From: Polystyrenella longa
Lineage (GTDB): Bacteria > Planctomycetota > Planctomycetia > Planctomycetales > Planctomycetaceae
Assembly: GCF_007750395.1 (NCBI RefSeq)
Contig: NZ_CP036281.1
Location: 5,045,001 to 5,109,000 of the forward strand
Direction of reading: 5' to 3'
Length of the DNA stretch: 64,000 bases
The notes under the pieces are model-generated. The model did no database searches and was not told the DNA's origin. It saw nothing but the letters and a program-made list of their open reading frames with translations. Both the position numbers and the translations under genes were made by a program. Positions within the stretch are counted from its first letter, which is position 1, and each line of letters begins with the position of its first letter. Shown one piece after another: positions 1 through 64,000 of the stretch.

Positions 1-207
1 GTGACTGGCTCGCTGGAAAAATTCACTCGAGATGAAATACACGAACTGATTCGTGAACAGGGGGGAAAACCCTCATCGAGCGTCTCTTCTAAAACCAGCT
101 TTCTTGTGGCGGGTGAGAAAGCGGGCAGTAAATTAGACAAAGCAGACAAACTGGGAATCGAAGTACTCTCTGAGAATGATTTTCTGGCGATGATCGGCAA
201 ACAGTAG
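1..207 (+). CDS. ligA: NAD-dependent DNA ligase LigA, C-terminal BRCT fragment (5' end outside window)
   Basis: Only the last 68 residues are visible. They form a BRCT domain of the kind that ends bacterial NAD-dependent DNA ligases: an initial VTGSL strand, a helix carrying the [11 protein letters not shown] segment, a strand [15 protein letters not shown], and a closing helix with the ENDFLAMI motif. The GTG at base 1 is most likely an internal valine codon, because a free BRCT domain starting exactly at this strand would be unusual and the reading frame is open to the window edge. LigA seals nicks during replication and repair using NAD+. Assignment to LigA rather than another BRCT protein rests on the GSKLDKAxxLGI pattern, which is characteristic of the ligase tail. 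Confidence 0.9.
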
Positions 208-280
208 CTGATCGAACAGAGAATCCTCTTTCCTCAAACCACGATTTGAAGTACAAGACCGGAACCAGCCAAACAAGGAC

Positions 281-1552
281 GTGTTCACTGGATTTTCGAT
301 GTCTGAGTCAGAGATAAGCCACGCAATCCCATCTACGGTTCCGCTACCGAAGCCTGCCTTAGAGCATCTGCCTGCCCTTGATCATATTCGAGTGGCCGGG
401 GTGCTGCTCGTCTTGCTGCTTCATGCGTTGGTCCCTTACGTCACGCACAAAATGCCTCTGTTAGTCTGGCCTGTACTTGAGTCGGGTGGCGATGAAGTCC
501 TGGATTCGATCTTCTGGTGGATCGAATGCGTCATCATGCCTCTGTTTCTTCTGCTGTCCGGCTTTGTCACAGGACGATTACTACTGAAATATTCCGGCTC
601 CGAATTTTTAGAGCATCGGAAACGACGGCTGTTGTACCCTCTGCTATTCGGAATCGTTTTTGTACTCCCTTTTGACCTCTACGCCTGGGGCATCGGATTT
701 GTGCTGCATGGCGGACTTCCCCTGGAGAAACTGCTCGCTCTGAAATTTGGCGACCGCATCGACGATAATTTGTGGGGGCTTTCTCATCTGTGGTACCTGC
801 AATACGTTTTCTTATACAGCCTGATTCTGACCGGAGGACTGTGGGTTCTGAAATCTTATCCCCGTCTGCACGATTTCCTGAAAGGGATTGAACCTAGAAA
901 TCACTGGTGGAAAGTGACCTTTCTGGCGGTGGCGGGAGTAGTGGTGTTGTTTTGGGAACCGGCTGTGGTTGTTGGGTTTCAGCATCGATTCTGGCCAGTC
1001 CCTTCGAAGTTTTTGTACAGCGACCTGTTTTTCGTCGGCGGCTTCTGGCTACAACGCGCGGAAGGTAGCTTGGATTGGCTACGGAAATGGGGACCAGTCA
1101 GCGCGGCCGGAGCTATGGTCGTCTTCATCTGTGCTCTTCCTCTTATTCATCAGGAAGTCCGGAACGTGATTTCGGCTGACGAGCGTTGGCTGATGTGTGC
1201 TTCAATCGTTTGCACGGCCTGGTTCAGTTGCCTGGGATTGATGGGCTGCTATCTCCGTTGGATGAATCGCAAAGTCAGTTGGATCAGTTATTTTGCCGCC
1301 GCCTCTTTCTGGATGTACTTAATTCATCATCCCATAATCGGAGCGATTCACACCGGTCTTGCTTTCGTTTCCCTGCATGCCGTGCTAAAAGGAATTCTGT
1401 CCTGGTTATTAACGGTCGGGGTGACCGTGGGAAGTTATGAGTTGTTTGTTCGCAAGACCCGGCTGGGGGACTGGTTAAACGGAAAACGCCGCGTGCCGGA
1501 GGCAGCACCGGTGATCAACTCCCCTGCACTTCCCGACCAGAAAGCAGCCTGA
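281..1552 (+). CDS. Acyltransferase family 3 integral membrane protein (OpgC/OafA-like)
   Basis: The product has about ten hydrophobic segments and opens with the hallmark of acyltransferase family 3: the DHIRVAGVLLVLLLHALV segment with a His in the first membrane helix. The GxxxRR-type cytoplasmic motif follows as RKRRLLYPLLFGIVF. The polytopic fold and about 420-residue length resemble OpgC/MdoC and other membrane O-acyltransferases that modify glucans or other surface polysaccharides with succinyl or acetyl groups; the substrate here cannot be read from sequence. The C-terminal tail of about 35 residues is polar. The GTG at 281 lies too close behind an AAGGA (275-279), and the in-frame ATG at 299 is an equally plausible start. 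It lies between ligA and queE on the same strand with no obvious functional link to either. Confidence 0.8.
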   Translation: MFTGFSMSESEISHAIPSTVPLPKPALEHLPALDHIRVAGVLLVLLLHALVPYVTHKMPLLVWPVLESGGDEVLDSIFWWIECVIMPLFLLLSGFVTGRLLLKYSGSEFLEHRKRRLLYPLLFGIVFVLPFDLYAWGIGFVLHGGLPLEKLLALKFGDRIDDNLWGLSHLWYLQYVFLYSLILTGGLWVLKSYPRLHDFLKGIEPRNHWWKVTFLAVAGVVVLFWEPAVVVGFQHRFWPVPSKFLYSDLFFVGGFWLQRAEGSLDWLRKWGPVSAAGAMVVFICALPLIHQEVRNVISADERWLMCASIVCTAWFSCLGLMGCYLRWMNRKVSWISYFAAASFWMYLIHHPIIGAIHTGLAFVSLHAVLKGILSWLLTVGVTVGSYELFVRKTRLGDWLNGKRRVPEAAPVINSPALPDQKAA

Positions 1553-1640
1553 GGAACCGTTCGCGCATTTGCACTCCTCGGATTTTTTCCCTTGGGCTCC
1601 GTTTCTCCTCTGCGGCTCAGTTCCGCGTCGGCACATTCGC

Positions 1641-2276
1641 ATGGCTTATTTTATTAAAGAGATCTATTTCACACTCCAGGGCGAAGGGTCGCATACGGGC
1701 CGACCGGCGATTTTCTGCCGATTCGCTGGTTGCAACTTGTGGACGGGCCGAGAGCAGGATCGTGAAAAAGCGATCTGCCAGTTCTGCGATACCGACTTCA
1801 TCGGAACAGACGGTCCCGGTGGTGGAACATTTGCCAGTGCGGACGAACTTGCGGAGCGCCTGCACTCCTACTGGCCGACGGGAAACGAAGCCACGCCCTA
1901 CATCGTTTGCACTGGCGGAGAACCTTTGCTGCAGATTGATGCCGCTTTCATCAAGGCGATTCATGAGCGCAGCATGATCATGGCGATTGAGACCAACGGG
2001 ACGAAACTCCCTCCCGCAGGAATTGACTGGGTCTGTGTCAGTCCGAAGGCCGGAAGTGACTTCAAGCTTACTCAGGGTGACGAGTTAAAGCTCGTTTATC
2101 CCCAACCTGAAGCGATGCCGGAGCGATTTGCGGGACTCGATTTCGAACATTTTTATCTGCAACCGATGGATGGTCCGAATACGAAAGAGAATACGGCGGC
2201 AGCGGTTCAGTATTGTCTGAAACATCCCCAGTGGAAACTAAGCCTGCAGACCCATAAGTTCCTGGGAATCGATTGA
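1641..2276 (+). CDS. queE: 7-carboxy-7-deazaguanine synthase (radical SAM)
   Basis: QueE converts 6-carboxytetrahydropterin to 7-carboxy-7-deazaguanine in the queuosine/preQ0 pathway. The N-terminus MAYFIKEIYFTLQGEGSHTG is the family signature. The iron-sulfur ligands are spaced C-x14-C-x2-C (CNLWTG...AICQFC), the expanded cluster loop known from a QueE subclass, instead of the usual radical SAM C-x3-C-x2-C. A CTGGEP segment follows for SAM binding, and KLSLQTHKFLGI closes the protein. The frame is open upstream to a TTG at 1569, but the added 24 residues are unlike the family, so the ATG at 1641 is chosen, giving 211 residues, the usual length. The other queuosine genes (queC, queD, queF) are not in the window. 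A terminator follows directly. Confidence 0.95.
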   Translation: MAYFIKEIYFTLQGEGSHTGRPAIFCRFAGCNLWTGREQDREKAICQFCDTDFIGTDGPGGGTFASADELAERLHSYWPTGNEATPYIVCTGGEPLLQIDAAFIKAIHERSMIMAIETNGTKLPPAGIDWVCVSPKAGSDFKLTQGDELKLVYPQPEAMPERFAGLDFEHFYLQPMDGPNTKENTAAAVQYCLKHPQWKLSLQTHKFLGID

Positions 2277-2302
2277 TTACATCCCCCGGAATTCAAACAT
2301 AA

Positions 2303-2341
2303 AAAACCCGCATCGACTCGAATGAAGTCGATGCGGGTTTT
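2303..2341. terminator. Bidirectional Rho-independent terminator between queE and a convergent gene
   Basis: A perfect 16-bp stem (2303-2318 with 2326-2341) encloses a 7-nt loop. One arm starts with an A-run and the other ends in a T-run, so it can act in both directions. It lies just beyond the queE stop and before the stop of the converging oxidoreductase gene at 2373. Confidence 0.9.
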
Positions 2342-2372
2342 GTTGTTTAACAGTGGTTGTTATCTAGTCGAA

Positions 2373-3761
<1,389 letters not shown>

Positions 3762-4002
3762 TTTTTGTTCCTTTTGAATAATAGTGCGTGTCGAAGAGAT
3801 GAATCTGAAGTGATAATCCCGATTAAAGAGCGGTGTTGATAGTTTCCAGTGTAACGCGAGTCATCAACCGAGAGCCAGCCTTTATAGACGCTTTTCATCA
3901 TGCGTTACGCAGGTTCGCAGTCCGTCATCAACCAAAGATGCAGGTGTTTAAACGCCTCATGAACATTGATTCGAATGACTAGAGCAGGGATATTTACCTG
4001 TA

Positions 4003-5103
4003 TTAATCCTTCGGACGCTCGTCAGAGGAGGGATTTGGGCGTGGAGGGGAGCCAAACCGGGACCGGTCGTCGTCTGGACGTCGATGCCGGGAACGTCCAC
4101 CCGGTCGACCGCGTGAATCACGTTTGCGCTGAGAATTCAGAAGCCGCTCGATCTCGCCCAAATCTTGATTCAGCCAGTACTTTTTCAATAACCGTTTGAA
4201 CCGTTCTGGCGGTTGATTGGCAGGGCCAATATCGGCTTTGACTTTTTCATCCAACTTGTCAAAGACATCTTCCAGTTGCTCGATAGTCGGTTCCTGCCCC
4301 TTCTTGGCGAAATCGCGGTAGTAGCTTTCAATCTGATGATGGATGAAATGGAAGACGGCCATTCCGTGCCCTTGAGGGGGAATCTTCTCCAACCATTTGC
4401 GGGTCTCTTTATTCGGAATCCGGCGAATCATCTCCTTGACCATATCGGAAGTAACCAGTTTCGATTCTTCATCCTGCTCACGCCCTGATTTTTTGAATTC
4501 CTGTTCGAGCGCGATACGGAGTAGTCGTGCGTTCTGGTCCTGCTGATCAAGGAGGTCGAGACTTTGCTGAACTTCAGGTTCCAGTTTCATTTTTTGGCGA
4601 AGTGGTTCCAGAATCGACGCTATTTCGGCAGGCAACTGCGCCAGACGAGCTTCCGTTTCCTGCTGATTGGAAAGCTCTTCTTCGCGCAACTGATCGAACA
4701 TTTTTTTCTGGTTCTCCTGCGCGCGGTTTTCTTCAAGAAACCGATTGATCAACGCCATACGTTCATGAACGCTATTTGTTTCGGCCAGTTCTTTACGCTG
4801 CCAGGGGGTCAACGAATCTAACCAGTCACAGTAGATGTTGAACATGTTACGGAGATCGTTCGTTCCCTGAATCTTTTTGTGCATCTCCCGAAGTTCCGTT
4901 TGGTCTTCCGGAGAGAGCGATTGGAAGTAATTCAGGTTTTTCTCGACCTGTACTTTTTCAGAATGCGAGAGTTTTAACAATTCCGAACCCGCTTTGGGAT
5001 CAGCCGCTTCAAGTTGTCGAGCAACGAACAGGATAATAATCCCACCCGTCAGAAGAATTGAGGTCGCCCCGATCATTTTCGTCTTCTTGGAGAATTGATT
5101 CAT
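4003..5103 (-). CDS. Membrane-anchored helical protein of a sigma/anti-sigma operon, function unknown
   Basis: No known family is recognised. The 366-residue product has one N-terminal membrane segment (about residues 10-33, MIGATSILLTGGIIILFVAR) with a small cytoplasmic head. A long, charged, mostly helical region follows, rich in Glu, Gln and Leu, with probable coiled coils around residues 40-200. The tail from about 320 is low-complexity Arg/Asp/Pro/Ser. Its ATG overlaps the stop of the upstream anti-sigma gene (ATGA), so the two are probably translationally coupled. The context suggests a periplasmic partner or effector of the ECF system, perhaps sensing stress or clamping the anti-sigma factor; this is inference only. 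Confidence 0.75.
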   Translation of the reverse strand: MNQFSKKTKMIGATSILLTGGIIILFVARQLEAADPKAGSELLKLSHSEKVQVEKNLNYFQSLSPEDQTELREMHKKIQGTNDLRNMFNIYCDWLDSLTPWQRKELAETNSVHERMALINRFLEENRAQENQKKMFDQLREEELSNQQETEARLAQLPAEIASILEPLRQKMKLEPEVQQSLDLLDQQDQNARLLRIALEQEFKKSGREQDEESKLVTSDMVKEMIRRIPNKETRKWLEKIPPQGHGMAVFHFIHHQIESYYRDFAKKGQEPTIEQLEDVFDKLDEKVKADIGPANQPPERFKRLLKKYWLNQDLGEIERLLNSQRKRDSRGRPGGRSRHRRPDDDRSRFGSPPRPNPSSDERPKD

Positions 5104-5639
5104 TCCTGACCCTCCTCGTCAGTCGGAGCAACTTCTTCGGGGTATTCCCCTTGAAGGGGACCGCTCAGGTTTTGTTGCAGGAGCTGCCGAAGCAGTTCTA
5201 CATCGCCCATTTCCCGGTAAATGTGGAGATTCTCATAGAGCGGAAGTTCTTCGAGAACCTGCTCTGTTCGTGTTGGCCAGATTTGCTGTCCGACCACGTA
5301 TCCACCGAAACTAGCCGCTCCCATAATTCCCAACCAGCAGAGCACAACCAACCCTTTGCGTACCCAGTGGAACCAGCGTTGATGAAACAAGGGGATGTGG
5401 CTTTCGATCGCCGCGATGGAAGCCATGGTCTGCTCTGTGAAATTTTCGGATGCTTTTTCCTGGGGTAACATATCGAGCAAGTCAAAACTGCGAGAGAGCA
5501 TCTCCACATCATGCCGGGCAACTTCGCTCTGAGCGAGCAGAATCTCAACATTGTGTGAGGCATCCTCGTCCAGTTCCCCATCGAGATAGGCAACCAGATT
5601 GGATCGCAGGTCTGAACTGACTCGAACAATTTTTTTCAT
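5100..5639 (-). CDS. Putative transmembrane anti-sigma factor lacking zinc ligands
   Basis: The N-terminal 60 residues resemble the anti-sigma (ZAS-type) fold, with the LVAYLDGELDED segment that opens these domains. However, the usual His-x3-Cys-x2-Cys zinc site is absent: the position expected to read CPEC is QSEVAR. One membrane helix lies at about residues 95-117 (KGLVVLCWLGIMGAASFGGYVV), followed by a periplasmic tail of about 60 acidic residues. It starts 80 bases downstream of an ECF sigma gene on the same strand and overlaps the next gene by 4 bases. By position and shape it should bind the sigma factor in the cytoplasm and release it on a signal across the membrane. That role is inferred from context and not proven by a conserved motif. 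Confidence 0.75.
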   Translation of the reverse strand: MKKIVRVSSDLRSNLVAYLDGELDEDASHNVEILLAQSEVARHDVEMLSRSFDLLDMLPQEKASENFTEQTMASIAAIESHIPLFHQRWFHWVRKGLVVLCWLGIMGAASFGGYVVGQQIWPTRTEQVLEELPLYENLHIYREMGDVELLRQLLQQNLSGPLQGEYPEEVAPTDEEGQE

Positions 5640-5719
5640 GGAATTACAGGTCTACGAAAAACACAAAGTGGTGAGGTCGAAAATCGTGTGGGGCAATTTA
5701 TTTGTTTCGTTTCGTTCCT

Positions 5720-6334
5720 TTAACGGATCAGGGGTTCCAGAATGACTCTCAATTTTTCCCGCGTCCTGGCGAGTAATGATTTGACGGCGGGTTCCGTCAT
5801 GTCCATCGCGGCGGCGATATCCAGGTAGCTCATTCCTTCAAACTTGTGAAACAGAATGGCTGTCTTTTCTCGATCAGATAGTGATTCGAGCGATTCCCGA
5901 ACCTGACCTCGCAATTCTTCACGGGTCACTTGTCGGGCAGGCATGAGTGCCGATTTCTCGACAGCCAGTTCTTCTTCCGGTCGCACGCCAAACACGGTCG
6001 ATTTGCCTCCCGGCATTGCGACTTCTTTCCGGCGCCCTTTTTTCCGACGGGTATTACTCGCCAGATTGTTCGTAATGTGAAAGATATACGTCGAGAACTT
6101 GGCGGTCGGTAGATATCCCCTGCGGGTTCGGTAGACGCGTAGGAAAACTTCCTGTGCCAAGTCTTCTGCTGCTTCGTGGTCAGCGAGAATATGCGAAAAT
6201 ATACCGACAATGCGGTCCTGGTAATTTTCGACGAGTTGACTGAATGCTTTTTCATCCCCATCGCGGACACGCAACATCAGTCGCACGTCGGGATCTTTCA
6301 GATATTTTAAATCCAGGGAAGACGTCGTCACCAC
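5720..6334 (-). CDS. ECF-type RNA polymerase sigma factor
   Basis: The 204-residue product has the two-domain layout of ECF sigma factors. Region 2 spans about residues 25-95 with AEDLAQEVFLRVYR and a FSTYIFHITNNLASNTRRKK stretch. Region 4 spans about 145-200 with LSDREKTAILFHKFEGMSYLDIAAAMD and a helix-turn-helix ending TEPAVKSLLARTREKLR. A linker of about 40 residues separates them. Translation begins at a GTG at 6334, just before DPDVRLMLRVRDGDEKAF, the family opening. It is the first gene of a minus-strand operon with a predicted anti-sigma factor and a membrane protein. Many ECF factors activate their own promoter; I could not confirm such a promoter upstream. Confidence 0.92.
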   Translation of the reverse strand: MVTTSSLDLKYLKDPDVRLMLRVRDGDEKAFSQLVENYQDRIVGIFSHILADHEAAEDLAQEVFLRVYRTRRGYLPTAKFSTYIFHITNNLASNTRRKKGRRKEVAMPGGKSTVFGVRPEEELAVEKSALMPARQVTREELRGQVRESLESLSDREKTAILFHKFEGMSYLDIAAAMDMTEPAVKSLLARTREKLRVILEPLIR

Positions 6335-6732
6335 GAATCAGTCGTTCTCGTTGCTATAGGGGAAATTCACTCCCGTTAACCAAGGATTGGTTTCGGAGCA
6401 ATTATTATTGAGATCAGGAACGGATAAATCAGTCCTACAGGGTCGCCAAGCATCCCTATCTTGCGCTACTGCCTGTTATTAAACTAGTTAGGACGAACGG
6501 CCTGTCTGAAGAATCTACCATTATGCAGCCCTGTCCTCTGAATTGAACAATAAAAACAGGAAAATGTAGCGTCCAAAATAAGAGAATCTCCTCTTCCGGT
6601 CGCAAGTCGAGAGGCAGTTCGGTGTGAGCTTCCTCTGGTTCTGCTAGAATAGCGGCCGAAGAAAGCACCTTAAACAGTTACGTATTCTTCCCGCATTGTC
6701 ATCAACTGATTTTTCTTTTCTACAGGTTTTGT
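6335..6732. promoter_or_regulatory. Divergent intergenic region between sigma operon and eboE
   Basis: About 400 bases without a convincing gene lie between two divergent transcription units. The best promoter-like element is an extended -10 (TGCTAGAAT; hexamer 6645-6650) facing the eboE gene about 80 bases downstream, without a good -35. A 70-codon minus-strand frame (6456-6668) has no recognisable domain and was not accepted. Promoters for the ECF operon must also lie here, but I could not identify one. Confidence 0.35.
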
Positions 6733-7926
6733 ATGTCTCTCAGCACTCTTCCTCTCTGTTATTGCACCAATGTGCACGCGGCGCAAACTGTACCTGAAGT
6801 TCTTGCAGGGTTAACTCAGTACACCGTTCCCGTGAAAGCGAAATATGGAAGCGAGCTGGCAGCCGGGCTGTGGCTGGCGAAATCGGTCACCGATGAAATT
6901 CTAAGCGAGCCCGACGGGGTAACAAAACTCGCCCAGGAACTGGCCGCTCGAGATTTAACCTGCCACACTCTAAATGCCTTCCCCTATGGTAATTTCCACA
7001 GTGACCGAGTGAAAGAGCAGGTCTACCTGCCCGACTGGTCTACGGACGAACGGTTGAACTACACCTTCGATTGTGCCCGTATTCTCGCGGGGATTCTCCC
7101 GGAAGGTCGCGAAGGCTCCATTTCAACAGTCCCGCTCGGGTTCAAACAGTTTGATTACGCAGATAACTTTGAGCAGGTCGCGATCGGTAAACTTATCGAA
7201 CTCGCCCAGAAGCTGGATGACTTACACGACGAGACAGGGAATGTCGTCCGATTGGCGATTGAACCTGAACCCTTTTGTCTTCTGGAAACGACCGACGAAA
7301 CGATCGCCTTTTTTGAGAAGTTGTTCGCCATTGCAACGGAGCAGAACCTTCTCGACGAAGTTAAACGACATATTGGCGTCTGCTACGATGTCTGCCACCA
7401 ATCGATTGAATTCGAAAATGTGGGTGCATCGATCAAAAGACTGGAAGACCAGGAAATTCGCATCAACAAGGTGCATATCACTTGCGCGATTGAAATCAAA
7501 AACCCGGGCACAGCAGCCGAATTGCGAGAAGTACTTAGTCGATACGTGGAACCCCGGTATCTGCATCAGACGATGGCCAGAAATGCCGCAGGCGAAATTC
7601 GTCGACTGGTCGATCTAACGAAGGAATTTGCGATGTCCCCTCCGGCCGACTTTGCCGAGGCCGACGTCTGGCGAGTCCACTATCATGTGCCCGTCAACGC
7701 CGAACAAGTGGGGCCGTTGGGCACGACACGTCATGATTTGAAGAAAGCGCTCGACGCCGTGCATCAGCTCACCTACGCTCCGCATCTGGAAGTCGAAACA
7801 TATACCTGGGATGTTTTGCCAGAAAATAAGGTCGACCTCGTGGAGGGACTTACCCAGGAGTTAGTGGCGACACGGAAGCTACTGGGCTCCATTCGTTTAG
7901 CTCAGACGAATATGATCATCAGTTGA
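6733..7926 (+). CDS. eboE: EboE-type TIM-barrel protein (metabolite traffic protein family)
   Basis: The product starts with LPLCYCTNVHAAQTVPEVL and continues with VPVKAKYG, a TLNAFPYGNFHSDRVKEQVYLPDWS segment and an EGSISTVPLGFK segment. These are the landmarks of EboE, the xylose-isomerase-like TIM barrel of the ebo gene cluster. Later acidic and His residues (LAIEPEPFCLLE, YDVCHQSIEFE, NKVHITCAIE, HYHVPVN, LEVETYTWDVLP) are placed as metal ligands of a sugar isomerase/AP-endonuclease-like barrel. In cyanobacteria and other phyla the ebo cluster helps move biosynthetic precursors to the periplasm. Here eboA, B, C, D and F are missing, and the next gene is an MMPL exporter. The role is therefore uncertain, but family membership is strong across the full 397 residues. 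Confidence 0.85.
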   Translation: MSLSTLPLCYCTNVHAAQTVPEVLAGLTQYTVPVKAKYGSELAAGLWLAKSVTDEILSEPDGVTKLAQELAARDLTCHTLNAFPYGNFHSDRVKEQVYLPDWSTDERLNYTFDCARILAGILPEGREGSISTVPLGFKQFDYADNFEQVAIGKLIELAQKLDDLHDETGNVVRLAIEPEPFCLLETTDETIAFFEKLFAIATEQNLLDEVKRHIGVCYDVCHQSIEFENVGASIKRLEDQEIRINKVHITCAIEIKNPGTAAELREVLSRYVEPRYLHQTMARNAAGEIRRLVDLTKEFAMSPPADFAEADVWRVHYHVPVNAEQVGPLGTTRHDLKKALDAVHQLTYAPHLEVETYTWDVLPENKVDLVEGLTQELVATRKLLGSIRLAQTNMIIS

Positions 7927-8038
7927 GGATAGTCACCAGAAAAAACGACAACTTAAGGACCGATAGCTCAGTGACGGCCAGATCCAGGATTGTACGGAAA
8001 CAACCGGTAATAATTTTTCTCGGATGAAATGAACACGC

Positions 8039-10363
8039 GTGAGCGCCTCCAGCGAACAACCTTCCCATTCTTCGAGCAGCCTCGACGGCCTGGTTCATCT
8101 GTTGATCCGGTTGCGGTGGATTCTTCTGCTCACGGGTATCGCACTGATCATCATTTTCTGGCCGGTCGCAAATCGGATTTCTTTCGATCAGTCGATTGAA
8201 TCTATGTATGCGAACGACAATGTTCATCTGGCGGATTACGTCCAGAGCCGGAAATTCTTTGGTGGAGATGAGTTTGTCATTCTGGTCAATCAGAATCCCG
8301 ATTTGTTTGACAATCAGGATGAATTGGAGCTCAACGAGAAATCGATTGATGAAATTCATACCCTCGTCGAGCAACTAACTGGAGTACGCCCCGATGAGGA
8401 ATATGAGACGAGTGAATCGGACGCCCCCTCAATCGACCGGCCAGAGGGTGTTCAAGGCGTCGAGACAGATTCAGTGCAGAATCTGGCGACGACTCTCGAT
8501 TTCAAACACACACGCAAGCGCATCACGAATCTCATCGAAGGGATTCTCATTGGAGAAGACCGGCAAACAAACGCTGTGGTGATGCGGCTCGTCCCGGAAC
8601 AAGAGGCTATTGTTCCCCGCTCCGAAACGATTCGTGAAATCAAGGAGATTGCTGAACAACAATCACGTAAGACATATGTCGTGGGTGAGCCGGTTCAAAT
8701 TCAGGAGATGTTCAACTACGTTGAAGAGGATGGGCGAAATCTTTTTTACGCTTCCCTCGGTCTATTGGGGGTCGTCCTGCTTTGTTTCTTCCGCAGCCTT
8801 CGCTGGGTTTTGCTTCCGATTACCATGTGCCTGTTTTCCATCAAGGGAACTGAAGCGATTCTGGTAATGAGCGAAGCCCAATTGAGTATGGTTAGCTCGA
8901 TGTTGAACTCACTCGTGATGATCATCGGAATTGCAACGATCACACATATCGCCGTTCATTACCTGTCCGCTCGTAACTTACTGTCCCCCAGTGATGCTTT
9001 GAGCGAGACGATGCAGAAACTATTACCGGCGATCGCCTGGACCTGTGCGACGACTGCGGTTGGTTTTGGTGCGTTGCTGTCCAGTCAGATCCGGCCCGTG
9101 CAAAGTTTTGGAATTATGATGGCATTGGCATCGTTAATGGTGCTGGTCTCGGTTCTGCTATTCGTTCCGGGCGGCGTATTGTGGCGATCTGGAAAGGTGA
9201 CCAGGCTTGATTCCCCCGATTCTAACGCACCAAACTCACATTTGGGGAATTTGCTCTACCATCAGGCCATGCTACTCGAACGTCATCCGAAACGCGTTGT
9301 AGGCGGATTTCTTGGACTACTCGTTCTGGCGGGGATTGGATTTACCCAGCTGAGAGTCGAAACCGACTTCAGTCGTAACTTTCGCGAGTCGAGTCCCATT
9401 GTCCAGTCTTTAAACTTTGTAGAATCGCACCTGGGAGGCGCCGGAAACTGGGAGGTCAACTTTCCCGCTCCTGACGAATTGAACGAAGCCTTTCTGGAAC
9501 GCGTCGAGAAGGTATCCGACCAACTGCGGGAATTACGCGTTGATGAAGAGACATACCTTACGAAAGTCATCTCGCTGGCTGACGGCGTCAACACAATTCC
9601 TCGAATTCCAATCGTCGCCAGTTCCCTGCGAAAACGAATGGCGCTGTTGAATGGGTTTCAAAAGAATTTTGTGGACTCGCTCTATAATGTGGACGAACAA
9701 CGAATGCGAATCGTATTGCGGGCGCAGGAACGGCAACCATCCGAACAGAAACTGGCCTTAATACATTCCGCTCAACAGATTGTCGCCAAAGAATTCGGTG
9801 AGGCAAAAACCACGGGGTTATATGTACTATTGGCCTACCTGATCGACAGCCTGCTCTCTGACCAGTTGATCAGTTTTCTCTTTGCCGGTCTGGGAATTTT
9901 CCTGATGATGAGCCTCGCGTTTCGGAGCTTGCTGATTGGGTTAATTTCAATCGTGCCGAACCTCTTTCCAATTATCGTCGTCATCGGTTTTATGGGATGG
10001 TTCGGCGTGCCGATCAATATAGCGACGGCAATGATCGCCTCGGTTTCTCTCGGTTTAACAGTCGACTCAAGCATTCACTACCTGGCCTCTTTCCGCCGGG
10101 AGCGTGAGTCCGGAGCCACATTTGAGGAAGCGATTCACCGAACTCACCAGGCGACAGGAAAAGCTTTAGTTTATGCGAACCTGGCATTGATTGCGGGTTT
10201 CAGTGTTTTGACCCTTTCTCATTTCATCCCGCTGATTTACTTTGGAATTCTCGTCAGTCTCGCCATGCTGGGCGGTCTCGCCGGAAACCTGTTTTTGCTC
10301 CCTGTTCTACTGAAGGCTATTGAGCGTTTTCAAACAAACGCCAAACGGCTCACGACTTCTTAA
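8039..10363 (+). CDS. MMPL/RND (HAE3-type) transporter
   Basis: The 774-residue protein has the RND layout of two repeats: a first membrane helix (about 28-48), a large periplasmic loop (about 50-225), five to six helices (225-360), a linker, helix at about 420, a second periplasmic loop (440-610), and the final helices (610-760). The SxRxExxxxxEAIHRTHQATGKALVYANLALIAGF segment near the end, and its counterpart around ALSETMQKLLPAIAWTCATTAVGFGALL, are typical of MMPL/HAE3 exporters, including hopanoid and lipid transporters. The GTG start at 8039 precedes a Ser-rich cytoplasmic N-terminus. It lies 112 bases after eboE and 47 bases before a regulator gene on the same strand, so the three may form an operon. 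The substrate is unknown. Confidence 0.88.
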   Translation: MSASSEQPSHSSSSLDGLVHLLIRLRWILLLTGIALIIIFWPVANRISFDQSIESMYANDNVHLADYVQSRKFFGGDEFVILVNQNPDLFDNQDELELNEKSIDEIHTLVEQLTGVRPDEEYETSESDAPSIDRPEGVQGVETDSVQNLATTLDFKHTRKRITNLIEGILIGEDRQTNAVVMRLVPEQEAIVPRSETIREIKEIAEQQSRKTYVVGEPVQIQEMFNYVEEDGRNLFYASLGLLGVVLLCFFRSLRWVLLPITMCLFSIKGTEAILVMSEAQLSMVSSMLNSLVMIIGIATITHIAVHYLSARNLLSPSDALSETMQKLLPAIAWTCATTAVGFGALLSSQIRPVQSFGIMMALASLMVLVSVLLFVPGGVLWRSGKVTRLDSPDSNAPNSHLGNLLYHQAMLLERHPKRVVGGFLGLLVLAGIGFTQLRVETDFSRNFRESSPIVQSLNFVESHLGGAGNWEVNFPAPDELNEAFLERVEKVSDQLRELRVDEETYLTKVISLADGVNTIPRIPIVASSLRKRMALLNGFQKNFVDSLYNVDEQRMRIVLRAQERQPSEQKLALIHSAQQIVAKEFGEAKTTGLYVLLAYLIDSLLSDQLISFLFAGLGIFLMMSLAFRSLLIGLISIVPNLFPIIVVIGFMGWFGVPINIATAMIASVSLGLTVDSSIHYLASFRRERESGATFEEAIHRTHQATGKALVYANLALIAGFSVLTLSHFIPLIYFGILVSLAMLGGLAGNLFLLPVLLKAIERFQTNAKRLTTS

Positions 10364-10410
10364 ACAGCCTGTTCCCGCACGAACTTTCCCCGTACGAATA
10401 AGAAAAACGG

Positions 10411-11796
10411 ATGGCCGCCAAACGACTACGCAATTGGGATTCTCTGGTAGCGAAAAGTGACAGTCCCTGCTTCGTACTTGATGTTCAGCGCCGGGTCGTC
10501 CTGTTCAACCGAGGATGCGAAGAGTTGTTCGGTTGGACGATGGCAGAACTGGGAGACCGTGAATGTCGTTACGTCACGGAACCAGATCCCCTTCAACCGG
10601 AATCGGTGACTTCGATTCTCGCCCCTCCGGAAGAAGTGTGGCAAGGGGAATCAATCGCGGTACCCACCTTCGTGCGTCATCGCCGGTCGACAGAACGACC
10701 TCTGTCTAAGTTAATTCGTTTTACACCCCTGCTTGATGAAGAAGGTCTCTGTCAAGCGGTCTGGGGAAGCATTGGCGAACTGACTTCAACCAACAAACCT
10801 GATAAACCGCGCCCCTCACACTCTGTCCATACGGAACTGGCGGCGCTTCGTATTAGCTTGCGACAACAGTACGAGTTGGATCGATTCATCGCTAAGTCTC
10901 CCGTGATGAAATCAGTTCTGGAACAGATCCAGCTTGGTGTTGGTAAATCACAACCGATCTGTCTGTCGGGAGAACGAGGCGTTGGTAAACAACACGTCGC
11001 GAGCATCATTCATCATGCGGACAATCCTCAAAGTCGAGCCTTTGTCCCATTGAACTGTAACAGCCTGACGGACTTTCAGCTTGAGGAAGAACTTCAGCAG
11101 TTATTTGCAGCAAGTGACGATGATCAATTGCCTTCCGGTCTCCAACCGGGAACGCTCTATCTGGAAGAAGTAGAATATCTTCCGCGCGAGATCCAACAAT
11201 GGTTGGTCCAGCAGTTCAGCAGCGTCACCTCTCAGCGTCGTCCTCGACTGATGGTGGGTCTGCGTCAATCGCTCGCTCAACTTCGCGAAGACAATGTTTT
11301 CTCCACAGAATTTTTCTACTTGCTGGCACCTCTTCAGATTCATCTTCCCCCGTTACGTGAACGACCGGAAGACTTACCTCTACTGGCTCAATTTTTTCTG
11401 GAACAATGCAGTCGGCTATTCGAAATCGACCAGCAAATCAGTGGTTTCGATTCCTCGGTCTGGGAACAATTGAAGCAATACCACTGGCCCGGAAATCTGA
11501 ATGAACTACAGACGACGGTACGGGACGCGTATGCCAACTGCCTCGGCAGCGAAATTGCATTGGACGATCTACCCTTCTCATTCCGAACCGGCCGCGATGC
11601 CCAGCAATTGACCGACCCGCTTAAAGAACAGGAACCGCTCGACATTGCACTCAAAAGAATTGAAAAAGAGCTGATTGAAGAGACTCTGGCCGACTGTCGA
11701 CAAATTAAAACCAACGCTGCCAAACGTTTAGGACTCACACGCGCCAAGCTGTACAGACGAATGGAAAATCTGGGCATTCCGCTGGATGATGAGTAA
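10411..11796 (+). CDS. PAS + degenerate sigma-54-activator AAA+ + Fis-type HTH regulator
   Basis: Three regions are visible in 461 residues. A PAS-like sensor covers about 12-125 (SPCFVLDVQRRVVLFNRGCEELFGW). An AAA+ domain related to sigma-54 activators covers about 155-385, with Walker A GERGVGKQ at 187-194 and PPLRERPEDLPLL. A Fis/HTH_8 helix-turn-helix covers about 425-458 (KTNAAKRLGLTRAKLYRRM). The AAA+ domain is eroded: the GAFTGA loop that contacts sigma-54 is missing between LNCNSL and GTLYLEE, Walker B reads LYLEEV where LFLDEI is usual, and the two arginine-finger positions in the FRxDLYYRL element are Ser298 and Leu304. It is therefore unlikely to activate sigma-54 polymerase and may act as a DNA-binding sensor or repressor. 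It follows the MMPL gene by 47 bases. Confidence 0.85.
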   Translation: MAAKRLRNWDSLVAKSDSPCFVLDVQRRVVLFNRGCEELFGWTMAELGDRECRYVTEPDPLQPESVTSILAPPEEVWQGESIAVPTFVRHRRSTERPLSKLIRFTPLLDEEGLCQAVWGSIGELTSTNKPDKPRPSHSVHTELAALRISLRQQYELDRFIAKSPVMKSVLEQIQLGVGKSQPICLSGERGVGKQHVASIIHHADNPQSRAFVPLNCNSLTDFQLEEELQQLFAASDDDQLPSGLQPGTLYLEEVEYLPREIQQWLVQQFSSVTSQRRPRLMVGLRQSLAQLREDNVFSTEFFYLLAPLQIHLPPLRERPEDLPLLAQFFLEQCSRLFEIDQQISGFDSSVWEQLKQYHWPGNLNELQTTVRDAYANCLGSEIALDDLPFSFRTGRDAQQLTDPLKEQEPLDIALKRIEKELIEETLADCRQIKTNAAKRLGLTRAKLYRRMENLGIPLDDE

Positions 11797-11923
11797 GGGG
11801 CCAGACAGGAACGGGCTGGGTGTATAGAATAACGGCGCGCACGGTCCAGAATTCGCTTTAGTTTCTAAGCGAAGAAATTATCGAACCGTCCTTAAAGACA
11901 ATGTCAGAATTACAACTTTGCAT

Positions 11924-13051
11924 ATGATCATCAAAAGCCTGTCCGTCTTCTCTATTATTCTCAGCTGCACCCTCACTTATGGTGCCGATCTCGATGTATC
12001 CACGATCGGAAAGGTTAGCAATTCAACGCTCACGCTGCACCCGGGAGAACAACAGGTGCACGGACGCGTTGTCATTCCGCCGACGATTGATCTAATCAAG
12101 GGGTCCAAAGACAGCGTACTTCGGTTTGAAGGATTGACCCCCAAAGATGGCGAATGCCTCGGCACACTCGTCCGCAGCCACAGTCGCTTAACGATTAAAG
12201 ATTTAACAATCATTGGCGATCACGACGGGCTCCCACTGGGCCCAGGGCATCAACTGGTTCATGGATTGGCTATTCGGATGGTGGAGGACGTTACCATTGC
12301 GAATGTCACTATCAAAAATGTGGCCGGTATGGGAATCAACTTGAGTGGTTGCACCCATATTCTGGTACGGAACTGCACCATCAAAGATGTCGGTCGGGAT
12401 GGAGTGACCAGTTACGGTCGATCAAAGAGCGAACTGAAAGAAGGACAATGGATCGATAGTGGTGATCGCGATAATCGATTAATCGAAAAGTTGACAGTAA
12501 TTGATAATCATATCGAAAATGTCGGCGATGACGGCATCGCCTGTTGGCTCTCCTCGGCGGGTTACTACACCTACCACGGCCAGAATCAGAATGTCACCAT
12601 TGCAAACAACACGATTGTCGGTGTCAGCCAACCGCATGCCAAAAACTTTGGGCGGGGAATTGCCTTGGGCGGAGTACGACAGGCGCTTCTCGCGAAGAAT
12701 AAGATTATTCAGATGCCGACCCACGGAATTTATGTGGGGATCGATATGACAGCCCGCTTCGATCATGAACGACCGGCACGCTCGAGTGAAGAGATTAAAA
12801 TCATTGATAACCTGATTGTGAACACCGGCCGCTACCAGGGAAGTGGTTACATGGTCAAGCAGGCGGGCATTTACCTCGAAGAAGTTGACCAGGTTCTACT
12901 GAAACGCAATACCATCTCGGGCATCTACAAGAACCGAGACAAACCGAAGTCTTCGGGAATGGGCATCATTCAGATTGAATCGGAGAACGTCGAACTGGAT
13001 GACAATACTATTGTGCAGGAAATGCTGCCTTACACTCAAGAGACTCCGTAA
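11924..13051 (+). CDS. Exported right-handed beta-helix (pectate-lyase-like) protein
   Basis: A signal peptide is clear (MIIKSLSVFSIILSCTLTYGA, cleavage near residue 21). The rest is a chain of short repeats of the form IxNVTIxNVxGxGINLSGCTHILVRNCTI, NRLIEKLTVIDNHIENVGDDGI and NVTIANNTIVGV, the pattern of a parallel beta-helix such as in pectate lyases, NosD or phage tailspikes. The DDG within the NVGDDGIACW turn resembles carbohydrate-active beta-helix proteins, but no catalytic set can be assigned. A TTG at 11918 is also open, but the ATG at 11924 gives the cleaner signal peptide. The 127-base upstream gap contains an imperfect inverted repeat (11852-11873) that could be regulatory. Probable role: periplasmic polysaccharide binding or cleavage. 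Confidence 0.8.
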   Translation: MIIKSLSVFSIILSCTLTYGADLDVSTIGKVSNSTLTLHPGEQQVHGRVVIPPTIDLIKGSKDSVLRFEGLTPKDGECLGTLVRSHSRLTIKDLTIIGDHDGLPLGPGHQLVHGLAIRMVEDVTIANVTIKNVAGMGINLSGCTHILVRNCTIKDVGRDGVTSYGRSKSELKEGQWIDSGDRDNRLIEKLTVIDNHIENVGDDGIACWLSSAGYYTYHGQNQNVTIANNTIVGVSQPHAKNFGRGIALGGVRQALLAKNKIIQMPTHGIYVGIDMTARFDHERPARSSEEIKIIDNLIVNTGRYQGSGYMVKQAGIYLEEVDQVLLKRNTISGIYKNRDKPKSSGMGIIQIESENVELDDNTIVQEMLPYTQETP

Positions 13052-13056
13052 CCGGG

Positions 13057-14592
13057 TTATTCACCAGCCAGATCAAAGCAGAAGATTTTACTTTCGGCTC
13101 TCAGGTAAAGTCGCTTGCGGGACAGGATCGGAGCGGCCCAGGTTGGGTAGGTCAGCCCCTCGACGAAGGTTCGAGAAATCTCTTTGAATTCTTCGGAAGA
13201 AACTTCGACGAGTGCGAGTGTACCCCGTTCTCCCAGCACGATGAATTTGCCATCAGCAAGAATCATGGAACCACGCCCATAATAGGGCCAGGGAGCTTGG
13301 ACGCCTGTTTTCTTGTCGGTGAGCGATCTTGTTTCCGGATTCTGTTCCAAACGTACAAGAGGATCGCCTTCAAATCCACGCGTCTGCCATTCGACCTTGC
13401 CTGATTCCACGCTGATGCAGGTGAAGTGACCTTCATTTTCGTGCCGCCCACTGAAACCATAGAGATAGTCACCAACTTGGATCGCCGTTGACCAGTGCGT
13501 CAGCATGTTTCGGGTATCCCGCCAGAGAACTTCGTAAGAGTTGCCATCTTCACCAACCTCAAGCAAAGCGGAGCCAACCCGGTAGGCGGCTGAGATGAAG
13601 ATTTTATCATCAATGACGACTGGAGTGGCGGCGTTGACCGATTCGAACGTACGGGACATGAACCAGTATTTAAAGTTCTCTTCACCCGTTTCCGGATCAA
13701 GGGAAACGAGTCCCTGACGCATCAGGCAGATAAGATGTTTTTTGCCGTGGAAGGTCGCGACGATTGGAGAAGAATAACTGACCAACGCCTCGTCACCGGT
13801 CCACGTATAAGTCTGATTGCGTTGGCCAGTGGAAACACCTTCCCAGGTTTTCTTGCCAACGGCTTCCCAGATGATATCGCCCGTCTCTTTGTTGAATGCA
13901 ACAACCCCCGCATCACTCTGGCCACCGACGAGGACAATGAGTTTATCGCCGTCAATAATGGGATTGCACCCCACGCCAAAAAAACCATCAGGGACTTCAA
14001 ATTTTTCTTTGAGCTGGTGCTCCCATACTTTCTGGCCGGAGAGAAGATCGAGACAGAGCAGCATGCCTTCGGGGCCGAGTGTAAAACAGCGATTCTCTTC
14101 GAGCACAGGAGAGCAACGGGGCCCTTCGTTGTAACCGTAAGGGTCCGAAAAACTACTGGGGTATTCGTATTTCCAGATCGATTTTCCGTCCGTCGCCTGC
14201 AAGCATTCCACCACTTCCACGGGGCCAGGATTGCGACCGTCGCGGGGACGATGATGCACGACCATTCGATTGCCCAGAATGGAGGGCGAGCTGTAACCAA
14301 TGCCAATCTCTTTCGACCAGACGAGAGGAGGACCTTCCACAGGCCAGTTATCCAGCAGACCCTTTTCTCCCGAAACGCCGGTACCGCGCGGTCCCAGAAA
14401 GCGAGTCCAGTCTTCCCCTTCTCGATCCACAGGATCAACGGGAATCGTTTGAGAATCCTCTTGCGCGAGCAATCGCTGATGCGTACTCAATGAATTCAGC
14501 GAGAACGCGACGATTGCGAATATCAGGAATACAAAAGAAGCCGTGAGCGATTGTTTGCCCCGACAGGTTGAGGGGGTAGAATGGAATGACAT
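13057..14592 (-). CDS. Exported PQQ-like beta-propeller repeat protein
   Basis: After an N-terminal membrane/signal segment (SLTASFVFLIFAIVAFSLNS, about residues 15-35 from the chosen start), the protein contains the DWTRFLGPRGTGVSGE motif that opens a very common planctomycete family of PQQ-like propellers. Repeats with Trp-docking motifs follow: DGKSIWKYEYPSSF, SGQKVWEHQLKE, TGDIIWEAVGKK and SGKVEWQTRGF. These blades resemble BamB and PQQ-dependent dehydrogenases, but most members lack a complete PQQ site, so a catalytic role is unproven. The frame is open to a GTG at 14670, but the ATG at 14592 gives a normal export signal and 511 residues. It converges with the beta-helix gene, whose stop is only 5 bases away, and diverges from dinB. 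Confidence 0.88.
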   Translation of the reverse strand: MSFHSTPSTCRGKQSLTASFVFLIFAIVAFSLNSLSTHQRLLAQEDSQTIPVDPVDREGEDWTRFLGPRGTGVSGEKGLLDNWPVEGPPLVWSKEIGIGYSSPSILGNRMVVHHRPRDGRNPGPVEVVECLQATDGKSIWKYEYPSSFSDPYGYNEGPRCSPVLEENRCFTLGPEGMLLCLDLLSGQKVWEHQLKEKFEVPDGFFGVGCNPIIDGDKLIVLVGGQSDAGVVAFNKETGDIIWEAVGKKTWEGVSTGQRNQTYTWTGDEALVSYSSPIVATFHGKKHLICLMRQGLVSLDPETGEENFKYWFMSRTFESVNAATPVVIDDKIFISAAYRVGSALLEVGEDGNSYEVLWRDTRNMLTHWSTAIQVGDYLYGFSGRHENEGHFTCISVESGKVEWQTRGFEGDPLVRLEQNPETRSLTDKKTGVQAPWPYYGRGSMILADGKFIVLGERGTLALVEVSSEEFKEISRTFVEGLTYPTWAAPILSRKRLYLRAESKIFCFDLAGE

Positions 14593-14775
14593 CGGCAGGA
14601 TTCCGAAGGAAGGAGTTTTGCGGTGGGTAGAGACGTGTTGAACACGATCCTTCTCAGTGTAACAGCCCACCAGGCGCGAAGCGAGATCGAAGCCAAAAGT
14701 CTATCAGAGCATTTAATTGCAGACATCTAAAGTCGTTTACTGACATCTATCCCTCTTCTACGAATCGATCGCTAC

Positions 14776-15972
14776 ATGATCTTGCATATCGATATGGACG
14801 CTTTTTATGCGTCTGTGGAAGAACGAGACCAGCCGGAGTTAATCGGGAAGCCGGTGATCGTCGGATACTCGTCAGAAGGACGAGGGGTCGTGTGCGCGGC
14901 CAATTATGAAGCACGTACCTATGGCGTCCATAGTGCTCAACCGATGGTGACGGCTCGCCGACTTTGTCCAAATGGCGTCTACATCCGCCCGAGACACCAG
15001 CACTACGCCGAAGTCTCCCGTCAGATTCGGGCGATTATGGAAAGTTACACGCCGCTCGTCGAACCCTTGTCGTTGGATGAAGCTTTTCTGGATGTGACCG
15101 GATCGGAACAGTTGTTTGGCAGTTCCATCGAGATTGGCCATAAAATCAAACAGCAAATCCAAGATGAAGTAAACCTGGTTGCTTCGGTAGGTGTGGCTCC
15201 GAATAAGTACCTCGCCAAAATTGCCAGCGACCTCAACAAGCCAGACGGATTCTGCGTAGTTGACCCGAATCGGGTTCAGGAGTTTCTCGATCCATTGGCA
15301 GTCAGTCGGCTGTGGGGCGTTGGCAAAGTCTCTCAGAAGACTTTCAAACAGTTGGGCATCAAAACAATTGGTGAATTACGCCAAGTCCCTGACAGTTATC
15401 TCGAACGGAAGTTCGGCAAGTTTGGAACTCATTTATGGCGTCTGGCTCATGGGATTGATGAACGCAAAGTGCAACCCGATCATCAGGCCAAATCCATATC
15501 ACACGAAACGACGTTTTCGAATGACGTGAGCGATCCGAAAGTCTTGAAAATGTGGTTACTCGAACAAACGGAGCAAGTCGCGCGACGAATGCGGCGGAAT
15601 CAGTTATTCGGCAAGACAGTTAATCTGAAAATTCGCTTCTCGGATTTCCAGACGTTTACCCGGGCACAGTCATTACCGCACGCGACGCAGACGACACAAG
15701 AGATCTGGGAAATCGCTGCAATGCTACTGGAAGAGAAAGCACCTAGCCGATCTCTTCCCGTCCGATTATTGGGAATCGGTATGAGCCATCTTCACGGTGA
15801 ATCGCAGCGGCAACTAAGCTTGTTCGGCGAAGACGATCACCAGAAACTGAACCGTCTCGATGAGACCACAGACGCCATTCGAGAACGGTTCGGAACGAGT
15901 GCGGTACAGCGGGCCTTAAGGCTTGAACTTCCCGCGAAGCGAACCGAAGACTCTGGAAAAAAGGAGAGCTGA
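14776..15972 (+). CDS. dinB: DNA polymerase IV (Y-family translesion polymerase)
   Basis: The product begins MILHIDMDAFYASVEERDQPEL, the canonical Y-family N-terminus carrying the first catalytic Asp pair. EPLSLDEAFLDVTGSE supplies the second acidic pair, and SVGVAPNKYLAKIASDLNKPDG is the DinB palm signature. Helix-hairpin-helix motifs (VSRLWGVGKVSQKTF) and a little-finger domain (about 240-355) complete the usual 350-400 residues. The polymerase copies past lesions such as N2-guanine adducts with low fidelity. An SRPBCC gene begins one base after its stop, suggesting co-expression. I did not find a convincing LexA operator in the short upstream gap. Confidence 0.96.
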   Translation: MILHIDMDAFYASVEERDQPELIGKPVIVGYSSEGRGVVCAANYEARTYGVHSAQPMVTARRLCPNGVYIRPRHQHYAEVSRQIRAIMESYTPLVEPLSLDEAFLDVTGSEQLFGSSIEIGHKIKQQIQDEVNLVASVGVAPNKYLAKIASDLNKPDGFCVVDPNRVQEFLDPLAVSRLWGVGKVSQKTFKQLGIKTIGELRQVPDSYLERKFGKFGTHLWRLAHGIDERKVQPDHQAKSISHETTFSNDVSDPKVLKMWLLEQTEQVARRMRRNQLFGKTVNLKIRFSDFQTFTRAQSLPHATQTTQEIWEIAAMLLEEKAPSRSLPVRLLGIGMSHLHGESQRQLSLFGEDDHQKLNRLDETTDAIRERFGTSAVQRALRLELPAKRTEDSGKKES

Positions 15973-15973
15973 G

Positions 15974-16432
15974 ATGAGTGCAGTCACTGAATCAGTCTGG
16001 ATTGATGCTCCTCAGGAAGAAGTTTTCCGCAAGGGTTCTGATCTTCCTCACTGTGAGGAGTGGATCGAAGAGATCATCCGAATAGAATTGTTAACAGAGG
16101 GGCCAGTCGGAACAGGAACCCGCTGGCGGGAAACCCGAATGATGTTCGGCAAGCAATCAACGGAAGAGATGAGCATCACGCGATTCGAACCTCCGCAGAT
16201 GTACCAGGCGGAAGCCTATAATTGCGGATCACAATACATCACGCAAATTCATTTCGCAGCCGAGAACGGCGGAACCAAAGTCACCAGCAACTTCAACTGC
16301 GTTCCTCAAACCTTCTTCGCAAAAATTATGGTTTGTCTCACCGGTTGGATGATGAAAGGGATGCTGCGCAAAATGCTACTAAAAGACATGACCGATCTCA
16401 AATCCGCCGTAGAAGCGGATGCCGCATCTTAA
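15974..16432 (+). CDS. SRPBCC (START-like) superfamily small protein
   Basis: The 152-residue product has the SRPBCC helix-grip pattern: ESVWIDAPQEEVFRKGSDLPHCEEWIEEIIRIELL, then GPVGTGTRWRETRMMFGKQSTEEM, then a curved sheet and a long C-terminal helix with MMKGMLRKMLLKDMTDLKSAVE. Family members bind hydrophobic ligands or act as polyketide cyclases or lipid carriers; no ligand can be proposed. The frame extends upstream to a TTG within dinB, but the ATG at 15974 is preceded by an excellent AAGGAG at 15961 that lies in the last dinB codons, so this start is chosen. The one-base gap to dinB indicates translational coupling. Confidence 0.82.
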   Translation: MSAVTESVWIDAPQEEVFRKGSDLPHCEEWIEEIIRIELLTEGPVGTGTRWRETRMMFGKQSTEEMSITRFEPPQMYQAEAYNCGSQYITQIHFAAENGGTKVTSNFNCVPQTFFAKIMVCLTGWMMKGMLRKMLLKDMTDLKSAVEADAAS

Positions 16433-16462
16433 TGTCGAAATAAAACAGTCGAATTTGGCTGA

Positions 16463-16621
16463 CTACTTCTGTTCATCCGGCAGATCATCACGGCGGTCTT
16501 TTCCGCTACGACGTTCGCGCATCACGTGGACCTGCTTTTTGCGACGATCTACGCCTTCTCGACTCTCGATCAGCTTCTTCAACTCGGGTGGAATCGGGAT
16601 TTCTTTTTCATCGTTTGCCAT
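16463..16621 (-). CDS. 52-aa basic protein overlapping the secretin gene, function unknown
   Basis: This short gene encodes 52 residues, opening MANDEKEIPIPPELKKLIESR and ending in a highly charged segment with REGVDRRKKQ and RRSGKDRRDD. It has no membrane segment or recognised domain. Support is good for its size: an AGGAG (16629-16633 on the plus-strand numbering) stands seven bases before the ATG, and the ATG lies inside the end of the upstream secretin frame, overlapping it by 14 bases. Its stop is followed by convergence with the SRPBCC gene. The RRxGxDRR pattern suggests nucleic-acid or acidic-partner binding, but that is a guess. It would be translationally coupled to the secretin and could be an assembly or regulatory factor. 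Confidence 0.65.
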   Translation of the reverse strand: MANDEKEIPIPPELKKLIESREGVDRRKKQVHVMRERRSGKDRRDDLPDEQK

Positions 16622-19028
16622 GCCGTAACTCCTGCATCACCGGTTCAATTTCAAATTCGTTCGTGAATGGCCCGACTTGGTATTCAGGAAACAATTTTTC
16701 CGGAATTGTGAATTCCAGATTCAGGATTTCTCCCGACTGGTTTTCGTGCTGTTTTGTCCGCTCGAAAGCGACTTTGTTCAGTTTATGTTCGTTGTCCTGC
16801 GAAGTAGTAGGTTCAGATTCCGCATATTGCTCAGGAGTACTCGCCATCGGTTCCAATTGAGAGAACTCTGGCATGGATTCCAAATCGCACAGTTCCGGAT
16901 AATCGGGATAGCATACCGGTCCAGACCAGGGTTGGAGACCATATTTTTCCTGCACACTGGGGACGTAATATTCGATCGGTTTAGGATAAGGTTGCTTCAG
17001 GTTGTGGGGGATTTCCTTCACCCGGTCCCAATCGATTTTACGCGGATCGTACATGGCATCGGGAAGTTGTGGTTCCCAAGGCCGATCCACAGGTTGCAAC
17101 TGACCTTCCACTAACGGAGTCATCACCCGTTGGACTTCGACTTCATGCTCACAGAATTTGTCGTAGTTATACGGCAGAATGTGTGGCGTAAGCACGATGA
17201 TAATTTCAGTTCGACGACGTTCCGTTCGGCGACGTTGAAACAGTCGTCCGACACCCCATAGGTCGCCAAGAATTGGAATTTTGTTTTGTACATCATTGTC
17301 GATCTCTTTGATCAACCCACCGATGACCATCCCTTCGCCGCTTCCCACCATGACCGATGTTTCGACTTCCGTCGTTTCTTCTTCTGGTAGGCCCGTCAAC
17401 AGATTGATCTGTCCTTCCGACACTTCCGGCTTCACCATCATCAACACTCGACGATCATCACTGATTCGAGGGACGACGGTGAGCACTACACCCACATCCA
17501 GAAATTGAACATTCTGCAGGGTACTGGTCTCGGTCGTGGTCGTGACGAGGTAACCGAGTTGTCCCCCAATCTGGATTCGCGCTTCCTGCCCGTTTAATAC
17601 CAACAGTTTAGGATTCGCGAGCGTTTTGGTGTCGGTGGTTGTTTGTAGTGCTTCAAGTAGCGCGTCTAAGTCCGTGCCATCAATACCAAACAGGAACGCA
17701 GGCGAAGAAAGCGGATTGGCAAAGCCTTGTGTTTTAAAACTGATGTCAGCCCCCGCGATCTCTGCTAACGCCGTCAGATTGACTCCGTGCGATAACTCGT
17801 TTCGCAGATCGACTTCCAGAATTCGAGCTTCAATCAATACCTGCCGTGGCGGTATGTCCGTCTGTTCAATATAGGCCGAAATTCGGTCGACGTATTCGGG
17901 TAAGTCTTCGACGATAATCGTTTCCTGTGTCCGTCGATTATCGTCTGAACTGGTCTCGTTTAAGAAAGAGTGACCCACCGGTGAAAGCAATCCCTGCACT
18001 GTTTTATCGACATCGACTGCGGAGAGAAAATTCAGATTAAAGACGCGCAATACTTTTCCGTGAACCTGCGAGGATCCACTGCCCCCACTTATCGGGCTGA
18101 TGATGATAATTCCATTTTTACGAATCCAGGTGTAACCCGTACTCGCCAGAATCGCGTTCAACGCGTCTTCTAAAGTCACCCGATTGACAGTCACGGAAAT
18201 TCGGGTTCCTACTTCGCCCGATGTAATAATGTTGATTCCCTGATTCTCCGCAATCAAACTAAGCACCGTTCCCACAGGAGCGTCCCGCACAATGAGCGAG
18301 ATCAAATCGTCATCATTCGAAATCCGAACACTTTCGGATTGGGGAACGGATTCCAGTGGAACGCGTGTGGGTTCAAAGTCCATTGGTGGAACCGGCAAGG
18401 GAGGCGGTACACCCAAATCGGAATCGCTTTGCAATTCTTGGGGGGCACCCCCATCAATCTGAAAGTTCGCCTGAGTGAATTTCGCCTTCTGGAAATCGAC
18501 TTCCATATCACGAACTTGTCGGGCAGGGTTTGAGATCTTAGAACGAGCTCCTAATTCAAACGATCGAGAATCGAGAGATATTTCGGGATTAGTCGTCGCT
18601 CGAGACTTCGAGTATTTATGCAGGGAGTAAGAATTATTTTCGCCAAGTTCTGACTGCGGGATGGATCTGACCGAAGGCAGGGTTTTCTTTTCCGATGGAC
18701 TCTCCGCTCTATCCTCAGTTTCACGAGATGATGTTTTGGAATCCTGTTGAAACGCACCGTATCGTTTCTGCTCAACCTGGGGTTTCTTATCGCGCTTGAA
18801 GAATCCCGTTACTTTCTGACTGAACGAGATCGATTCGGTTCCCTTGGACGAACTGCTGGCGGATGGATTTCCGAGTTCTGTCGTTGTTGGATAGCGGGGT
18901 GGTTCGGCTGCGGAAATTGTCTCTGGAAGCGCGCACCACAACCCCGCGACTAAAATCAACACGGGGAAGAACCCGTATTTTATTCCTGTCGTGAGGGGTC
19001 GAGTAAATTGGATCGGACAATAGTCCAT
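16608..19028 (-). CDS. Secretin (GspD/PilQ-like outer membrane channel protein)
   Basis: The 806-residue protein has a signal peptide (about residues 17-41), a low-complexity Ser/Lys-rich linker to about 230, an STN/N0-type domain (about 238-312, with DDDLISLIVRDAPVGTVLSLIAENQGINI), an N1-type repeat (LRVFNLNFLSAVDVDKTVQGLLSP), and the secretin core (about 395-620). The core holds LIEARILEVDL, VVPRISDDRRVLMMVKPEVSEG, the SVMVGSGEGMVIGGLIKE signature and IPILGDLWGVGRLFQRR. A proline-rich extension of about 170 residues follows. Secretins form 12-15-mer channels for type II or III secretion or type IV pili. No gspE, F or G partners lie in the window, so this one may work alone or with distant genes, as is common in planctomycetes. 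Confidence 0.92.
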   Translation of the reverse strand: MDYCPIQFTRPLTTGIKYGFFPVLILVAGLWCALPETISAAEPPRYPTTTELGNPSASSSSKGTESISFSQKVTGFFKRDKKPQVEQKRYGAFQQDSKTSSRETEDRAESPSEKKTLPSVRSIPQSELGENNSYSLHKYSKSRATTNPEISLDSRSFELGARSKISNPARQVRDMEVDFQKAKFTQANFQIDGGAPQELQSDSDLGVPPPLPVPPMDFEPTRVPLESVPQSESVRISNDDDLISLIVRDAPVGTVLSLIAENQGINIITSGEVGTRISVTVNRVTLEDALNAILASTGYTWIRKNGIIIISPISGGSGSSQVHGKVLRVFNLNFLSAVDVDKTVQGLLSPVGHSFLNETSSDDNRRTQETIIVEDLPEYVDRISAYIEQTDIPPRQVLIEARILEVDLRNELSHGVNLTALAEIAGADISFKTQGFANPLSSPAFLFGIDGTDLDALLEALQTTTDTKTLANPKLLVLNGQEARIQIGGQLGYLVTTTTETSTLQNVQFLDVGVVLTVVPRISDDRRVLMMVKPEVSEGQINLLTGLPEEETTEVETSVMVGSGEGMVIGGLIKEIDNDVQNKIPILGDLWGVGRLFQRRRTERRRTEIIIVLTPHILPYNYDKFCEHEVEVQRVMTPLVEGQLQPVDRPWEPQLPDAMYDPRKIDWDRVKEIPHNLKQPYPKPIEYYVPSVQEKYGLQPWSGPVCYPDYPELCDLESMPEFSQLEPMASTPEQYAESEPTTSQDNEHKLNKVAFERTKQHENQSGEILNLEFTIPEKLFPEYQVGPFTNEFEIEPVMQELRHGKR

Positions 19029-19306
19029 ATTTGAACAGTCGTTCGTAGATCAACTTGAGTTGGAAGTGCACTTAGTCAAATTTATCGGACAAATCTGCGC
19101 TCTGAGAATTGGATTTCTCCCTACCATCCGTAAAATCGAACCGGGTCAGTGTGACCGTCTGCGAAAAATCCATATAGAGGCTCAGTTCTATTAAAGTTCA
19201 ACAATGCTGGCGCGCAAGTGTTCCCATTGATCGAACGATGTACTCAGACAGTCCCGAAAGACCTTCGCTCGCGAAGTATCCAAACAAGAGAAGTAGGGAG
19301 AAATTC

Positions 19307-20410
19307 CTACTGAAGAAGCAGATCGACCACTGTAGCCGCCGCGGTGGGACGGGACAGATTTCGCATCGCCTGTTGCATCGCGATAAGCTTGTCCGGTTGT
19401 TCCAGAAGCCGTTGCAAATGCTGCCCCAGTCGATTCTGATCACTCTCGGAGGCATCCACATTATCAAAACCGGAGGCTGGTTCTGGTGACAGGATGGCCG
19501 CACCGTTCGCTTCAAAGTAGCGGGCATTCTCGGTTTGGTGGTCGGCCATCGCATGCGGATAAGGAACAAGAATCGCCGGACATCCGGCGCAAGCGAGTTC
19601 CGCCAGGGTCGTCGCCCCGGCACGACAGATCGCCAGAGTAGCACCGTGATAGAGTTCTTCCAGCCGCTCAAAGAACGGAGCGACTTTGACATCGATCGAG
19701 AGTTGCTGATACCCATCGCGGACGCGTGTCTCGTCTTGTTCACCTGCCTGGTGATAGATTTCCCAGTCTTTCAGTTCTGTCTGCAAAGTACGAATCGCAT
19801 GTAAGACGAGCGTATTAAGATTATGAGCTCCCTGACTTCCGCCGAGTACGATTAATTTCTTGCGAGCACTCGATGGAACGGACCTAATGACTGACTGGAG
19901 AATGGACTGTCTCACCGGGTTACCAGTGACAATATGTTCTGGTTTGGGAGATAAGCGACCCTGTGTCTCAGGAAAGGAGAGACAGAGTTGATTGGCAAAA
20001 TAACTCCCCAGTTTGGTCGCACGACCTGCAATGATGTTCTGCTCCAGCAACATGACTGGTCGGTGCTGGCGAGAGGCGGCCCACACAAAAGGAAGACTGG
20101 CAAAGCCGCCCAAACCGATGACGGTTTCTGGATTGAAATGAGTCAGCTCAGCCGCAGCGAATTGACATGCTTTTCGGAATCGGTGGAGAGATCGAAACGG
20201 ATGACGACGAAAACCGGTCGAGGGTTCCATCTCCAATTGAAGGTGTCTGTAACTCGTTTGTGCCAGAATCTGCTGTTCGATTGGTCGAGTCGAACCTGCA
20301 AAGCAGATTTCCACCTCAGGGACCCGTCGTCCCAGTTCTTCAGCAACGGCAATACCGGGAAAAAGGTGTCCCCCAGTCCCGCCCCCCGCAAACAGGATCC
20401 GTAAACTCAT
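19307..20410 (-). CDS. murG: UDP-GlcNAc:undecaprenyl-pyrophosphoryl-MurNAc-pentapeptide transferase
   Basis: MurG adds GlcNAc to lipid I on the cytoplasmic face to make lipid II. The N-terminal GGTGGHLFPGIAVAEEL loop, the EQNIIAGRATKLGSYFANQLCLSF segment, VTGNPVR, VLGGSQGAHNLN, and the UDP-sugar site ICRAGATTLAELACAGCPAILVPYPHAMADHQ are all in place over the usual 360 residues. Its ATG shares one base with the ftsW stop (TGATG), giving tight coupling. It is the last gene of the minus-strand murE-murF-mraY-ftsW-murG cluster. Its presence supports an active peptidoglycan pathway in this planctomycete. Confidence 0.96.
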   Translation of the reverse strand: MSLRILFAGGGTGGHLFPGIAVAEELGRRVPEVEICFAGSTRPIEQQILAQTSYRHLQLEMEPSTGFRRHPFRSLHRFRKACQFAAAELTHFNPETVIGLGGFASLPFVWAASRQHRPVMLLEQNIIAGRATKLGSYFANQLCLSFPETQGRLSPKPEHIVTGNPVRQSILQSVIRSVPSSARKKLIVLGGSQGAHNLNTLVLHAIRTLQTELKDWEIYHQAGEQDETRVRDGYQQLSIDVKVAPFFERLEELYHGATLAICRAGATTLAELACAGCPAILVPYPHAMADHQTENARYFEANGAAILSPEPASGFDNVDASESDQNRLGQHLQRLLEQPDKLIAMQQAMRNLSRPTAAATVVDLLLQ

Positions 20411-21630
20411 CAGGCAACTCCCCGGCGCGAAAGGGGTTCTTCCGGCTTCGCTTTTGATGAATTGGAAACAGCTGCTTTTTTGTTTGTCTTTGTTTCGGAT
20501 CCGGTCTCCGTCTCCATTTGCCCGAGACGAACATGCAGTGCTTCATCAGGTCTGGCGAGACTGACGATGATTCCTAACGTCATCAGGCTGACAATCAGGT
20601 TGGTTCCTCCATAACTCAGCAGAGGGAGAGGAATTCCTTTGGGAGGGACTAGCGAAGTCACGACGGCCATATTAATTCCGGCCTGAAGAACCAGTTGACA
20701 AATTAATGTGAAGCTGACGATCTGCTCGAAGCTGCGTGCTTTCAATCTTCGTGTCAACTTAAACCCGACAAGGAACAGGCCCGCCCAGAGCAGAACCACC
20801 GTCAATGTGCCCATCAAACCCAGTTCCTCTCCAATCACTGCGAAGACAAAGTCGGTATTCGCCTCCGGAAGAAAACTCAGTTTCTGCCAGCCTTTGCCTA
20901 GTCCTGTCCCCCAGGTTCCACCGGAACCTAGAGAGATCAACGATTGCTTCAACTGGTACGGTGCCGCCCCGAAATCATTCCAGGAGTCGACAAACCCGGT
21001 GATCCGTTTGAGCTGATACGGTCTTAACACCAGCAGGGAACCCACAGCGGGTACCGTCACCAGGGCGCTACCGATGAAGTACTTTAAAGGCCACCCACCC
21101 ACATAAAGAGTGATGGCACATCCAAGTAATAAAAACAGACTCGTGCCCAGATCAGGTTCGATTACTACCAGGGGAACCAGAATGGCAGGAGGTATCAGAA
21201 GTGGAATGGTTCCATATATCCAATGGGACAAACGCTCTTTTCGCAAACAGATCATTCGCGCGAGTAATAGCGGGAGAGCAATTTTCCCAAGATCGGAAGG
21301 TTGAAATCGAAGCGGACCCAGTTGTAACCAGCGCTGGGCTCCATTAACCGTTTTACCCAGTCCCGGAAGCAAAACGAGCGTTAACAACAGCAGCGTTAAA
21401 GCAAAGAAAGCCGGCGCCAGTTTGAACCAGATGCGGGGAGGAATCAGGAAGCAGATGTAGGCGAGGCTGACGCCAATCGCCAGACGAACAAGATGGCGTG
21501 AGAGATAAATCTGTTCGAACTCGGTCGGCCACGATGTGATACTCGCGCTGTAGACCATTATGATTCCGAAGCAGACAAGCGCGCCGGCCAGCGAAAGAAA
21601 CAATCCACGATCTCGTTCGTAGTTCGTCAT
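20410..21630 (-). CDS. ftsW: SEDS-family peptidoglycan glycosyltransferase FtsW
   Basis: The 406-residue product has about ten membrane helices and the SEDS signatures: GIIMVYSASITSW in the first helix, a GKTVNGAQRWLQLGPLRFQPSDLGKIALPLLLAR loop, VVIEPDLGTSLFLLLG with the catalytic-loop region after it, FLPEANTDFVFAVIGEELGLMG, and VPPKGIPLPLLSYGGTNLIVSL. SEDS proteins polymerise lipid II with a class B penicillin-binding protein. A TTG at 21684 is open upstream, but the ATG at 21630 (MTNYERDRG) fits the family. It sits between mraY and murG with no ftsI nearby. A polar tail of about 45 residues, rich in Lys, Thr and Glu, follows the last helix. Confidence 0.94.
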   Translation of the reverse strand: MTNYERDRGLFLSLAGALVCFGIIMVYSASITSWPTEFEQIYLSRHLVRLAIGVSLAYICFLIPPRIWFKLAPAFFALTLLLLTLVLLPGLGKTVNGAQRWLQLGPLRFQPSDLGKIALPLLLARMICLRKERLSHWIYGTIPLLIPPAILVPLVVIEPDLGTSLFLLLGCAITLYVGGWPLKYFIGSALVTVPAVGSLLVLRPYQLKRITGFVDSWNDFGAAPYQLKQSLISLGSGGTWGTGLGKGWQKLSFLPEANTDFVFAVIGEELGLMGTLTVVLLWAGLFLVGFKLTRRLKARSFEQIVSFTLICQLVLQAGINMAVVTSLVPPKGIPLPLLSYGGTNLIVSLMTLGIIVSLARPDEALHVRLGQMETETGSETKTNKKAAVSNSSKAKPEEPLSRRGVA

Positions 21631-21734
21631 CGTTTTAAGATTCGTTAGCGTGAGACGATTTGTGGAGCTTCTTTGAGCTACCAAGGATTGCGATTTATCG
21701 CAGTCTAAGAATTACCTTGGTCTAGAAAAGGGGA

Positions 21735-21773
21735 GAAGCCGATCCGATTGATGTTATCAACCGAATCGGCTTC
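21735..21773 (-). terminator. Hairpin between mraY and ftsW, possible terminator or attenuator
   Basis: A 9-bp stem (21735-21743 with 21765-21773) holds a smaller 5-bp hairpin inside (21748-21752 with 21756-21760). Read on the minus strand it is followed by a TTTT stretch (plus-strand AAAA 21726-21729). It would weaken read-through from mraY into ftsW, in a cluster that is otherwise close-packed. The T-run is short, so partial termination is more likely than a full stop. Confidence 0.5.
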
Positions 21774-21822
21774 CCAAATCCCTCTCTCCCTAACGCCGCC
21801 TGATATATGCTTACAAAGTTTT

Positions 21823-22926
21823 TTACCGAATCTTTAGGCTGGCAAGGGCGAGGATGGCAAGCAGTGCTGCTGCGATCCAAAAGCGTGTGACGATTTTTAT
21901 CTCATGTTGGCCTTTGAATAAATAGTGATTATGCAGTGGAGAGCAGGCAATCAATCTTTTTTTCGAAATTTTATACCAACCGACCTGCAAGATCACGCTC
22001 ATAGTCTCAATCACGAAGACACCACCGGCAATTACCAGTAATGCTTCCTGTCGCGCTGTCAGTGCTGCCAATCCGATCAGACTTCCAAGAGATAACGATC
22101 CCGTATCTCCCATAAACACCTGAGCTGGAAAACAGTTAAACCAGAGAAACCCCATGACGGCACCCACCAGGGCACCCATCACGATAGCGAGTTCTCCGCA
22201 CCCCGGTATAAACGGAATGCTCAAATAACCTGCCAGTACTTTATGGCCAGCCAGATAAGTGAGTGCCACAAAAGTAGAACCACACATAATCAGGCAACCG
22301 CTGGCGAGTCCGTCGAGTCCATCGGTCAGATTGACTGCGTTCGAACTACCGACCAGAACCAGCATGCCCCAGGCAATTAGACCGACTCCAATTGGAATCG
22401 AATAGCTACCTATGGGAGAGAGTATTGAGGTCGCTCCTTCAATCTCTCTTAGCTCCAGATACAGGAGCGGCAGGACTATAGAGGAAATCAGAAATTGAGC
22501 CAATAGCTTTTCTTTGGCTTTTAGCCCATTTTTTTGAGAAGAGAGTTTTGTCCAATCATCATAGGCTCCCAGTGCCGCAAAAGCAGTCGCAGAGAACAGT
22601 CCTAACTGCACAAAACGATTACTCAGATCGCCCCAGGCCAGAACCGCTATCAAGATAGAACCCACTACAAAGATGCCACCCATCGTGGGTGTATTCTGTT
22701 TCTCGGACTGTAACTCGTTTAGTTTTTCCGAATCACTTTTAATCGGTTCACGGAATCGATTCTGCAACCAACGAATTGCCAGTGGACCAAGAAGTATCGC
22801 TATTAAAAAGGCGGTCAAACTGGCCAGTGCCGTTCGTGCCGTCAGGAATACACGGGAATCGCCCGTCGAATAAAATTCGAGGCGTTCCAGTAGTGGTCCA
22901 AATTGATCGAGTAACCAGACTAGCAT
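21823..22926 (-). CDS. mraY: Phospho-N-acetylmuramoyl-pentapeptide transferase
   Basis: MraY transfers phospho-MurNAc-pentapeptide to undecaprenyl phosphate, giving lipid I. About ten membrane helices are present, with TPTMGG, the AYDDWTKL aspartate pair, NAVNLTDGLDGLASG, and FMGDTGSLSLG, all in the expected order over 367 residues. One notable change is in the normally conserved HHH motif of the last cytoplasmic loop, which reads SPLHNHYLFKG (His332-Asn333-His334). The gene lies 72 bases after murF. murD, which usually follows mraY in bacteria, is absent; ftsW comes next after a 192-base gap with a hairpin. Confidence 0.95.
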   Translation of the reverse strand: MLVWLLDQFGPLLERLEFYSTGDSRVFLTARTALASLTAFLIAILLGPLAIRWLQNRFREPIKSDSEKLNELQSEKQNTPTMGGIFVVGSILIAVLAWGDLSNRFVQLGLFSATAFAALGAYDDWTKLSSQKNGLKAKEKLLAQFLISSIVLPLLYLELREIEGATSILSPIGSYSIPIGVGLIAWGMLVLVGSSNAVNLTDGLDGLASGCLIMCGSTFVALTYLAGHKVLAGYLSIPFIPGCGELAIVMGALVGAVMGFLWFNCFPAQVFMGDTGSLSLGSLIGLAALTARQEALLVIAGGVFVIETMSVILQVGWYKISKKRLIACSPLHNHYLFKGQHEIKIVTRFWIAAALLAILALASLKIR

Positions 22927-22998
22927 CGAGGTCCAGAAGGATATGTTCAGAGGAGGGAATCGAGAGGGGGTCGTTTGAAATTTTCGGACGATCTGAAT

Positions 22999-24414
22999 TT
23001 ACGCAGCGGGACGCCAGAACTGGTAACCGAAATCGTCCCGGTCTTCTTCCAGGTGTTCAGCAAGCCATTGGATTATGCGTTCCATTTGCATTCCACGGGA
23101 GCCTTTTACAAGGAGTGCATCACCATGTTCAACGCAGCAGGAAAGTACAGCCTGTAGTGAATCGAGGTTATTGCAAACGGCGGTTTGATGTGAGGGCATA
23201 CCATACTGCCGGGCACCGGCGATGACGGAGGAAGCGAGTTCTCCAAAGCTGATCACCATTTCAATTTCACTTTTAGCGACTTCCTGCCCCAGTTGATGGT
23301 GGAAGAAAATCTCACCCGGTCCCAGTTCCAACATATCACCGACCACCAGAATTCGTTTGCCGGTTACATTCAGTATTTGCAGAGTTTCAATCGCCGCTTT
23401 CATGGAAGCAGGATTGGCATTGTAACTGTCGTCGATCAGGTATACCTGCCCGATCTGTCGCCATTGGCAGCGACCGCCCATCGGTTGAAAATCGGCAATG
23501 CCGTCACGCAATTGTGCCAGAGACAAACCAAGTTCTCTACCAATCGCAATCGAGCACAAGGCGGCTCGTATATGATGTTCGCCCATAGCAGGCAGGAAGT
23601 AATCGTCACCCGCAACTTCAAACCAGATTTTTCCATTTTCTGTTTGAACGTTTTCCGCCCGAAGTTCATTGTGCGGTTCAAATCCAACCGAAACTACTGG
23701 GCAAGCGGCAATCTCTCGCATCAAGAGAACTTTGGGAGAGTCGCCATTCAGAATCGCCAACCCGGTTTCCGGAAGGGCCGCGATGAGTTTCTGTTTCTCT
23801 TGTAATATATTGTCAATCTGTCCAAATGTCGAAAGATGAGCCGGTGCCACTTCTGTGACGACTCCCATTTCAGGAAGGACCATTTCGATCAGATTATTGA
23901 GATCGTTCGAGCGTGCCGCTCCGAGTTCGAGTATGGCAAACTCGTCCGTCGGATTGATTGACAGCAGACTGAGCGGAACTCCATATTCGTTATTGAAGTT
24001 CTTTGGAGAACGAACTCCCTGAAAGCCGGTGCGAAGTGTGGAATAAATCATTTCCCGCGTCGTGGTTTTGCCCACCGAGCCCGTTACGCCGATGACGAGT
24101 GTCTCCAGGCTCCGACGATAGGCTGCCGCGTACTGGGACAGTGCCTGGTAAGTGTCAGGAACGACAATACAGGGCAAAACAGTTTGTTCGAGAAATTCGG
24201 CATGAATTACTGCCGCTGCAGCACCATTCTGGGCTGCCTCTTTCAGGAAGTGATGCGCATCGTGATTCTCACCTCGCAAGGCCCAGAACAGAGTACCCTC
24301 TGTAATTCTGCGCGAATCGATCGAGATATCAGGGAAGCTCATTTCGCTTGATTCGAAATGATGCGGAGTTCCCTGCGTGGATTGCAGAACATGTTGAAGT
24401 TGAATTCGATTCAT
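22999..24414 (-). CDS. murF: UDP-N-acetylmuramoyl-tripeptide--D-alanyl-D-alanine ligase
   Basis: MurF adds D-Ala-D-Ala to the UDP-MurNAc-tripeptide. The product has the N-terminal substrate-binding part with SIDSRRITEGTLFWALRGENHDAHHFLKEA, the ATP loop VIGVTGSVGKTTTREM, a central domain with NFNNEYGVPLSLL and ELGAAR, and the C-terminal part with YLIDDSYNANPASMKAAIETL and DMLELG. The frame is open upstream to a GTG at 24513, but the ATG at 24414 (MNRIQLQHVL) gives 471 residues, the normal length. It follows murE by 120 bases on the same strand. The C-terminal segment SRGMQMERIIQWL is typical of MurF. Confidence 0.95.
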   Translation of the reverse strand: MNRIQLQHVLQSTQGTPHHFESSEMSFPDISIDSRRITEGTLFWALRGENHDAHHFLKEAAQNGAAAAVIHAEFLEQTVLPCIVVPDTYQALSQYAAAYRRSLETLVIGVTGSVGKTTTREMIYSTLRTGFQGVRSPKNFNNEYGVPLSLLSINPTDEFAILELGAARSNDLNNLIEMVLPEMGVVTEVAPAHLSTFGQIDNILQEKQKLIAALPETGLAILNGDSPKVLLMREIAACPVVSVGFEPHNELRAENVQTENGKIWFEVAGDDYFLPAMGEHHIRAALCSIAIGRELGLSLAQLRDGIADFQPMGGRCQWRQIGQVYLIDDSYNANPASMKAAIETLQILNVTGKRILVVGDMLELGPGEIFFHHQLGQEVAKSEIEMVISFGELASSVIAGARQYGMPSHQTAVCNNLDSLQAVLSCCVEHGDALLVKGSRGMQMERIIQWLAEHLEEDRDDFGYQFWRPAA

Positions 24415-24534
24415 CAGTATTTCGGATGTTCGGAGCGAACGTTTTATCTGAGATGAAAGGAAGGACAAACGGGCCCGATGTCTGTCGTGATCTGCCGTGA
24501 GAGAAAACTCCACAGGGCAACGTGTCGAATGAGA

Positions 24535-26031
24535 TTAATGATTCACGGTCAGACTCGATCTGACCCATGAACGCGCTGCTATGTATTGCTGAATGATGGC
24601 GACGTCGTCAAAGGGAATTTCTTCTACGCCGTGAATCTGCGTTTTTTCATGTCCTTTACCGGCGATGAGCACGGTGTCTCCCGCTTCGGCTCGGATCAGT
24701 GCCCACTGGATCGCCAGTTGCCGATCAGCTTCCTGATGTATTTCAGGGTGAGTACCAGACTCATGAAGCCCTTCTTCGATTTGCTCCATGATGACGTATG
24801 GGTCTTCCATGCGAGGATTATCACTCGTCAGAACGACGACGTCTGCCCGGGAAGCAACTCTGCCCATTTCAGGACGCTTCGTGCGGTCCCGATCGCCACC
24901 TGCTCCAAACACGCAAAAGAGTTTCCCACGTGTTACGGTTTTGAGGGCATTGATCGTTTGCTCTAAAGCATCAGCCGTATGAGCATAATCGACGATGATA
25001 TTCGGTCCGTCCTCCACGGGTACTTTTTGCATTCGGCCTGGAATCAACTCCAGATGTTGAATCCCGGTGATGACGGCCTCCATCGGTAACCCACAGGCGA
25101 AAGCGAGCGCAGCCGCCATCAGGCAGTTAGACAGGTTGTGGCGTCCCAGCAGACTCGATTCGATAGGAATCGTATCCCCCTGGTAATGCAGGACAAACCG
25201 TGTTCGCTCGAACGTTTCGTCGATCACCTCGGCATAGAGGTCTGCTGTCGGAGACTCCAGGCTGACGGTGAGAAGTTCTTGCCGTTCATGAACACGATCA
25301 CCTACCTGGCAACTCCCTTCGTCATCCAGATTGATGACCACAGTCGTGGCGGCGGAACAATGTTCAAGAATTCGGCATTTCGCGGCGAGGTAGGCCTCGT
25401 AGTTTTCGTGATAATCGAGATGGTCGTGAGTAACATTGGTGACCGCCACGGCACGAAAACGAGAACCGGAAACTCGATTTTGATCGAGTGCATGGCTGGA
25501 GACTTCCGTCACGGCGTAATCGCAACCTTGCCGTACCATCCGCCGAAGAGCGGATTGAAATTCAGCGGGGCCAGGCGTTGTTAACAGTGAGGGGGTTGTT
25601 TCGTGACCGTCGTAATTTTCGATCGTGCCCAGAAGGCCTGTTTTCTTTTGAGCGGCTTCAATAATAGCCCGCGTCATCCAAGTGACTGAGGTTTTCCCAT
25701 TCGTCCCAGTCACGCCCAACAGTGATAAATTCCGAGATGGATTTCCACTTAAAGCTGCGCACAACTCCGCGTAGGCTTTACGAACGTCCTTAACTATGCA
25801 TTGCGGTAAAGGGATGTCTGGCCGAGGACGATTCACCAGAAAGGCAGTCGCACCGTTGGCGTGCGCATCTTGAATGAAGGAGGTTCCCTGGTGCTGTGTA
25901 CCCTCGATGGCGGCGAACAGAGAACCAGATCGGCAATGCCGACTATCATCCGTGGCATGTTGTACCCAGATATCCGCGCAACTGACAAAGCTGGCAAATG
26001 GAAACAACTTGCGAAGACTAACGGGGAACAT
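24535..26031 (-). CDS. murE: UDP-N-acetylmuramoyl-L-alanyl-D-glutamate--2,6-diaminopimelate ligase
   Basis: MurE adds the third residue of the stem peptide. Visible motifs are DSRHCRSGSLFAAIEG, the ATP loop GVTGTNGKTSVTWM, TTPGPAEFQSALRRM, VTEVSSHALDQNRVSG, VTNVTHDHLDYHENYEAYLAAK, PGRMQKV and DYAHTADALEQTI. The DNPR motif (TSDNPRMEDPYVIMEQI) is the meso-diaminopimelate specificity signature, so the peptidoglycan is predicted to be DAP-type. A TTG at 26070 is open, but the ATG at 26031 begins 498 residues of normal length and is preceded by a G-rich stretch. It is the first gene of the cluster, and a divergent gene follows after about 470 bases. Confidence 0.95.
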   Translation of the reverse strand: MFPVSLRKLFPFASFVSCADIWVQHATDDSRHCRSGSLFAAIEGTQHQGTSFIQDAHANGATAFLVNRPRPDIPLPQCIVKDVRKAYAELCAALSGNPSRNLSLLGVTGTNGKTSVTWMTRAIIEAAQKKTGLLGTIENYDGHETTPSLLTTPGPAEFQSALRRMVRQGCDYAVTEVSSHALDQNRVSGSRFRAVAVTNVTHDHLDYHENYEAYLAAKCRILEHCSAATTVVINLDDEGSCQVGDRVHERQELLTVSLESPTADLYAEVIDETFERTRFVLHYQGDTIPIESSLLGRHNLSNCLMAAALAFACGLPMEAVITGIQHLELIPGRMQKVPVEDGPNIIVDYAHTADALEQTINALKTVTRGKLFCVFGAGGDRDRTKRPEMGRVASRADVVVLTSDNPRMEDPYVIMEQIEEGLHESGTHPEIHQEADRQLAIQWALIRAEAGDTVLIAGKGHEKTQIHGVEEIPFDDVAIIQQYIAARSWVRSSLTVNH

Positions 26032-26501
26032 GCCCCCGGTTTCCGACGTTAAATTATCGATAGTGTTCAATCAATTTTCCCATCAGGAAAAAGGCCGCAA
26101 CTGGGAGGTAGTCCATTACGATCCCCGGACAGCGGTTTAACACCTATTCTGTTGCCGGTTACTCGGTTGATATTTTCAAGCGGAGTGGGTTCGTCTCCTG
26201 CCGGCTTGTAACACCGAACCGGAAGACCTCTTCCTGGAAATGCCGTTCACCCGCATCCTTGCGGTATAGGCCTCGTGAAGAGTGGTCGTGAATTTTCATG
26301 ATTCTGGCGAAACGGTCAACATCTCTTTTCAACCGGTCGCACGAATGTAAAATTTACAATCTATTGAATTTCGTCCCCAGTGAAATGATGCCTCTCCGAA
26401 CTTGAAAACCAGCTATTCGAGTGATTTTCAACGTATAATGAGATAGACCACGATCCGTTCACCATCACCCATTCATCATCAGAAAGCCCGAAAGAGACTT
26501 T
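26032..26501. promoter_or_regulatory. Divergent intergenic region between murE and an arginine-hydrolase gene
   Basis: About 470 bases hold no acceptable gene. On the plus strand there is an exact TATAAT (26434-26439) about 60 bases before the ATG at 26502, preceded by ACG but without a good -35. The murE promoter should lie on the other strand; I found no clear match. The rest shows no repeat or RNA gene that I can support. Confidence 0.4.
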
Positions 26502-27311
26502 ATGAATATTCCGGCCTCACCCCGCTTTCTGATGTGTCCTCCCGATTTCTTTAAAATCGAATACGAAATTAATCCGTGGATGAACAAGGACGTCCAGAAC
26601 GATCGAGCCAATTCGATTGCGCAATGGAAGAGCCTACATTCTCTATTGAAGCAATTGGGCAGTGAGATTGAAGAAATCTCGCCGGTCGCCGGTTTACCTG
26701 ATCTCGTTTTCACTGCAAATGCCGCCCTGGTGTATGAGAATCGGGCATTTATCTCCCGGTTTCGACACTCCGCCAGGCAGGGAGAAGAGCCTGTCTTTAC
26801 CGAGTGGTTCGAAAAGCACGACTGGAATGTGATCCGCTTACCGGAGGATATGTCGTTTGAAGGAGCGGGTGACGCCCTTTTCTGTGGCGATACCTTGTTT
26901 GCTGGGTACATCTTCCGGTCAGAAGTGCAGGCGTTGAACTGGATCGCAGAGCAGATCGACAAACGGGTGATTCCGCTTCAGCTTACGAACGAGCAGTTTT
27001 ATCATCTGGATACCTGCTTCTGTCCTCTCAATAACGAAAGTGCGATTTACTATCCGGCAGCCTTCGACAGCTACGCACAAGCAGCTCTCCAGGCTCAGAT
27101 TCCGAATCTGATCGAAGTTGAACCTGCTGAGGCGGGGCGGTTTGCCTGTAATGCCGTCGTCATCGACAAACAGGTCATCCTCAACACCGGTTGTCCTAAA
27201 TTGGAAGAGCGTCTACGGGCGATCGGCTACCAGACACATGCCACACCTTTGGATGAATTCCTGAAAGCAGGCGGCAGCGCCAAATGCCTGACACTGAGAT
27301 TGAACGCGTGA
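26502..27311 (+). CDS. Arginine dihydrolase/deiminase-like hydrolase (ArgZ/AgrE N-terminal-domain type)
   Basis: The 269 residues follow, end to end, the N-terminal catalytic domain of the cyanobacterial ArgZ/AgrE enzymes: LMCPPDFFKIEYEINPWM, DLVFTANAALV, a HSARQGEEPVFTEWFE segment, FEGAGDALF, YHLDTCFCPL, FACNAVVIDKQVI and the nucleophile loop GGSAKCLTLR with Cys262. The catalytic Cys and the ArgZ-like ANA loop are present. Those enzymes hydrolyse arginine to ornithine and ammonia; relatives are arginine deiminases and dimethylargininases. The C-terminal ornithine-cyclodeaminase/LOR domain of AgrE is absent, so this is a single-domain version. Substrate is inferred from the motif match, with citrulline or dimethylarginine hydrolysis as alternatives. 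It converges with the next gene. Confidence 0.8.
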   Translation: MNIPASPRFLMCPPDFFKIEYEINPWMNKDVQNDRANSIAQWKSLHSLLKQLGSEIEEISPVAGLPDLVFTANAALVYENRAFISRFRHSARQGEEPVFTEWFEKHDWNVIRLPEDMSFEGAGDALFCGDTLFAGYIFRSEVQALNWIAEQIDKRVIPLQLTNEQFYHLDTCFCPLNNESAIYYPAAFDSYAQAALQAQIPNLIEVEPAEAGRFACNAVVIDKQVILNTGCPKLEERLRAIGYQTHATPLDEFLKAGGSAKCLTLRLNA

Positions 27312-27369
27312 AACTAAGTATAGCCTCGCCATAAACTCGTGTTTCCCCATCTGATCTCCATCAAGTCTA

Positions 27370-29046
27370 TTATCTCCCAGGAACAGGGGCGATCACTTTT
27401 GAGGCGTGGATTTTATTGTGGTGTATCTGGTTCGTGGCGACGAACTGTTTCTCCGGTGTTTCGATCGTGAGAGGCTCTCCTGTATTCGGGTTGGGTTCGT
27501 AGAAGGGAGCCCCAGTGCTGGCAACAGTAATCCGAATGCGGTGTCCTTTGTTGAAGATCTGACTCAACCAGCCGACATTGAACTTCACGGGGTAGACTTC
27601 TCCTGGCTTCATCATTTTCTCTTCCTCGAAGCCATCGCGGAATCTTGCCCGGCGAACCATATCGACGAGCAGAATCGAACGACCATCAGGGTACACATCG
27701 GTCACCCTCACAATAACGTCGGTGTCCGGGGCATCTGAGGATAGATAAATCTCTGCCTGCACATTGCCAGTCCACTCGACCGGTTCTTCGAGCACGTCGG
27801 TCGAAAAGGTCAACACCTCCGATTGCGTCTCGAACGGTCGCGCATCCCGGGCACCGGGAAACGCCGTCCCCGGAATGGAGGCTGGATGAAAAGGATCCGC
27901 TTTCAGACTGGAAGCTAATTCAGCCTCTTTGGGTTTCGTAGTGGAAAGTCCTTTATCTCTCTGAAGATAATAATCGGTTGCCTTAGTCGGAATTGGCCAG
28001 TCATCAGCTGATCGCCAAACGTTTCCTGGCGCCCCGTCTTCATCAAAGGCGCCCATTACGTAGTAACGAACCACAGGTTCGTTCGGAATTTCGTTGTGAA
28101 CCCCTTTGAGATGATAGTCGAACCAGCTCAACATATGCTGCATCACATCGAAGTTGGCATTCTCGGGATAGTTCACCTCGCTGAACTTATTTGTTTTATT
28201 AAACCGGCCATGGAGCCAGGGGCCAATTAACAGGGATTGATGGCCGCGAGATTCGGGCCCGCCGTCGTGTTGTCTGCCAATGTAGCTGTTCACCGAACCG
28301 ACACACATATAGTCGAACCAGCTGCCGACAGTGAAGCAGGGCACGTTCATTTTGTCGAAATGCAGCGTGCAGTCTTCGTCCTGCCAGTATTCATCGTATG
28401 TTGGATGCTGATACCACTCGACCATCAAATCGTGATTATGTTCGGGAACCCGGCAGGCACCCGCCATCCCTTTAAACCGAGTCGGTCGGGTCAGGCCCCC
28501 AATTCGATATCCTTCGTGATACAGGCTCAGGCCCGTATCGATCATGTACTGGCAAGTCAGGTGCGGTGGTTGAGTCACGGCAAGAAAGTTCTGTGCAAAA
28601 CCCGCCTGGGAACTTCCGAAGGTTCCGGTCTTCCCGTTTGACCAAGGTTGCACCGCAAGCCATTCCACAATGTCGTAGCCGTCCTGCTGTTCTCCCCAAC
28701 CCAACGCCCGGTAACCGACATAGCGACCTTCGGATTGTTGTGTCCCTCGGAAATTAACACCCGCGACGACATACCCCGCTTCGGCCATCTGCGCCATCGA
28801 CTTGCGAGTACTCGCTCCTCGAAAACTGGCGTATCGTTGTTCCATTAACACCGGCCACGGGCCTTCCCCTTCCGGAGTATATATAAATGCCGACAACTTC
28901 ACCCCATCTCGCATGGGGATCATGACCTCTTGTTCGGTCACCGAACCGAGGTCGATGTCTTCAGCGTGGATCCAACTCGCTGATGTCAGAATCAGAAGAA
29001 TGAACGCCAACTTGGAGAGAAATCGGTAATTCGGCAGATATTTCAT
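27370..29046 (-). CDS. Exported CocE/NonD family alpha/beta-hydrolase (S15 peptidase-like)
   Basis: A signal peptide (about residues 9-28) precedes a catalytic domain that opens EQEVMIPMRDGVKLSAFIYTPEGEGPWPVLM, the standard start of CocE/NonD hydrolases. The nucleophile elbow is TFGSSQAGF with Ser146. The middle (NFRGTQQSEG, YDIVEWLAVQPWSNGKTG) and the C-terminal jelly-roll domain (about 390-540, with AEIYLSSDAPDTDVIVRVTDVYPDG and PVKFNVGWLSQIFNKGHRIRITV) match the X-Pro dipeptidyl-peptidase C-terminal fold. Members hydrolyse esters, amides or peptides; glutaryl acylases and cocaine esterase are relatives. The export signal puts it in the periplasm or beyond. It seems to be a single-gene unit. 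Confidence 0.9.
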   Translation of the reverse strand: MKYLPNYRFLSKLAFILLILTSASWIHAEDIDLGSVTEQEVMIPMRDGVKLSAFIYTPEGEGPWPVLMEQRYASFRGASTRKSMAQMAEAGYVVAGVNFRGTQQSEGRYVGYRALGWGEQQDGYDIVEWLAVQPWSNGKTGTFGSSQAGFAQNFLAVTQPPHLTCQYMIDTGLSLYHEGYRIGGLTRPTRFKGMAGACRVPEHNHDLMVEWYQHPTYDEYWQDEDCTLHFDKMNVPCFTVGSWFDYMCVGSVNSYIGRQHDGGPESRGHQSLLIGPWLHGRFNKTNKFSEVNYPENANFDVMQHMLSWFDYHLKGVHNEIPNEPVVRYYVMGAFDEDGAPGNVWRSADDWPIPTKATDYYLQRDKGLSTTKPKEAELASSLKADPFHPASIPGTAFPGARDARPFETQSEVLTFSTDVLEEPVEWTGNVQAEIYLSSDAPDTDVIVRVTDVYPDGRSILLVDMVRRARFRDGFEEEKMMKPGEVYPVKFNVGWLSQIFNKGHRIRITVASTGAPFYEPNPNTGEPLTIETPEKQFVATNQIHHNKIHASKVIAPVPGR

Positions 29047-29281
29047 GGATGGAATGGCTTCTGGAAAAAGATGTACAAAATAGGGAGCCTATCACTCTGA
29101 CTTACAAACGGGCGAATTGCAAGAATCGATCCGACTTACCTGAACACCCACACATTTTCCAACTTTACAATTGTTGAACGTGTACGCACAAGTTACTATT
29201 GATACGTTCCTACCGCGAAATTTCCTGCCTAGCGTTCCTCCCCCCTGCACGAAATTCCCACCCTAACGACAGGTCATCCTC

Positions 29282-30640
29282 ATGCTCTCCCGCCGAGAAA
29301 TTCTGCAGGTTGGTTGCTCCTCCTTTTTCGGACTTGGTCTGTCAGGAGTATTGCAGCAACAATTGAAAGCGGCCACGGACAGTGCAACACCGCCGGCGAA
29401 GTCGGTTGTACTCATCTACCTCGGAGGAGGTGGCAGTCACCTCGACATGTTCGACCCTAAACCACTAGCGTCGGAGACCAAAGGGGAGTTCAGCCCGATC
29501 CCGACCGCTATTCCGGGATTTCAGTTTACTGATCGAATGCCCCATCTCGCTCAGCATGCCGACCTGCTGACAATCGTACGCTCGATGTCGCATAAAGATA
29601 ATCGCCACCTTTCGGGAACTCACCATGCACTGACGGGAGCCATCCAACCCTTCCGAGGAAATTCCAATCAGGATAAATCATTAAATCGAGCCGACTGGCC
29701 TTCGTATGGTTCGGCCCTCTCGTATCTCGATCCGCGAACCGACCAGTTACCCAGTCAGGTCACGTTGCCAAACGATCTCATCGAAGGGGTGCTTGTCTGG
29801 CCCGGTCAGCATGCCGGTTTTCTCGGACCCAAATATGATCCGTTCATTCTGAAAGACGATCCGAATTCCGCTGACTATAAAGTCCGCGGTTTGGCTCTCC
29901 ATGATGGCCTCAACATCGAACGATTGAATGATCGCAAACAGTTGCTGCTCGATATGGATCGGCAACAACGGGCGATCAATGAATCCTCGCAAGGCAAACA
30001 GTATTCGCTGCAGCAGGAGATGGCCTTCTCGATGCTGACCTCGCCCACGTTGAAAGATACGCTGGATGTTTACGCGGAACCGGATGAAGTCCGGGACCGG
30101 TATGGTCGCCATCTTTACGGTCAAACTCTCTTGCTGGCACGCCGACTCGTCGAAATTGAAATGCCCGTCATTCAATGCAACATGGGCCGCACCCAGACTT
30201 GGGACACGCATGTTGACCACTTCCCGCGTCTGAAGAATATGCTGCCACCATTGGACCAGGGAGTTTCTGCTTTCTTGGTTGATCTCAAAGAACGTGGCCT
30301 GCTGGACCAGACACTCGTCATTTGCGTGGGTGAATTCGGGCGAACTCCCACGATCTCTCCACTTCCGACCCATAATATTCCCGGGCGTCACCACTGGGCT
30401 CCCGCTTACTCTGCTCTGTTCGCCGGAGCGGGAGTTCAAGGAGGCCAGGTGATTGGTGAAACGGACAAAATTGGAGCCTACCCCATTACTCCGCCGTACA
30501 GCCCCAGCGATATGGGCGCCACTATTTATACGGCGCTTGGCGTAGACCCTCATCAGATGATTCCCGACCGGCTTGGTCGTCCCCGCCCTCTGAATGATGG
30601 CAAAGTGATGGATGTCCTTTACACCGGAGCCGAAAGCTAA
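29282..30640 (+). CDS. DUF1501 protein with Tat-type signal (first of tandem pair)
   Basis: The 452-residue product starts with a twin-arginine-like signal (SRREIL then a hydrophobic stretch with GLGLSGVLQQQ) and continues with KSVVLIYLGGGGSHLDMFDPKP, the opening of DUF1501. This family belongs to the alkaline-phosphatase/sulfatase fold clan. The conserved core EFGRTPTISPLPTHNIPGRHHWAPAYSALFAGAGVQGGQVIGETDK is present. DUF1501 proteins are abundant in planctomycetes and usually sit beside DUF1549/DUF1553 cytochrome-like genes, but here the neighbour is a second DUF1501 only 17 bases downstream. Function is unknown; hydrolysis of a phosphate or sulfate ester is a reasonable guess. Confidence 0.92.
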   Translation: MLSRREILQVGCSSFFGLGLSGVLQQQLKAATDSATPPAKSVVLIYLGGGGSHLDMFDPKPLASETKGEFSPIPTAIPGFQFTDRMPHLAQHADLLTIVRSMSHKDNRHLSGTHHALTGAIQPFRGNSNQDKSLNRADWPSYGSALSYLDPRTDQLPSQVTLPNDLIEGVLVWPGQHAGFLGPKYDPFILKDDPNSADYKVRGLALHDGLNIERLNDRKQLLLDMDRQQRAINESSQGKQYSLQQEMAFSMLTSPTLKDTLDVYAEPDEVRDRYGRHLYGQTLLLARRLVEIEMPVIQCNMGRTQTWDTHVDHFPRLKNMLPPLDQGVSAFLVDLKERGLLDQTLVICVGEFGRTPTISPLPTHNIPGRHHWAPAYSALFAGAGVQGGQVIGETDKIGAYPITPPYSPSDMGATIYTALGVDPHQMIPDRLGRPRPLNDGKVMDVLYTGAES

Positions 30641-30657
30641 CAGGAATATTCGAAACT

Positions 30658-32070
30658 ATGACTCAATCATTCTCTCCACAGAATGCTCACCAGCGACATC
30701 ACGCCAGTAGCGATCTGCTTTCCCAGTTCGGTCCTCAAGGCCGCAGCCTGATCAAGGCAGGAAGCCGTCGCTGGTTTCTGCAGATGGGTCTTGGTGGATT
30801 GGCCGGACTTTCGGCTTCGCAGTTGATGCAACAGCAGGCATTAGCCGCTGCCGAAAAAGCGACCTCTGGTAAAAACCCCCAGGCCAAATCGGTCATTCTC
30901 GTCTGGCTCTCAGGTGGTCCCAGCCAGGTCGATATGTGGGACATGAAACCCAACGCGCCCCAAGAAATCCGCGGGCCGTTTTCCCCCATCGCCACATCTG
31001 TCCCGGGTATCGAGATCTGTGAACATCTCCCCAAACAGGCAGCAATGATGGATAAATTCACCCTTATCCGCTCGATGGATGCGACGGCCAGTAACCATAC
31101 GCCCGTCACGTTCCAGGCTGCGAATCCAAAGTCACAACGCACCAACAAAGGGATCGACGGGGGTGGTTATCCCTCCATGGGCTCGGTCACCGCCAAGTTC
31201 CGCGGCGCGAACGAAACAGGAATGCCTCCCTACGTGGCACTCGCCGACAGTTTAGCAGCCGACATTTACGGAGCAGGCGAATTGGGACATGAATACGAAC
31301 CTCTGGATGCAATGAAATCCAAGGGCAAATTCGATATGCCGGCAGGTGTTCAGATTCCGCGAATGCAGGATCGCGATCAACTTCGGCAGGAACTCGACCG
31401 GTTTCGCAAACAGACCGAAACCTCGAGCAGCCTAGCTTTCCACGACCGCTACGTGCAGGAGGCCTACAATATGGTTTCCAGCGGACAGATCGCAGATGCC
31501 TTCGATATCAATAAAGAGCCTGAATCGGTTCGCAATGAGTATGGCAATAACTCGTTTGGTAACAAATCGCTGCTGGCTCGTCGTCTCGTCGAAGCGGGCG
31601 TAACCTGGGTAACCTTAAGCGATGCCTGGGGCCACTGGGATCACCACGGCGATGACGTTCGCTGGGGTGGCATCGAAAAAGGTCTCGCCCCCATGCTGCC
31701 CGAATTCGATCATGGAATCGCCACATTGATCAACGATCTTGAGGAACGAGGGCTGCTGGATACAACCCTCGTCCTGATTCTGGGAGAATTCGGTCGTGGC
31801 CCTGTGATTAACAAACAAGCGGGCCGTGACCACTGGACCCCTACCATGTCGATGCTGATGGCGGGTGCCGGCGTTCCCGGTGGTCAGGTCATTGGCAAGA
31901 CCGATCGTCGCGGTGGAGCGATTCTCGAACGCCGCCTCGGTCCGGGAGACCTCGCCACGACCGTGTTTACTAAACTCGGTATCGATCCCGGCCAGTACTG
32001 GATCAACCACTCAGGTCGACCCATTCCCCTCGTGGAAGGGGAAGCGGAATACATTCGCGAACTGAGTTAA
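30658..32070 (+). CDS. DUF1501 protein with Tat-type signal (second of tandem pair)
   Basis: A long polar N-terminus (about 38 residues) leads to a Tat-like signal (SRRWFLQMGLGGLAGLSASQ). The mature part has KSVILVWLSGGPSQVDMWDMKP, then the family segments PNAPQEIRGPFSPIATSVPGIEICEHLP, TAKFRGANETGMPPYVALA, WVTLSDAWGHWDHHGDD, LILGEFGRGPVINKQAGRDHW and MLMAGAGVPGGQVIGKTDRRGG. Compared with the first copy it keeps the Asp and His positions typical of the family core. The two genes are clearly paralogues but differ widely, so the pair is old. It is followed by convergence with the acidic 101-residue gene. Confidence 0.92.
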   Translation: MTQSFSPQNAHQRHHASSDLLSQFGPQGRSLIKAGSRRWFLQMGLGGLAGLSASQLMQQQALAAAEKATSGKNPQAKSVILVWLSGGPSQVDMWDMKPNAPQEIRGPFSPIATSVPGIEICEHLPKQAAMMDKFTLIRSMDATASNHTPVTFQAANPKSQRTNKGIDGGGYPSMGSVTAKFRGANETGMPPYVALADSLAADIYGAGELGHEYEPLDAMKSKGKFDMPAGVQIPRMQDRDQLRQELDRFRKQTETSSSLAFHDRYVQEAYNMVSSGQIADAFDINKEPESVRNEYGNNSFGNKSLLARRLVEAGVTWVTLSDAWGHWDHHGDDVRWGGIEKGLAPMLPEFDHGIATLINDLEERGLLDTTLVLILGEFGRGPVINKQAGRDHWTPTMSMLMAGAGVPGGQVIGKTDRRGGAILERRLGPGDLATTVFTKLGIDPGQYWINHSGRPIPLVEGEAEYIRELS

Positions 32071-32100
32071 TAGACAGTTAAAGGTATAAACAGATCCGTC

Positions 32101-32406
32101 TTAAAATAAGACGTCCAGATCTCCGCTGACTTCAATCTCGGCGACTTCTTCGAGTTTGTAAATTTTCCCGTTCAGTTCCACGGGTACTTCTTCGATGGGG
32201 CAGATGTCGTCCGGGTTCTCGATGTTGTCGAGCATCCGTTCTTCTTTGTCGAGTGCCGCCTCAATGGCATCGGATAACTCGTCTACGGTAACACCCAGTT
32301 CTTCGAGCTTATCGATCCGGGGTTCAACCTTCAGTTCGATTTCACCGAGAACCTCTTCTTCTTCAGATTCATCGTCCATTGGCGCTTTGCCCTCATTCAT
32401 AATCAT
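32101..32406 (-). CDS. Small acidic protein, function unknown
   Basis: The 101-residue product is strongly acidic (MDDESEEEEVLGEIELKVEP) with a helical middle (DKLEELGVTVDELSDAIEAALDKEERMLDN) and a C-terminal part with ICPIEEVPVELNGKIYKLEEVAEIEVSG. No family is recognised. The reading frame is open further upstream into the ApbE gene, but the ATG at 32406 is preceded by an AAGG about six bases away and begins just beyond the ApbE stop, so this start is chosen. It lies 7 bases after apbE on the same strand, suggesting joint expression; a chaperone or partner role would be speculative. Confidence 0.65.
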   Translation of the reverse strand: MIMNEGKAPMDDESEEEEVLGEIELKVEPRIDKLEELGVTVDELSDAIEAALDKEERMLDNIENPDDICPIEEVPVELNGKIYKLEEVAEIEVSGDLDVLF

Positions 32407-32413
32407 GTCTGCC

Positions 32414-33478
32414 TTATTCGCTGGGAGAAGAGATAGGTTTGGATTGGGGATGAAGGTACTCTTTCCATCCCGAAGAGGCGACCGTCGCGTCTTCGGTAAT
32501 AATAAATCCGTCCAGATTTTCTTTTTCGTTGAGCATTCGCGATCCTTCGACAGACCCCAGAACACTGACTGCCGAGGCCCAGGCATCCGATAACATTCCG
32601 CTGGGCGCGATCACTGTAACAGAGCTTCGATCAGTCAGCCCGATTCCAGTACGCGGATCGACGATATGCGAGTACCGGACGCCATCGATTTCCACATACT
32701 GGTACGCATCGCCCGAGGTCGCAACCGCTCCGTTTCGAATATCGATAAACTGAAACTCCTCTTCGCCGGTCGACTTCTTCAAAGGAGCGACAGCCACCGT
32801 CCAGTACTCCTTCCCGGGAGGAGGGTCCCCCACGACGATATCTCCGCCAAAATCGAGGAGAGCCCGCCGAATTCCGTGCGCATTCAGTACTTCGAGCGCT
32901 TCATCGGCCGCATATCCTTTGGCGATGCCTCCCAGGTCGAGCCGCATCCCTTGCTTCTCGAGAGTGACTGACTGGGCTTCCTTATTCAAGTTAATGGCTG
33001 AATAATCGACTATCTCCAAACGTTTGTGCAATTCATCCTGATTTGGTAACTCTTTATGCCGTCTAGCCTTACGCCACAATTTCACTACGGGACCGACTGA
33101 TACATCGAAAGTCCCTCCGGACTCTTCAGAGACCTGGCGAGCCGTCGTCAGTACACAAAACAGGTCTTCGCTGACTTCGTGGGCGACCTGGTGCGTTTTT
33201 TTAAGTGACAGTTGGTTGAGTTCACTGTCTATTTTGTAGTCACTGAGAAGTTGATCCAGTTCTTGCACTCGAAGATAGGCGGCAGTAGTCGCCTTGTTTG
33301 CGAGCGCTTCATTATCAACGTATACTGATATATGTAGCGGCACACCCATATGGACCTGCGAGAATTCATACTTTTGCAGTTCTTCCCCCCACAATTTCCC
33401 TCCCCCGGCAGCGAGCACCAGTAAAAAGATCGCGACTTGAATATGCCTGAGAATATGAGAATATAAATGGTGCATCAT
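32414..33478 (-). CDS. apbE: FAD:protein FMN transferase (ApbE)
   Basis: ApbE attaches FMN covalently to Thr or Ser of target proteins outside the cytoplasm. The product has an export segment (HIQVAIFLLVLAAGGGKLWG), then the family motifs MGVPLHISVYV, a long helical region, GTFDVSVGPVVKLW, GMRLDLGGIAKGYAADEAL, RALLDFGGDIVVG, and the metal/FAD-binding NGAVATSGDAYQY with SHIVDPRTGIG. No lipobox Cys is seen, so it is probably soluble or signal-anchored. The frame is open to a GTG at 33520, but the ATG at 33478 gives a better signal start. No RnfG, NqrC or other obvious flavinylation target lies near it; the cytochrome genes of this window do not carry the usual acceptor domain. Confidence 0.92.
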   Translation of the reverse strand: MMHHLYSHILRHIQVAIFLLVLAAGGGKLWGEELQKYEFSQVHMGVPLHISVYVDNEALANKATTAAYLRVQELDQLLSDYKIDSELNQLSLKKTHQVAHEVSEDLFCVLTTARQVSEESGGTFDVSVGPVVKLWRKARRHKELPNQDELHKRLEIVDYSAINLNKEAQSVTLEKQGMRLDLGGIAKGYAADEALEVLNAHGIRRALLDFGGDIVVGDPPPGKEYWTVAVAPLKKSTGEEEFQFIDIRNGAVATSGDAYQYVEIDGVRYSHIVDPRTGIGLTDRSSVTVIAPSGMLSDAWASAVSVLGSVEGSRMLNEKENLDGFIITEDATVASSGWKEYLHPQSKPISSPSE

Positions 33479-33612
33479 GCGGCTGCCTGGCTGGTTACAG
33501 TTCGGGATAAGTCGTCTCACTTATTGTATCCCCAACGCGCTTCCACTGTGAATTCGGATTCGTTCGTGTTCACTTCAGAATATTTTGAAAACCTGCAAAA
33601 CGGAATACCTCT

Positions 33613-34677
33613 ATGAACAACCTTATGTGGCAGAAAGTTCTGCGACCCTTGTTTCTGTTAATGTTCACCGCTCTGCTCGGCGGATCTGCTCTATTCGCCG
33701 CTAACCCGGAAGCGGAAGCCACAAACCAGGATGAGATGAAACCTTACGAACAGGTAATTCCTGGTACCGATGTGAAATACGGCATGGTTCCCATCCCCGG
33801 TGGCACTTTCACCATGGGTAGTCCGGAGGACGAGGAAGAACGTGCCGACGACGAAGGTCCTCAACATAAAGTCAAAATCGAACCCTTCTGGATGGGTAAA
33901 TGCGAAGTGACCTGGGATGAATATGACATCTGGTCATTCAACCTCGATATCCAGCGACGGAAACTGTTCCGTAAGAAAGCGACGGAAAACGATATTCTGG
34001 CCGACGCGGTGACTCGCCCCACCAAACCGTACACCGACATGACTTTCAACAAAGGACACGATGGGTACCCGGCAATCTGTATGACCCAATTGGCGGCTCG
34101 TGTTTACTGCGAATGGTTAAGCGCAAAGACAGGCCATTACTACCGTTTGCCAACCGAAGCCGAATGGGAATATGCGTGCCGCGCAGGAACAGACACGGCT
34201 TACTACTTTGGAGATGACCCGGCTGACCTCGAAGAACACGCCTGGTTCTACGATAACGCTGGTGACATCGATGAAAAATACCGTCAGGTTGGACAGAAGA
34301 AACCGAATCCCTGGGGCCTGTATGATATGCACGGAAATGTCTCCGAATGGTGTCTCGATCAGTACTCCGAAGATTTCTACAGTACCTTTAAACCGGACGA
34401 GCCTGCTCTTTTCCCGATCAATGTCGCCACGGAACTTTACCCACGCGTTGCGCGGGGTGGTTCCTGGGATGATGACCCGGACATGCTGCGTGCTGCGGTG
34501 CGAATCGCCTCCTCGGAAGACTGGAAAATGCAGGATCCGCAAATCCCCCAGTCTATCTGGTACCATACCGACGCCACCTTTGTCGGCTTCCGACTGGTCC
34601 GTCCTTTGACTGTTCCCGATGCAGAGACTCGCGAGAAATACTCACTCGACCCGGTCGTTCCGGATGTGCTTGAATAA
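33613..34677 (+). CDS. Exported SUMF1/formylglycine-generating-enzyme-like protein
   Basis: A signal peptide (about residues 8-29) is followed by the SUMF1/FGE-sulfatase fold: [131 protein letters not shown] and a closing VGFRLVRPL. The overall pattern is complete, but the twin cysteine pair that performs formylglycine formation in true FGE could not be assigned, so it may be a non-enzymatic or other-oxidation member, as many planctomycete copies are. The insert around residues 95-130 ([20 protein letters not shown]) is unusual. It is followed by an exported oxidoreductase on the same strand. Confidence 0.88.
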
Positions 34678-34779
34678 GCGAACTTTTTCGTACGGCAAGA
34701 TTTTACGCAACTTATTATCATAGCCCACCTCAAACTTACTCTCACGATGCAATTGTAACGGGACTCCCAGTCTCGCATT

Positions 34780-34815
34780 TTGATTACAACCAACCAGTTG
34801 ATTACAACCAACCAG
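34780..34815 (+). repeat. 18-bp tandem duplication in the leader of the next gene
   Basis: The 18-base unit TTGATTACAACCAACCAG occurs twice without a gap or mismatch (34780-34797 and 34798-34815). The second copy runs into the AGGAG ribosome-binding site used by the ATG at 34825. It lies in the 5' leader of the oxidoreductase gene. Confidence 0.95.
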
Positions 34816-34824
34816 GAGAAAAGC

Positions 34825-36147
34825 ATGCTCAAGTCCGATTCAACCCGCCGGGAGTTCCTCAAAACCGGCAGCGCTCTTTCGCTCGGGGCGGTCACTTTGG
34901 CCAGCCTGTCGAATAATGCGTTTGCCGCTGGAGACGACACCATTCGTATCGGTCTCGTTGGCTGCGGCGGTCGAGGCTCGGGAGCCGCTTCTGAAGCAAT
35001 ATTAACTCAAGGCAATGTCAAGCTCGTCGCGGTGGGAGATGCTTTTGGAGACAGGTTGGAGCAAAGCCTGTTAAATATTGAGAACAAAATCAAGTCAAAA
35101 CTGGGGGATGACACGACCGCTGTGGATGTCGATGCGGATCATAGATTTGTTGGCTTTGATGCTTACAAACAGGTGATCGATAGCGATATCGATATGGTCA
35201 TTCTGGCGACTCCTCCTGGTTTCCGTCCAATCCACTTTGAAGCTGCTGTCGCAGCTGGCAAGCACGTCTTCATGGAAAAACCGGTCGCGACCGATGCTCC
35301 AGGAATCCGAAAAGTTCTGGCTGCTGCTGAGGAAGCGAAAAAGAAAAATCTAAAAGTGGGTGTGGGACTGCAACGCCATCACTCCGCAAAATACAAAGAA
35401 ACCATCGCACGACTTCAGGATGGAGCCATCGGTGACATTCGCGCCCTGCACGTTTACTGGAACGGTGCCGGAGTGTGGGATCCCCGTAAGACTCGCGAAG
35501 AAGTCTCCGGTGAAATGGAATACCAGATGCGTAACTGGTACTACTATAACTGGCTCTGTGGTGACCACATCTGCGAACAACACATCCACAACCTGGACGT
35601 CGGGAACTGGCTGAAAGATTCCTACCCCGTCAAATGTCAGGGTATGGGCGGACGACAATACCGTACTGACAAGAAATATGGTGAAATCTACGACCACTTC
35701 GCCGTCGAGTACACCTACGAAGATGGTACCAAAATGTTCAGCCAGTGTCGCCATATTCCCAACTGCTGGAACTCCGTTTCCGAACATGCGATTGGAGCCA
35801 AAGGGTTCTCTAACATTGGAGATGGGAAATATGAAACCGCTGATGACAAATGGCGATTCAGTGAGAAAGACCCCTACCATTACCAGGTGGAACACGACGA
35901 TCTGTTCCACGCGATCCGTAATGACATCAGCTACAACGAAGCCGAAAACGGTGCCAAGAGTACGCTGACTTCCATCATGGGACGCATGGCGACTTATTCC
36001 GGGAAAGAAGTCAGCTTTGAAGAAGCGTTGAATTCCCAGATTGACCTGATGCCGACCGAATTCAGCTGGGAAGCCAACCCGCCCGTCATGCCTCTGGCCG
36101 ACGGTTCCTACCCGATTCCAATGCCCGGTATCACCCGCGCCGTCTAA
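34825..36147 (+). CDS. Tat-exported Gfo/Idh/MocA family oxidoreductase
   Basis: The product starts with a Tat signal (TRREFLKTGSALSLGAVTLASL, cleavage near ANAFA) and continues with IRIGLVGCGGRGSGAASEAI (Rossmann loop), a substantial middle domain with MEKPVATDAPGIRKVLAAAEEAKKKNLKVGVGLQRHHSAKYKE, and a C-terminal part with NWLCGDHICEQHIHNLDVGNWLKDSYPVKCQGMGGRQYRTDKKYGEIYDHFAVEY. The EKP motif marks the Gfo/Idh/MocA family; the His-rich C-terminal segment is typical of the planctomycete subfamily. The ATG at 34825 follows an AGGAG, and this start is preferred over an in-frame start at 34780 inside the repeat. A strong terminator follows the gene. The substrate is unknown, but a periplasmic sugar-oxidising role is likely. 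Confidence 0.9.
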   Translation: MLKSDSTRREFLKTGSALSLGAVTLASLSNNAFAAGDDTIRIGLVGCGGRGSGAASEAILTQGNVKLVAVGDAFGDRLEQSLLNIENKIKSKLGDDTTAVDVDADHRFVGFDAYKQVIDSDIDMVILATPPGFRPIHFEAAVAAGKHVFMEKPVATDAPGIRKVLAAAEEAKKKNLKVGVGLQRHHSAKYKETIARLQDGAIGDIRALHVYWNGAGVWDPRKTREEVSGEMEYQMRNWYYYNWLCGDHICEQHIHNLDVGNWLKDSYPVKCQGMGGRQYRTDKKYGEIYDHFAVEYTYEDGTKMFSQCRHIPNCWNSVSEHAIGAKGFSNIGDGKYETADDKWRFSEKDPYHYQVEHDDLFHAIRNDISYNEAENGAKSTLTSIMGRMATYSGKEVSFEEALNSQIDLMPTEFSWEANPPVMPLADGSYPIPMPGITRAV

Positions 36148-36185
36148 ATACAGAATCTCGGTTTAACCGCTGATTCCAAAGAACG

Positions 36186-36226
36186 AAGCCACGGTTGCTC
36201 CCCAAGGAGCAACCGTGGCTTTTTTA
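36186..36226 (+). terminator. Strong Rho-independent terminator after oxidoreductase gene
   Basis: A perfect 16-bp stem (36186-36201 with 36206-36221) with the 4-nt loop CCAA is followed by a run of six to seven T. It closes the oxidoreductase gene about 40 bases after its stop. Confidence 0.95.
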
Positions 36227-36504
36227 ATCTCACGACACTTTTATTTATCAGTCATTTGACCTGTCAGTAAACCTGGAATCCCGACTGAACCTCCCCCGGT
36301 GATCAGTGTCCCTCAGAAAGTGTGCGATCGTTCGCTGTTCTCGAGTTCTTCCCGCTGTAACAAGTTCCTTGTGAATGGCTTCCGGGCTGATTATGATGTT
36401 TCTTTCGCGGCGGAGCGTTATGCGTTCGGGTTGCGGTTTTCTTTTTGCGAGCGTAAACGCTTTCTATTTTTGACGTTAAGTTATTTTTCCGAAGGTACTT
36501 TCTG
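36227..36504. promoter_or_regulatory. Leader region before ilvN
   Basis: About 280 bases between the terminator and ilvN hold no gene. A 5-bp inverted repeat (AGCGT-AA-ACGCT, about 36450-36461) and an AAGG ribosome-binding site just before the ilvN ATG are the only small elements seen. A 68-codon frame here (36299-36505) has no recognisable product. An amino-acid attenuator would be plausible for an ilv gene, but no leader peptide rich in Val, Leu or Ile was found. Confidence 0.3.
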
Positions 36505-37032
36505 ATGCGGCATGTCCTGTCAGCCCTCGTAATGAACCAGCCCGGTGTGCTGGCGCATATTTCCGGTATGTTGGCCTCACGTGATTTCAACATCGACAGC
36601 CTTGCTGTCGGAGTCACCGAGAACGAAGATTTCTCCCGGATCACCTTTGTCGTCAACGGCGACAACCGAGTGCTGGAGCAAGTCCGTAAACAGCTGGAAA
36701 AAGTCGTTACGGTCGTGAAGGTACAGGATTACCTTGATACCGACTTCGTCGAACGTGATTTGATGCTCATCAAAGTGGCAACTGAAGAAGCTCGACAACG
36801 TAGCGAAATCCGCGAGATGGTCGACGTCTTCCGTGGTAAGATCGTGAATGTCGCTAAAACGCATCTGATGATCGAGATTTCGGGCCAGGAGAAAAAGCTG
36901 CAAGCCTTCATCGAACTGATGCGACCCTTCGGTATTCTGGAAATGGTCCGGACAGGCCGTATCGCATTGGAACGGGATACGACGATCAACGAAGGGCTCA
37001 ATCTCTCTCGCGAGCAGATTGAAACCCGCTAA
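36505..37032 (+). CDS. ilvN: Acetolactate synthase small (regulatory) subunit
   Basis: The 175-residue product has the ACT domain (RHVLSALVMNQPGVLAHISGMLASRDFNIDSLAVG) followed by the C-terminal half (RDLMLIKVATEEARQRSEIREMVDVFRGKIVNVAKTHLMIEISGQEKKLQAFIELMRPFGILEMVRTGRIAL). This is the standard layout of IlvN/IlvH, the subunit that gives valine feedback control to acetolactate synthase in branched-chain amino acid synthesis. The catalytic subunit gene ilvB and ilvC are not in the window. prfB follows 73 bases downstream on the same strand, an unusual neighbour. Confidence 0.95.
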   Translation: MRHVLSALVMNQPGVLAHISGMLASRDFNIDSLAVGVTENEDFSRITFVVNGDNRVLEQVRKQLEKVVTVVKVQDYLDTDFVERDLMLIKVATEEARQRSEIREMVDVFRGKIVNVAKTHLMIEISGQEKKLQAFIELMRPFGILEMVRTGRIALERDTTINEGLNLSREQIETR

Positions 37033-37105
37033 GCCAGTCAGTAAATCTGCCCAGTCTTCAGACGTCGCGTTTTCACTGTCTTCATCTCTTCTGCAAGGTG
37101 GCTTT

Positions 37106-38213
37106 ATGGATTCCGAGTTACAGGTACGTGCTCAGGAAATGGTTGATCGCATCGTTCACTTAAAGGACTCTCTTTGACTACGACTCCAAAGAGCAGCGTG
37201 TCCAGGAAATCAACGACCTGATGGCGGCGCCCGACTTCTGGAACGACCCCGAGAGTGCAGAATCTCTCGTTGGCGAATTGAAAAAACAGAACAAGTCGAT
37301 CAAACCGCTCAAAGAACTTGTCTCCGCCCTGGGTGACATCGAAGTCCTGTTAGAATTCGCCGCAGAAGATGAATCGGCCGAAAGCGAACAGGAATTGGTT
37401 CAAGTTCTCGACCGCATGGATGGCGAAATTGAAGCCGTCGAACTACATGCCATGATGTCCAATCCGGAAGATAGCTGTAACGCCTACGTCGCTGTTCAAG
37501 CGGGAGAGGGTGGAACTGACTCGTCCGATTGGGCAGAAATGCTGCTACGGATGTTTATTCGCTGGGCGGAAGTGCGTGGATTTGGCCTGGAGCTGCTGGA
37601 ACGGTCAGACGCAGAAGAAGCAGGAATTCGTAATGCGACCGTCCTCATTAAAGGGGACAACGCCTACGGCTACCTACGCGGCGAAACGGGAAACCATCGT
37701 CTGATTCGCATTAGCCCTTTTGACTCTGCCGGCCGACGCCACACCTCTTTCGCGGCAGTTGATATCACCCCTGAAATTGGGGATGACATTGAAATCGATA
37801 TCGACTGGGATCAGGACGTGAGAGAAGACACTTACCGGGCCAGTGGCGCGGGAGGACAGCACGTTAACAAAACAGACTCGGCCGTTCGCATGACTCACCT
37901 GCCGACGAATGCCGTTGTGCAGTGCCAGTCAGAACGAAGCCAGCACAAAAACCGGGCTTCCGCTCGGAAAATGCTGCAGGCGAAGCTGTATCAAATTGAA
38001 CAGGATAAACGAGACGCCGAACTGGCAGCGCGACGCGGCCAGAAATCAAAAATCGGTTTCGGTGGTGAAACCATCCGTAACTACGTTCTCCATCCAGATC
38101 AGTACGTGAAAGATGCTCGCACGGGTCACAAAGCGGGCAACCCACAGACGGTTCTTGATGGTGGACTCGATCCCTTCCTGGAAGCGTATCTCAAATGGCA
38201 GATGACGCAGTAG
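37106..38213 (+). CDS. prfB: Peptide chain release factor 2 (with programmed +1 frameshift)
   Basis: RF2 releases finished proteins at UAA and UGA. Two frames are joined: a 23-codon start from the ATG at 37106 (with AAGGTGG five bases before) ending CTT TGA, then the main frame from GAC at 37176. The fusion yields [17 protein letters not shown], exactly matching the RF2 region where E. coli reads LDYD. The remaining protein has the GGQ motif ([15 protein letters not shown]) for peptidyl-tRNA hydrolysis and the SPF stop-codon anticodon ([11 protein letters not shown]). Total length is 368 residues, as expected. The internal UGA is therefore a normal autoregulation site, not a mutation. Confidence 0.97.
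37172..37178 (+). promoter_or_regulatory. prfB: Programmed +1 frameshift site of prfB (CTT TGA C)
   Basis: The slip site CTTTGAC holds the Leu codon, the UGA stop and the following C; a +1 slip reads Leu-Asp. An AAAGGA stretch a few bases upstream can pair with 16S rRNA and stimulate the shift, as in E. coli. Low RF2 makes the ribosome pause at UGA and shift, so RF2 controls its own synthesis. Confidence 0.93.
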
Positions 38214-38236
38214 TTATAAAGTAGCAGTTATAAAGT
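38212..38236 (+). repeat. Near-perfect tandem repeat after prfB
   Basis: The 11-base unit AGTTATAAAGT occurs at 38212-38222 and again at 38226-38236, separated by AGC, so the period is 14 bases. The first copy begins in the prfB stop codon. It lies in the short spacer before a HAD gene. Confidence 0.8.
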
Positions 38237-38282
38237 TGACGCGTCATTCCCAGACAATTAGCGATGGACGAGGATCGGCCCA

Positions 38283-38906
38283 ATGTTGAAGACGATTCTG
38301 TTTGACATGGGAAATGTGCTTGTCACATTTTGCCACGACCGAATGTGTCGACAGATAGGAGATTTATATCAACGTTCGGAAGCCGAAGTGCGTGAATTGT
38401 TGATGGGCTCAGGAATCCAATCCGCATTCGAACGGGGGACGCTGCAACCTTACGATTTGTGGCACGAATTTCAGCTGCGTTTCGGACCCGGAATCTCGCC
38501 CGAGGTAACTTTGGAGCAGCTTGAACGGGCAGGGTCGGATATCTTCACGCTAAATGAAGGGATCCCGCAGCTACTGGAGGAACTCAAGTCGCTCGGAATG
38601 CGACTGGTCCTGCTTTCGAATACTTCGATCTCGCACTTCGAATTTATCATGCGCGAGTTCCAAGTGCTTCAGCATTTCGATGATTATGTCACGTCTTATG
38701 AAGTCGGTGCGATGAAACCAGACGTTGAAATCTATAAAGCGGCTCTGGAAAAAATTGACTGTGCTCCTGAAGAATGTTTTTATACGGACGATATCGAACT
38801 GTACGTCGAAACAGCCCGGACATTTGATCTCAATGCGGAAGTCTTTACGGCCGTTCCTGAACTGAGAACGCATCTGCGGCGCCTGGGACTAAAGGTAGAC
38901 GCTTAA
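38283..38906 (+). CDS. HAD-superfamily phosphatase
   Basis: The 207 residues carry all four HAD motifs: FDMGNVLVTF (motif I, nucleophile Asp), LSNTS (motif II), KPDVEIYKAAL (motif III Lys) and YTDDIELYVETA (motif IV). The cap is of the small helical subfamily-IA kind, similar to YihX or haloacid dehalogenase-like phosphatases. The small-molecule phosphate substrate is not predictable. The ATG at 38283 follows a short gap after prfB. Confidence 0.9.
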   Translation: MLKTILFDMGNVLVTFCHDRMCRQIGDLYQRSEAEVRELLMGSGIQSAFERGTLQPYDLWHEFQLRFGPGISPEVTLEQLERAGSDIFTLNEGIPQLLEELKSLGMRLVLLSNTSISHFEFIMREFQVLQHFDDYVTSYEVGAMKPDVEIYKAALEKIDCAPEECFYTDDIELYVETARTFDLNAEVFTAVPELRTHLRRLGLKVDA

Positions 38907-38932
38907 TTACCTTTCGGGAGGGAAGCCAACCA

Positions 38933-39453
38933 ATGCCTTTCACTCCTTTTCACATGGGCCCCGCCCTGCCAATCAATGCAGCCTGCGGCAATCGGTTCAG
39001 CCTGCTGCTGTACGGCTACACTCAAATACTAATGGAGTGGAAGCGCTCTACCGGATTGCAATTCAAGATCGGGAATTACACGGTCTCTCGCACACGTTTC
39101 TCGGTGCAAGCTGTATAGCGGCGGTGGCACTCATTACTTGAAAGCCCCCAATGGAATTCTGGTTGCGATTCTGGAATCGGATTGCACGCAGGTATAAGAG
39201 GCCCGATTTTTTAGTGTTGGAAAAGATACCCTGGCGCGTCAGTGTTTTCAGCGTGCTGACAGGGAGTTGGCTGCACATTGTTCTGGACGCCATTATGCAC
39301 CGGGATGTCCGACCCTTTGTCCCCTTTTCTGATGTAAATCCTTTCCTGAGAATCATCACGGTGCAACAGCTTCGTCAATTCTGTGTGTTCACCGCCATTC
39401 TGAGTGTCGCATGGATAGGCTTGGCATGGCTACTTCGCGTGCAGCGCGACTAA
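38933..39453 (+). pseudogene. Broken integral membrane protein gene (frameshift plus in-frame stop)
   Basis: Three segments belong to one protein. The first frame reads MPFTPFHMGPALPINAACGNRFSLLLYGYTQILM from 38933. After about 39036 the protein continues in another frame as VEALYRIAIQDRELHGLSHTFLGASCIAAVALIT, then hits a TGA at 39139-39141; the same frame continues after the stop as a protein with MEFWLRFWNR... to WLHIVLDAIMHRDVRPFVPFSDVNPF and two final membrane helices. The intact family keeps HGxxHTxxGA and LDAIMHxDxRPF in one frame. Restoring one base near 39036 and reading through the TGA would rebuild it. The family is an uncharacterised bacterial membrane protein; function unknown. 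Confidence 0.75.
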
Positions 39454-39735
39454 TAGTTATGCAGGTTAGAGTGAGTTCTCTCTGTTAAAACAGGAAACAT
39501 GGCCGTTTTTTGGAGATCTCTGCGACCTTTTGCATTTCCCCGGGGCGATGGCAAATGGTATGCTCTGATGTCTTCCTTCAGAAGAACAGCGAAGACGTTT
39601 CAGAGGCGATAATTGATTCAAATGTGATGATCTTATTCGCGAAAGCTGAATGGAATAGTGAGAATGGCGGGGACGCACCTGCCTGAACGAGAGTGGCCTC
39701 GCCGGGGCCCGAAACAGTGATAAGAAAGTAGTTTG

Positions 39736-40371
39736 ATGACTGACTTACCCATCTACGGAGTGTTGCTGTTTGGAGCACCCGGTGTAGGAAAGGGAACTCA
39801 AGGAAAGATTCTGGGAACCATTCCCGGCTTTTATCACCTTTCAGTCGGCGAAGTCTTTCGATCAATCGATATCGGCTCTCCAGACGGCCGGGAGATTTAC
39901 CAACACACCTCCCGGGGCGAATTGGTTCCAGACGACCTGACGATGAAAATCTGGCGCCGTAACCTGGAAGGCCAGACCATTCTCAACCGGTTCAAACCGC
40001 ACGAGGACATTCTGATTCTCGATGGTCTGCCCCGAAATATTCACCAGGCGCAGCTACTCACAGACCATGTCGACATTCTACATGTGATCTACTTGGTCTG
40101 TAACGACCAGGAAGAGATGATCCACCGAATCAAACGTCGGGCGATTCGCGAAAATCGATCTGACGATGCGAACGAAGATATCATTCGCCATCGGTACAAA
40201 GTCTATCACTCAGACACGGCCCCTGTTGTCGAACACTACGACAAATCGATCGTTCATGAAGTCGAAGCGATGGGATCCCCCGCTGAAGTTCTGTCACGGA
40301 TTCTGGAAGTCCTGATCCCTGTGCAGAACTCGCACTATCAGACGAACATGAAACGGCGAACGAAAAAATAG
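39736..40371 (+). CDS. Adenylate kinase-type nucleoside monophosphate kinase (short-lid form)
   Basis: The P-loop GAPGVGKGTQ and HLSVGEVFRS are those of adenylate kinases, followed by LILDGLPRNIHQAQ for the NMP site and IKRRAIRENRSDDANEDIIRHRYKVYHSD with the catalytic Arg residues. The zinc-type long LID insertion is missing, so this is the short form also seen in eukaryotic AK1 and some bacterial UMP/CMP kinases. A basic tail of about 12 residues (HYQTNMKRRTKK) is extra. The ATG at 39736 is preferred over a TTG one codon upstream. Its usual ribosomal-protein neighbours (secY, rpsM) are absent, so this may not be the main Adk of the cell. Confidence 0.85.
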   Translation: MTDLPIYGVLLFGAPGVGKGTQGKILGTIPGFYHLSVGEVFRSIDIGSPDGREIYQHTSRGELVPDDLTMKIWRRNLEGQTILNRFKPHEDILILDGLPRNIHQAQLLTDHVDILHVIYLVCNDQEEMIHRIKRRAIRENRSDDANEDIIRHRYKVYHSDTAPVVEHYDKSIVHEVEAMGSPAEVLSRILEVLIPVQNSHYQTNMKRRTKK

Positions 40372-40455
40372 GTGGCGGTTACCCCGCTCTTCCGATTTTT
40401 TCGCTGGTTAACTCAACGATCAGGATAGTTCTCTCCGCACTGACTCTCAATGTAT

Positions 40456-40563
40456 TGCGCCTAGAGCGCATTCCAGATAACCTTAGCGTGTTCTGGCGGC
40501 GTAGCCTACTGTTTATAAGGGCTTTTTGGGACCGATAGCCGCCACACTTATCCTGGACAGGAT
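40456..40563. other. Cluster of short inverted repeats, possible structured RNA or transcription end region
   Basis: Within about 110 bases four small inverted repeats occur: TGCGC/GCGCA (40456-40460 with 40466-40470), CCAGA/TCTGG (40473-40477 with 40492-40496), TGGCGGC/GCCGCCA (40494-40500 with 40538-40544) and ATCCTG/CAGGAT (40550-40555 with 40558-40563). They lie between the converging adenylate kinase and propeller genes. No clear T-run follows any of them. Confidence 0.4.
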
Positions 40564-40601
40564 CTAGTACTACATTGTCTATGAGTGATCGGGCCGGCCA
40601 C

Positions 40602-42074
40602 TTATTTCTTAGGAATGTATTGCAGCGTATAGTAAGCCGCGTCGTGCAGTAGAGCTTTCCCCGCTTGTGAGCGAATTCCTTTCAAGTGGAATTCGTGAAC
40701 ATGCCCACGTTGAACTTCATCGAGTTTCACGTCGATGCTCAGGTTGTCGCCCGACACGGTAACGTCTTTGATTGTCGGCTTCGTGTGGTCGACTTCGGGG
40801 CTACCGTAGGATGCTTTGTAGATATAGGTATATGTCTCGACGTCGTATTGGTCGATCAGCAGCGCCGAGTCGCCTGAAATGGGCTGCGTGAAGGTAAACC
40901 GAAATCCATCCGGCAGGGCCTTCATCTCCAATACTTCAAATGGGACTTCGCCATTCCACTGCATCCGTTGTAGCGAGAAAGGGGCCGTTCCCACAGAGCC
41001 CCAACCCCGGTTAGTTCCACCGACGAACAGCTTTCCGTCGGTCGAGAATTCCAGTGGTAAGGTTCCCGAGGCGATTCCCTTTCGGAATGGGAAACAAGCT
41101 CCCTGGTAGTGGCCCTCTACTTTTTCCATGTAGCAACGCATGACAGTACTGTCGGACTGATCGCCGACAAACATCTGGCCAGCAAACGGCCCGAATTTTC
41201 CTTTGGTAATGTCACAGGCAATTCCACTGGCCGATTTCCCCATCTTAGCATACGGGAAATAAACTGCGGGCGGTTCCAGTTCGGGAATCAGATTCGCTTC
41301 GACCATCATACGACTTTGGTCTTTGGGTTCGCGGGGTGTTTTTCCCATCTCCTCAGTCGCAAGCTTGTACCATTCATTTCCTCCGGGATGCCCTTGGAAC
41401 GATCCGGGCCGCAACCATTTCAAACTACAGGTCCCATTCCAGGGCCCCTGGTTATCTGTATAAAAAACGTCGCCCTCCAAATTCATTCCCATACCACCGG
41501 GAGAACGAATTCCGCCACAGGTGGGAATCATTTTCCCATCAGGCGTTATCCGAACGCACCATCCCCGGAACGGCGTCGCGCTACTGAATGATCCGGTGAG
41601 GCACAGTGTAATCCAGATGTTGCCTTCTTTGTCAAACTTGGAACCGAAGGCGTATTCGTGATAATCACCCGTGATTCCCCAGCCATCGTTCACTGTTTCA
41701 AACAGGTCCGCTTTGCCATCTCCAGAAGAATCCTTCAACCGGGAGAGTTCGCAGCGCTGGGTCACATACAACCAACCATCCCGAGATGCAAAACCGAGAA
41801 TCTCGTGCAGTCCCTCTGCAAAATGCCTCAACTTGACCTCTTCCGGGTTCTCCGAAAAGGGATTCTCGACGATGTAAATATCGCCTCGACGAGTCCCCAA
41901 CGCGAGTTGTCCCTCTGGCAATAGTTGCAAAGCACCGATCTCCAGCACGCCATATTGCTCGATGGGGAATGTCACGAGAGGATAATAGTCGTCCTCCGTC
42001 AGGTCTTTCTCATCGGCGACAACAATTGAGGGCAGCAATAGGAACATACAGAACAAAGTGAAGAAACGAGTCAT
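40602..42074 (-). CDS. Exported six-bladed beta-propeller protein (sorbosone/glucose dehydrogenase-like)
   Basis: A signal peptide ([20 protein letters not shown]) leads a protein with blade motifs [118 protein letters not shown] and [23 protein letters not shown]. The pattern fits the soluble glucose/sorbosone dehydrogenase-like propellers that planctomycetes export. Catalytic ligands for PQQ could not be confirmed. It lies 93 bases after a multihaem cytochrome gene on the same strand, so the two are probably an operon in which the cytochrome could accept electrons from the propeller. Confidence 0.87.
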
Positions 42075-42167
42075 CTTTATTTACTCCAGCGAAAGTCATT
42101 ATCGACTATGGCTAAGTTCATTTTTTGAGATTGCGGGTAAAGAAAACAGCGGTCTGCGAGAAAAACA

Positions 42168-44903
42168 TTACCAGATGTAATCAATCTGCAAACGAGCCAT
42201 CTCTCCTTCAATCAAGAGTGGGACGAGCAATTCCTGTTGATCTTCGACCTTTCTCAAACGGGGAATCGAACTGGACGGAAGATGCAGTTTTAGTTTCAGT
42301 CCATTGCTCAGTTGATACTCATTGCCGCCCAAGTCCTTAATGTCCGCATCGAGAGCCGCGCGGAACCAGAAGCGCTCCAACGGTTTCTTAAAGGTAACTG
42401 TCAGGCTTCGTTCGAAATGCGGATCCGACTCACCAGAGACGGGTCGGAAATGATCCTGCACTTGGAACTGATCTGTGCTGTATAGGAAAATGGGCTGCGA
42501 CTTCTGGTCGAACTGGTATCCACGGAATCGATAGCCTGCATCGCGTGCCGAAATTGTCGGCCAGGGTGTGTCGGCTTTCTCCAGTTGAGCGAACGGTATA
42601 CCCCGTACCAGCGATAGCACGTGGTCTCCCAGCGGTGGCTGAAAACCCTGCCCGCGTCCCGTCCAATGTTTGGAAGCGTCGATGAACCGTCCATGCCAGA
42701 TGAGTGCGGCATCGACTTCGTCAGCATCGAACGCCAGGTTGGCATTTTCCGGGTACCCCACAGCAATACCACGGGGGCTGACTCCTTCGATGAAGTTGCG
42801 ATAAACGATCGGTTTTCCATCGGCAATCAATTCGATCAGGGAAGTCCCAATCCCATCGGGAATGGGAGCCTCGTCCCCGAGACTCAAATAATCCCACATC
42901 GCCTCCACCTGTAGCGGAACACTTCCATCCAGACGATCTGCCAACATGGACTGACCGCCAAAGAAGTATGCAGGCATGCGGGTCCCTTTGCGGTATTTCT
43001 GGGGGTTGATCAGGTATCGATGAAACCAGTCTTTGCGAATTCGCTGAGGAATTCGCAGTAGATCAACCGACTGAATCCCTGTTGCACGCTGTTCACCGAA
43101 GGTATGACATTTTATACAAGCCATGCCTTTCTCACCGACAATATGTCGGCCTTCTCCTTGCAATCGATAATCCGCGATTTGAGTTTCTACCTCTTCGAAC
43201 TCGGTCTTTCGATCGAGCTCAACGAGTGGATCCACAATCATTCCGACGTTGGACATTCCAAACCGGGGCATGCGAGTCGCCATGTAAGATCGTTCGTTCG
43301 CTCCGGAATCAAGCACATGTTTGAGCCATTCGGTATTCAGTTTGTCACCGACACCTGTCAGACCGGGTGGACGGCGTCCTTCGTCTCCCATTTCGGGAAT
43401 GGTCGAAACGAAGAAGGCATCTCGTTCTCCCTCCGGACCGCCGATTTGATTTCGTTCGTGGCAGGCGTAACAATTGAATTGCGTCATCTTAGCGACGATT
43501 AAGGATTCGCCCGTCAACGCTTTGATCGGCTGATTACCGATTATTTCGATCTGTTCGTTCAGCTCAGTGCGTTGCTGTTCCGAAAGATGGAAGTTGGGAA
43601 CTGTCTGCTCCGGGTTTTCGGCCAGGCAACCCCGGCCAGTTCCCAATGATTCAAACGGACGTGAAATGAGTTTGCTAAAAACGAATTCCGAATCCGTTTT
43701 CAATTCGTGGCAATCCGCACATCCTTGCTCCGCGAATATTACTTTCCCTTGAGCTGCCAGTTCGGCATCGACTTCAAATCCTTGCTGTTTTTGCTGAGCA
43801 TCGGGGTCAATAGATGAAATAGAAGCGAGCGGGCGTCGTGAAAGTTCGGGGCCTTCCAATTCGACGTCAAGAGATTCGAAACCGGCCTTCTCGAAATAGT
43901 CGACCTGAAAAGTATGCCAACCGGAAGCCAGTTTGAGTTTCTCCGAACGTGTTCCATGACCATGAATTCCGTCGTAGTCGATCAATTCTTCTCCGTTTAT
44001 GATCAATCGACTTCCATCATCCGAACCAAGAAAGAAGGTGTATTCGCCTTCTTTCTTGATTTGGAAATTCGATTCAAATCGGAAACCAAAGTCATCTTTT
44101 CTTCGTGAAAGTTTAAAGTCGATTTCGGCAGCGACTCCTTTTTCAACAGGTTCCAACTCGTCGAAGTTGGGAAGATTCGACCAACTTCCTTCGTAGTAGG
44201 CGAATCGAAGGTTGGGAATTCCGTCGACGTTTCGAAGCAGATAACTGGCGATTTGATCGGCTTCCGCTTCCGGGAGATTCAGCGCCGGCATACGTCCTGA
44301 GGGTCGGACATGCAATGGATCCTGCAAAAAACGGCTCAGACTGCTGATGGTGTATTTATCTTCAATTTTTCCGAAGGGGACTGCGTGCGGCAGTTCTTTG
44401 GCATCTTCCTCCGGAGACTGGTGGCAGGCCATACATCCGACTTCGTTGAAAAGTTTCTTACCCCGTTCGGCCATCGCCGGGCTAGGGAAACCGGGACGGG
44501 GGCCTTGCCCAGTGGAGGCGAGAAAATGCACCAAAGGTTCAACGAGATCGGTTTCGTCGTCGCTCAAGACATCTGGCATCGTGGTGCCCGGTTTGGATTG
44601 ATGCGGATCTTTCAGGTACTCACGCAAATATTCCGCTCGCACACGATCGCCGACTTCAGACAGGATGGGGGCTTGTTTGGAGAATGAGCTTAGACCTTCC
44701 TGCTGTGCCTTATGACAGGAGAGACAATTCAATTCACCCAGCAGAATACGCCCCCCTTGTTCCGGTTGACGAGTTTCTTCGTTCTGGAATCGCTCATAGC
44801 CCGGAATCACTGGCGAAACGACTTCCGCAGCGGCTACCGAGACGATCGGGATTAAAAAGGAGCAAACGAGAGCCAGAAGACCAGATGGTCGCGAGCGTTG
44901 CAT
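42168..44903 (-). CDS. Exported pentahaem cytochrome c protein with PA14 domain
   Basis: A signal peptide (about residues 8-26) is followed by five CxxCH haem sites: CLSCH (60-64), CMACH (157-161), then CADCH, CYACH and CIKCH further on (roughly 395, 478 and 597). Between the second and third sites lies a PA14 domain (about 230-365, with GEYTFFLGSDDGSRLIINGEELIDYDG) which binds carbohydrates in other proteins. The C-terminal part (about 650-911) is a planctomycete-specific beta domain. Nearby Met residues could serve as sixth ligands. The combination suggests a periplasmic electron carrier held on glycan. The propeller gene 93 bases downstream is a likely partner. The protein is 911 residues. 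Confidence 0.88.
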   Translation of the reverse strand: MQRSRPSGLLALVCSFLIPIVSVAAAEVVSPVIPGYERFQNEETRQPEQGGRILLGELNCLSCHKAQQEGLSSFSKQAPILSEVGDRVRAEYLREYLKDPHQSKPGTTMPDVLSDDETDLVEPLVHFLASTGQGPRPGFPSPAMAERGKKLFNEVGCMACHQSPEEDAKELPHAVPFGKIEDKYTISSLSRFLQDPLHVRPSGRMPALNLPEAEADQIASYLLRNVDGIPNLRFAYYEGSWSNLPNFDELEPVEKGVAAEIDFKLSRRKDDFGFRFESNFQIKKEGEYTFFLGSDDGSRLIINGEELIDYDGIHGHGTRSEKLKLASGWHTFQVDYFEKAGFESLDVELEGPELSRRPLASISSIDPDAQQKQQGFEVDAELAAQGKVIFAEQGCADCHELKTDSEFVFSKLISRPFESLGTGRGCLAENPEQTVPNFHLSEQQRTELNEQIEIIGNQPIKALTGESLIVAKMTQFNCYACHERNQIGGPEGERDAFFVSTIPEMGDEGRRPPGLTGVGDKLNTEWLKHVLDSGANERSYMATRMPRFGMSNVGMIVDPLVELDRKTEFEEVETQIADYRLQGEGRHIVGEKGMACIKCHTFGEQRATGIQSVDLLRIPQRIRKDWFHRYLINPQKYRKGTRMPAYFFGGQSMLADRLDGSVPLQVEAMWDYLSLGDEAPIPDGIGTSLIELIADGKPIVYRNFIEGVSPRGIAVGYPENANLAFDADEVDAALIWHGRFIDASKHWTGRGQGFQPPLGDHVLSLVRGIPFAQLEKADTPWPTISARDAGYRFRGYQFDQKSQPIFLYSTDQFQVQDHFRPVSGESDPHFERSLTVTFKKPLERFWFRAALDADIKDLGGNEYQLSNGLKLKLHLPSSSIPRLRKVEDQQELLVPLLIEGEMARLQIDYIW

Positions 44904-45143
44904 GAACAGAACCTGTCAGCGAAAGAAAGGTAGAGGGGGATTTTCGTACAGAAAAGCCGAGAGGACGAGAACGGATGACCAATTTGATCTGAGTAGGGCC
45001 GAACATCATTTAGAAAGGTTAAACGGGTAACCTGTTTGAAATCAAGCGAGTCGGACAGGGAAGCAACTCCCTGCCAGAGAACATCTGGAATCAGACGACG
45101 AGAGTGTGGAAACAAAATTCATTGGAATTTTTCCAGACATTGC
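44904..45143. other. Intergenic region upstream of the cytochrome gene
   Basis: About 240 bases before the small RNA candidate hold no gene that I can support; several short frames have no recognisable product. The promoter for the minus-strand cytochrome operon must lie here but was not identified. Confidence 0.4.
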
Positions 45144-45171
45144 TTGACTGCCGAAATTGCTGACCTAAGTT
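45144..45171 (+). promoter_or_regulatory. Putative sigma-70 promoter of a small RNA
   Basis: TTGACT (45144-45149) and TAAGTT (45166-45171) are spaced 16 bases apart. The -35 is a near-consensus match; the -10 matches only T, A and the last T. It stands just upstream of a hairpin and an orphan terminator, which is why I propose it as a promoter. Confidence 0.45.
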
Positions 45172-45177
45172 TCTGGT

Positions 45178-45256
45178 ACTTCGGCAATGCCGAACATTAA
45201 CTGACGCGGTAAGGAAAGCTGGGAGCTTTGAGGGGACCTTACCGCGTCTTTTTTTT
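45178..45256 (+). ncRNA. Candidate small RNA (about 79 nt) with 5' hairpin and strong terminator
   Basis: No plus-strand gene lies upstream, yet a strong terminator ends here, so an untranslated RNA is the simplest explanation. The predicted RNA begins about 7 bases after the -10, has a 6-bp hairpin TTCGGC-AAT-GCCGAA (45180-45194), an unpaired CATTAACT linker, and the terminator stem. No Rfam family is recognised by eye. An alternative is an attenuator in a very long leader of the GGDEF gene that begins at 45499. Confidence 0.5.
45203..45256 (+). terminator. Orphan Rho-independent terminator
   Basis: A perfect 12-bp stem, GACGCGGTAAGG (45203-45214) with CCTTACCGCGTC (45237-45248), is followed by eight T (45249-45256). 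The loop holds its own 6-bp hairpin AAAGCT-GGG-AGCTTT (45215-45229). The strength and T-run direction mark a plus-strand transcript end with no protein gene before it. Confidence 0.9.
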
Positions 45257-45498
45257 GCGCTGATTTCGAGACAGTCGTCATTTCAAAACTAATCGTTAAT
45301 TCCAGATTATTCGATTGAATCCGCTGGCTGCTCCTCTCGGGGCGGTGCTTTCCCTGAATAAACGACTCACCCCCTCAATTTGGAACCTAACGTTCCAGTA
45401 GGGAGCCTGTAATCCGTCATATTGATTAAGCGGATTCTAGTTTCTCCGTCAACGCCCTGATTGATTTGCATCTTTCCTCAGATTGCGATTTTTAACCC
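45257..45498. other. Intergenic region before the diguanylate cyclase gene
   Basis: About 240 bases hold a small inverted repeat (GGAAC-CTAAC-GTTCC near 45380-45400) but no gene and no clear promoter. I looked for the c-di-GMP riboswitch consensus because a diguanylate cyclase follows, and did not find it. Confidence 0.35.
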
Positions 45499-46962
45499 AT
45501 GAACTTCCAAACTCATTCCATATCATTCTGGATTTGTCTGGGCCTTATGGGGATTCTTACGTTCGTTTCTATCCTATTGGGTGTCTATTTCTACTGGACG
45601 CCGGGGCTGGCCTCTCTCTTTTCATTAACGATCCCCGTGATCGTGATCGCTTCTCTGAGTAATCGGACCGAACGACATACAATCACCTGGCTTTCCTGCG
45701 TGTTCTGCCTGGTGGAAAGTATGGTCACTGCTGGTTCGAACTTCTCTACGGATACATTTATTCTTCCGCTGGCGTCGGTGTTTATTTATCACGTGATCAG
45801 CTATCTGGCGAGCGAACCGAATTTAAGTTTTCGTTTGCGAAAATATTCAGAGAACACGCTACCGCAACTCAATCACGAGACCAACGGGCGTCACCCACGA
45901 AATCACTTAAAGATTGCCACGCATTCTGAAAGTATACTGGCCGACCCAAACACCTCGGGACATTTGCTCGACTACCCTCTGCTATTGCAAAAACTGCAGG
46001 ACATCATCAGCCAGGTAACTCACGAACTCAATTTGGAAGAATTACTTCCTACTCTCGAAACCACAGCTAAAGACGCGCTCGATGCGCGACAGTGCCACCT
46101 GTTCCTCTGGGATGCCGAATCCTGGAATTTCTGTCGGCATCATCATGCGGGAAAGACAGTCCCCCTTCCTTCATCTCGACAGGGAATGTCGGCCTGGGTT
46201 CTAACTCATCGGCAGATCCTCATCAAACAGCGAATTGAGAGGGAACCAGACCTGGCAAACCAGGTCTATGGTGAACTCGAAGATTACGATGCCACCGTTC
46301 CACTGATTGCTCATGAGGAAATGATCGGCATTCTGTTTATTCGTGGCGGCGATGTCACCTCGCTTAACTACCTGCGAATGTTACATATCATTTCGAACAT
46401 GTTTGCACTCGCCGTAAAAAATGCACAGTTGTTCTACCACATTGAGCAGATGGCGCGAAAAGATGGCCTGACGGGACTGCTCAACCATGTCACCTTCCTG
46501 CAGGAACTCGATCTATTGATTGCCGATGCAATCAAACACGATTATCCGTTGACCTTGTTCATGGGTGACATCGACTTCTTCAAGAAATTCAATGACACCT
46601 ATGGGCACCAGGTCGGTGACCAGGTCCTCAAAGAAGTGGCAGGAATCTGGAAAGATCTTGCACCGACTGATGCTCTATTAGGTCGCTACGGGGGAGAAGA
46701 GTTTATCTGTGCGTTGCCCCATACTCACATCCAGGAAGCGTTTCAAGTTGCCGAGAACATTCGACGTCGAATTGAATCAACTCCAGTGCGTTTTAAACAG
46801 AAGAATCTGCAAGTCACCATCAGCGCTGGTGTCGCCGAGCTGCATAAACCGGCGTCGAACAGTCACGAGCTGATCTATCTTGCCGACGAATTCCTGTACA
46901 GTGCCAAGAACGCCGGACGAAACCAAGTGGTGATCGGTTCGGGCGTGACCCACCTGCACTAA
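45499..46962 (+). CDS. Membrane GAF-GGDEF diguanylate cyclase
   Basis: Two to four N-terminal membrane segments (about residues 8-105) are followed by a linker, a GAF sensor domain (about 165-305) and a C-terminal GGDEF domain (about 315-480). The catalytic motif is intact as RYGGEEF, with the preceding DGLTGLLNHVTF and MGDIDFFKKFNDTYGHQVGDQVL segments that bind GTP and metal. The enzyme makes c-di-GMP from two GTP. The usual inhibitory RxxD site that sits five residues before GGEEF is not present (PTDALLGRYGGEEF), so product feedback is probably lost. Downstream on the other strand is aroB; no phosphodiesterase lies in the window. Confidence 0.93.
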   Translation: MNFQTHSISFWICLGLMGILTFVSILLGVYFYWTPGLASLFSLTIPVIVIASLSNRTERHTITWLSCVFCLVESMVTAGSNFSTDTFILPLASVFIYHVISYLASEPNLSFRLRKYSENTLPQLNHETNGRHPRNHLKIATHSESILADPNTSGHLLDYPLLLQKLQDIISQVTHELNLEELLPTLETTAKDALDARQCHLFLWDAESWNFCRHHHAGKTVPLPSSRQGMSAWVLTHRQILIKQRIEREPDLANQVYGELEDYDATVPLIAHEEMIGILFIRGGDVTSLNYLRMLHIISNMFALAVKNAQLFYHIEQMARKDGLTGLLNHVTFLQELDLLIADAIKHDYPLTLFMGDIDFFKKFNDTYGHQVGDQVLKEVAGIWKDLAPTDALLGRYGGEEFICALPHTHIQEAFQVAENIRRRIESTPVRFKQKNLQVTISAGVAELHKPASNSHELIYLADEFLYSAKNAGRNQVVIGSGVTHLH

Positions 46963-47026
46963 GGCGAAACAGGCAGAGAGTGATTCTGTAAAGCTTTGAT
47001 GGGCAAATACAGCGATTTTTCCAGAC

Positions 47027-48136
47027 CTATAAAACTGCTCGCACATCTTCTTCCGCTACGTCGGAAACCATTTCGCAGTGTCCCATCCGGGTTGGTAAGA
47101 CGAAACGCAGTTTGCCGGCGAGGACTTTCTTATCGAGTTTCATTCGGTCGAGAATCGCATCCGAGTTCAGATCGGAACCTTCAGGAAGCTCCACTGGCAG
47201 GGACAAACCGGACAGCAGTGCGATCTGACGTTTCGTCAGTTCAGCATCCACCATTCCCAACCGCTCGGCCAATCGGCTCGCGTTGATCATACCAATACTG
47301 ACCGCTTCCCCATGCATTAATTCGCCGTAACCGCAAAGGGCCTCGTAGGCGTGGGCGAAGGTGTGTCCATAGTTTAGCACGGCTCGTAAGCCGGTTCGCT
47401 CTTCTTCATCCGCTTCGACGACATCCGCCTTCAGTCGACAACTGCGTGAGACAACATACCGAAGGACTTCGGGATCACGCTCGTTCAACTCTGATAAATG
47501 CTGTTCGAGATATTCGAAGAATTCGGCATCCAGAATCATCCCATATTTAACAACCTCGGCCATGCCGCTGCGATAATCCCGTACAGGCAAAGTTGATAGC
47601 GTGGCCGTGTCCACGAAAACTCCCCGGGGTTGGTAGAAGGCACCGATCAGGTTTTTGGCCCGCGTATGATTCACAGCCACTTTGCCCCCGACGGAGCTAT
47701 CAACCTGAGCGAGCAAAGTCGTGGGCACCTGAATGAAGGGAATGCCGCGAGTATAAGTTGCTGCCACGAACCCGGCTGCATCGCCGACCACACCACCGCC
47801 CAGAGCGACTAACAGCGTACCTCGATCTGCTTTGAAATCGACGAGTTGGTCAAACATCTCCTGCATGACCGTGAACGATTTCGATGCTTCTCCCGGTTTC
47901 AGTACAATTTCGCAGACTTCCCAACCAGCTGATCTGAGGCTGGTGGCCACGGGGACCAAGTGAGACTGAGCCAGATTACGATCCGTAACGATGGCAACCT
48001 TTTTCACACCAGAGGTGGGCGCAGGAATCCAACCGGCGACGGCATTGGCAAATTGACTCAGACGGTCGGATCCGATAGTAATCTCGTAACTTCGGGGTCC
48101 CAGATCCACTTGGACATTTAAGACAGATTCGCTCAC
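47027..48136 (-). CDS. aroB: 3-dehydroquinate synthase
   Basis: AroB makes 3-dehydroquinate from DAHP in the shikimate pathway, using NAD+ and a divalent metal. The 369 residues carry LLVALGGGVVGDAAGFVAATYTRGIPFIQVPTTLLAQVDSSVGGKVAVNH, the K in the RAKNLIGAFYQP loop, MAEVVKYGMI, and the metal His residues of NYGHTFAHAYE and LMHGEAVSIGM. The GTG start follows a GAAGGT stretch. It is a true AroB by motif and not the AroB-like EboD, although an EboE homologue is elsewhere in the window. It appears to be a single-gene unit. Confidence 0.95.
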   Translation of the reverse strand: MSESVLNVQVDLGPRSYEITIGSDRLSQFANAVAGWIPAPTSGVKKVAIVTDRNLAQSHLVPVATSLRSAGWEVCEIVLKPGEASKSFTVMQEMFDQLVDFKADRGTLLVALGGGVVGDAAGFVAATYTRGIPFIQVPTTLLAQVDSSVGGKVAVNHTRAKNLIGAFYQPRGVFVDTATLSTLPVRDYRSGMAEVVKYGMILDAEFFEYLEQHLSELNERDPEVLRYVVSRSCRLKADVVEADEEERTGLRAVLNYGHTFAHAYEALCGYGELMHGEAVSIGMINASRLAERLGMVDAELTKRQIALLSGLSLPVELPEGSDLNSDAILDRMKLDKKVLAGKLRFVLPTRMGHCEMVSDVAEEDVRAVL

Positions 48137-48490
48137 CGGGATGACCTTCTACTCTGGCTGCTCAATTATTAAAAGATCTCGAACCCTCTGAGTAGGCAGA
48201 TGAGCTTTTGCATTATGAGCTCAAATAACCACCACCGGGTTTCAGATCAGGTTCTGATACGTATCGATTTAATTATTCTCGAATTCAAAATCGAAAATGG
48301 GCTCTTATTCTACAGAGCCGATGCGGTCGACGACAGCAAGGCTTCGCTCCTGAGACGGAAATGAAGAGGTTTTCGCAATGAAGAGGTTTTCACAGGCATA
48401 TTGAAGGGATATTCAATGCTCGTCGGATAACGTACAATCCATCCAGCCTGATCTTCATTCTATTCCTCCTCTCGCCCCACCCAATTGACC
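48137..48490. promoter_or_regulatory. Divergent intergenic region with a tandem repeat and small inverted repeats
   Basis: About 350 bases lie between divergent aroB and glycosyltransferase genes. Contents: a hairpin GGCTCT/AGAGCC (48300-48305 with 48314-48319), a tandem 17-bp repeat (48360-48393), an inverted repeat ATTGAA/TTCAAT (48400-48405 with 48412-48417) and a TACAAT (48433-48438) that may be a -10 for the plus-strand gene. No coding region is supported. Confidence 0.45.
48360..48393 (+). repeat. 17-bp tandem duplication upstream of a glycosyltransferase gene
   Basis: The unit AATGAAGAGGTTTTCRC occurs at 48360-48376 and 48377-48393, with one G-to-A difference in the last two bases. 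It lies about 100 bases before the ATG at 48491. Confidence 0.93.
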
Positions 48491-49633
48491 ATGTCCGCTC
48501 CCTCGCGTTCCCGCATTTTGCTCTGCTTTGAATACGCCACACTCAATGGGGGCGAACATTCCCTGTTGGCTGTATTGAAACAGTTGGTAGCGGGCGAGTT
48601 CGACTTTATCGCAGCCGCCCCACCCCATGGCTTATTGCATGAGTCGCTCCAGAAGTTGAAGATCCCAACAGTGCCACTAGAACTTTGCGATGACGAAGGT
48701 CGCAAACGGGATCAAGAGTCCATCAACCAGACATTGAAGTCGATCATCCAGGACTCAGAACCGGCACTCGTTCATGGGAACAGCCTGTCAATGGGTCGAA
48801 TGCTGGGCCGGATTGCGGGCGAAACCGAACAGCCGATGACGGCTCATTTACGCGATATCGTCAAATTAAGTGGCAAGGCAATCGACGACCTGAACCAGTT
48901 AGATCGACTGATTGCCGTATCGCAGGCGACGTCCGACTTTCACCAGAAACGGGGACTCTCTGAAGATCTAATGACGGTTCTTCACAATGGCGTCGACTGT
49001 GAACAATTTAGGCCCCGTGTGCCCTCGGGAAAATTAAAGGAGGAGCTGGGTCTGCCAGCGGAATCATTCCTCATTGGGAACATCGGTCAAATTTGCCTGC
49101 GAAAGGGTCAGGACATCGTCGCCGAGGCCGTTTGTCGACTGATAGAATCTTTCCCTGAACTTCACCTTTTGTTTGTAGGAGAACGGCACTCGCAGAAGGC
49201 TGAAAGTCGCGAGTATGAACAACAGTTACATAGTTGTTTTGAAGAAGCGGGACTTTCCAATCATGTTCATTTTCTCGGATATCGGTCGGACATTGCCTTT
49301 ATTTTGAATGAGATCGACCTATTGGTGCATACGGCACAACAGGAGCCCCTGGGACGCGTGCTGCTGGAAGGCGCAGCAGTTGGCTGCCCGATTGTCGCCA
49401 CGACGGCAGGAGGAACGGCGGAGATTCTGGAGCATCAGGTTTCCGGTATTTTACTTCCCCCGGGGGACGCCGATCTACTCGAACACGTGCTTCGCGACCT
49501 GGTTCCCGACGTGCGACGACAGTCGCAACTGGGCAAGGCTGCCCGAGAGAGAATGCTTGTCCTGTTTCCAGTAGAGAAATCGGCGGCGGGGCTCCGTGCA
49601 ATCTGGCGGCAATTATTATATAAGCAGTCCTGA
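48491..49633 (+). CDS. Glycosyltransferase family 4
   Basis: The GT-B fold is clear: an N-terminal domain opening RILLCFEYATLNGGEHSLLAVLKQL, then VHGNSLSMGRMLGRIAG, then the family-4 nucleotide-sugar domain with IGNIGQICLRKGQDIVAEAVCRLI, LLFVGERH, VHFLGYRSDI and EPLGRVLLEGAAVGCPIVATTAGGTAEIL. The donor is a nucleotide sugar such as UDP- or GDP-linked; the acceptor is unknown. A TTG two codons upstream is also open, but the ATG at 48491 (MSAPSRSR) is chosen. The unit is flanked by the aroB gene on the other strand and an ABC-F gene about 170 bases downstream. Confidence 0.92.
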   Translation: MSAPSRSRILLCFEYATLNGGEHSLLAVLKQLVAGEFDFIAAAPPHGLLHESLQKLKIPTVPLELCDDEGRKRDQESINQTLKSIIQDSEPALVHGNSLSMGRMLGRIAGETEQPMTAHLRDIVKLSGKAIDDLNQLDRLIAVSQATSDFHQKRGLSEDLMTVLHNGVDCEQFRPRVPSGKLKEELGLPAESFLIGNIGQICLRKGQDIVAEAVCRLIESFPELHLLFVGERHSQKAESREYEQQLHSCFEEAGLSNHVHFLGYRSDIAFILNEIDLLVHTAQQEPLGRVLLEGAAVGCPIVATTAGGTAEILEHQVSGILLPPGDADLLEHVLRDLVPDVRRQSQLGKAARERMLVLFPVEKSAAGLRAIWRQLLYKQS

Positions 49634-49805
49634 AACACTCTCATGGACCAATCTGCCCCTTATTTTGCCATCCTCAAGGTTGCCTGAACTGGGTTTCAGA
49701 ATGAACTAAGGTCTCTAGCTGCAAGCAGTTCGCACCGGCCCACTGCTCATTATCATTCCGTCTGATGACGCACTCTATCTAAGCATTATTCATCGAAAGT
49801 CTTGT

Positions 49806-51626
49806 ATGTCGCTGATCAGTCTAAATCAGGTCTCGTTCGCCTGGGGTGGCCCTCTCTTGCTGGATAACGTCAACCTGGTGATCGAGCGTGGAGAAAAGAT
49901 CGGTCTGGTCGGTCGCAATGGCGCCGGTAAGTCGACATTAATGAAAATGCTGACCGGCGAAATCCATCCGGACAACGGCAACATTCTTCACGACAACAAT
50001 CTCGTCGTCTCCCGACTCATACAGGAAGTTCCCGTAGAAGAGACCGGCCTTGTGCGGGACATGGTTAGTCGGGGCTTTGATATCGAATCCCAGAGTGGCC
50101 AGCACTCCGAAACGGAACCGGAGGATTGGGAAAAAGACATCGCCATCGACACCGTTCTCTCCCGAATGAGACTGGATGGGGATATTCCTTTTGAAACATT
50201 ATCGTCCGGTAAAAAAAGACGCGTGCTGCTGGCACAGGCACTCGTTCGCGAACCCGACGTCTTGCTACTCGATGAACCTACAAACCATCTCGACATCGAA
50301 GCGATTACCTGGCTGGAGCAATTCCTGCAAAACTATGGGGGAACGCTGATTTTCGTGACCCACGACCGGCAGTTTCTTCAGGCTCTGACGACACGAATTC
50401 TCGAACTCGACCGAGGTCGGCTTTTCGACTGGACTTGTGATTACCAGACCTTCTTGACGAGAAAAGAAGAAGCTCTCGCCGTCGAACAAAAACAAAACGA
50501 ACTGTTTGACAAAAAACTGGCTGAGGAAGAAGTCTGGATCCGTAAGGGAATCAAGGCACGACGAACCCGAAATGAAGGTCGAGTCCGCGCACTTAAGTCG
50601 CTGCGACAGGAACGGAAACAACGCCGTGAGAAAGTGGGCAATGTCCGCATGGAAGTTGCCGAGGCCGAGAAATCGGGACGATTGGTACTCGAAGCCAAGA
50701 ATATCTCTTTCAGCTACGACAACGAACAGATCATTCGCGACTTTTCGATCGTGCTGACCCGCGAAGACAAAGTCGGCATCATCGGTCCGAATGGTGCGGG
50801 TAAGTCGACGTTACTCAAGCTTATCCTCGGTCAACTTCAACCAACCACGGGCAGCATTCGAGAAGGAACCCGGCTGGAAGTCCTCTATTTTGATCAGCTG
50901 CGAGAACAGATCGAAGAAGAGAAAACTGTCGTCGAAAATGTGGGAGAAGGGACAGATACATTGCTTATTAATGGTCGCCAACAGCACATCTACGGTTACC
51001 TGCAAGACTTCCTGTTTACCCCTGAACGAGCTCGGCGCCCGGCTCGATTCCTCTCCGGTGGAGAACGTAATCGGCTCCTGTTGGCAAAGTTGTTTAAGAA
51101 TCCATCCAATGTGATGGTCATGGACGAACCCACAAACGATCTGGATGCGGAAACGCTGGAACTACTGGAAGAACTCGTCAGCAACTACCCCGGTACCCTT
51201 CTGCTGGTAAGCCACGACCGTGCGTTTCTGAACAATGTCGTGACCAGCACCCTGGTCTTTGAGGGGGATGGTTACGTCAAGGAATACGCCGGTGGATATG
51301 ACGACTACCTCTTTCAGAAATCGTCCGGCCAATCGAGCCCTCAGCTGGTAGAAAACGAGTCTTCGGACACTCCCTTGGACATTGCGAAACCCGCTGAAAA
51401 AAAAGCGAAACTGAGTTTCAAAGAGACACGTGAACTGGAAAGGTTGACGGAGGAGATCGCCGAACTTGAAGCGAAGCAGGCCGAGTTGCACAACACGATG
51501 GCGGCTCCCGATTTCTTCAAACAGGACGGCCCCGCCATTGCCACTGCAACAGACAAGTTGCAACAACTGAAAGAGAAGTTGGAAGCAAAATACGTCCGTT
51601 GGGAAGACTTGGAAGCACGTGCATAG
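49806..51626 (+). CDS. ABC-F family ATPase (Uup-type)
   Basis: Two ABC domains lie in one 606-residue chain. Walker A copies are [12 protein letters not shown] and [12 protein letters not shown], signature loops are LSSGKKRR and LSGGERNR, and Walker B copies are [11 protein letters not shown] and [11 protein letters not shown]. The Arg/Lys-rich linker (about 245-285, [26 protein letters not shown]) and a C-terminal coiled coil (about 545-606) are those of Uup/EttA-like ABC-F proteins. They act on the ribosome E site or on DNA and do not transport. The first signature, LSSGKKRR, is unusual, since LSGG is typical. It is not linked to antibiotic-resistance context. Confidence 0.92.
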   Translation: [606 protein letters not shown]

Positions 51627-51639
51627 ACGTGCCATGCGG

Positions 51640-52362
51640 TCATGCTCCAGCATTCATGGAAGCGATCATTTCGTCGTACTGTTTCCAAGAGATGCCGATC
51701 GGCAATACCGTCACCTTGCCGGTATAGGCGGTGCTGGCCGGATTGGAGAACCCTTTCTTTTTCGCCACAAAGGTCACCGTCTCCTGAGCCCGGATAGTTG
51801 CCCCCAGCGGTTCACCTCGATCACAGTCCAATCCTGAAGGAAGATCGATCGCCAGAATCCGTTGAGAATGTTGATTAACGATGGGAATCAGTGAAGCGAA
51901 TGGTTCTCGAACTTCCCCTTTGATTCCCGTTCCCAGCAGAGCATCGACTACCCAGTCGGCAGTCTCCAGATGCCGCTTTACACTCGTGAAGTTGATCGCT
52001 TCTGGCTCTTGATCGTTAAAGACGACCATAGGAATTTCCGCAGCCTGACAGATCTCATAATTCGTCAGTGCGTCTCCCGATAGCTGCTCAGGATCGGCGA
52101 ACAGAAGTACTTGCACGGCATTGCCGGCAAATTGTAAGTGTCGCGCGATAACGAATCCATCGCCTCCGTTGTTTCCTTTCCCCACACACACGACGATGTT
52201 GCGACCCCCTTGGAAAGCGGGTTCCCTAAGTGTCTCGAAATATCGGACCGTATTCAGTCCCGCATTTTCCATCAGGACAATTCCGGGGATCTGATATTGC
52301 ACAATTGCGGTCTGATCGACCTGTCGAACCTGCTCTCGAGTGAGATAAATCGATTCCTCCAT
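51640..52362 (-). CDS. nnrE: NAD(P)H-hydrate epimerase (YjeF N-terminal type)
   Basis: The 240-residue product matches the N-terminal domain of YjeF/Nnr proteins. It opens LTREQVRQVDQTAIVQYQIPGIVLMENAG, then VCVGKGNNGGDGFVIARHL, then WVVDALLGTGIKGEVREPF and ILAIDLPSGLDCDRGEPLG. The enzyme interconverts the R and S forms of damaged NAD(P)H hydrates so that the ATP-dependent dehydratase NnrD can repair them. The NnrD kinase-like domain is absent, so this is a stand-alone epimerase. It converges closely (13 bases) with the ABC-F gene. Confidence 0.93.
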   Translation of the reverse strand: MEESIYLTREQVRQVDQTAIVQYQIPGIVLMENAGLNTVRYFETLREPAFQGGRNIVVCVGKGNNGGDGFVIARHLQFAGNAVQVLLFADPEQLSGDALTNYEICQAAEIPMVVFNDQEPEAINFTSVKRHLETADWVVDALLGTGIKGEVREPFASLIPIVNQHSQRILAIDLPSGLDCDRGEPLGATIRAQETVTFVAKKKGFSNPASTAYTGKVTVLPIGISWKQYDEMIASMNAGA

Positions 52363-52759
52363 AGTGACGAATTCCTATTCTGTTTATAGCAATTGTAGCG
52401 ATTATACGGGACACCGCAGGAGTCACAGGACGTGTCGAGCAATTGTACCCACCAATCCAAATGAATTCATCTGCGCGATTACAGCGATTGGCGCGAAGAA
52501 GTCTCTACAAACCTGCAGGAACTGATCCGTAATTCGAATCGCAATTTGTCGACGCCTGTTTATTTGTTACGATTTGATTGGGAATTATGTAAATCCGACC
52601 CATAACCGTCCTCTGGCTAAGGTCAGGATGGTATGAAGTCTGTATGAAAACCGCATTCTCATGCAAGAATGACAAGTCGAAATTGAAATAAGGAGCTCCT
52701 CTCCTGATGTTCTCATGAAGCCGCTTGCAGAATAAATTCATTATCGAGGAGACAACGGG
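52363..52759. promoter_or_regulatory. Divergent intergenic region between nnrE and an SDR gene
   Basis: About 400 bases have no accepted gene. The SDR gene is preceded by a good GAGGAG ribosome-binding site near 52746. I see no clear promoter, inverted repeat or terminator in this stretch. Confidence 0.3.
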
Positions 52760-53572
52760 TTGCTAAAACAGTATGCCGATCACTGGGCTCTAGTGACGGG
52801 AGCTTCTTCCGGAATCGGAATGGAGTTTGCGCGGGCTCTCGCTGCGCGCGGCATGCACCTTGTATTAACAGCCCGGCGACGAGATGAGCTCGAAGCACTC
52901 GCCGAAGAACTGCACACGCGCCATGGCACTCGTTCGCTGATTATTCCGGGCGATCTGGCCGATCCTGATTTTCCGCAACAATTGATCTCCGAAACGAAGC
53001 GTCAGAAGATTGCGATCGAACTGCTCGTGAACAACGCCGGCTTTGGCATGGCGGACACGATTGAAAACACCGACCGCGAACGTGTTCTGGAGATGTTACA
53101 GGTGAACATGTCGGCCCTGACCAACCTGACGTACCTTGCCCTACCCGATCTGCTTGAACGAGGACACGGAGCCGTACTGAACGTCTCCTCTATCTCTGCT
53201 TTTCAGCCGGTCGCTTATATGCCTGCGTATTCTGCATCGAAGGCCTACATTCTTCACTTCAGTGAAGCACTCTGGGCCGAAGCTCGCTCACGCGGCGTAA
53301 CCGTGATGGCGCTTTGCCCTGGTGTCACCACCACCAACTTTTTTGAAATCGCTGGTGTCGGTGGATGGCTTAAAAAACATCGAGCACATGCCCCAGATTA
53401 CGTGGTACGGATCGCCCTCAAATCACTCGATAAGCGGCGACAATATGTCGTTCCAGGTATTCGTAATTACCTGCTTTCACTGGCCTCTCGGATTGCCAGC
53501 AGACGAACCGTCGTGCAAGGCTCAATGAAGTACTTCCGTCCCCGCAAGAAGAAGAAATCGGACGATAAGTAA
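52760..53572 (+). CDS. Short-chain dehydrogenase/reductase (SDR, YqjQ/DltE-like)
   Basis: The classical SDR pattern is complete: ALVTGASSGIGMEFARALAARG for the cofactor, ELLVNNAGFGMA (NNAG), AVLNVSSISAFQPVAYMPAYSASKAYI with the catalytic Ser-Tyr-Lys, and LCPGVTTTNF. The Gly-Ser-rich TGASSGIG loop and the Arg pair after it (TARRRDELEAL) suggest NADP(H) preference. The C-terminal tail (PRKKKKSDDK) is basic. Translation is predicted from a TTG at 52760, since a GAGGAG lies eight bases before it and no earlier ATG exists. The substrate is not predictable. Confidence 0.9.
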   Translation: MLKQYADHWALVTGASSGIGMEFARALAARGMHLVLTARRRDELEALAEELHTRHGTRSLIIPGDLADPDFPQQLISETKRQKIAIELLVNNAGFGMADTIENTDRERVLEMLQVNMSALTNLTYLALPDLLERGHGAVLNVSSISAFQPVAYMPAYSASKAYILHFSEALWAEARSRGVTVMALCPGVTTTNFFEIAGVGGWLKKHRAHAPDYVVRIALKSLDKRRQYVVPGIRNYLLSLASRIASRRTVVQGSMKYFRPRKKKKSDDK

Positions 53573-53601
53573 GCAGTTTGAGGGAAGCGAATGCGGACCG
53601 A

Positions 53602-54264
53602 TCAGCTTTCTTCGCCGTCGATATGCACTTGACGGCTCTCAATCGTCAAACGGCCCGAAGCAAATAAACGAATCGCTTCGGGATACGCTTCGCACTCCGC
53701 TTTAAAAACACGAGCGGCGACCATATCAGGGTCATCCGTGGAATACACGGGCACTGTTTGCTGGACGATAATCGGTCCATGATCGTAATCATTGTCGGCG
53801 AAATGCACGGTGCAACCAGTCACCTTGACCCCTCGAGCTACCACCGCCTCATGAACATGATGCCCGTAGTACCCTTTACCACAGAATGCAGGAATCAGTG
53901 CCGGGTGGATGTTCATAACTCGGTGGCGATAGTCATCGGGAACTTCCAGTAGAGAGAGATAACCGGCCAAAGTCACCAGATCAATCTGAGCCTCGCGGAG
54001 TCGATCAAATATAGCCGCGCTGAAGGAGCTGACGTCGGCGAAATCTTTTCGGCAGATCACTTCAGAGTGGATACCCGCTTTTTCTGCCCGTGCAATCCCC
54101 GTAATTCCCGGTCGACTGGCAATCACCAGTGGAACTTCGATATCCAGTTGGCCGGCCCGCTTTTGCTCCAGAAAATTGAGGAGCGTCGTTCCTCCGCCGG
54201 AAATCAATACCCCCACTCGCAGGGGACGGTCCAGAGTTTTTTGCAGGGGTCGTTGGACGGTCAT
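53602..54264 (-). CDS. purN: Phosphoribosylglycinamide formyltransferase
   Basis: PurN transfers a formyl group from 10-formyl-THF to GAR in purine synthesis. The product carries VGVLISGGGTTLLNFLEQ at the start, the NIHPALIPAFCGKGYYGHHVHEAVVARGVKVTGCTVHFADNDYDHGPIIVQQTVPV segment with the catalytic Asn-His-Asp set, and AARVFKAECEAYPEAIRLFASGRL. Length is 220 residues. No other pur genes lie in the window. It is followed at a distance by a membrane protein on the same strand. Confidence 0.95.
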   Translation of the reverse strand: MTVQRPLQKTLDRPLRVGVLISGGGTTLLNFLEQKRAGQLDIEVPLVIASRPGITGIARAEKAGIHSEVICRKDFADVSSFSAAIFDRLREAQIDLVTLAGYLSLLEVPDDYRHRVMNIHPALIPAFCGKGYYGHHVHEAVVARGVKVTGCTVHFADNDYDHGPIIVQQTVPVYSTDDPDMVAARVFKAECEAYPEAIRLFASGRLTIESRQVHIDGEES

Positions 54265-54331
54265 AGAATCATTTCCGCAAACAGAACTAACTTAAAGAAG
54301 AAGAGTGGGGGCGGCACCACGATGTGGCACA

Positions 54332-55141
54332 TCAATCCGATGAATCGGGACGTTCCTCGGTATTCTCGTTCAGTGCAGGTAGTTGATCCGGCAAGCTCGA
54401 TTGAACTACCGACTTTGGTTTTTTGCGAAGACCGGTGTAGAGAATCCATCCCATCACGATCATAACGAATACAAATGCCCCAAGGAAAAAGTAGATTCGC
54501 TTCTCAATCAGGCCGGGATCAATTCGGGTCGGCAAAGGTTCCAGTGCCCCCGCCAGAATCATGGGGGCCAGTCGTGTCGTATCCTGGGCCGGGTAACCGT
54601 AGAGTTTGAAAAAGTACCCCGTCACTCCGATTCGGTAGTTCAGATTATCACCTAAGGACATGCCCGTTCCTGGCGGTACAGTGAAGACCACGACGATCGG
54701 ATTCGACTGGCCACTTTCCGGGTAGATCCACGCTTCATAAAGAGTCTTGATCCCAAATTCGTTTTCGCCCGCTGCATACTTCACGATACGTTGGGCATAG
54801 CCCGTCTGGGTAATAATCTGCCCACGATATTCTACCGGATTTTTGAACAGATCGGCGAAAGGAGGGTGAGTAAACTGCTGAAACTCTGGATGATCCTGCT
54901 GTCGATTCTTCCAGAAATCGCGGGCTCGTTTAATCGATGCCGTCGCGTCCTCGTGAGCAACTGTATACAAAAGTTGATAATACGCCGCGCTTTCCTGTGG
55001 AGGAATTCCCATCGTTCGATCCTGAACAGGGTCCAGCAGGGACGCCATATCAATCTTTATTGAAGCATCTTCCAGCTGTTGCGCAAAAAGTGTCGAACAG
55101 GTCAGAAGCGAAAAGACGAGGGCGCGGAAGAGAAACTTCAT
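54332..55141 (-). CDS. Exported membrane-anchored protein of unknown function
   Basis: From the chosen ATG at 55141 the product is about 269 residues with a signal peptide (MKFLFRALVFSLLTCSTLFA), a periplasmic domain with QESAAYYQLLYTVAHEDATASIKRARDFWKNRQ, FADLFKNPVEYRGQIITQTGYAQRIVKY and NPIVVVFTVPPGTGMSLGDNLNYRIGVTGYFFKLYGY, and one C-terminal membrane helix (about 215-237, IYFFLGAFVFVMIVMGWILYTGL) with a short cytoplasmic tail. The middle resembles an OB-like fold by strand pattern, but I recognise no family. The frame is open to about 55222; the shorter start gives the clean signal peptide. Confidence 0.7.
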   Translation of the reverse strand: MKFLFRALVFSLLTCSTLFAQQLEDASIKIDMASLLDPVQDRTMGIPPQESAAYYQLLYTVAHEDATASIKRARDFWKNRQQDHPEFQQFTHPPFADLFKNPVEYRGQIITQTGYAQRIVKYAAGENEFGIKTLYEAWIYPESGQSNPIVVVFTVPPGTGMSLGDNLNYRIGVTGYFFKLYGYPAQDTTRLAPMILAGALEPLPTRIDPGLIEKRIYFFLGAFVFVMIVMGWILYTGLRKKPKSVVQSSLPDQLPALNENTEERPDSSD

Positions 55142-55341
55142 AGGATAGACGAGCATGGAGCTAACGGTCAGTCGGAGATAGTACGGGAACAACAAACTGT
55201 GCAATCCACAGTGTTTAGGCATTATTCAAGGGCCTTTAAATTACAATGAGTGCTAATGGAGCACCTGAACGAGCTAAGCGATCGTAGCAGATTGACGGGC
55301 GAGCATACCAAAATCGGGCTCACCTCCCGAATTGGCCCACA

Positions 55342-55369
55342 TTGACACCCGAACCGGTTTTCCTATAAT
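55342..55369 (+). promoter_or_regulatory. Near-consensus sigma-70 promoter for trxA
   Basis: TTGACA (55342-55347) and TATAAT (55364-55369) are both exact consensus hexamers separated by 16 bases. Transcription would start near 55376, giving a leader of about 140 bases to the trxA ATG at 55515. Confidence 0.88.
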
Positions 55370-55514
55370 TCGCTCCTAAGAGATACAAGTTAAAGTCAGC
55401 AACGAGATTGTGTGTTTTACCGCTTTCCTGTAAACAGGGTAGGTGGCTAATCGCCACTCAGCGCTCACAATCCGGTATAGATAACGTTAAACAGAAGCGA
55501 TTGGAGATCATAGT
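55370..55514 (+). other. trxA leader with two small hairpins
   Basis: The leader holds CCTGT-AA-ACAGG (55427-55438) and GTGGC-TAATC-GCCAC (55443-55457). The ribosome-binding GGAG lies about 8 bases before the ATG. It is longer than needed for a simple leader, so a structured control is possible. Confidence 0.5.
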
Positions 55515-55841
55515 ATGGCCGGGAATGTTCTGGAATTTTCCGATGACAAATTTCAGTCTGACGTAATGGATGCCGATCAACCGGTGCTGGTTGATTTCTG
55601 GGCTCCCTGGTGTGGACCTTGTAAAATGCTGGCTCCGACGATTGATGAAGTCGCCAACCAGTACGAAGGACGCGTTCGCGTCGGCAAAATGAATACCGAT
55701 GAGAACCACGTTACCGCAACTCAGCACGGAATCAGCGCGATTCCGACTGTCATCCTCTTCAAAGGGGGAGAAGTTGTGGAACGATTCGTAGGAGTGACTC
55801 CCAAAGAGAAATTCGCTGAGAAAATCGACAGTCATCTCTAA
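55515..55841 (+). CDS. trxA: Thioredoxin
   Basis: The 108-residue product is a typical thioredoxin with the WCGPC active site (Cys33 and Cys36), the buried Asp27, the cis-Pro in ISAIPTVILF and the GGEVVERFVGVTPKE loop. It reduces protein disulfides in the cytoplasm together with thioredoxin reductase, which is not in the window. A near-consensus promoter drives it from about 140 bases upstream. The next gene on the same strand starts about 260 bases away. Confidence 0.96.
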   Translation: MAGNVLEFSDDKFQSDVMDADQPVLVDFWAPWCGPCKMLAPTIDEVANQYEGRVRVGKMNTDENHVTATQHGISAIPTVILFKGGEVVERFVGVTPKEKFAEKIDSHL

Positions 55842-55923
55842 GAGAACATTATTGATAAGTTGATTCCGGCAACTGAATAGCTTGTTCTTGATCTGGAAGA
55901 TCGAAAAGGAGCTGTTTACAAAG

Positions 55924-55985
55924 AGGAAGGGCGCGTTCGAGAAGAGCCGGAGCCCGATCATTTATGGTGTTTAGCGCCCCTTCCT
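55924..55985 (+). other. Long imperfect hairpin after trxA
   Basis: AGGAAGGGCGC (55924-55934) pairs with GCGCCCCTTCCT (55974-55985) with one bulged base, leaving a loop of about 39 bases. No T-run follows, so it is not a standard terminator. It lies about 80 bases after the trxA stop. Confidence 0.4.
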
Positions 55986-56100
55986 GATAGTCATTAAGTG
56001 ATTTAGTAATTCACTTCGGCCTCTGGCTTGATTCGATGAAATATTGAATCGGTCAGATGCTTTCTTTTATTTAAGCATGCTCCCGGGAAAGGACTCCCAC

Positions 56101-58572
56101 ATGAGCGAACGACCCGCAGCCAATTCCCACAAGTCCGAATTAAAACAAACCGCCTACGCGGAAGGGCAGTCTACTGCCCCGCGCCGGGTTGTGGATGGTA
56201 CGGCCATCGGCGGTTATCGTCTTGATAATGCCCACGCCGAATTCAGTGACGCTAAGTCGAACGGGCCTCATTTTTCCGCAGCCAGAGTACCGGCTTCTTC
56301 TGCTCCCCTATCGGGCGAGACGAAATCGATTGCCGCATCGGAACGGGAACTACAGCTTCAAGCCCGGCAGATCTCGCAGCATCTGCGCTCGCAATTCGCC
56401 GAACTGGACCGTCGCGAAAAGAACCTGAACGAGCAAATGTCGGCTCTTGATCAGGAACAGCGCGCCGCGCGGCTGCACATGCAACAGCTTGAAAACGAAG
56501 TGCTGGATCGGGAAGCCTCGTTACGTGGGAAAGAGATCGAGCTGGAACAGCGACTGCGCAAATGCGAACAGCTTGTCGGTGATCTCGATCAGAAGCGTGG
56601 AGAGCTCGACGAAGAGTGGCAGAAATTCGAACAGAAACGGAACTCCTACCAGGAAGAGCTGAAGCGGGAACTGCTTCAAAACTGGAATGCACTTGATGGA
56701 CGCACAAAGGAGCAGCCCGCCGCACCGGCGCCTGTCGTAAGTAGCGTCCCCGCTGAGATTGACCCTATCCAGCTGAAGGAAAAACTGGCTGCCGCCGAAA
56801 AGCAATTACGGTCCGAGTTGGAAGCCGATCTGGAGTTCGAACTGCAAGCACGCGCAGCCGAACTACAGCATCAGTTAAAAGCGGAAAAACAGCGTTGGGA
56901 AGAACAACGGGAGGCAGAATACACCGAGATCGAACGCGAACGAGCGTTGACGGCCGAAGCGACTCAGCGGGCACAGGATCAACTGGAAGAATTACGGATC
57001 GCCCAGCAGACAGAGTTTGAAGCGCTTCGAGAAAAAAATCAGCTGACATTGGAAGAACGCCAGCGGATTCTTAAAGAGGAATTTCAGTCGGAACGAGATG
57101 TCTATGCGACTCATCTGGATGAGGCGCGGCATCAGATGCATGAATTGCAAATGAAGCTGCAACAAACCGAATTGCAGCTGAAATCGCAGGCCTCTCGAAA
57201 TCGAGTTCTGGAAACCGAAGTCGAACGATCTCAATCCAATTCGCAAAACGAACAAACGATTCAGAAAGAGGAGTTGGACGCTTCGATTCTGGCAATCGAA
57301 CAGGAATACGAGTCGGAACTCAAATCAAAAGAAGCAGAATGGGAATCCAAACTTTCGGCCCAATTCGCTAAACAGCTGGAAGAGCAGAAAGCGATCTGGC
57401 AGGAGAAACAGGAAGACGAGCAGGCTGATTTGTGGGCTGAACTGGAAGAACAGACCGCCCGTTCTCAACGCCTGGACGAAGAACTCAGCGAGTTACGCAA
57501 ACAGTACACTGAGCTGAAGCGGGAACTCGAAACCCGTCCCGCCCTTCCCTCTTCATCTTCCGAGGGCGCAGTAAACGATCTCGATAGCGAACGAGAAGAA
57601 CTCCTGAAGCTGCGCAAAGAACAGACGATGGCGGAACAGCGATTACGGTTCCGCGAAGATCATCTCCATAAGATGCGCGAGGAACTGGAGCAGCAGCAGA
57701 AAGAACTGAAGCTGACCCACCAGAAAATCGTGGTGGAAAAACAGGATCTGCATCAGAGCCACTCTTTACAGTCACAACAATTGAAACGGTACCGGGGAAT
57801 CCTGGAAAAACGGGAAGAGTCTCTCGAGCGAGAGCAAAAAACGCTGGAAGAGATTCGTGAATTTCTCGAAGGAGACGTTAACAAAGAAAAAGCTCAGCTG
57901 GGCACCGAGCGGGCCGACTGGGAAGCACAGCGTTCTGCGGATCAGGAAGACCTGCGACGACAGGCTGAATGGCTTAAGAGTGAAACGAAATCCCTGCAAG
58001 AGCGTAAAGAACGATTGGACGAACTCCGCTCGGAGCTGGAAGAAAAACATCAACTCAATCTGGAACTGCAACTCGCCATCGAACAGATTCGTGTCGAAGT
58101 CAGTGATCAGATGGGAGAAGAAGAAGGGGAACGCCGGATCGAAGAAGCCCGTACCCAACTGGCCAAGCTACTCGATCATGACCGCGAAGAAATCGCATTG
58201 CTCCGTCAGGACCTCGACCAGGATGTACTGCACTTTGAGCAGGACCGGGAAGGATTCCAGAATGAGAAGTTCAAACTTCTATCAACCCTGGAGCAACAAC
58301 GGGAAGAGCTGAACAATCGCCAGGAAGAATTGCAAAGCGAACTGGAAAACATCCGGTCTCGTGAACTTGCCTGGAGCAACGTACGCGAAGGCTGGACGAA
58401 AGAAAAGCTGGAAGCCGAATCCGTAATCCGTAGCCTACTGCAGCAACTGTCGGATCAACACGACAGTTCTGGTTCTATTCCGGAGGACGACTCGGCAGAG
58501 GAAGCGGACACGCTCCCGACGATATCCGTCGAAGACCTCCGAAATAGCATCAAGATTCAACGCCCCGCTTAA
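56101..58572 (+). CDS. Long coiled-coil protein, function unknown
   Basis: From the ATG at 56101 the product has about 823 residues. After a polar head of about 80 residues, nearly the whole chain is predicted coiled coil: dense in Glu, Gln, Lys, Arg and Leu with heptad-like spacing from about 85 to 790 (for example ELQLQARQISQHLRSQF and REELEQQQKELKLTHQKI). It ends with PEDDSAEEADTLPTISVEDLRNSIKI. No signal peptide or membrane helix is seen, so it is probably cytoplasmic. It may act as a scaffold or filament-like protein. A TTG-type upstream extension to 56044 is open, but the ATG has AAAGGA before it. A terminator follows, converging on a kinase gene. Confidence 0.8.
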   Translation: MSERPAANSHKSELKQTAYAEGQSTAPRRVVDGTAIGGYRLDNAHAEFSDAKSNGPHFSAARVPASSAPLSGETKSIAASERELQLQARQISQHLRSQFAELDRREKNLNEQMSALDQEQRAARLHMQQLENEVLDREASLRGKEIELEQRLRKCEQLVGDLDQKRGELDEEWQKFEQKRNSYQEELKRELLQNWNALDGRTKEQPAAPAPVVSSVPAEIDPIQLKEKLAAAEKQLRSELEADLEFELQARAAELQHQLKAEKQRWEEQREAEYTEIERERALTAEATQRAQDQLEELRIAQQTEFEALREKNQLTLEERQRILKEEFQSERDVYATHLDEARHQMHELQMKLQQTELQLKSQASRNRVLETEVERSQSNSQNEQTIQKEELDASILAIEQEYESELKSKEAEWESKLSAQFAKQLEEQKAIWQEKQEDEQADLWAELEEQTARSQRLDEELSELRKQYTELKRELETRPALPSSSSEGAVNDLDSEREELLKLRKEQTMAEQRLRFREDHLHKMREELEQQQKELKLTHQKIVVEKQDLHQSHSLQSQQLKRYRGILEKREESLEREQKTLEEIREFLEGDVNKEKAQLGTERADWEAQRSADQEDLRRQAEWLKSETKSLQERKERLDELRSELEEKHQLNLELQLAIEQIRVEVSDQMGEEEGERRIEEARTQLAKLLDHDREEIALLRQDLDQDVLHFEQDREGFQNEKFKLLSTLEQQREELNNRQEELQSELENIRSRELAWSNVREGWTKEKLEAESVIRSLLQQLSDQHDSSGSIPEDDSAEEADTLPTISVEDLRNSIKIQRPA

Positions 58573-58705
58573 CCAGCCAGCTTGGAAAAAACGAATCTTG
58601 CCTGATATCCAAATCTATCCTGAAACCCGGTTGTGGCTGAATTCGAGGCTACAACACTAAGGATTACTTCACCCATCAGAGGGTTTCTGGACCGCTTAAA
58701 AATTG

Positions 58706-58743
58706 AAAGCTCATCCGAAAACGATTTCGGATGAGCTTTTTTT
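58706..58743. terminator. Bidirectional Rho-independent terminator between coiled-coil and kinase genes
   Basis: A perfect 15-bp stem (58706-58720 with 58725-58739) with loop ACGA is followed by a T-run to 58743. An A-run on the opposite side makes it usable for the converging kinase gene too. Confidence 0.93.
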
Positions 58744-58786
58744 GTTCGGTAAACGGCGAACTGTTTTACAAATCATTCGCGTCTAT

Positions 58787-59728
58787 TTACGCGACACTGA
58801 ATCGCGTACTCATGGTTGAGAGTTCAATGTCGATCAACTCACGGGCAAGCTCCCCAGTTGACTGAGGACGTCGCAGAGGTTGTTTCGCCAATAGACGATT
58901 GGACAGGTCCACCATTTCGACTGTCGCCAGCGGACAAAACCGACGCAAGGTGGGTGGCAACGACTCGCGCTGCTGCTGTAGAACGTCTTCGAAGGACGTC
59001 TCTCCCTGAGCATAAAACGGCAATCGGCCAGTCAGCATGCGATAGAAAAGCACGCCGATCGCATAGATGTCCTGTAACAGTGGATTTGTCCGACTGCGAG
59101 TGAGCGCTTCCGGTGCAAGGTATTCTGGTTCATCCATCAACGTCGTGTGAGCGTTAATAACGTCGTGATCACTCAGCTTGCGGGCGAAAGCGAGGTCGAT
59201 GAGTCGAATCTGTTTGAATTCATCGATGAGTATATTCTCTGGTTTCAAATCGCCATGGGCGAATCCGGCCGCTTCCAGCTCTCCGAGAGCATCGACGATC
59301 TGGCGTGTAATCCAGACTGCCTCACCGGCGTTCAACGGTTTGCTGGTCGACAGACGTTCTTCCAGGCTGACCCCCGGGAACCATTCGAAGATCAGGTAGG
59401 GATGTTTCTCTTTCAGTTCGCTGTGTACCAGTTTGGGCAGATGAGGACTGTCAATCTGTACGGCAACCTGCGCTTCATTCTCCAGGAACTGCCGAGCCGA
59501 ATAGTCATTGAGCCATTCCGTACGCAGTTGCTTGAGGACGTAGTCCTTCTGGCTGTCGCGACCGCGGAGTTTCCACAGCTCTGTGAAGGTTCCCCGCCCG
59601 ACGGACTCGATGAGGTCAAATCCAGGAGGAGGAGTGAATGTCTCTTTGGTATTCCGGGAGAACAGATAACTGAGCATTTGTTTCGTCTCAACACGTAAAG
59701 GTACACGAATACTTACTCTATTAAGCAT
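58787..59728 (-). CDS. Ser/Thr protein kinase
   Basis: The eukaryote-like kinase fold is present in 313 residues: a Gly-rich loop VGRGTF (about 43-48), the ATP Lys66 in VLKQL, an HGDLKPEN catalytic loop with Asp160 and Asn165, IDLA at about 177-180 in place of the usual DFG with Asp178 kept, APEAL, and DIYAIGVLFYRMLTGRLPF. The HGD (for HRD) and DLA (for DFG) changes occur in many planctomycete kinases. No membrane helix or sensor domain follows, so it is probably a soluble kinase. The ATG at 59728 is used. Its substrate could be the coiled-coil protein converging on it, but that is only suggested by position. Confidence 0.87.
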   Translation of the reverse strand: MLNRVSIRVPLRVETKQMLSYLFSRNTKETFTPPPGFDLIESVGRGTFTELWKLRGRDSQKDYVLKQLRTEWLNDYSARQFLENEAQVAVQIDSPHLPKLVHSELKEKHPYLIFEWFPGVSLEERLSTSKPLNAGEAVWITRQIVDALGELEAAGFAHGDLKPENILIDEFKQIRLIDLAFARKLSDHDVINAHTTLMDEPEYLAPEALTRSRTNPLLQDIYAIGVLFYRMLTGRLPFYAQGETSFEDVLQQQRESLPPTLRRFCPLATVEMVDLSNRLLAKQPLRRPQSTGELARELIDIELSTMSTRFSVA

Positions 59729-59784
59729 CGACTGTATCGATTACGCAGGTTGAGCCGATTTTCTGGTCAGCCAGCGATTCCCGG

Positions 59785-62700
59785 CTATTCGACTGTCAGC
59801 ATCCCATTCATGACCATCCAGTGCCCCGGGAAAGTGCAGAGGAAAGGGTAATTACCGGGCGTCTCCGGAGCCCGAAAGAAGATCGACATCTCCTCCTGCG
59901 GAGAAACCACATCCGTGTAAACCAGGACGCGTTCTGATTCCGGGATGTATTGCCGAATAACAGCCTCCGGGTCGGCGATCAACCGATTGGCCATCTCCCC
60001 CACTTCTTTCAGTGCCCCAGGTTCAACGAGAGCCCAGTTGTGTGGGACGACATCCGGATTCACGAGTTTGAGCTCCAACATCTCTCCCGCTTTGGCAGAG
60101 AGGCTGCGCGTTTCATACGACAGATTTTTGCCGGTACGCAACACGATTTGACGAGCGTTCGGAACAGGTTGTTCCCACGGGTTAGTAATCTTCTTTGTCG
60201 AAAGTGTCAGGTCGAACAGAATCGGATGTGCGGCTATCGTCTTCTTCCGAGGTTCGTAGCCAGAAAATTTCGTGAAGGGTTCATCGAGTTGATGCACCGT
60301 CAGAAAGAGGTCGAGTCCATCCGCCGGCTCTTGCGTCTGTTCATTCACGTGCATTCGTAATTGCAATTGGTTCACGGGTTGAAGCTCGGGGATCTCCAGA
60401 AAGAGTAGCTTCTCCTCGGCAAGCACATGGGCGGAGGCGATCTCCAGTACATCGTGCCCTTTGGTTCCGAAGTGGCTCGGGGAGTATTCGGGCGAACCAT
60501 ACGCCTGGCTGTATCGGTAGTTCCAGCACTGAGCTAAATGAGACTTGGTATTTTCGGCAATTTCCCGGTCGATTTCACTCGTAAATTCAATCAGGATTCC
60601 GTTTTCAAAAACATGAAATCGTTTGGGCAAGTTCACAGGTTTATTGGTGTAACGGACTCGCTGAAAACATCCATCCTGTAAGGCATAACATCCCCAACCC
60701 GTCATGCCAGTCACATACAATTGACCATCCAGCGGATGAAACCGACCGCGATGCGCGCCTGATAGAAATTCACCCGGCAACGGGACTATGCCTCCTTGTA
60801 ACTGACCGTTGACTTCATCTCGTAACAATAAAAAGTGCGATCCGGTTCCATAGGAAAAATGAATCATTTCTCCCTCCAGCGGTCCCCACTTCTGGCTGTC
60901 GATATACGTCTGCCCTCCACTTGAGTTATCCAGGCCACGCGGTAGATAGACCAGTGGGAGTGCAGGGGGAACTTCCAGAGGTTGATCGGCGTTAGCCTGT
61001 TTGCGATATCCAAAAAAAGGAACCGGATTCGGTGCTGACTCTGTGGCTGTCTGCTTGCTGTTCACGGCGCAAATCATGGAAGCGGGGGTCCATTCCCCTT
61101 CGGAACAGGGAACGGTTAATAACCCTTCGGGCGTGAGTCCCAGTCCATCCGGATTACGAAAACCGGTCGCGAGCACTTCAACTTGTTCCCCATCAGGCGA
61201 GATGCGAAGTAGTCCTTGATTCCCTGAGGCGGTGTAGAAATTCCCGGCACTATCTCGCTGTAGTCCGCAGATAAAGTCATGCCCGGCATTCGATGTTGTG
61301 TAGGCACTGCTGAAGCATTCGTACTGATCCGCTTCGCCATCGTGGTTGTGGTCGTACAATCGAGTGATCTGGTCACGTCCCTGGACGTACATCGCTCCGT
61401 CATGGACGACCAATCCTAAAGCATGGTGCAGCCCTGACGCGAATCGTTTCCACTTCGCCGTTGTGCCGCCATTCATAAAGCCATCAGCGAGCCAGACGTC
61501 TCCCTGCATCGTGCAAACCAATGCCCGACCATCAGGCAGAAAGGCATGGCCCCCACAGAACAATAGTGCCTTCCACGGATTCTTATACGGTAATTCGATG
61601 TTATCGACGGCATACGGTTCTCCATCGCCGAGTTTGATCTCTGTTTCCAGAATCTGCGGCCATTGAGGTTTCCCCGGTTCGATCAGCGATGCCCAATTAG
61701 ACTTGTTAATCCCGCCCGCGACGACTTGCGTACGCGTGAAGATACCATTAACGACATGCGGAATGTCATACATTTCCACATCGCCAAGACGGTAATGAAA
61801 TACGACGTGCCGACCATGGCGAAAGAAGCCAAGGTATTTAAACGACTTCGTCGGAGGTTGAGACGGCTCTTTGGCTAAAACAGTTCCATCCAGAATCAAC
61901 CCATGCATAAATCCATGTCGAACCGAAGAGAATTTGACAAACCCATCTTTCCAGATAACAGGGTAAGAGAGTGTTTCGGGATTGAAACAGGCGGAGAGCT
62001 CGCCATGTTCACCCAGACGAACACAAATAGCGCGGGAGATGGTTAAGTCCCCATGATGAAAAATTCCCGCCTGAACGGAACCAAGCTCTGTCTCATTCCA
62101 GCGATCGTCGGCCCAGGTTTCTTCTGTTTGGTTTCCCCAGTGGCCGAACTCGCCCCCATCCAACCCCGGATGTCCGGGGATAAGGTGTGGGACTGTCTCC
62201 TGTTGCCTGAAGTGCTCCGCCTCTTTGGCATAGAAGTCATATAACCGATCCCGGTTCATATGCTCCTCCCAGTTCGGCCAGTCCTCGGGGGAGAGCGGTC
62301 CGCGATCGTATTCGAAACTGGCCGGTCCATGAACGTGCAACCGGGCCATTAATAATTCGACCGCATCGAGTGACGCAGCCTGATCTGTACCCAGAGTCGA
62401 GACGAATTGAATCAAGTCGAGTTGTTGTTGGCGCGACATGGCGGAAGTCAGTCCTTCCGGCATGAGTGTACTCCCCGGAATGTGCTCATCGATTTCGTCT
62501 GTCGAAATTGTCGTTGTTTCATCCGAGGCGGGATTCTTCAATACGAATTCGTCTTCAGTTTTAGTTGTTAGATACCCGGAGAGAATTTTCCCTTCATCCG
62601 TGATGATGGAATGCGAAACGTATTCTGGTTTGACATCACGTTTCGGCCAGAAAATCGATTCCACGATTTCATTCGGTTTGCGATCGACACCAATCTTCGT

Positions 62701-64000
62701 CAGATCGGGGCCAATGGTGCCGCCATGTTCTCCCAGTTTATGGCAGGAGATGCAGGCCGACTTCGCTGAAGTAAAAACCTCCAGCCCCCTGGCGGCGTCA
62801 CCTTCTTTTCGCGCTGAGGCGATGTACTCAGACACCACTGCGGGGTCGTATAGTAACTCCACAGGTTTTGCTGCTTCCGGGGAAGCGGGGGATTTGACTG
62901 TTCCTGATATACTGTTCCACACAAGCAATAGATTTTCGTCATCGGGCAATGCGTCTGCTGGTGCTGGTGCTTTATCGCTGGTCCCCTTGATGATTTGAAC
63001 CTGTTGAATTTCACCATTAGTGAAGACTCTTCCTTCGACCAAACGACCAATGCCAAACCCACCTGGGACCGGTGCCTGATTCATAGATTTGACGGGTTGA
63101 TCTACCACCTGCTTACCATCGATGTACAACCGGACCCGGTTGGGTTCAAATTGCATGGCGATTTCATGCGACTTGCTATCGCAGATCATGGTCTCACTAT
63201 GAACATGATCGGGAGCATAACCAGGTAGATAAACAGACAGTTTGCCACTTTCGGGTTGCGTGAACAATTCCCAGTGCGTACCCGATCGTTTCTCTTCGTT
63301 TGCAAGGAGAATCTGATATCCATTGCTCGGAGCAAGCTGAGCCTGACATGCTATCGTCAGTGGTAAAGTGCGATAAGCGACATTCCCCTTGAGGACATGA
63401 CCTGCGTTCGCAGGGGGAGCAGTTGATGTCGTTTTTGTGGCGGGCTTTTTCCAGGAACGGTATTTTGGCGGAACTCCGGCCGGGTTCCCCTTCAACTGAT
63501 TCATCAACCAGTCGAGACCCTCCAGATTATCTTGTAGTCGCAGACGCGTATCCACCGAAGTATCGTGATCGAGAATTCCAACGGGACCTTGCCACCCACT
63601 TTGGGCGATGGTGGTGAGCAATTGCAGGTCAAGTTCTCCTGCACCAAGTGGCACAATCTTTTGGCCCTGTTGATCACCACCAGGCACCATTCCATTCAGA
63701 TTGAGCGTCAATAAATAAGGTTTCATCTTCTGCAATAGCGATTCAAATCGGTCGACGTGCGCATGTCCATGATGCAGGTTGTACACAATACCGACGTTGT
63801 CGAGATTCAATTCCTCAATGATTTCGATTTGATTTTCAGGTTCACCAAACCAACCACCGTGGTTGTACAAAGCGACCTGACAGCCTGCTTCGGCGGCGGC
63901 CTCGGCAATGGGACGCAAACGTTCGGCTTCCGTTTGAACACGTTGCCTTTGCTCTGCTGCAGAATTCGTCGGTGCTCCACCACCGGTAATCCACAGTTGC
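59785..64000 (-). CDS. Multidomain TIM barrel / LamG / cytochrome c / beta-propeller / azurin protein (5' end outside window)
   Basis: The frame is open to the window end, so the start and probably the export signal lie beyond. Numbering the visible codon at 63918 as 1, the order is as follows. A sugar-isomerase-like TIM barrel covers up to about 148 (VALYNHGGWFGEP, GIVYNLHHGHAHVDRF). A LamG-like 3-keto-disaccharide hydrolase domain covers about 175-312. A haem-binding domain has CISCH at 389-393. A planctomycete domain (about 535-750) and a sorbosone-dehydrogenase-like propeller (about 780-1160) follow. The C-terminus is an azurin-like cupredoxin with HNW, Cys1361, His1366 and Met1370 (CTFPGHWMVM). 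The combination suggests a periplasmic sugar oxidase or lyase passing electrons through haem to copper. Visible length exceeds 1,400 residues. Confidence 0.88.
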   Translation of the reverse strand, partial: QLWITGGGAPTNSAAEQRQRVQTEAERLRPIAEAAAEAGCQVALYNHGGWFGEPENQIEIIEELNLDNVGIVYNLHHGHAHVDRFESLLQKMKPYLLTLNLNGMVPGGDQQGQKIVPLGAGELDLQLLTTIAQSGWQGPVGILDHDTSVDTRLRLQDNLEGLDWLMNQLKGNPAGVPPKYRSWKKPATKTTSTAPPANAGHVLKGNVAYRTLPLTIACQAQLAPSNGYQILLANEEKRSGTHWELFTQPESGKLSVYLPGYAPDHVHSETMICDSKSHEIAMQFEPNRVRLYIDGKQVVDQPVKSMNQAPVPGGFGIGRLVEGRVFTNGEIQQVQIIKGTSDKAPAPADALPDDENLLLVWNSISGTVKSPASPEAAKPVELLYDPAVVSEYIASARKEGDAARGLEVFTSAKSACISCHKLGEHGGTIGPDLTKIGVDRKPNEIVESIFWPKRDVKPEYVSHSIITDEGKILSGYLTTKTEDEFVLKNPASDETTTISTDEIDEHIPGSTLMPEGLTSAMSRQQQLDLIQFVSTLGTDQAASLDAVELLMARLHVHGPASFEYDRGPLSPEDWPNWEEHMNRDRLYDFYAKEAEHFRQQETVPHLIPGHPGLDGGEFGHWGNQTEETWADDRWNETELGSVQAGIFHHGDLTISRAICVRLGEHGELSACFNPETLSYPVIWKDGFVKFSSVRHGFMHGLILDGTVLAKEPSQPPTKSFKYLGFFRHGRHVVFHYRLGDVEMYDIPHVVNGIFTRTQVVAGGINKSNWASLIEPGKPQWPQILETEIKLGDGEPYAVDNIELPYKNPWKALLFCGGHAFLPDGRALVCTMQGDVWLADGFMNGGTTAKWKRFASGLHHALGLVVHDGAMYVQGRDQITRLYDHNHDGEADQYECFSSAYTTSNAGHDFICGLQRDSAGNFYTASGNQGLLRISPDGEQVEVLATGFRNPDGLGLTPEGLLTVPCSEGEWTPASMICAVNSKQTATESAPNPVPFFGYRKQANADQPLEVPPALPLVYLPRGLDNSSGGQTYIDSQKWGPLEGEMIHFSYGTGSHFLLLRDEVNGQLQGGIVPLPGEFLSGAHRGRFHPLDGQLYVTGMTGWGCYALQDGCFQRVRYTNKPVNLPKRFHVFENGILIEFTSEIDREIAENTKSHLAQCWNYRYSQAYGSPEYSPSHFGTKGHDVLEIASAHVLAEEKLLFLEIPELQPVNQLQLRMHVNEQTQEPADGLDLFLTVHQLDEPFTKFSGYEPRKKTIAAHPILFDLTLSTKKITNPWEQPVPNARQIVLRTGKNLSYETRSLSAKAGEMLELKLVNPDVVPHNWALVEPGALKEVGEMANRLIADPEAVIRQYIPESERVLVYTDVVSPQEEMSIFFRAPETPGNYPFLCTFPGHWMVMNGMLTVE

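Follow-up and report, generated by a model that had tools for sequence, protein, structure and literature searches.

Planctomycete and verrucomicrobial genomes encode PVC-type heme-binding CxxCH proteins, in which a propeller and a TIGR02603 heme domain are joined. One of them, the TIGR02604-TIGR02603 protein Lac161_ORF7, released glucose from lactose once purified (Km 1.8 mM), an activity reported, in the available part of the paper, as hydrolysis rather than oxidation (PMC5342196). A structure is available for the diheme cytochrome Kustd1711 (7zs0), whose M292 is the residue of its M292H mutant according to an excerpt of the report (PMC11791136). On the sugar side, the excerpted literature describes the 3-keto-glycoside beta-eliminases AtOGE and CGE as TIM-barrel metalloenzymes acting after sugar oxidation, with an Mn2+ requirement in AtOGE and a catalytic His134 placed two residues after its metal ligand His132 (PMC10628242), and it gives in LacABC together with DUF1080 a precedent for oxidation followed by cleavage (PMC9007349). 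Furthermore, a propeller oxidoreductase and a cytochrome c share one chain in type II quinohemoprotein alcohol dehydrogenases (1kv9), and a propeller precedes a C-terminal cupredoxin in nitrous oxide reductase.

The protein presented here has the propeller and TIGR02603 heme domain of the PVC-type proteins but adds a TIM barrel, a LamG domain, DUF6797 and a cupredoxin, carries its heme domain before the propeller and matches TIGR02604 far below the cut-off. Its architecture is described in no title or abstract opening among the matches listed from open-licence papers (CC0, CC BY, CC BY-SA), and DUF6797 was found in 0 papers of the open-licence literature.

Gene structure and domain order

The fusion gene is one unbroken frame of 1526 codons on the minus strand, from 59785 to 64365 in the coordinates of the window (the whole 64,000-nucleotide stretch of Polystyrenella longa DNA analysed), 59785..64000 lying within it; all features below are on the same strand. 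The earlier note had described the gene as cut by the window edge and had advised reading its 5' part. Indeed, the frame runs past 64000 and the genome sequence completes it with an ATG at window-equivalent 64365, 365 bases beyond the edge (L002:1786-6366:-). The N-terminus of the 1526-residue protein, outside the window, resembles a signal peptide by eye. From N to C terminus the chain comprises a xylose-isomerase-like TIM barrel, LamG, a TIGR02603 c-type heme domain, DUF6797, a beta-propeller and a type-1 copper cupredoxin; the multidomain fusion recognised in the earlier note, which had missed DUF6797, is confirmed by domain profile matches and by recurrence in relatives. A promoter and terminator scan gave no signal exceeding shuffled sequences, the first 20 kb of the window matched nothing in a plasmid collection, and 24 further places in the same genome match the heme or propeller region of the query.

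From the homologue search 80 loci were kept, and 58 ORFs with the full or most of the architecture were aligned to the query (59 rows), leaving aside 22 loci that were broken (L058, L059, L070) or differed in architecture (L075-L093).

Heme and copper domains

The c-type heme domain (about residues 522-657; 62395..62802) matches TIGR02603 at 85.2 bits, above the cut-off of 68.15, and contains the CISCH attachment motif reported earlier (residues 538-542; 62740..62754), with C538, C541 and H542 each kept in all 51 rows having letters at those positions. It is homologous to the C-terminal domain of the solved Kustd1711 (E 2.1e-10), over which it aligns with M635 (62461..62463) opposite M292; M635 is invariant in 37 rows and is the predicted axial heme ligand. 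Whereas Kustd1711 is a diheme cytochrome, the query carries a single heme within a long chain that resembles an enzyme.

The C-terminal domain (about residues 1403-1526; 59788..60159) was matched to auracyanin A both in sequence (E 1.2e-10) and as a model (Z 18.6, rmsd 1.5 over 118 residues). The first His ligand, H1442 (60040..60042), is kept in 49/49 rows, and C1510, H1515 and M1519 of the loop CTFPGHWMVM (59809..59838) in 48/48 each. Judged from alignment and model, the domain thus has the His, Cys, His and Met of a predicted type-1 blue copper site on a cupredoxin fold, as in auracyanin and azurin, which bears out the azurin-like assignment, although here it forms the C-terminal end of a chain of 1526 residues and the azurin equivalog TIGR02695 was not reached (35.4 against 105.1 bits). 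Non-conservation of the copper or heme ligands had been named as evidence that would count against the earlier reading; they are invariant in the homologues that carry them. Nitrous oxide reductase gave the top Foldseek rows and has the same order of propeller and cupredoxin, but was rejected given an rmsd of 23-29 A and a single Cys in the copper loop. The CuA loop contains two Cys.

DUF6797 and the propeller

Between the heme domain and the propeller lie a conserved segment with no family name, here termed MID (residues 661-790; 61996..62385; invariant G741, H742 and G744), and DUF6797 (PF20601; residues 792-867; 61765..61992), the latter at 40.1 bits against a gathering score of 24.9. Both are hardly covered by the fold matches listed.

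The beta-propeller (about residues 915-1240; 60646..61623) has invariant H1029, R1070, N1071, E1089, G1090 and W1092. It was matched by DUF7133 and TIGR02604 below their cut-offs, TIGR02604 only in part and at 29.3 against 122.2 bits, and these matches together with the fold matches of its model support the propeller seen earlier. Soluble PQQ sugar dehydrogenases (PF07995) have a six-bladed propeller with a PQQ and calcium site. The model reached Z 18.1 both to 3a9g, a PQQ sugar dehydrogenase, and to 2ism, a putative glucose dehydrogenase, with designed and NHL propellers higher, up to 19.7. Membership of the GSDH family was rejected on sequence: phmmer against PDB chains gave nothing at E <= 10, hhalign against 19 GSDH-type domains was weak (probability 5.6%, E 0.0068), and PF07995, like PF01011, was absent among family hits at E <= 1.

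TIM barrel and LamG domain

The TIM barrel (about residues 33-300) occupies 63466..64000 and continues beyond the window to 64269 with the part before about residue 123. It matches PF01261 at 42.6 bits (gathering score 31.1), and the model of homologue L015 reaches Z about 20 to xylose-isomerase-like barrels. Structure prediction had been suggested as a check, and it returned a cupredoxin close to auracyanin A, a propeller fold and this TIM fold (L015 model). Ten residues are invariant in 59/59 rows: N168, H169, E177, N196, H198, H199, H201, N222, N224 and H267. Sugar epimerases of this fold have a metal-ligand quartet. In HMMER alignment to 3wqo and hhalign alignment to 14 paralogues of the query, strand 6 being gapped in the latter, the canonical ligand positions are occupied by Y167, N196, N222 and L265. 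By alignment, the barrel would thus have lost the canonical metal-ligand positions while keeping invariant histidines, and it may therefore only bind. Identity as a canonical metal epimerase was rejected, as the E/H-D-H-E quartet that such epimerases and the 3-keto-glycoside eliminases have on strands 5-8 appears not to be kept.

The LamG or concanavalin-A-like domain (about residues 325-470; 62956..63393) is optional in the family and scores 27.3 bits for PF13385, just below the 27.6 cut-off, with 35.8 in homologue L015. The LamG part of a TIM-LamG profile matches neurexin, laminin and thrombospondin, and neither hydrolase families nor DUF1080 (PF06439) were present among family hits at E <= 1, for which reasons a hydrolase or DUF1080 identity was rejected. 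LamG is a dispensable lectin-like fold. The 'LamG-type hydrolase' of the earlier note is hence not supported. Its proposal of two possible sugar-acting domains is weakened because the barrel lacks the metal-ligand quartet by alignment.

Exchange of modules in relatives

The redox modules are swappable among relatives. Seven fusions of the phylum of genome G521 (L200-L203, L205-L207) have the cupredoxin and no CxxCH, while L208 has CxxCH, and L075 and L076 have five CxxCH each, with no cupredoxin match in these three. In L090 and L093 the same TIM-LamG front as in the query is joined to a dehydrogenase of PF01011 that carries cytochrome c; for the dehydrogenase of L090 the closest PDB entry is 1kv9 (E 7.2e-37), a quinohemoprotein alcohol dehydrogenase of type II. 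This front on a quinohemoprotein-type dehydrogenase is the best clue to function. Both proteins also match TIGR04528, the acido-empty-quinoprotein group (213 and 210 bits, below the cut-off of 650), and PQQ use is therefore only putative even there. The propeller of the type II enzymes is of PF01011, whereas that of the query is linked to DUF6797 and gave no PF01011 hit. The PF01011 propeller is eight-bladed.

Function of the fusion protein

Our favoured reading, held with moderate confidence, is that the fusion acts as a multidomain oxidoreductase of dehydrogenase type and is secreted to the periplasm or the cell surface. Its propeller, probably quinoprotein- or metal-dependent, would oxidise a carbohydrate or polyol, and the c-type heme, the blue-copper domain or both would take up the electrons and deliver them to the respiratory chain. 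The TIM barrel would bind or transform (isomerise, epimerise or eliminate) the substrate or oxidised product, and LamG would aid binding. The proposal of the earlier note, a single protein that binds substrate, oxidises it and transfers electrons, stands as the best-supported reading, to which the invariant redox ligands, the module exchange and the front of L090 and L093 point, though without the LamG hydrolase and with a weaker case for two sugar-acting domains. Against this reading count the neighbouring genes, among which no sugar genes were seen by eye, the absence of heme from the Verrucomicrobiota fusions examined, the designed and NHL propellers that outrank dehydrogenases in the model matches, and the activity of Lac161_ORF7, reported as hydrolysis.

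A sharper version of the dehydrogenase-type reading is oxidative glycoside cleavage, in which the propeller would make a keto-glycoside, the divergent barrel would cleave or epimerise it in the manner of 3-keto-glycoside beta-eliminases or of YcjR, and heme and blue copper would accept the electrons. The 3-keto-glucoside 4-epimerase YcjR is among the closest TIM folds of the L015 model (Z 20.1, rows within 1 Z being tied), Lac161_ORF7 frees glucose from lactose, and LacABC with DUF1080 shows that oxidation can precede cleavage. Moreover, H169 lies two residues past Y167, which aligns with the first metal ligand, as His134 follows His132 in AtOGE, but this equivalence comes from sequence alignment and spacing, not from structural superposition. 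AtOGE needs Mn2+, yet the ligand positions of the query, judged via 3wqo and its own paralogues, appear lost; DUF1080 is missing among the hits, and the keto-sugar chemistry is only putative. We consider this version unlikely.

It is equally doubtful that TIM and LamG form a binding or docking front only, the propeller being a non-catalytic scaffold or binding domain and the heme and copper relays or sensors for partner proteins. The lost metal-ligand positions and the designed and NHL propellers as best matches are in line with such a front, as is the evolutionary lability of LamG and TIM (about 20 and 10 changes respectively on a quick tree), but many polar barrel residues invariant in 59/59 rows would be unusual in a passive domain, and the same front is also found on a quinohemoprotein-type dehydrogenase.

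Recurrence of the architecture

A search for the same architecture in other genomes, proposed in the earlier note, found the same domain order in many Planctomycetota and in some relatives, the Verrucomicrobiota fusions being mostly without the heme domain. Joining of separate genes through assembly or annotation error, raised earlier as a possible refutation, could be read from a few broken loci (N gaps in L058 and L059, isolated frame changes in L070 and L112), but is rejected as extremely improbable since the fusion recurs, its frame unbroken, in many independent genomes, including the single-contig G038, G066 and G076. In the genus of the query the gene was present in one of two other genomes examined (G018, where LamG is missing and the frame ends at the contig end), with no match in the other (G065, 65% complete).

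Cores without an in-frame TIM barrel make up 17 of the 108 rows of one pattern, with TIM adjacent in 5 of the 17. The dehydrogenase-type reading gains from the link between barrel and core even where they are unfused, as in the adjacent genes of L250 and the frames split at an A9 run in three species, from at least seven genomes that combine a TIM-less core with a TIM gene elsewhere (G060, G062, G086, G335, G451, G457, G502), and from an SMP-30/gluconolactonase gene near the standalone TIM locus L219, on the same strand. Counted against it are the TIM-less cores themselves, G029 and G046, where such a core occurs with no TIM match found in the genome, and the standalone TIM loci picked for a short frame, 32/34 of which have no core within the 8-12 kb examined. 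Of eight neighbouring proteins scanned at standalone loci, those of L219 (WD40), L229 (VWA), L225 (APH) and L235 (no family) pointed to no connection with sugars, and NCBIfam names none of three standalone TIM proteins.

Frame change at an A9 run

In all three species examined of one genus (g4), the TIM barrel is encoded in one frame and the redox core in another, the two meeting at a conserved A9 run with a -1 change. The first ATG, GTG or TTG of the core ORF is at codon 71-81, downstream of the CxxCH at codon 41. A conserved slippery run at the frame change and a downstream ORF without its own start are thus both found, and on these sequence features programmed slippage at A9 probably makes the fusion in this genus. 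RNA structure as a frameshift stimulator was not notable in any case (z -0.31, -0.67 and -1.29), and we therefore lean towards transcriptional over ribosomal slippage. Slippage at the other broken frames was rejected, given the N gaps and the isolated frame changes with no homopolymer run there; the frame change of L252, located at a C7 run in DNA of 70% GC, may reflect a sequencing error.

Implications

More speculatively, and in our view improbably, the fusion could represent a new class of very large secreted enzyme that oxidises carbohydrates and carries its own electron wiring. A His cluster of the TIM barrel would replace the usual metal site, the barrel would work together with a quinoprotein-like propeller, and electrons would leave through the heme and blue copper of the same chain; in one genus, programmed slippage at A9 would set how much TIM is made alone relative to the complete enzyme.

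Heme-propeller proteins and related cytochromes without an assigned function are numerous in planctomycetes and Verrucomicrobia, and the available part of a verrucomicrobial genome study states that nothing was known of the functions of its planctomycete-specific cytochromes (PMC5615132). The A9 split is a testable recoding case that joins the barrel domain to the redox core. In this family a heme-propeller protein is combined with a fold known from sugar enzymes and with an exit through blue copper, and relatives add a link to a quinohemoprotein-type dehydrogenase, all of which gives concrete substrates and assays to try.

The complete gene and its homologues

The fusion gene had been described as cut by the window edge, which is borne out in the single-contig host genome (6.1 Mb). 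Indeed, it lies on the minus strand, ends at window position 59785 and counts 1526 codons, of which the window holds the 3' 92%; the missing 5' part was read up to an ATG 365 bases beyond the edge. By eye, the N-terminus of the encoded protein resembles a Sec signal peptide. From N- to C-terminus, a TIM barrel (PF01261) and LamG precede a heme domain (TIGR02603), which is followed by a conserved segment of no named family (MID), then DUF6797, the beta-propeller and lastly the cupredoxin.

Public genomes were scanned for relatives, with each species represented once, as a search for this architecture had been proposed earlier. Relatives are encoded in 251 stretches, and many of the best 80 loci, which were kept, show the same order in a single frame. 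After exclusion of 22 of the 80 loci (3 broken, 19 of other architecture), the query was aligned with 58 homologues. The ligands of the two redox centres seen in the earlier note are conserved there: the heme motif in 51/51 rows with letters at the position, the copper ligand H1442 in 49/49 and C1510, H1515 and M1519 in 48/48 each (query numbering). M635 is also invariant in the 37 rows of a set selected for the heme domain, and aligns with M292 of the cytochrome Kustd1711. PMC11791136 describes an M292H mutant of this cytochrome, whose heme potentials lie near +350 mV; M292 would, as we read that paper, be the axial heme ligand.

Structure prediction had also been proposed earlier. The AlphaFold2 model of the core (aa 510-1526, spanning heme domain to cupredoxin) has a pLDDT of 85.5 and a pTM of 0.81. 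In this model the propeller scores up to Z 19.7 against designed and NHL propellers; against sugar dehydrogenases, Z is 18.1 (3a9g and 2ism), 17.2 (3das) and 16.5 (2g8s). The cupredoxin aligns with auracyanin A at Z 18.6 over 118 residues (rmsd 1.5). The TIM-LamG model, made from homologue L015 (pLDDT 92.4, pTM 0.70), resembles in its TIM part xylose-isomerase-like enzymes, YcjR included, at Z about 20, rows within 1 Z being tied.

Distribution and modularity

Matches at E <= 1e-100, partial ones (propeller-only, TIM-only) counted, occur in 100/150 genomes of the same family, 47/392 of the phylum and 12/288 of the phylum of G521, which carries a Verrucomicrobiales locus; two of the three genomes examined in the query's own genus have a match. 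When the TIM subfamily was considered on its own (E <= 1e-50), matches were found in 217/397 genomes of the class and 18/387 of G521's phylum. Near one standalone TIM gene, on the same strand, lies an SMP-30/gluconolactonase-like gene (L219:4086-5087). Another stands within a same-strand run (L239:808-9968) whose other products are a protein matching models of GH38N and of PL4 domain III, one of beta-helix type and one bearing the hydrazine synthase alpha middle domain.

Domain patterns were counted in 108 distinct core sequences, several of which end at contig ends, thereby inflating copper-less counts. TIM-LamG-heme-propeller-copper accounts for 25, the same without LamG for 38, heme-propeller-copper with no TIM in the same frame for 17, TIM-LamG-propeller-copper without heme for 11 and other patterns for 17. 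On a quick tree of these cores, with 28 of 105 inner branches below 80 support, LamG changes 20 times, TIM 10, copper 7 and the N-terminal heme 2. Among the 17 TIM-less cores, L250, L252 and three split loci of a related genus (g4) have a TIM adjoining; in at least 7 genomes whose core lacks TIM, a TIM gene lies elsewhere, and for two others (G029 and G046) no TIM match was obtained. At L250, TIM and core are separate neighbouring genes on the same strand, and the core itself begins with a signal-like sequence (by eye).

Judged by domain matches, the redox ends are swapped among relatives. L208 has a CxxCH, and L075 and L076 have five each, with no cupredoxin match in any of the three. The window itself encodes, as same-strand neighbours, a protein of 911 aa with five CxxCH counted by eye (42168-44903) and a propeller paralogue (490 aa, 40602-42074). 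In pair comparisons these two correspond to the two parts of the L076 frame, which is 2071 aa long (E values 2e-19 and 1e-32). L090:6340-10017 and L093:6944-10594 each encode a fusion of the same TIM-LamG front with a PF01011 dehydrogenase (E 3.8e-149 and 4.3e-147) and a cytochrome c. These dehydrogenases would by family match be PQQ-type; both match the acido-empty-quinoprotein model TIGR04528 below cut-off, and the nearest PDB entry to that of L090, the one compared, is a type II quinohemoprotein alcohol dehydrogenase.

Split loci in genus g4

In all three g4 species examined, TIM and core lie in two frames, with a shift of -1 at an A9 run at their junction (T9 on the plus strand; L115:3489-3497, L116:4545-4553, L132:2818-2826). 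In each stretch examined (4.3 to 6.0 kb; 18 kb around one), no other run of A or T reaches 8 nucleotides, and the A9 run is retained between loci of 74-87% DNA identity. The first ATG/GTG/TTG of the core frames falls at codon 71-81, past the heme motif at codon 41, none being found upstream of that motif in the three loci. By eye, the TIM frame has a signal-like N-terminus that the core frame lacks. On the quick tree the split loci fall among fused relatives. Transcriptional slippage at A9 is known for Thermus dnaX (PMC3711429). Programmed slippage is the likeliest reading of the g4 sequences. It is unlikely that the same sequencing error arose in all three species, and phase variation is possible. 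Separately, a C7 run marks a frame change between TIM and heme domain at L252:6326-6332, related genomes having long TIM frames; it may be either a sequencing error or a second case of slippage.

TIM barrel site and putative function

The canonical metal quartet positions were located by alignment to 3wqo and, separately, to 14 paralogues of the same genome (hhalign probability 98%, strand 6 gapped), with the metal ligands of the epimerases as reference. They hold Y167, N196, N222 (59/59 each) and L265 (55/59), so that a classical metal site is not supported by these alignments. H169, H198, H199, H201 and H267 are invariant in the barrel. For AtOGE, the metal-ligand residues were taken from PMC10628242, which places catalytic His134 two residues beyond ligand His132. 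The same spacing separates H169 from Y167, a lead suggesting that H169 may correspond to His134.

We infer, as a grounded, putative assignment for the family, that the fusion protein is a secreted oxidoreductase for carbohydrates or polyols. One assayed member of the wider heme-propeller family is Lac161_ORF7 (TIGR02604, HEAT, TIGR02603): the purified protein releases glucose from lactose with a Km of 1.8 mM, described as hydrolysis in PMC5342196. Against this assignment, family search and hhalign gave no PQQ family match for the fusion protein, no obvious sugar operon was seen by eye among the frames flanking the full gene in its genomic stretch (L002), and 32/34 standalone TIM loci, from a short-frame selection, have no core in the retrieved stretch.

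The fusion family is real, conserved, modular and redox, and is a variant among planctomycete heme-propeller proteins rather than a separate kind.
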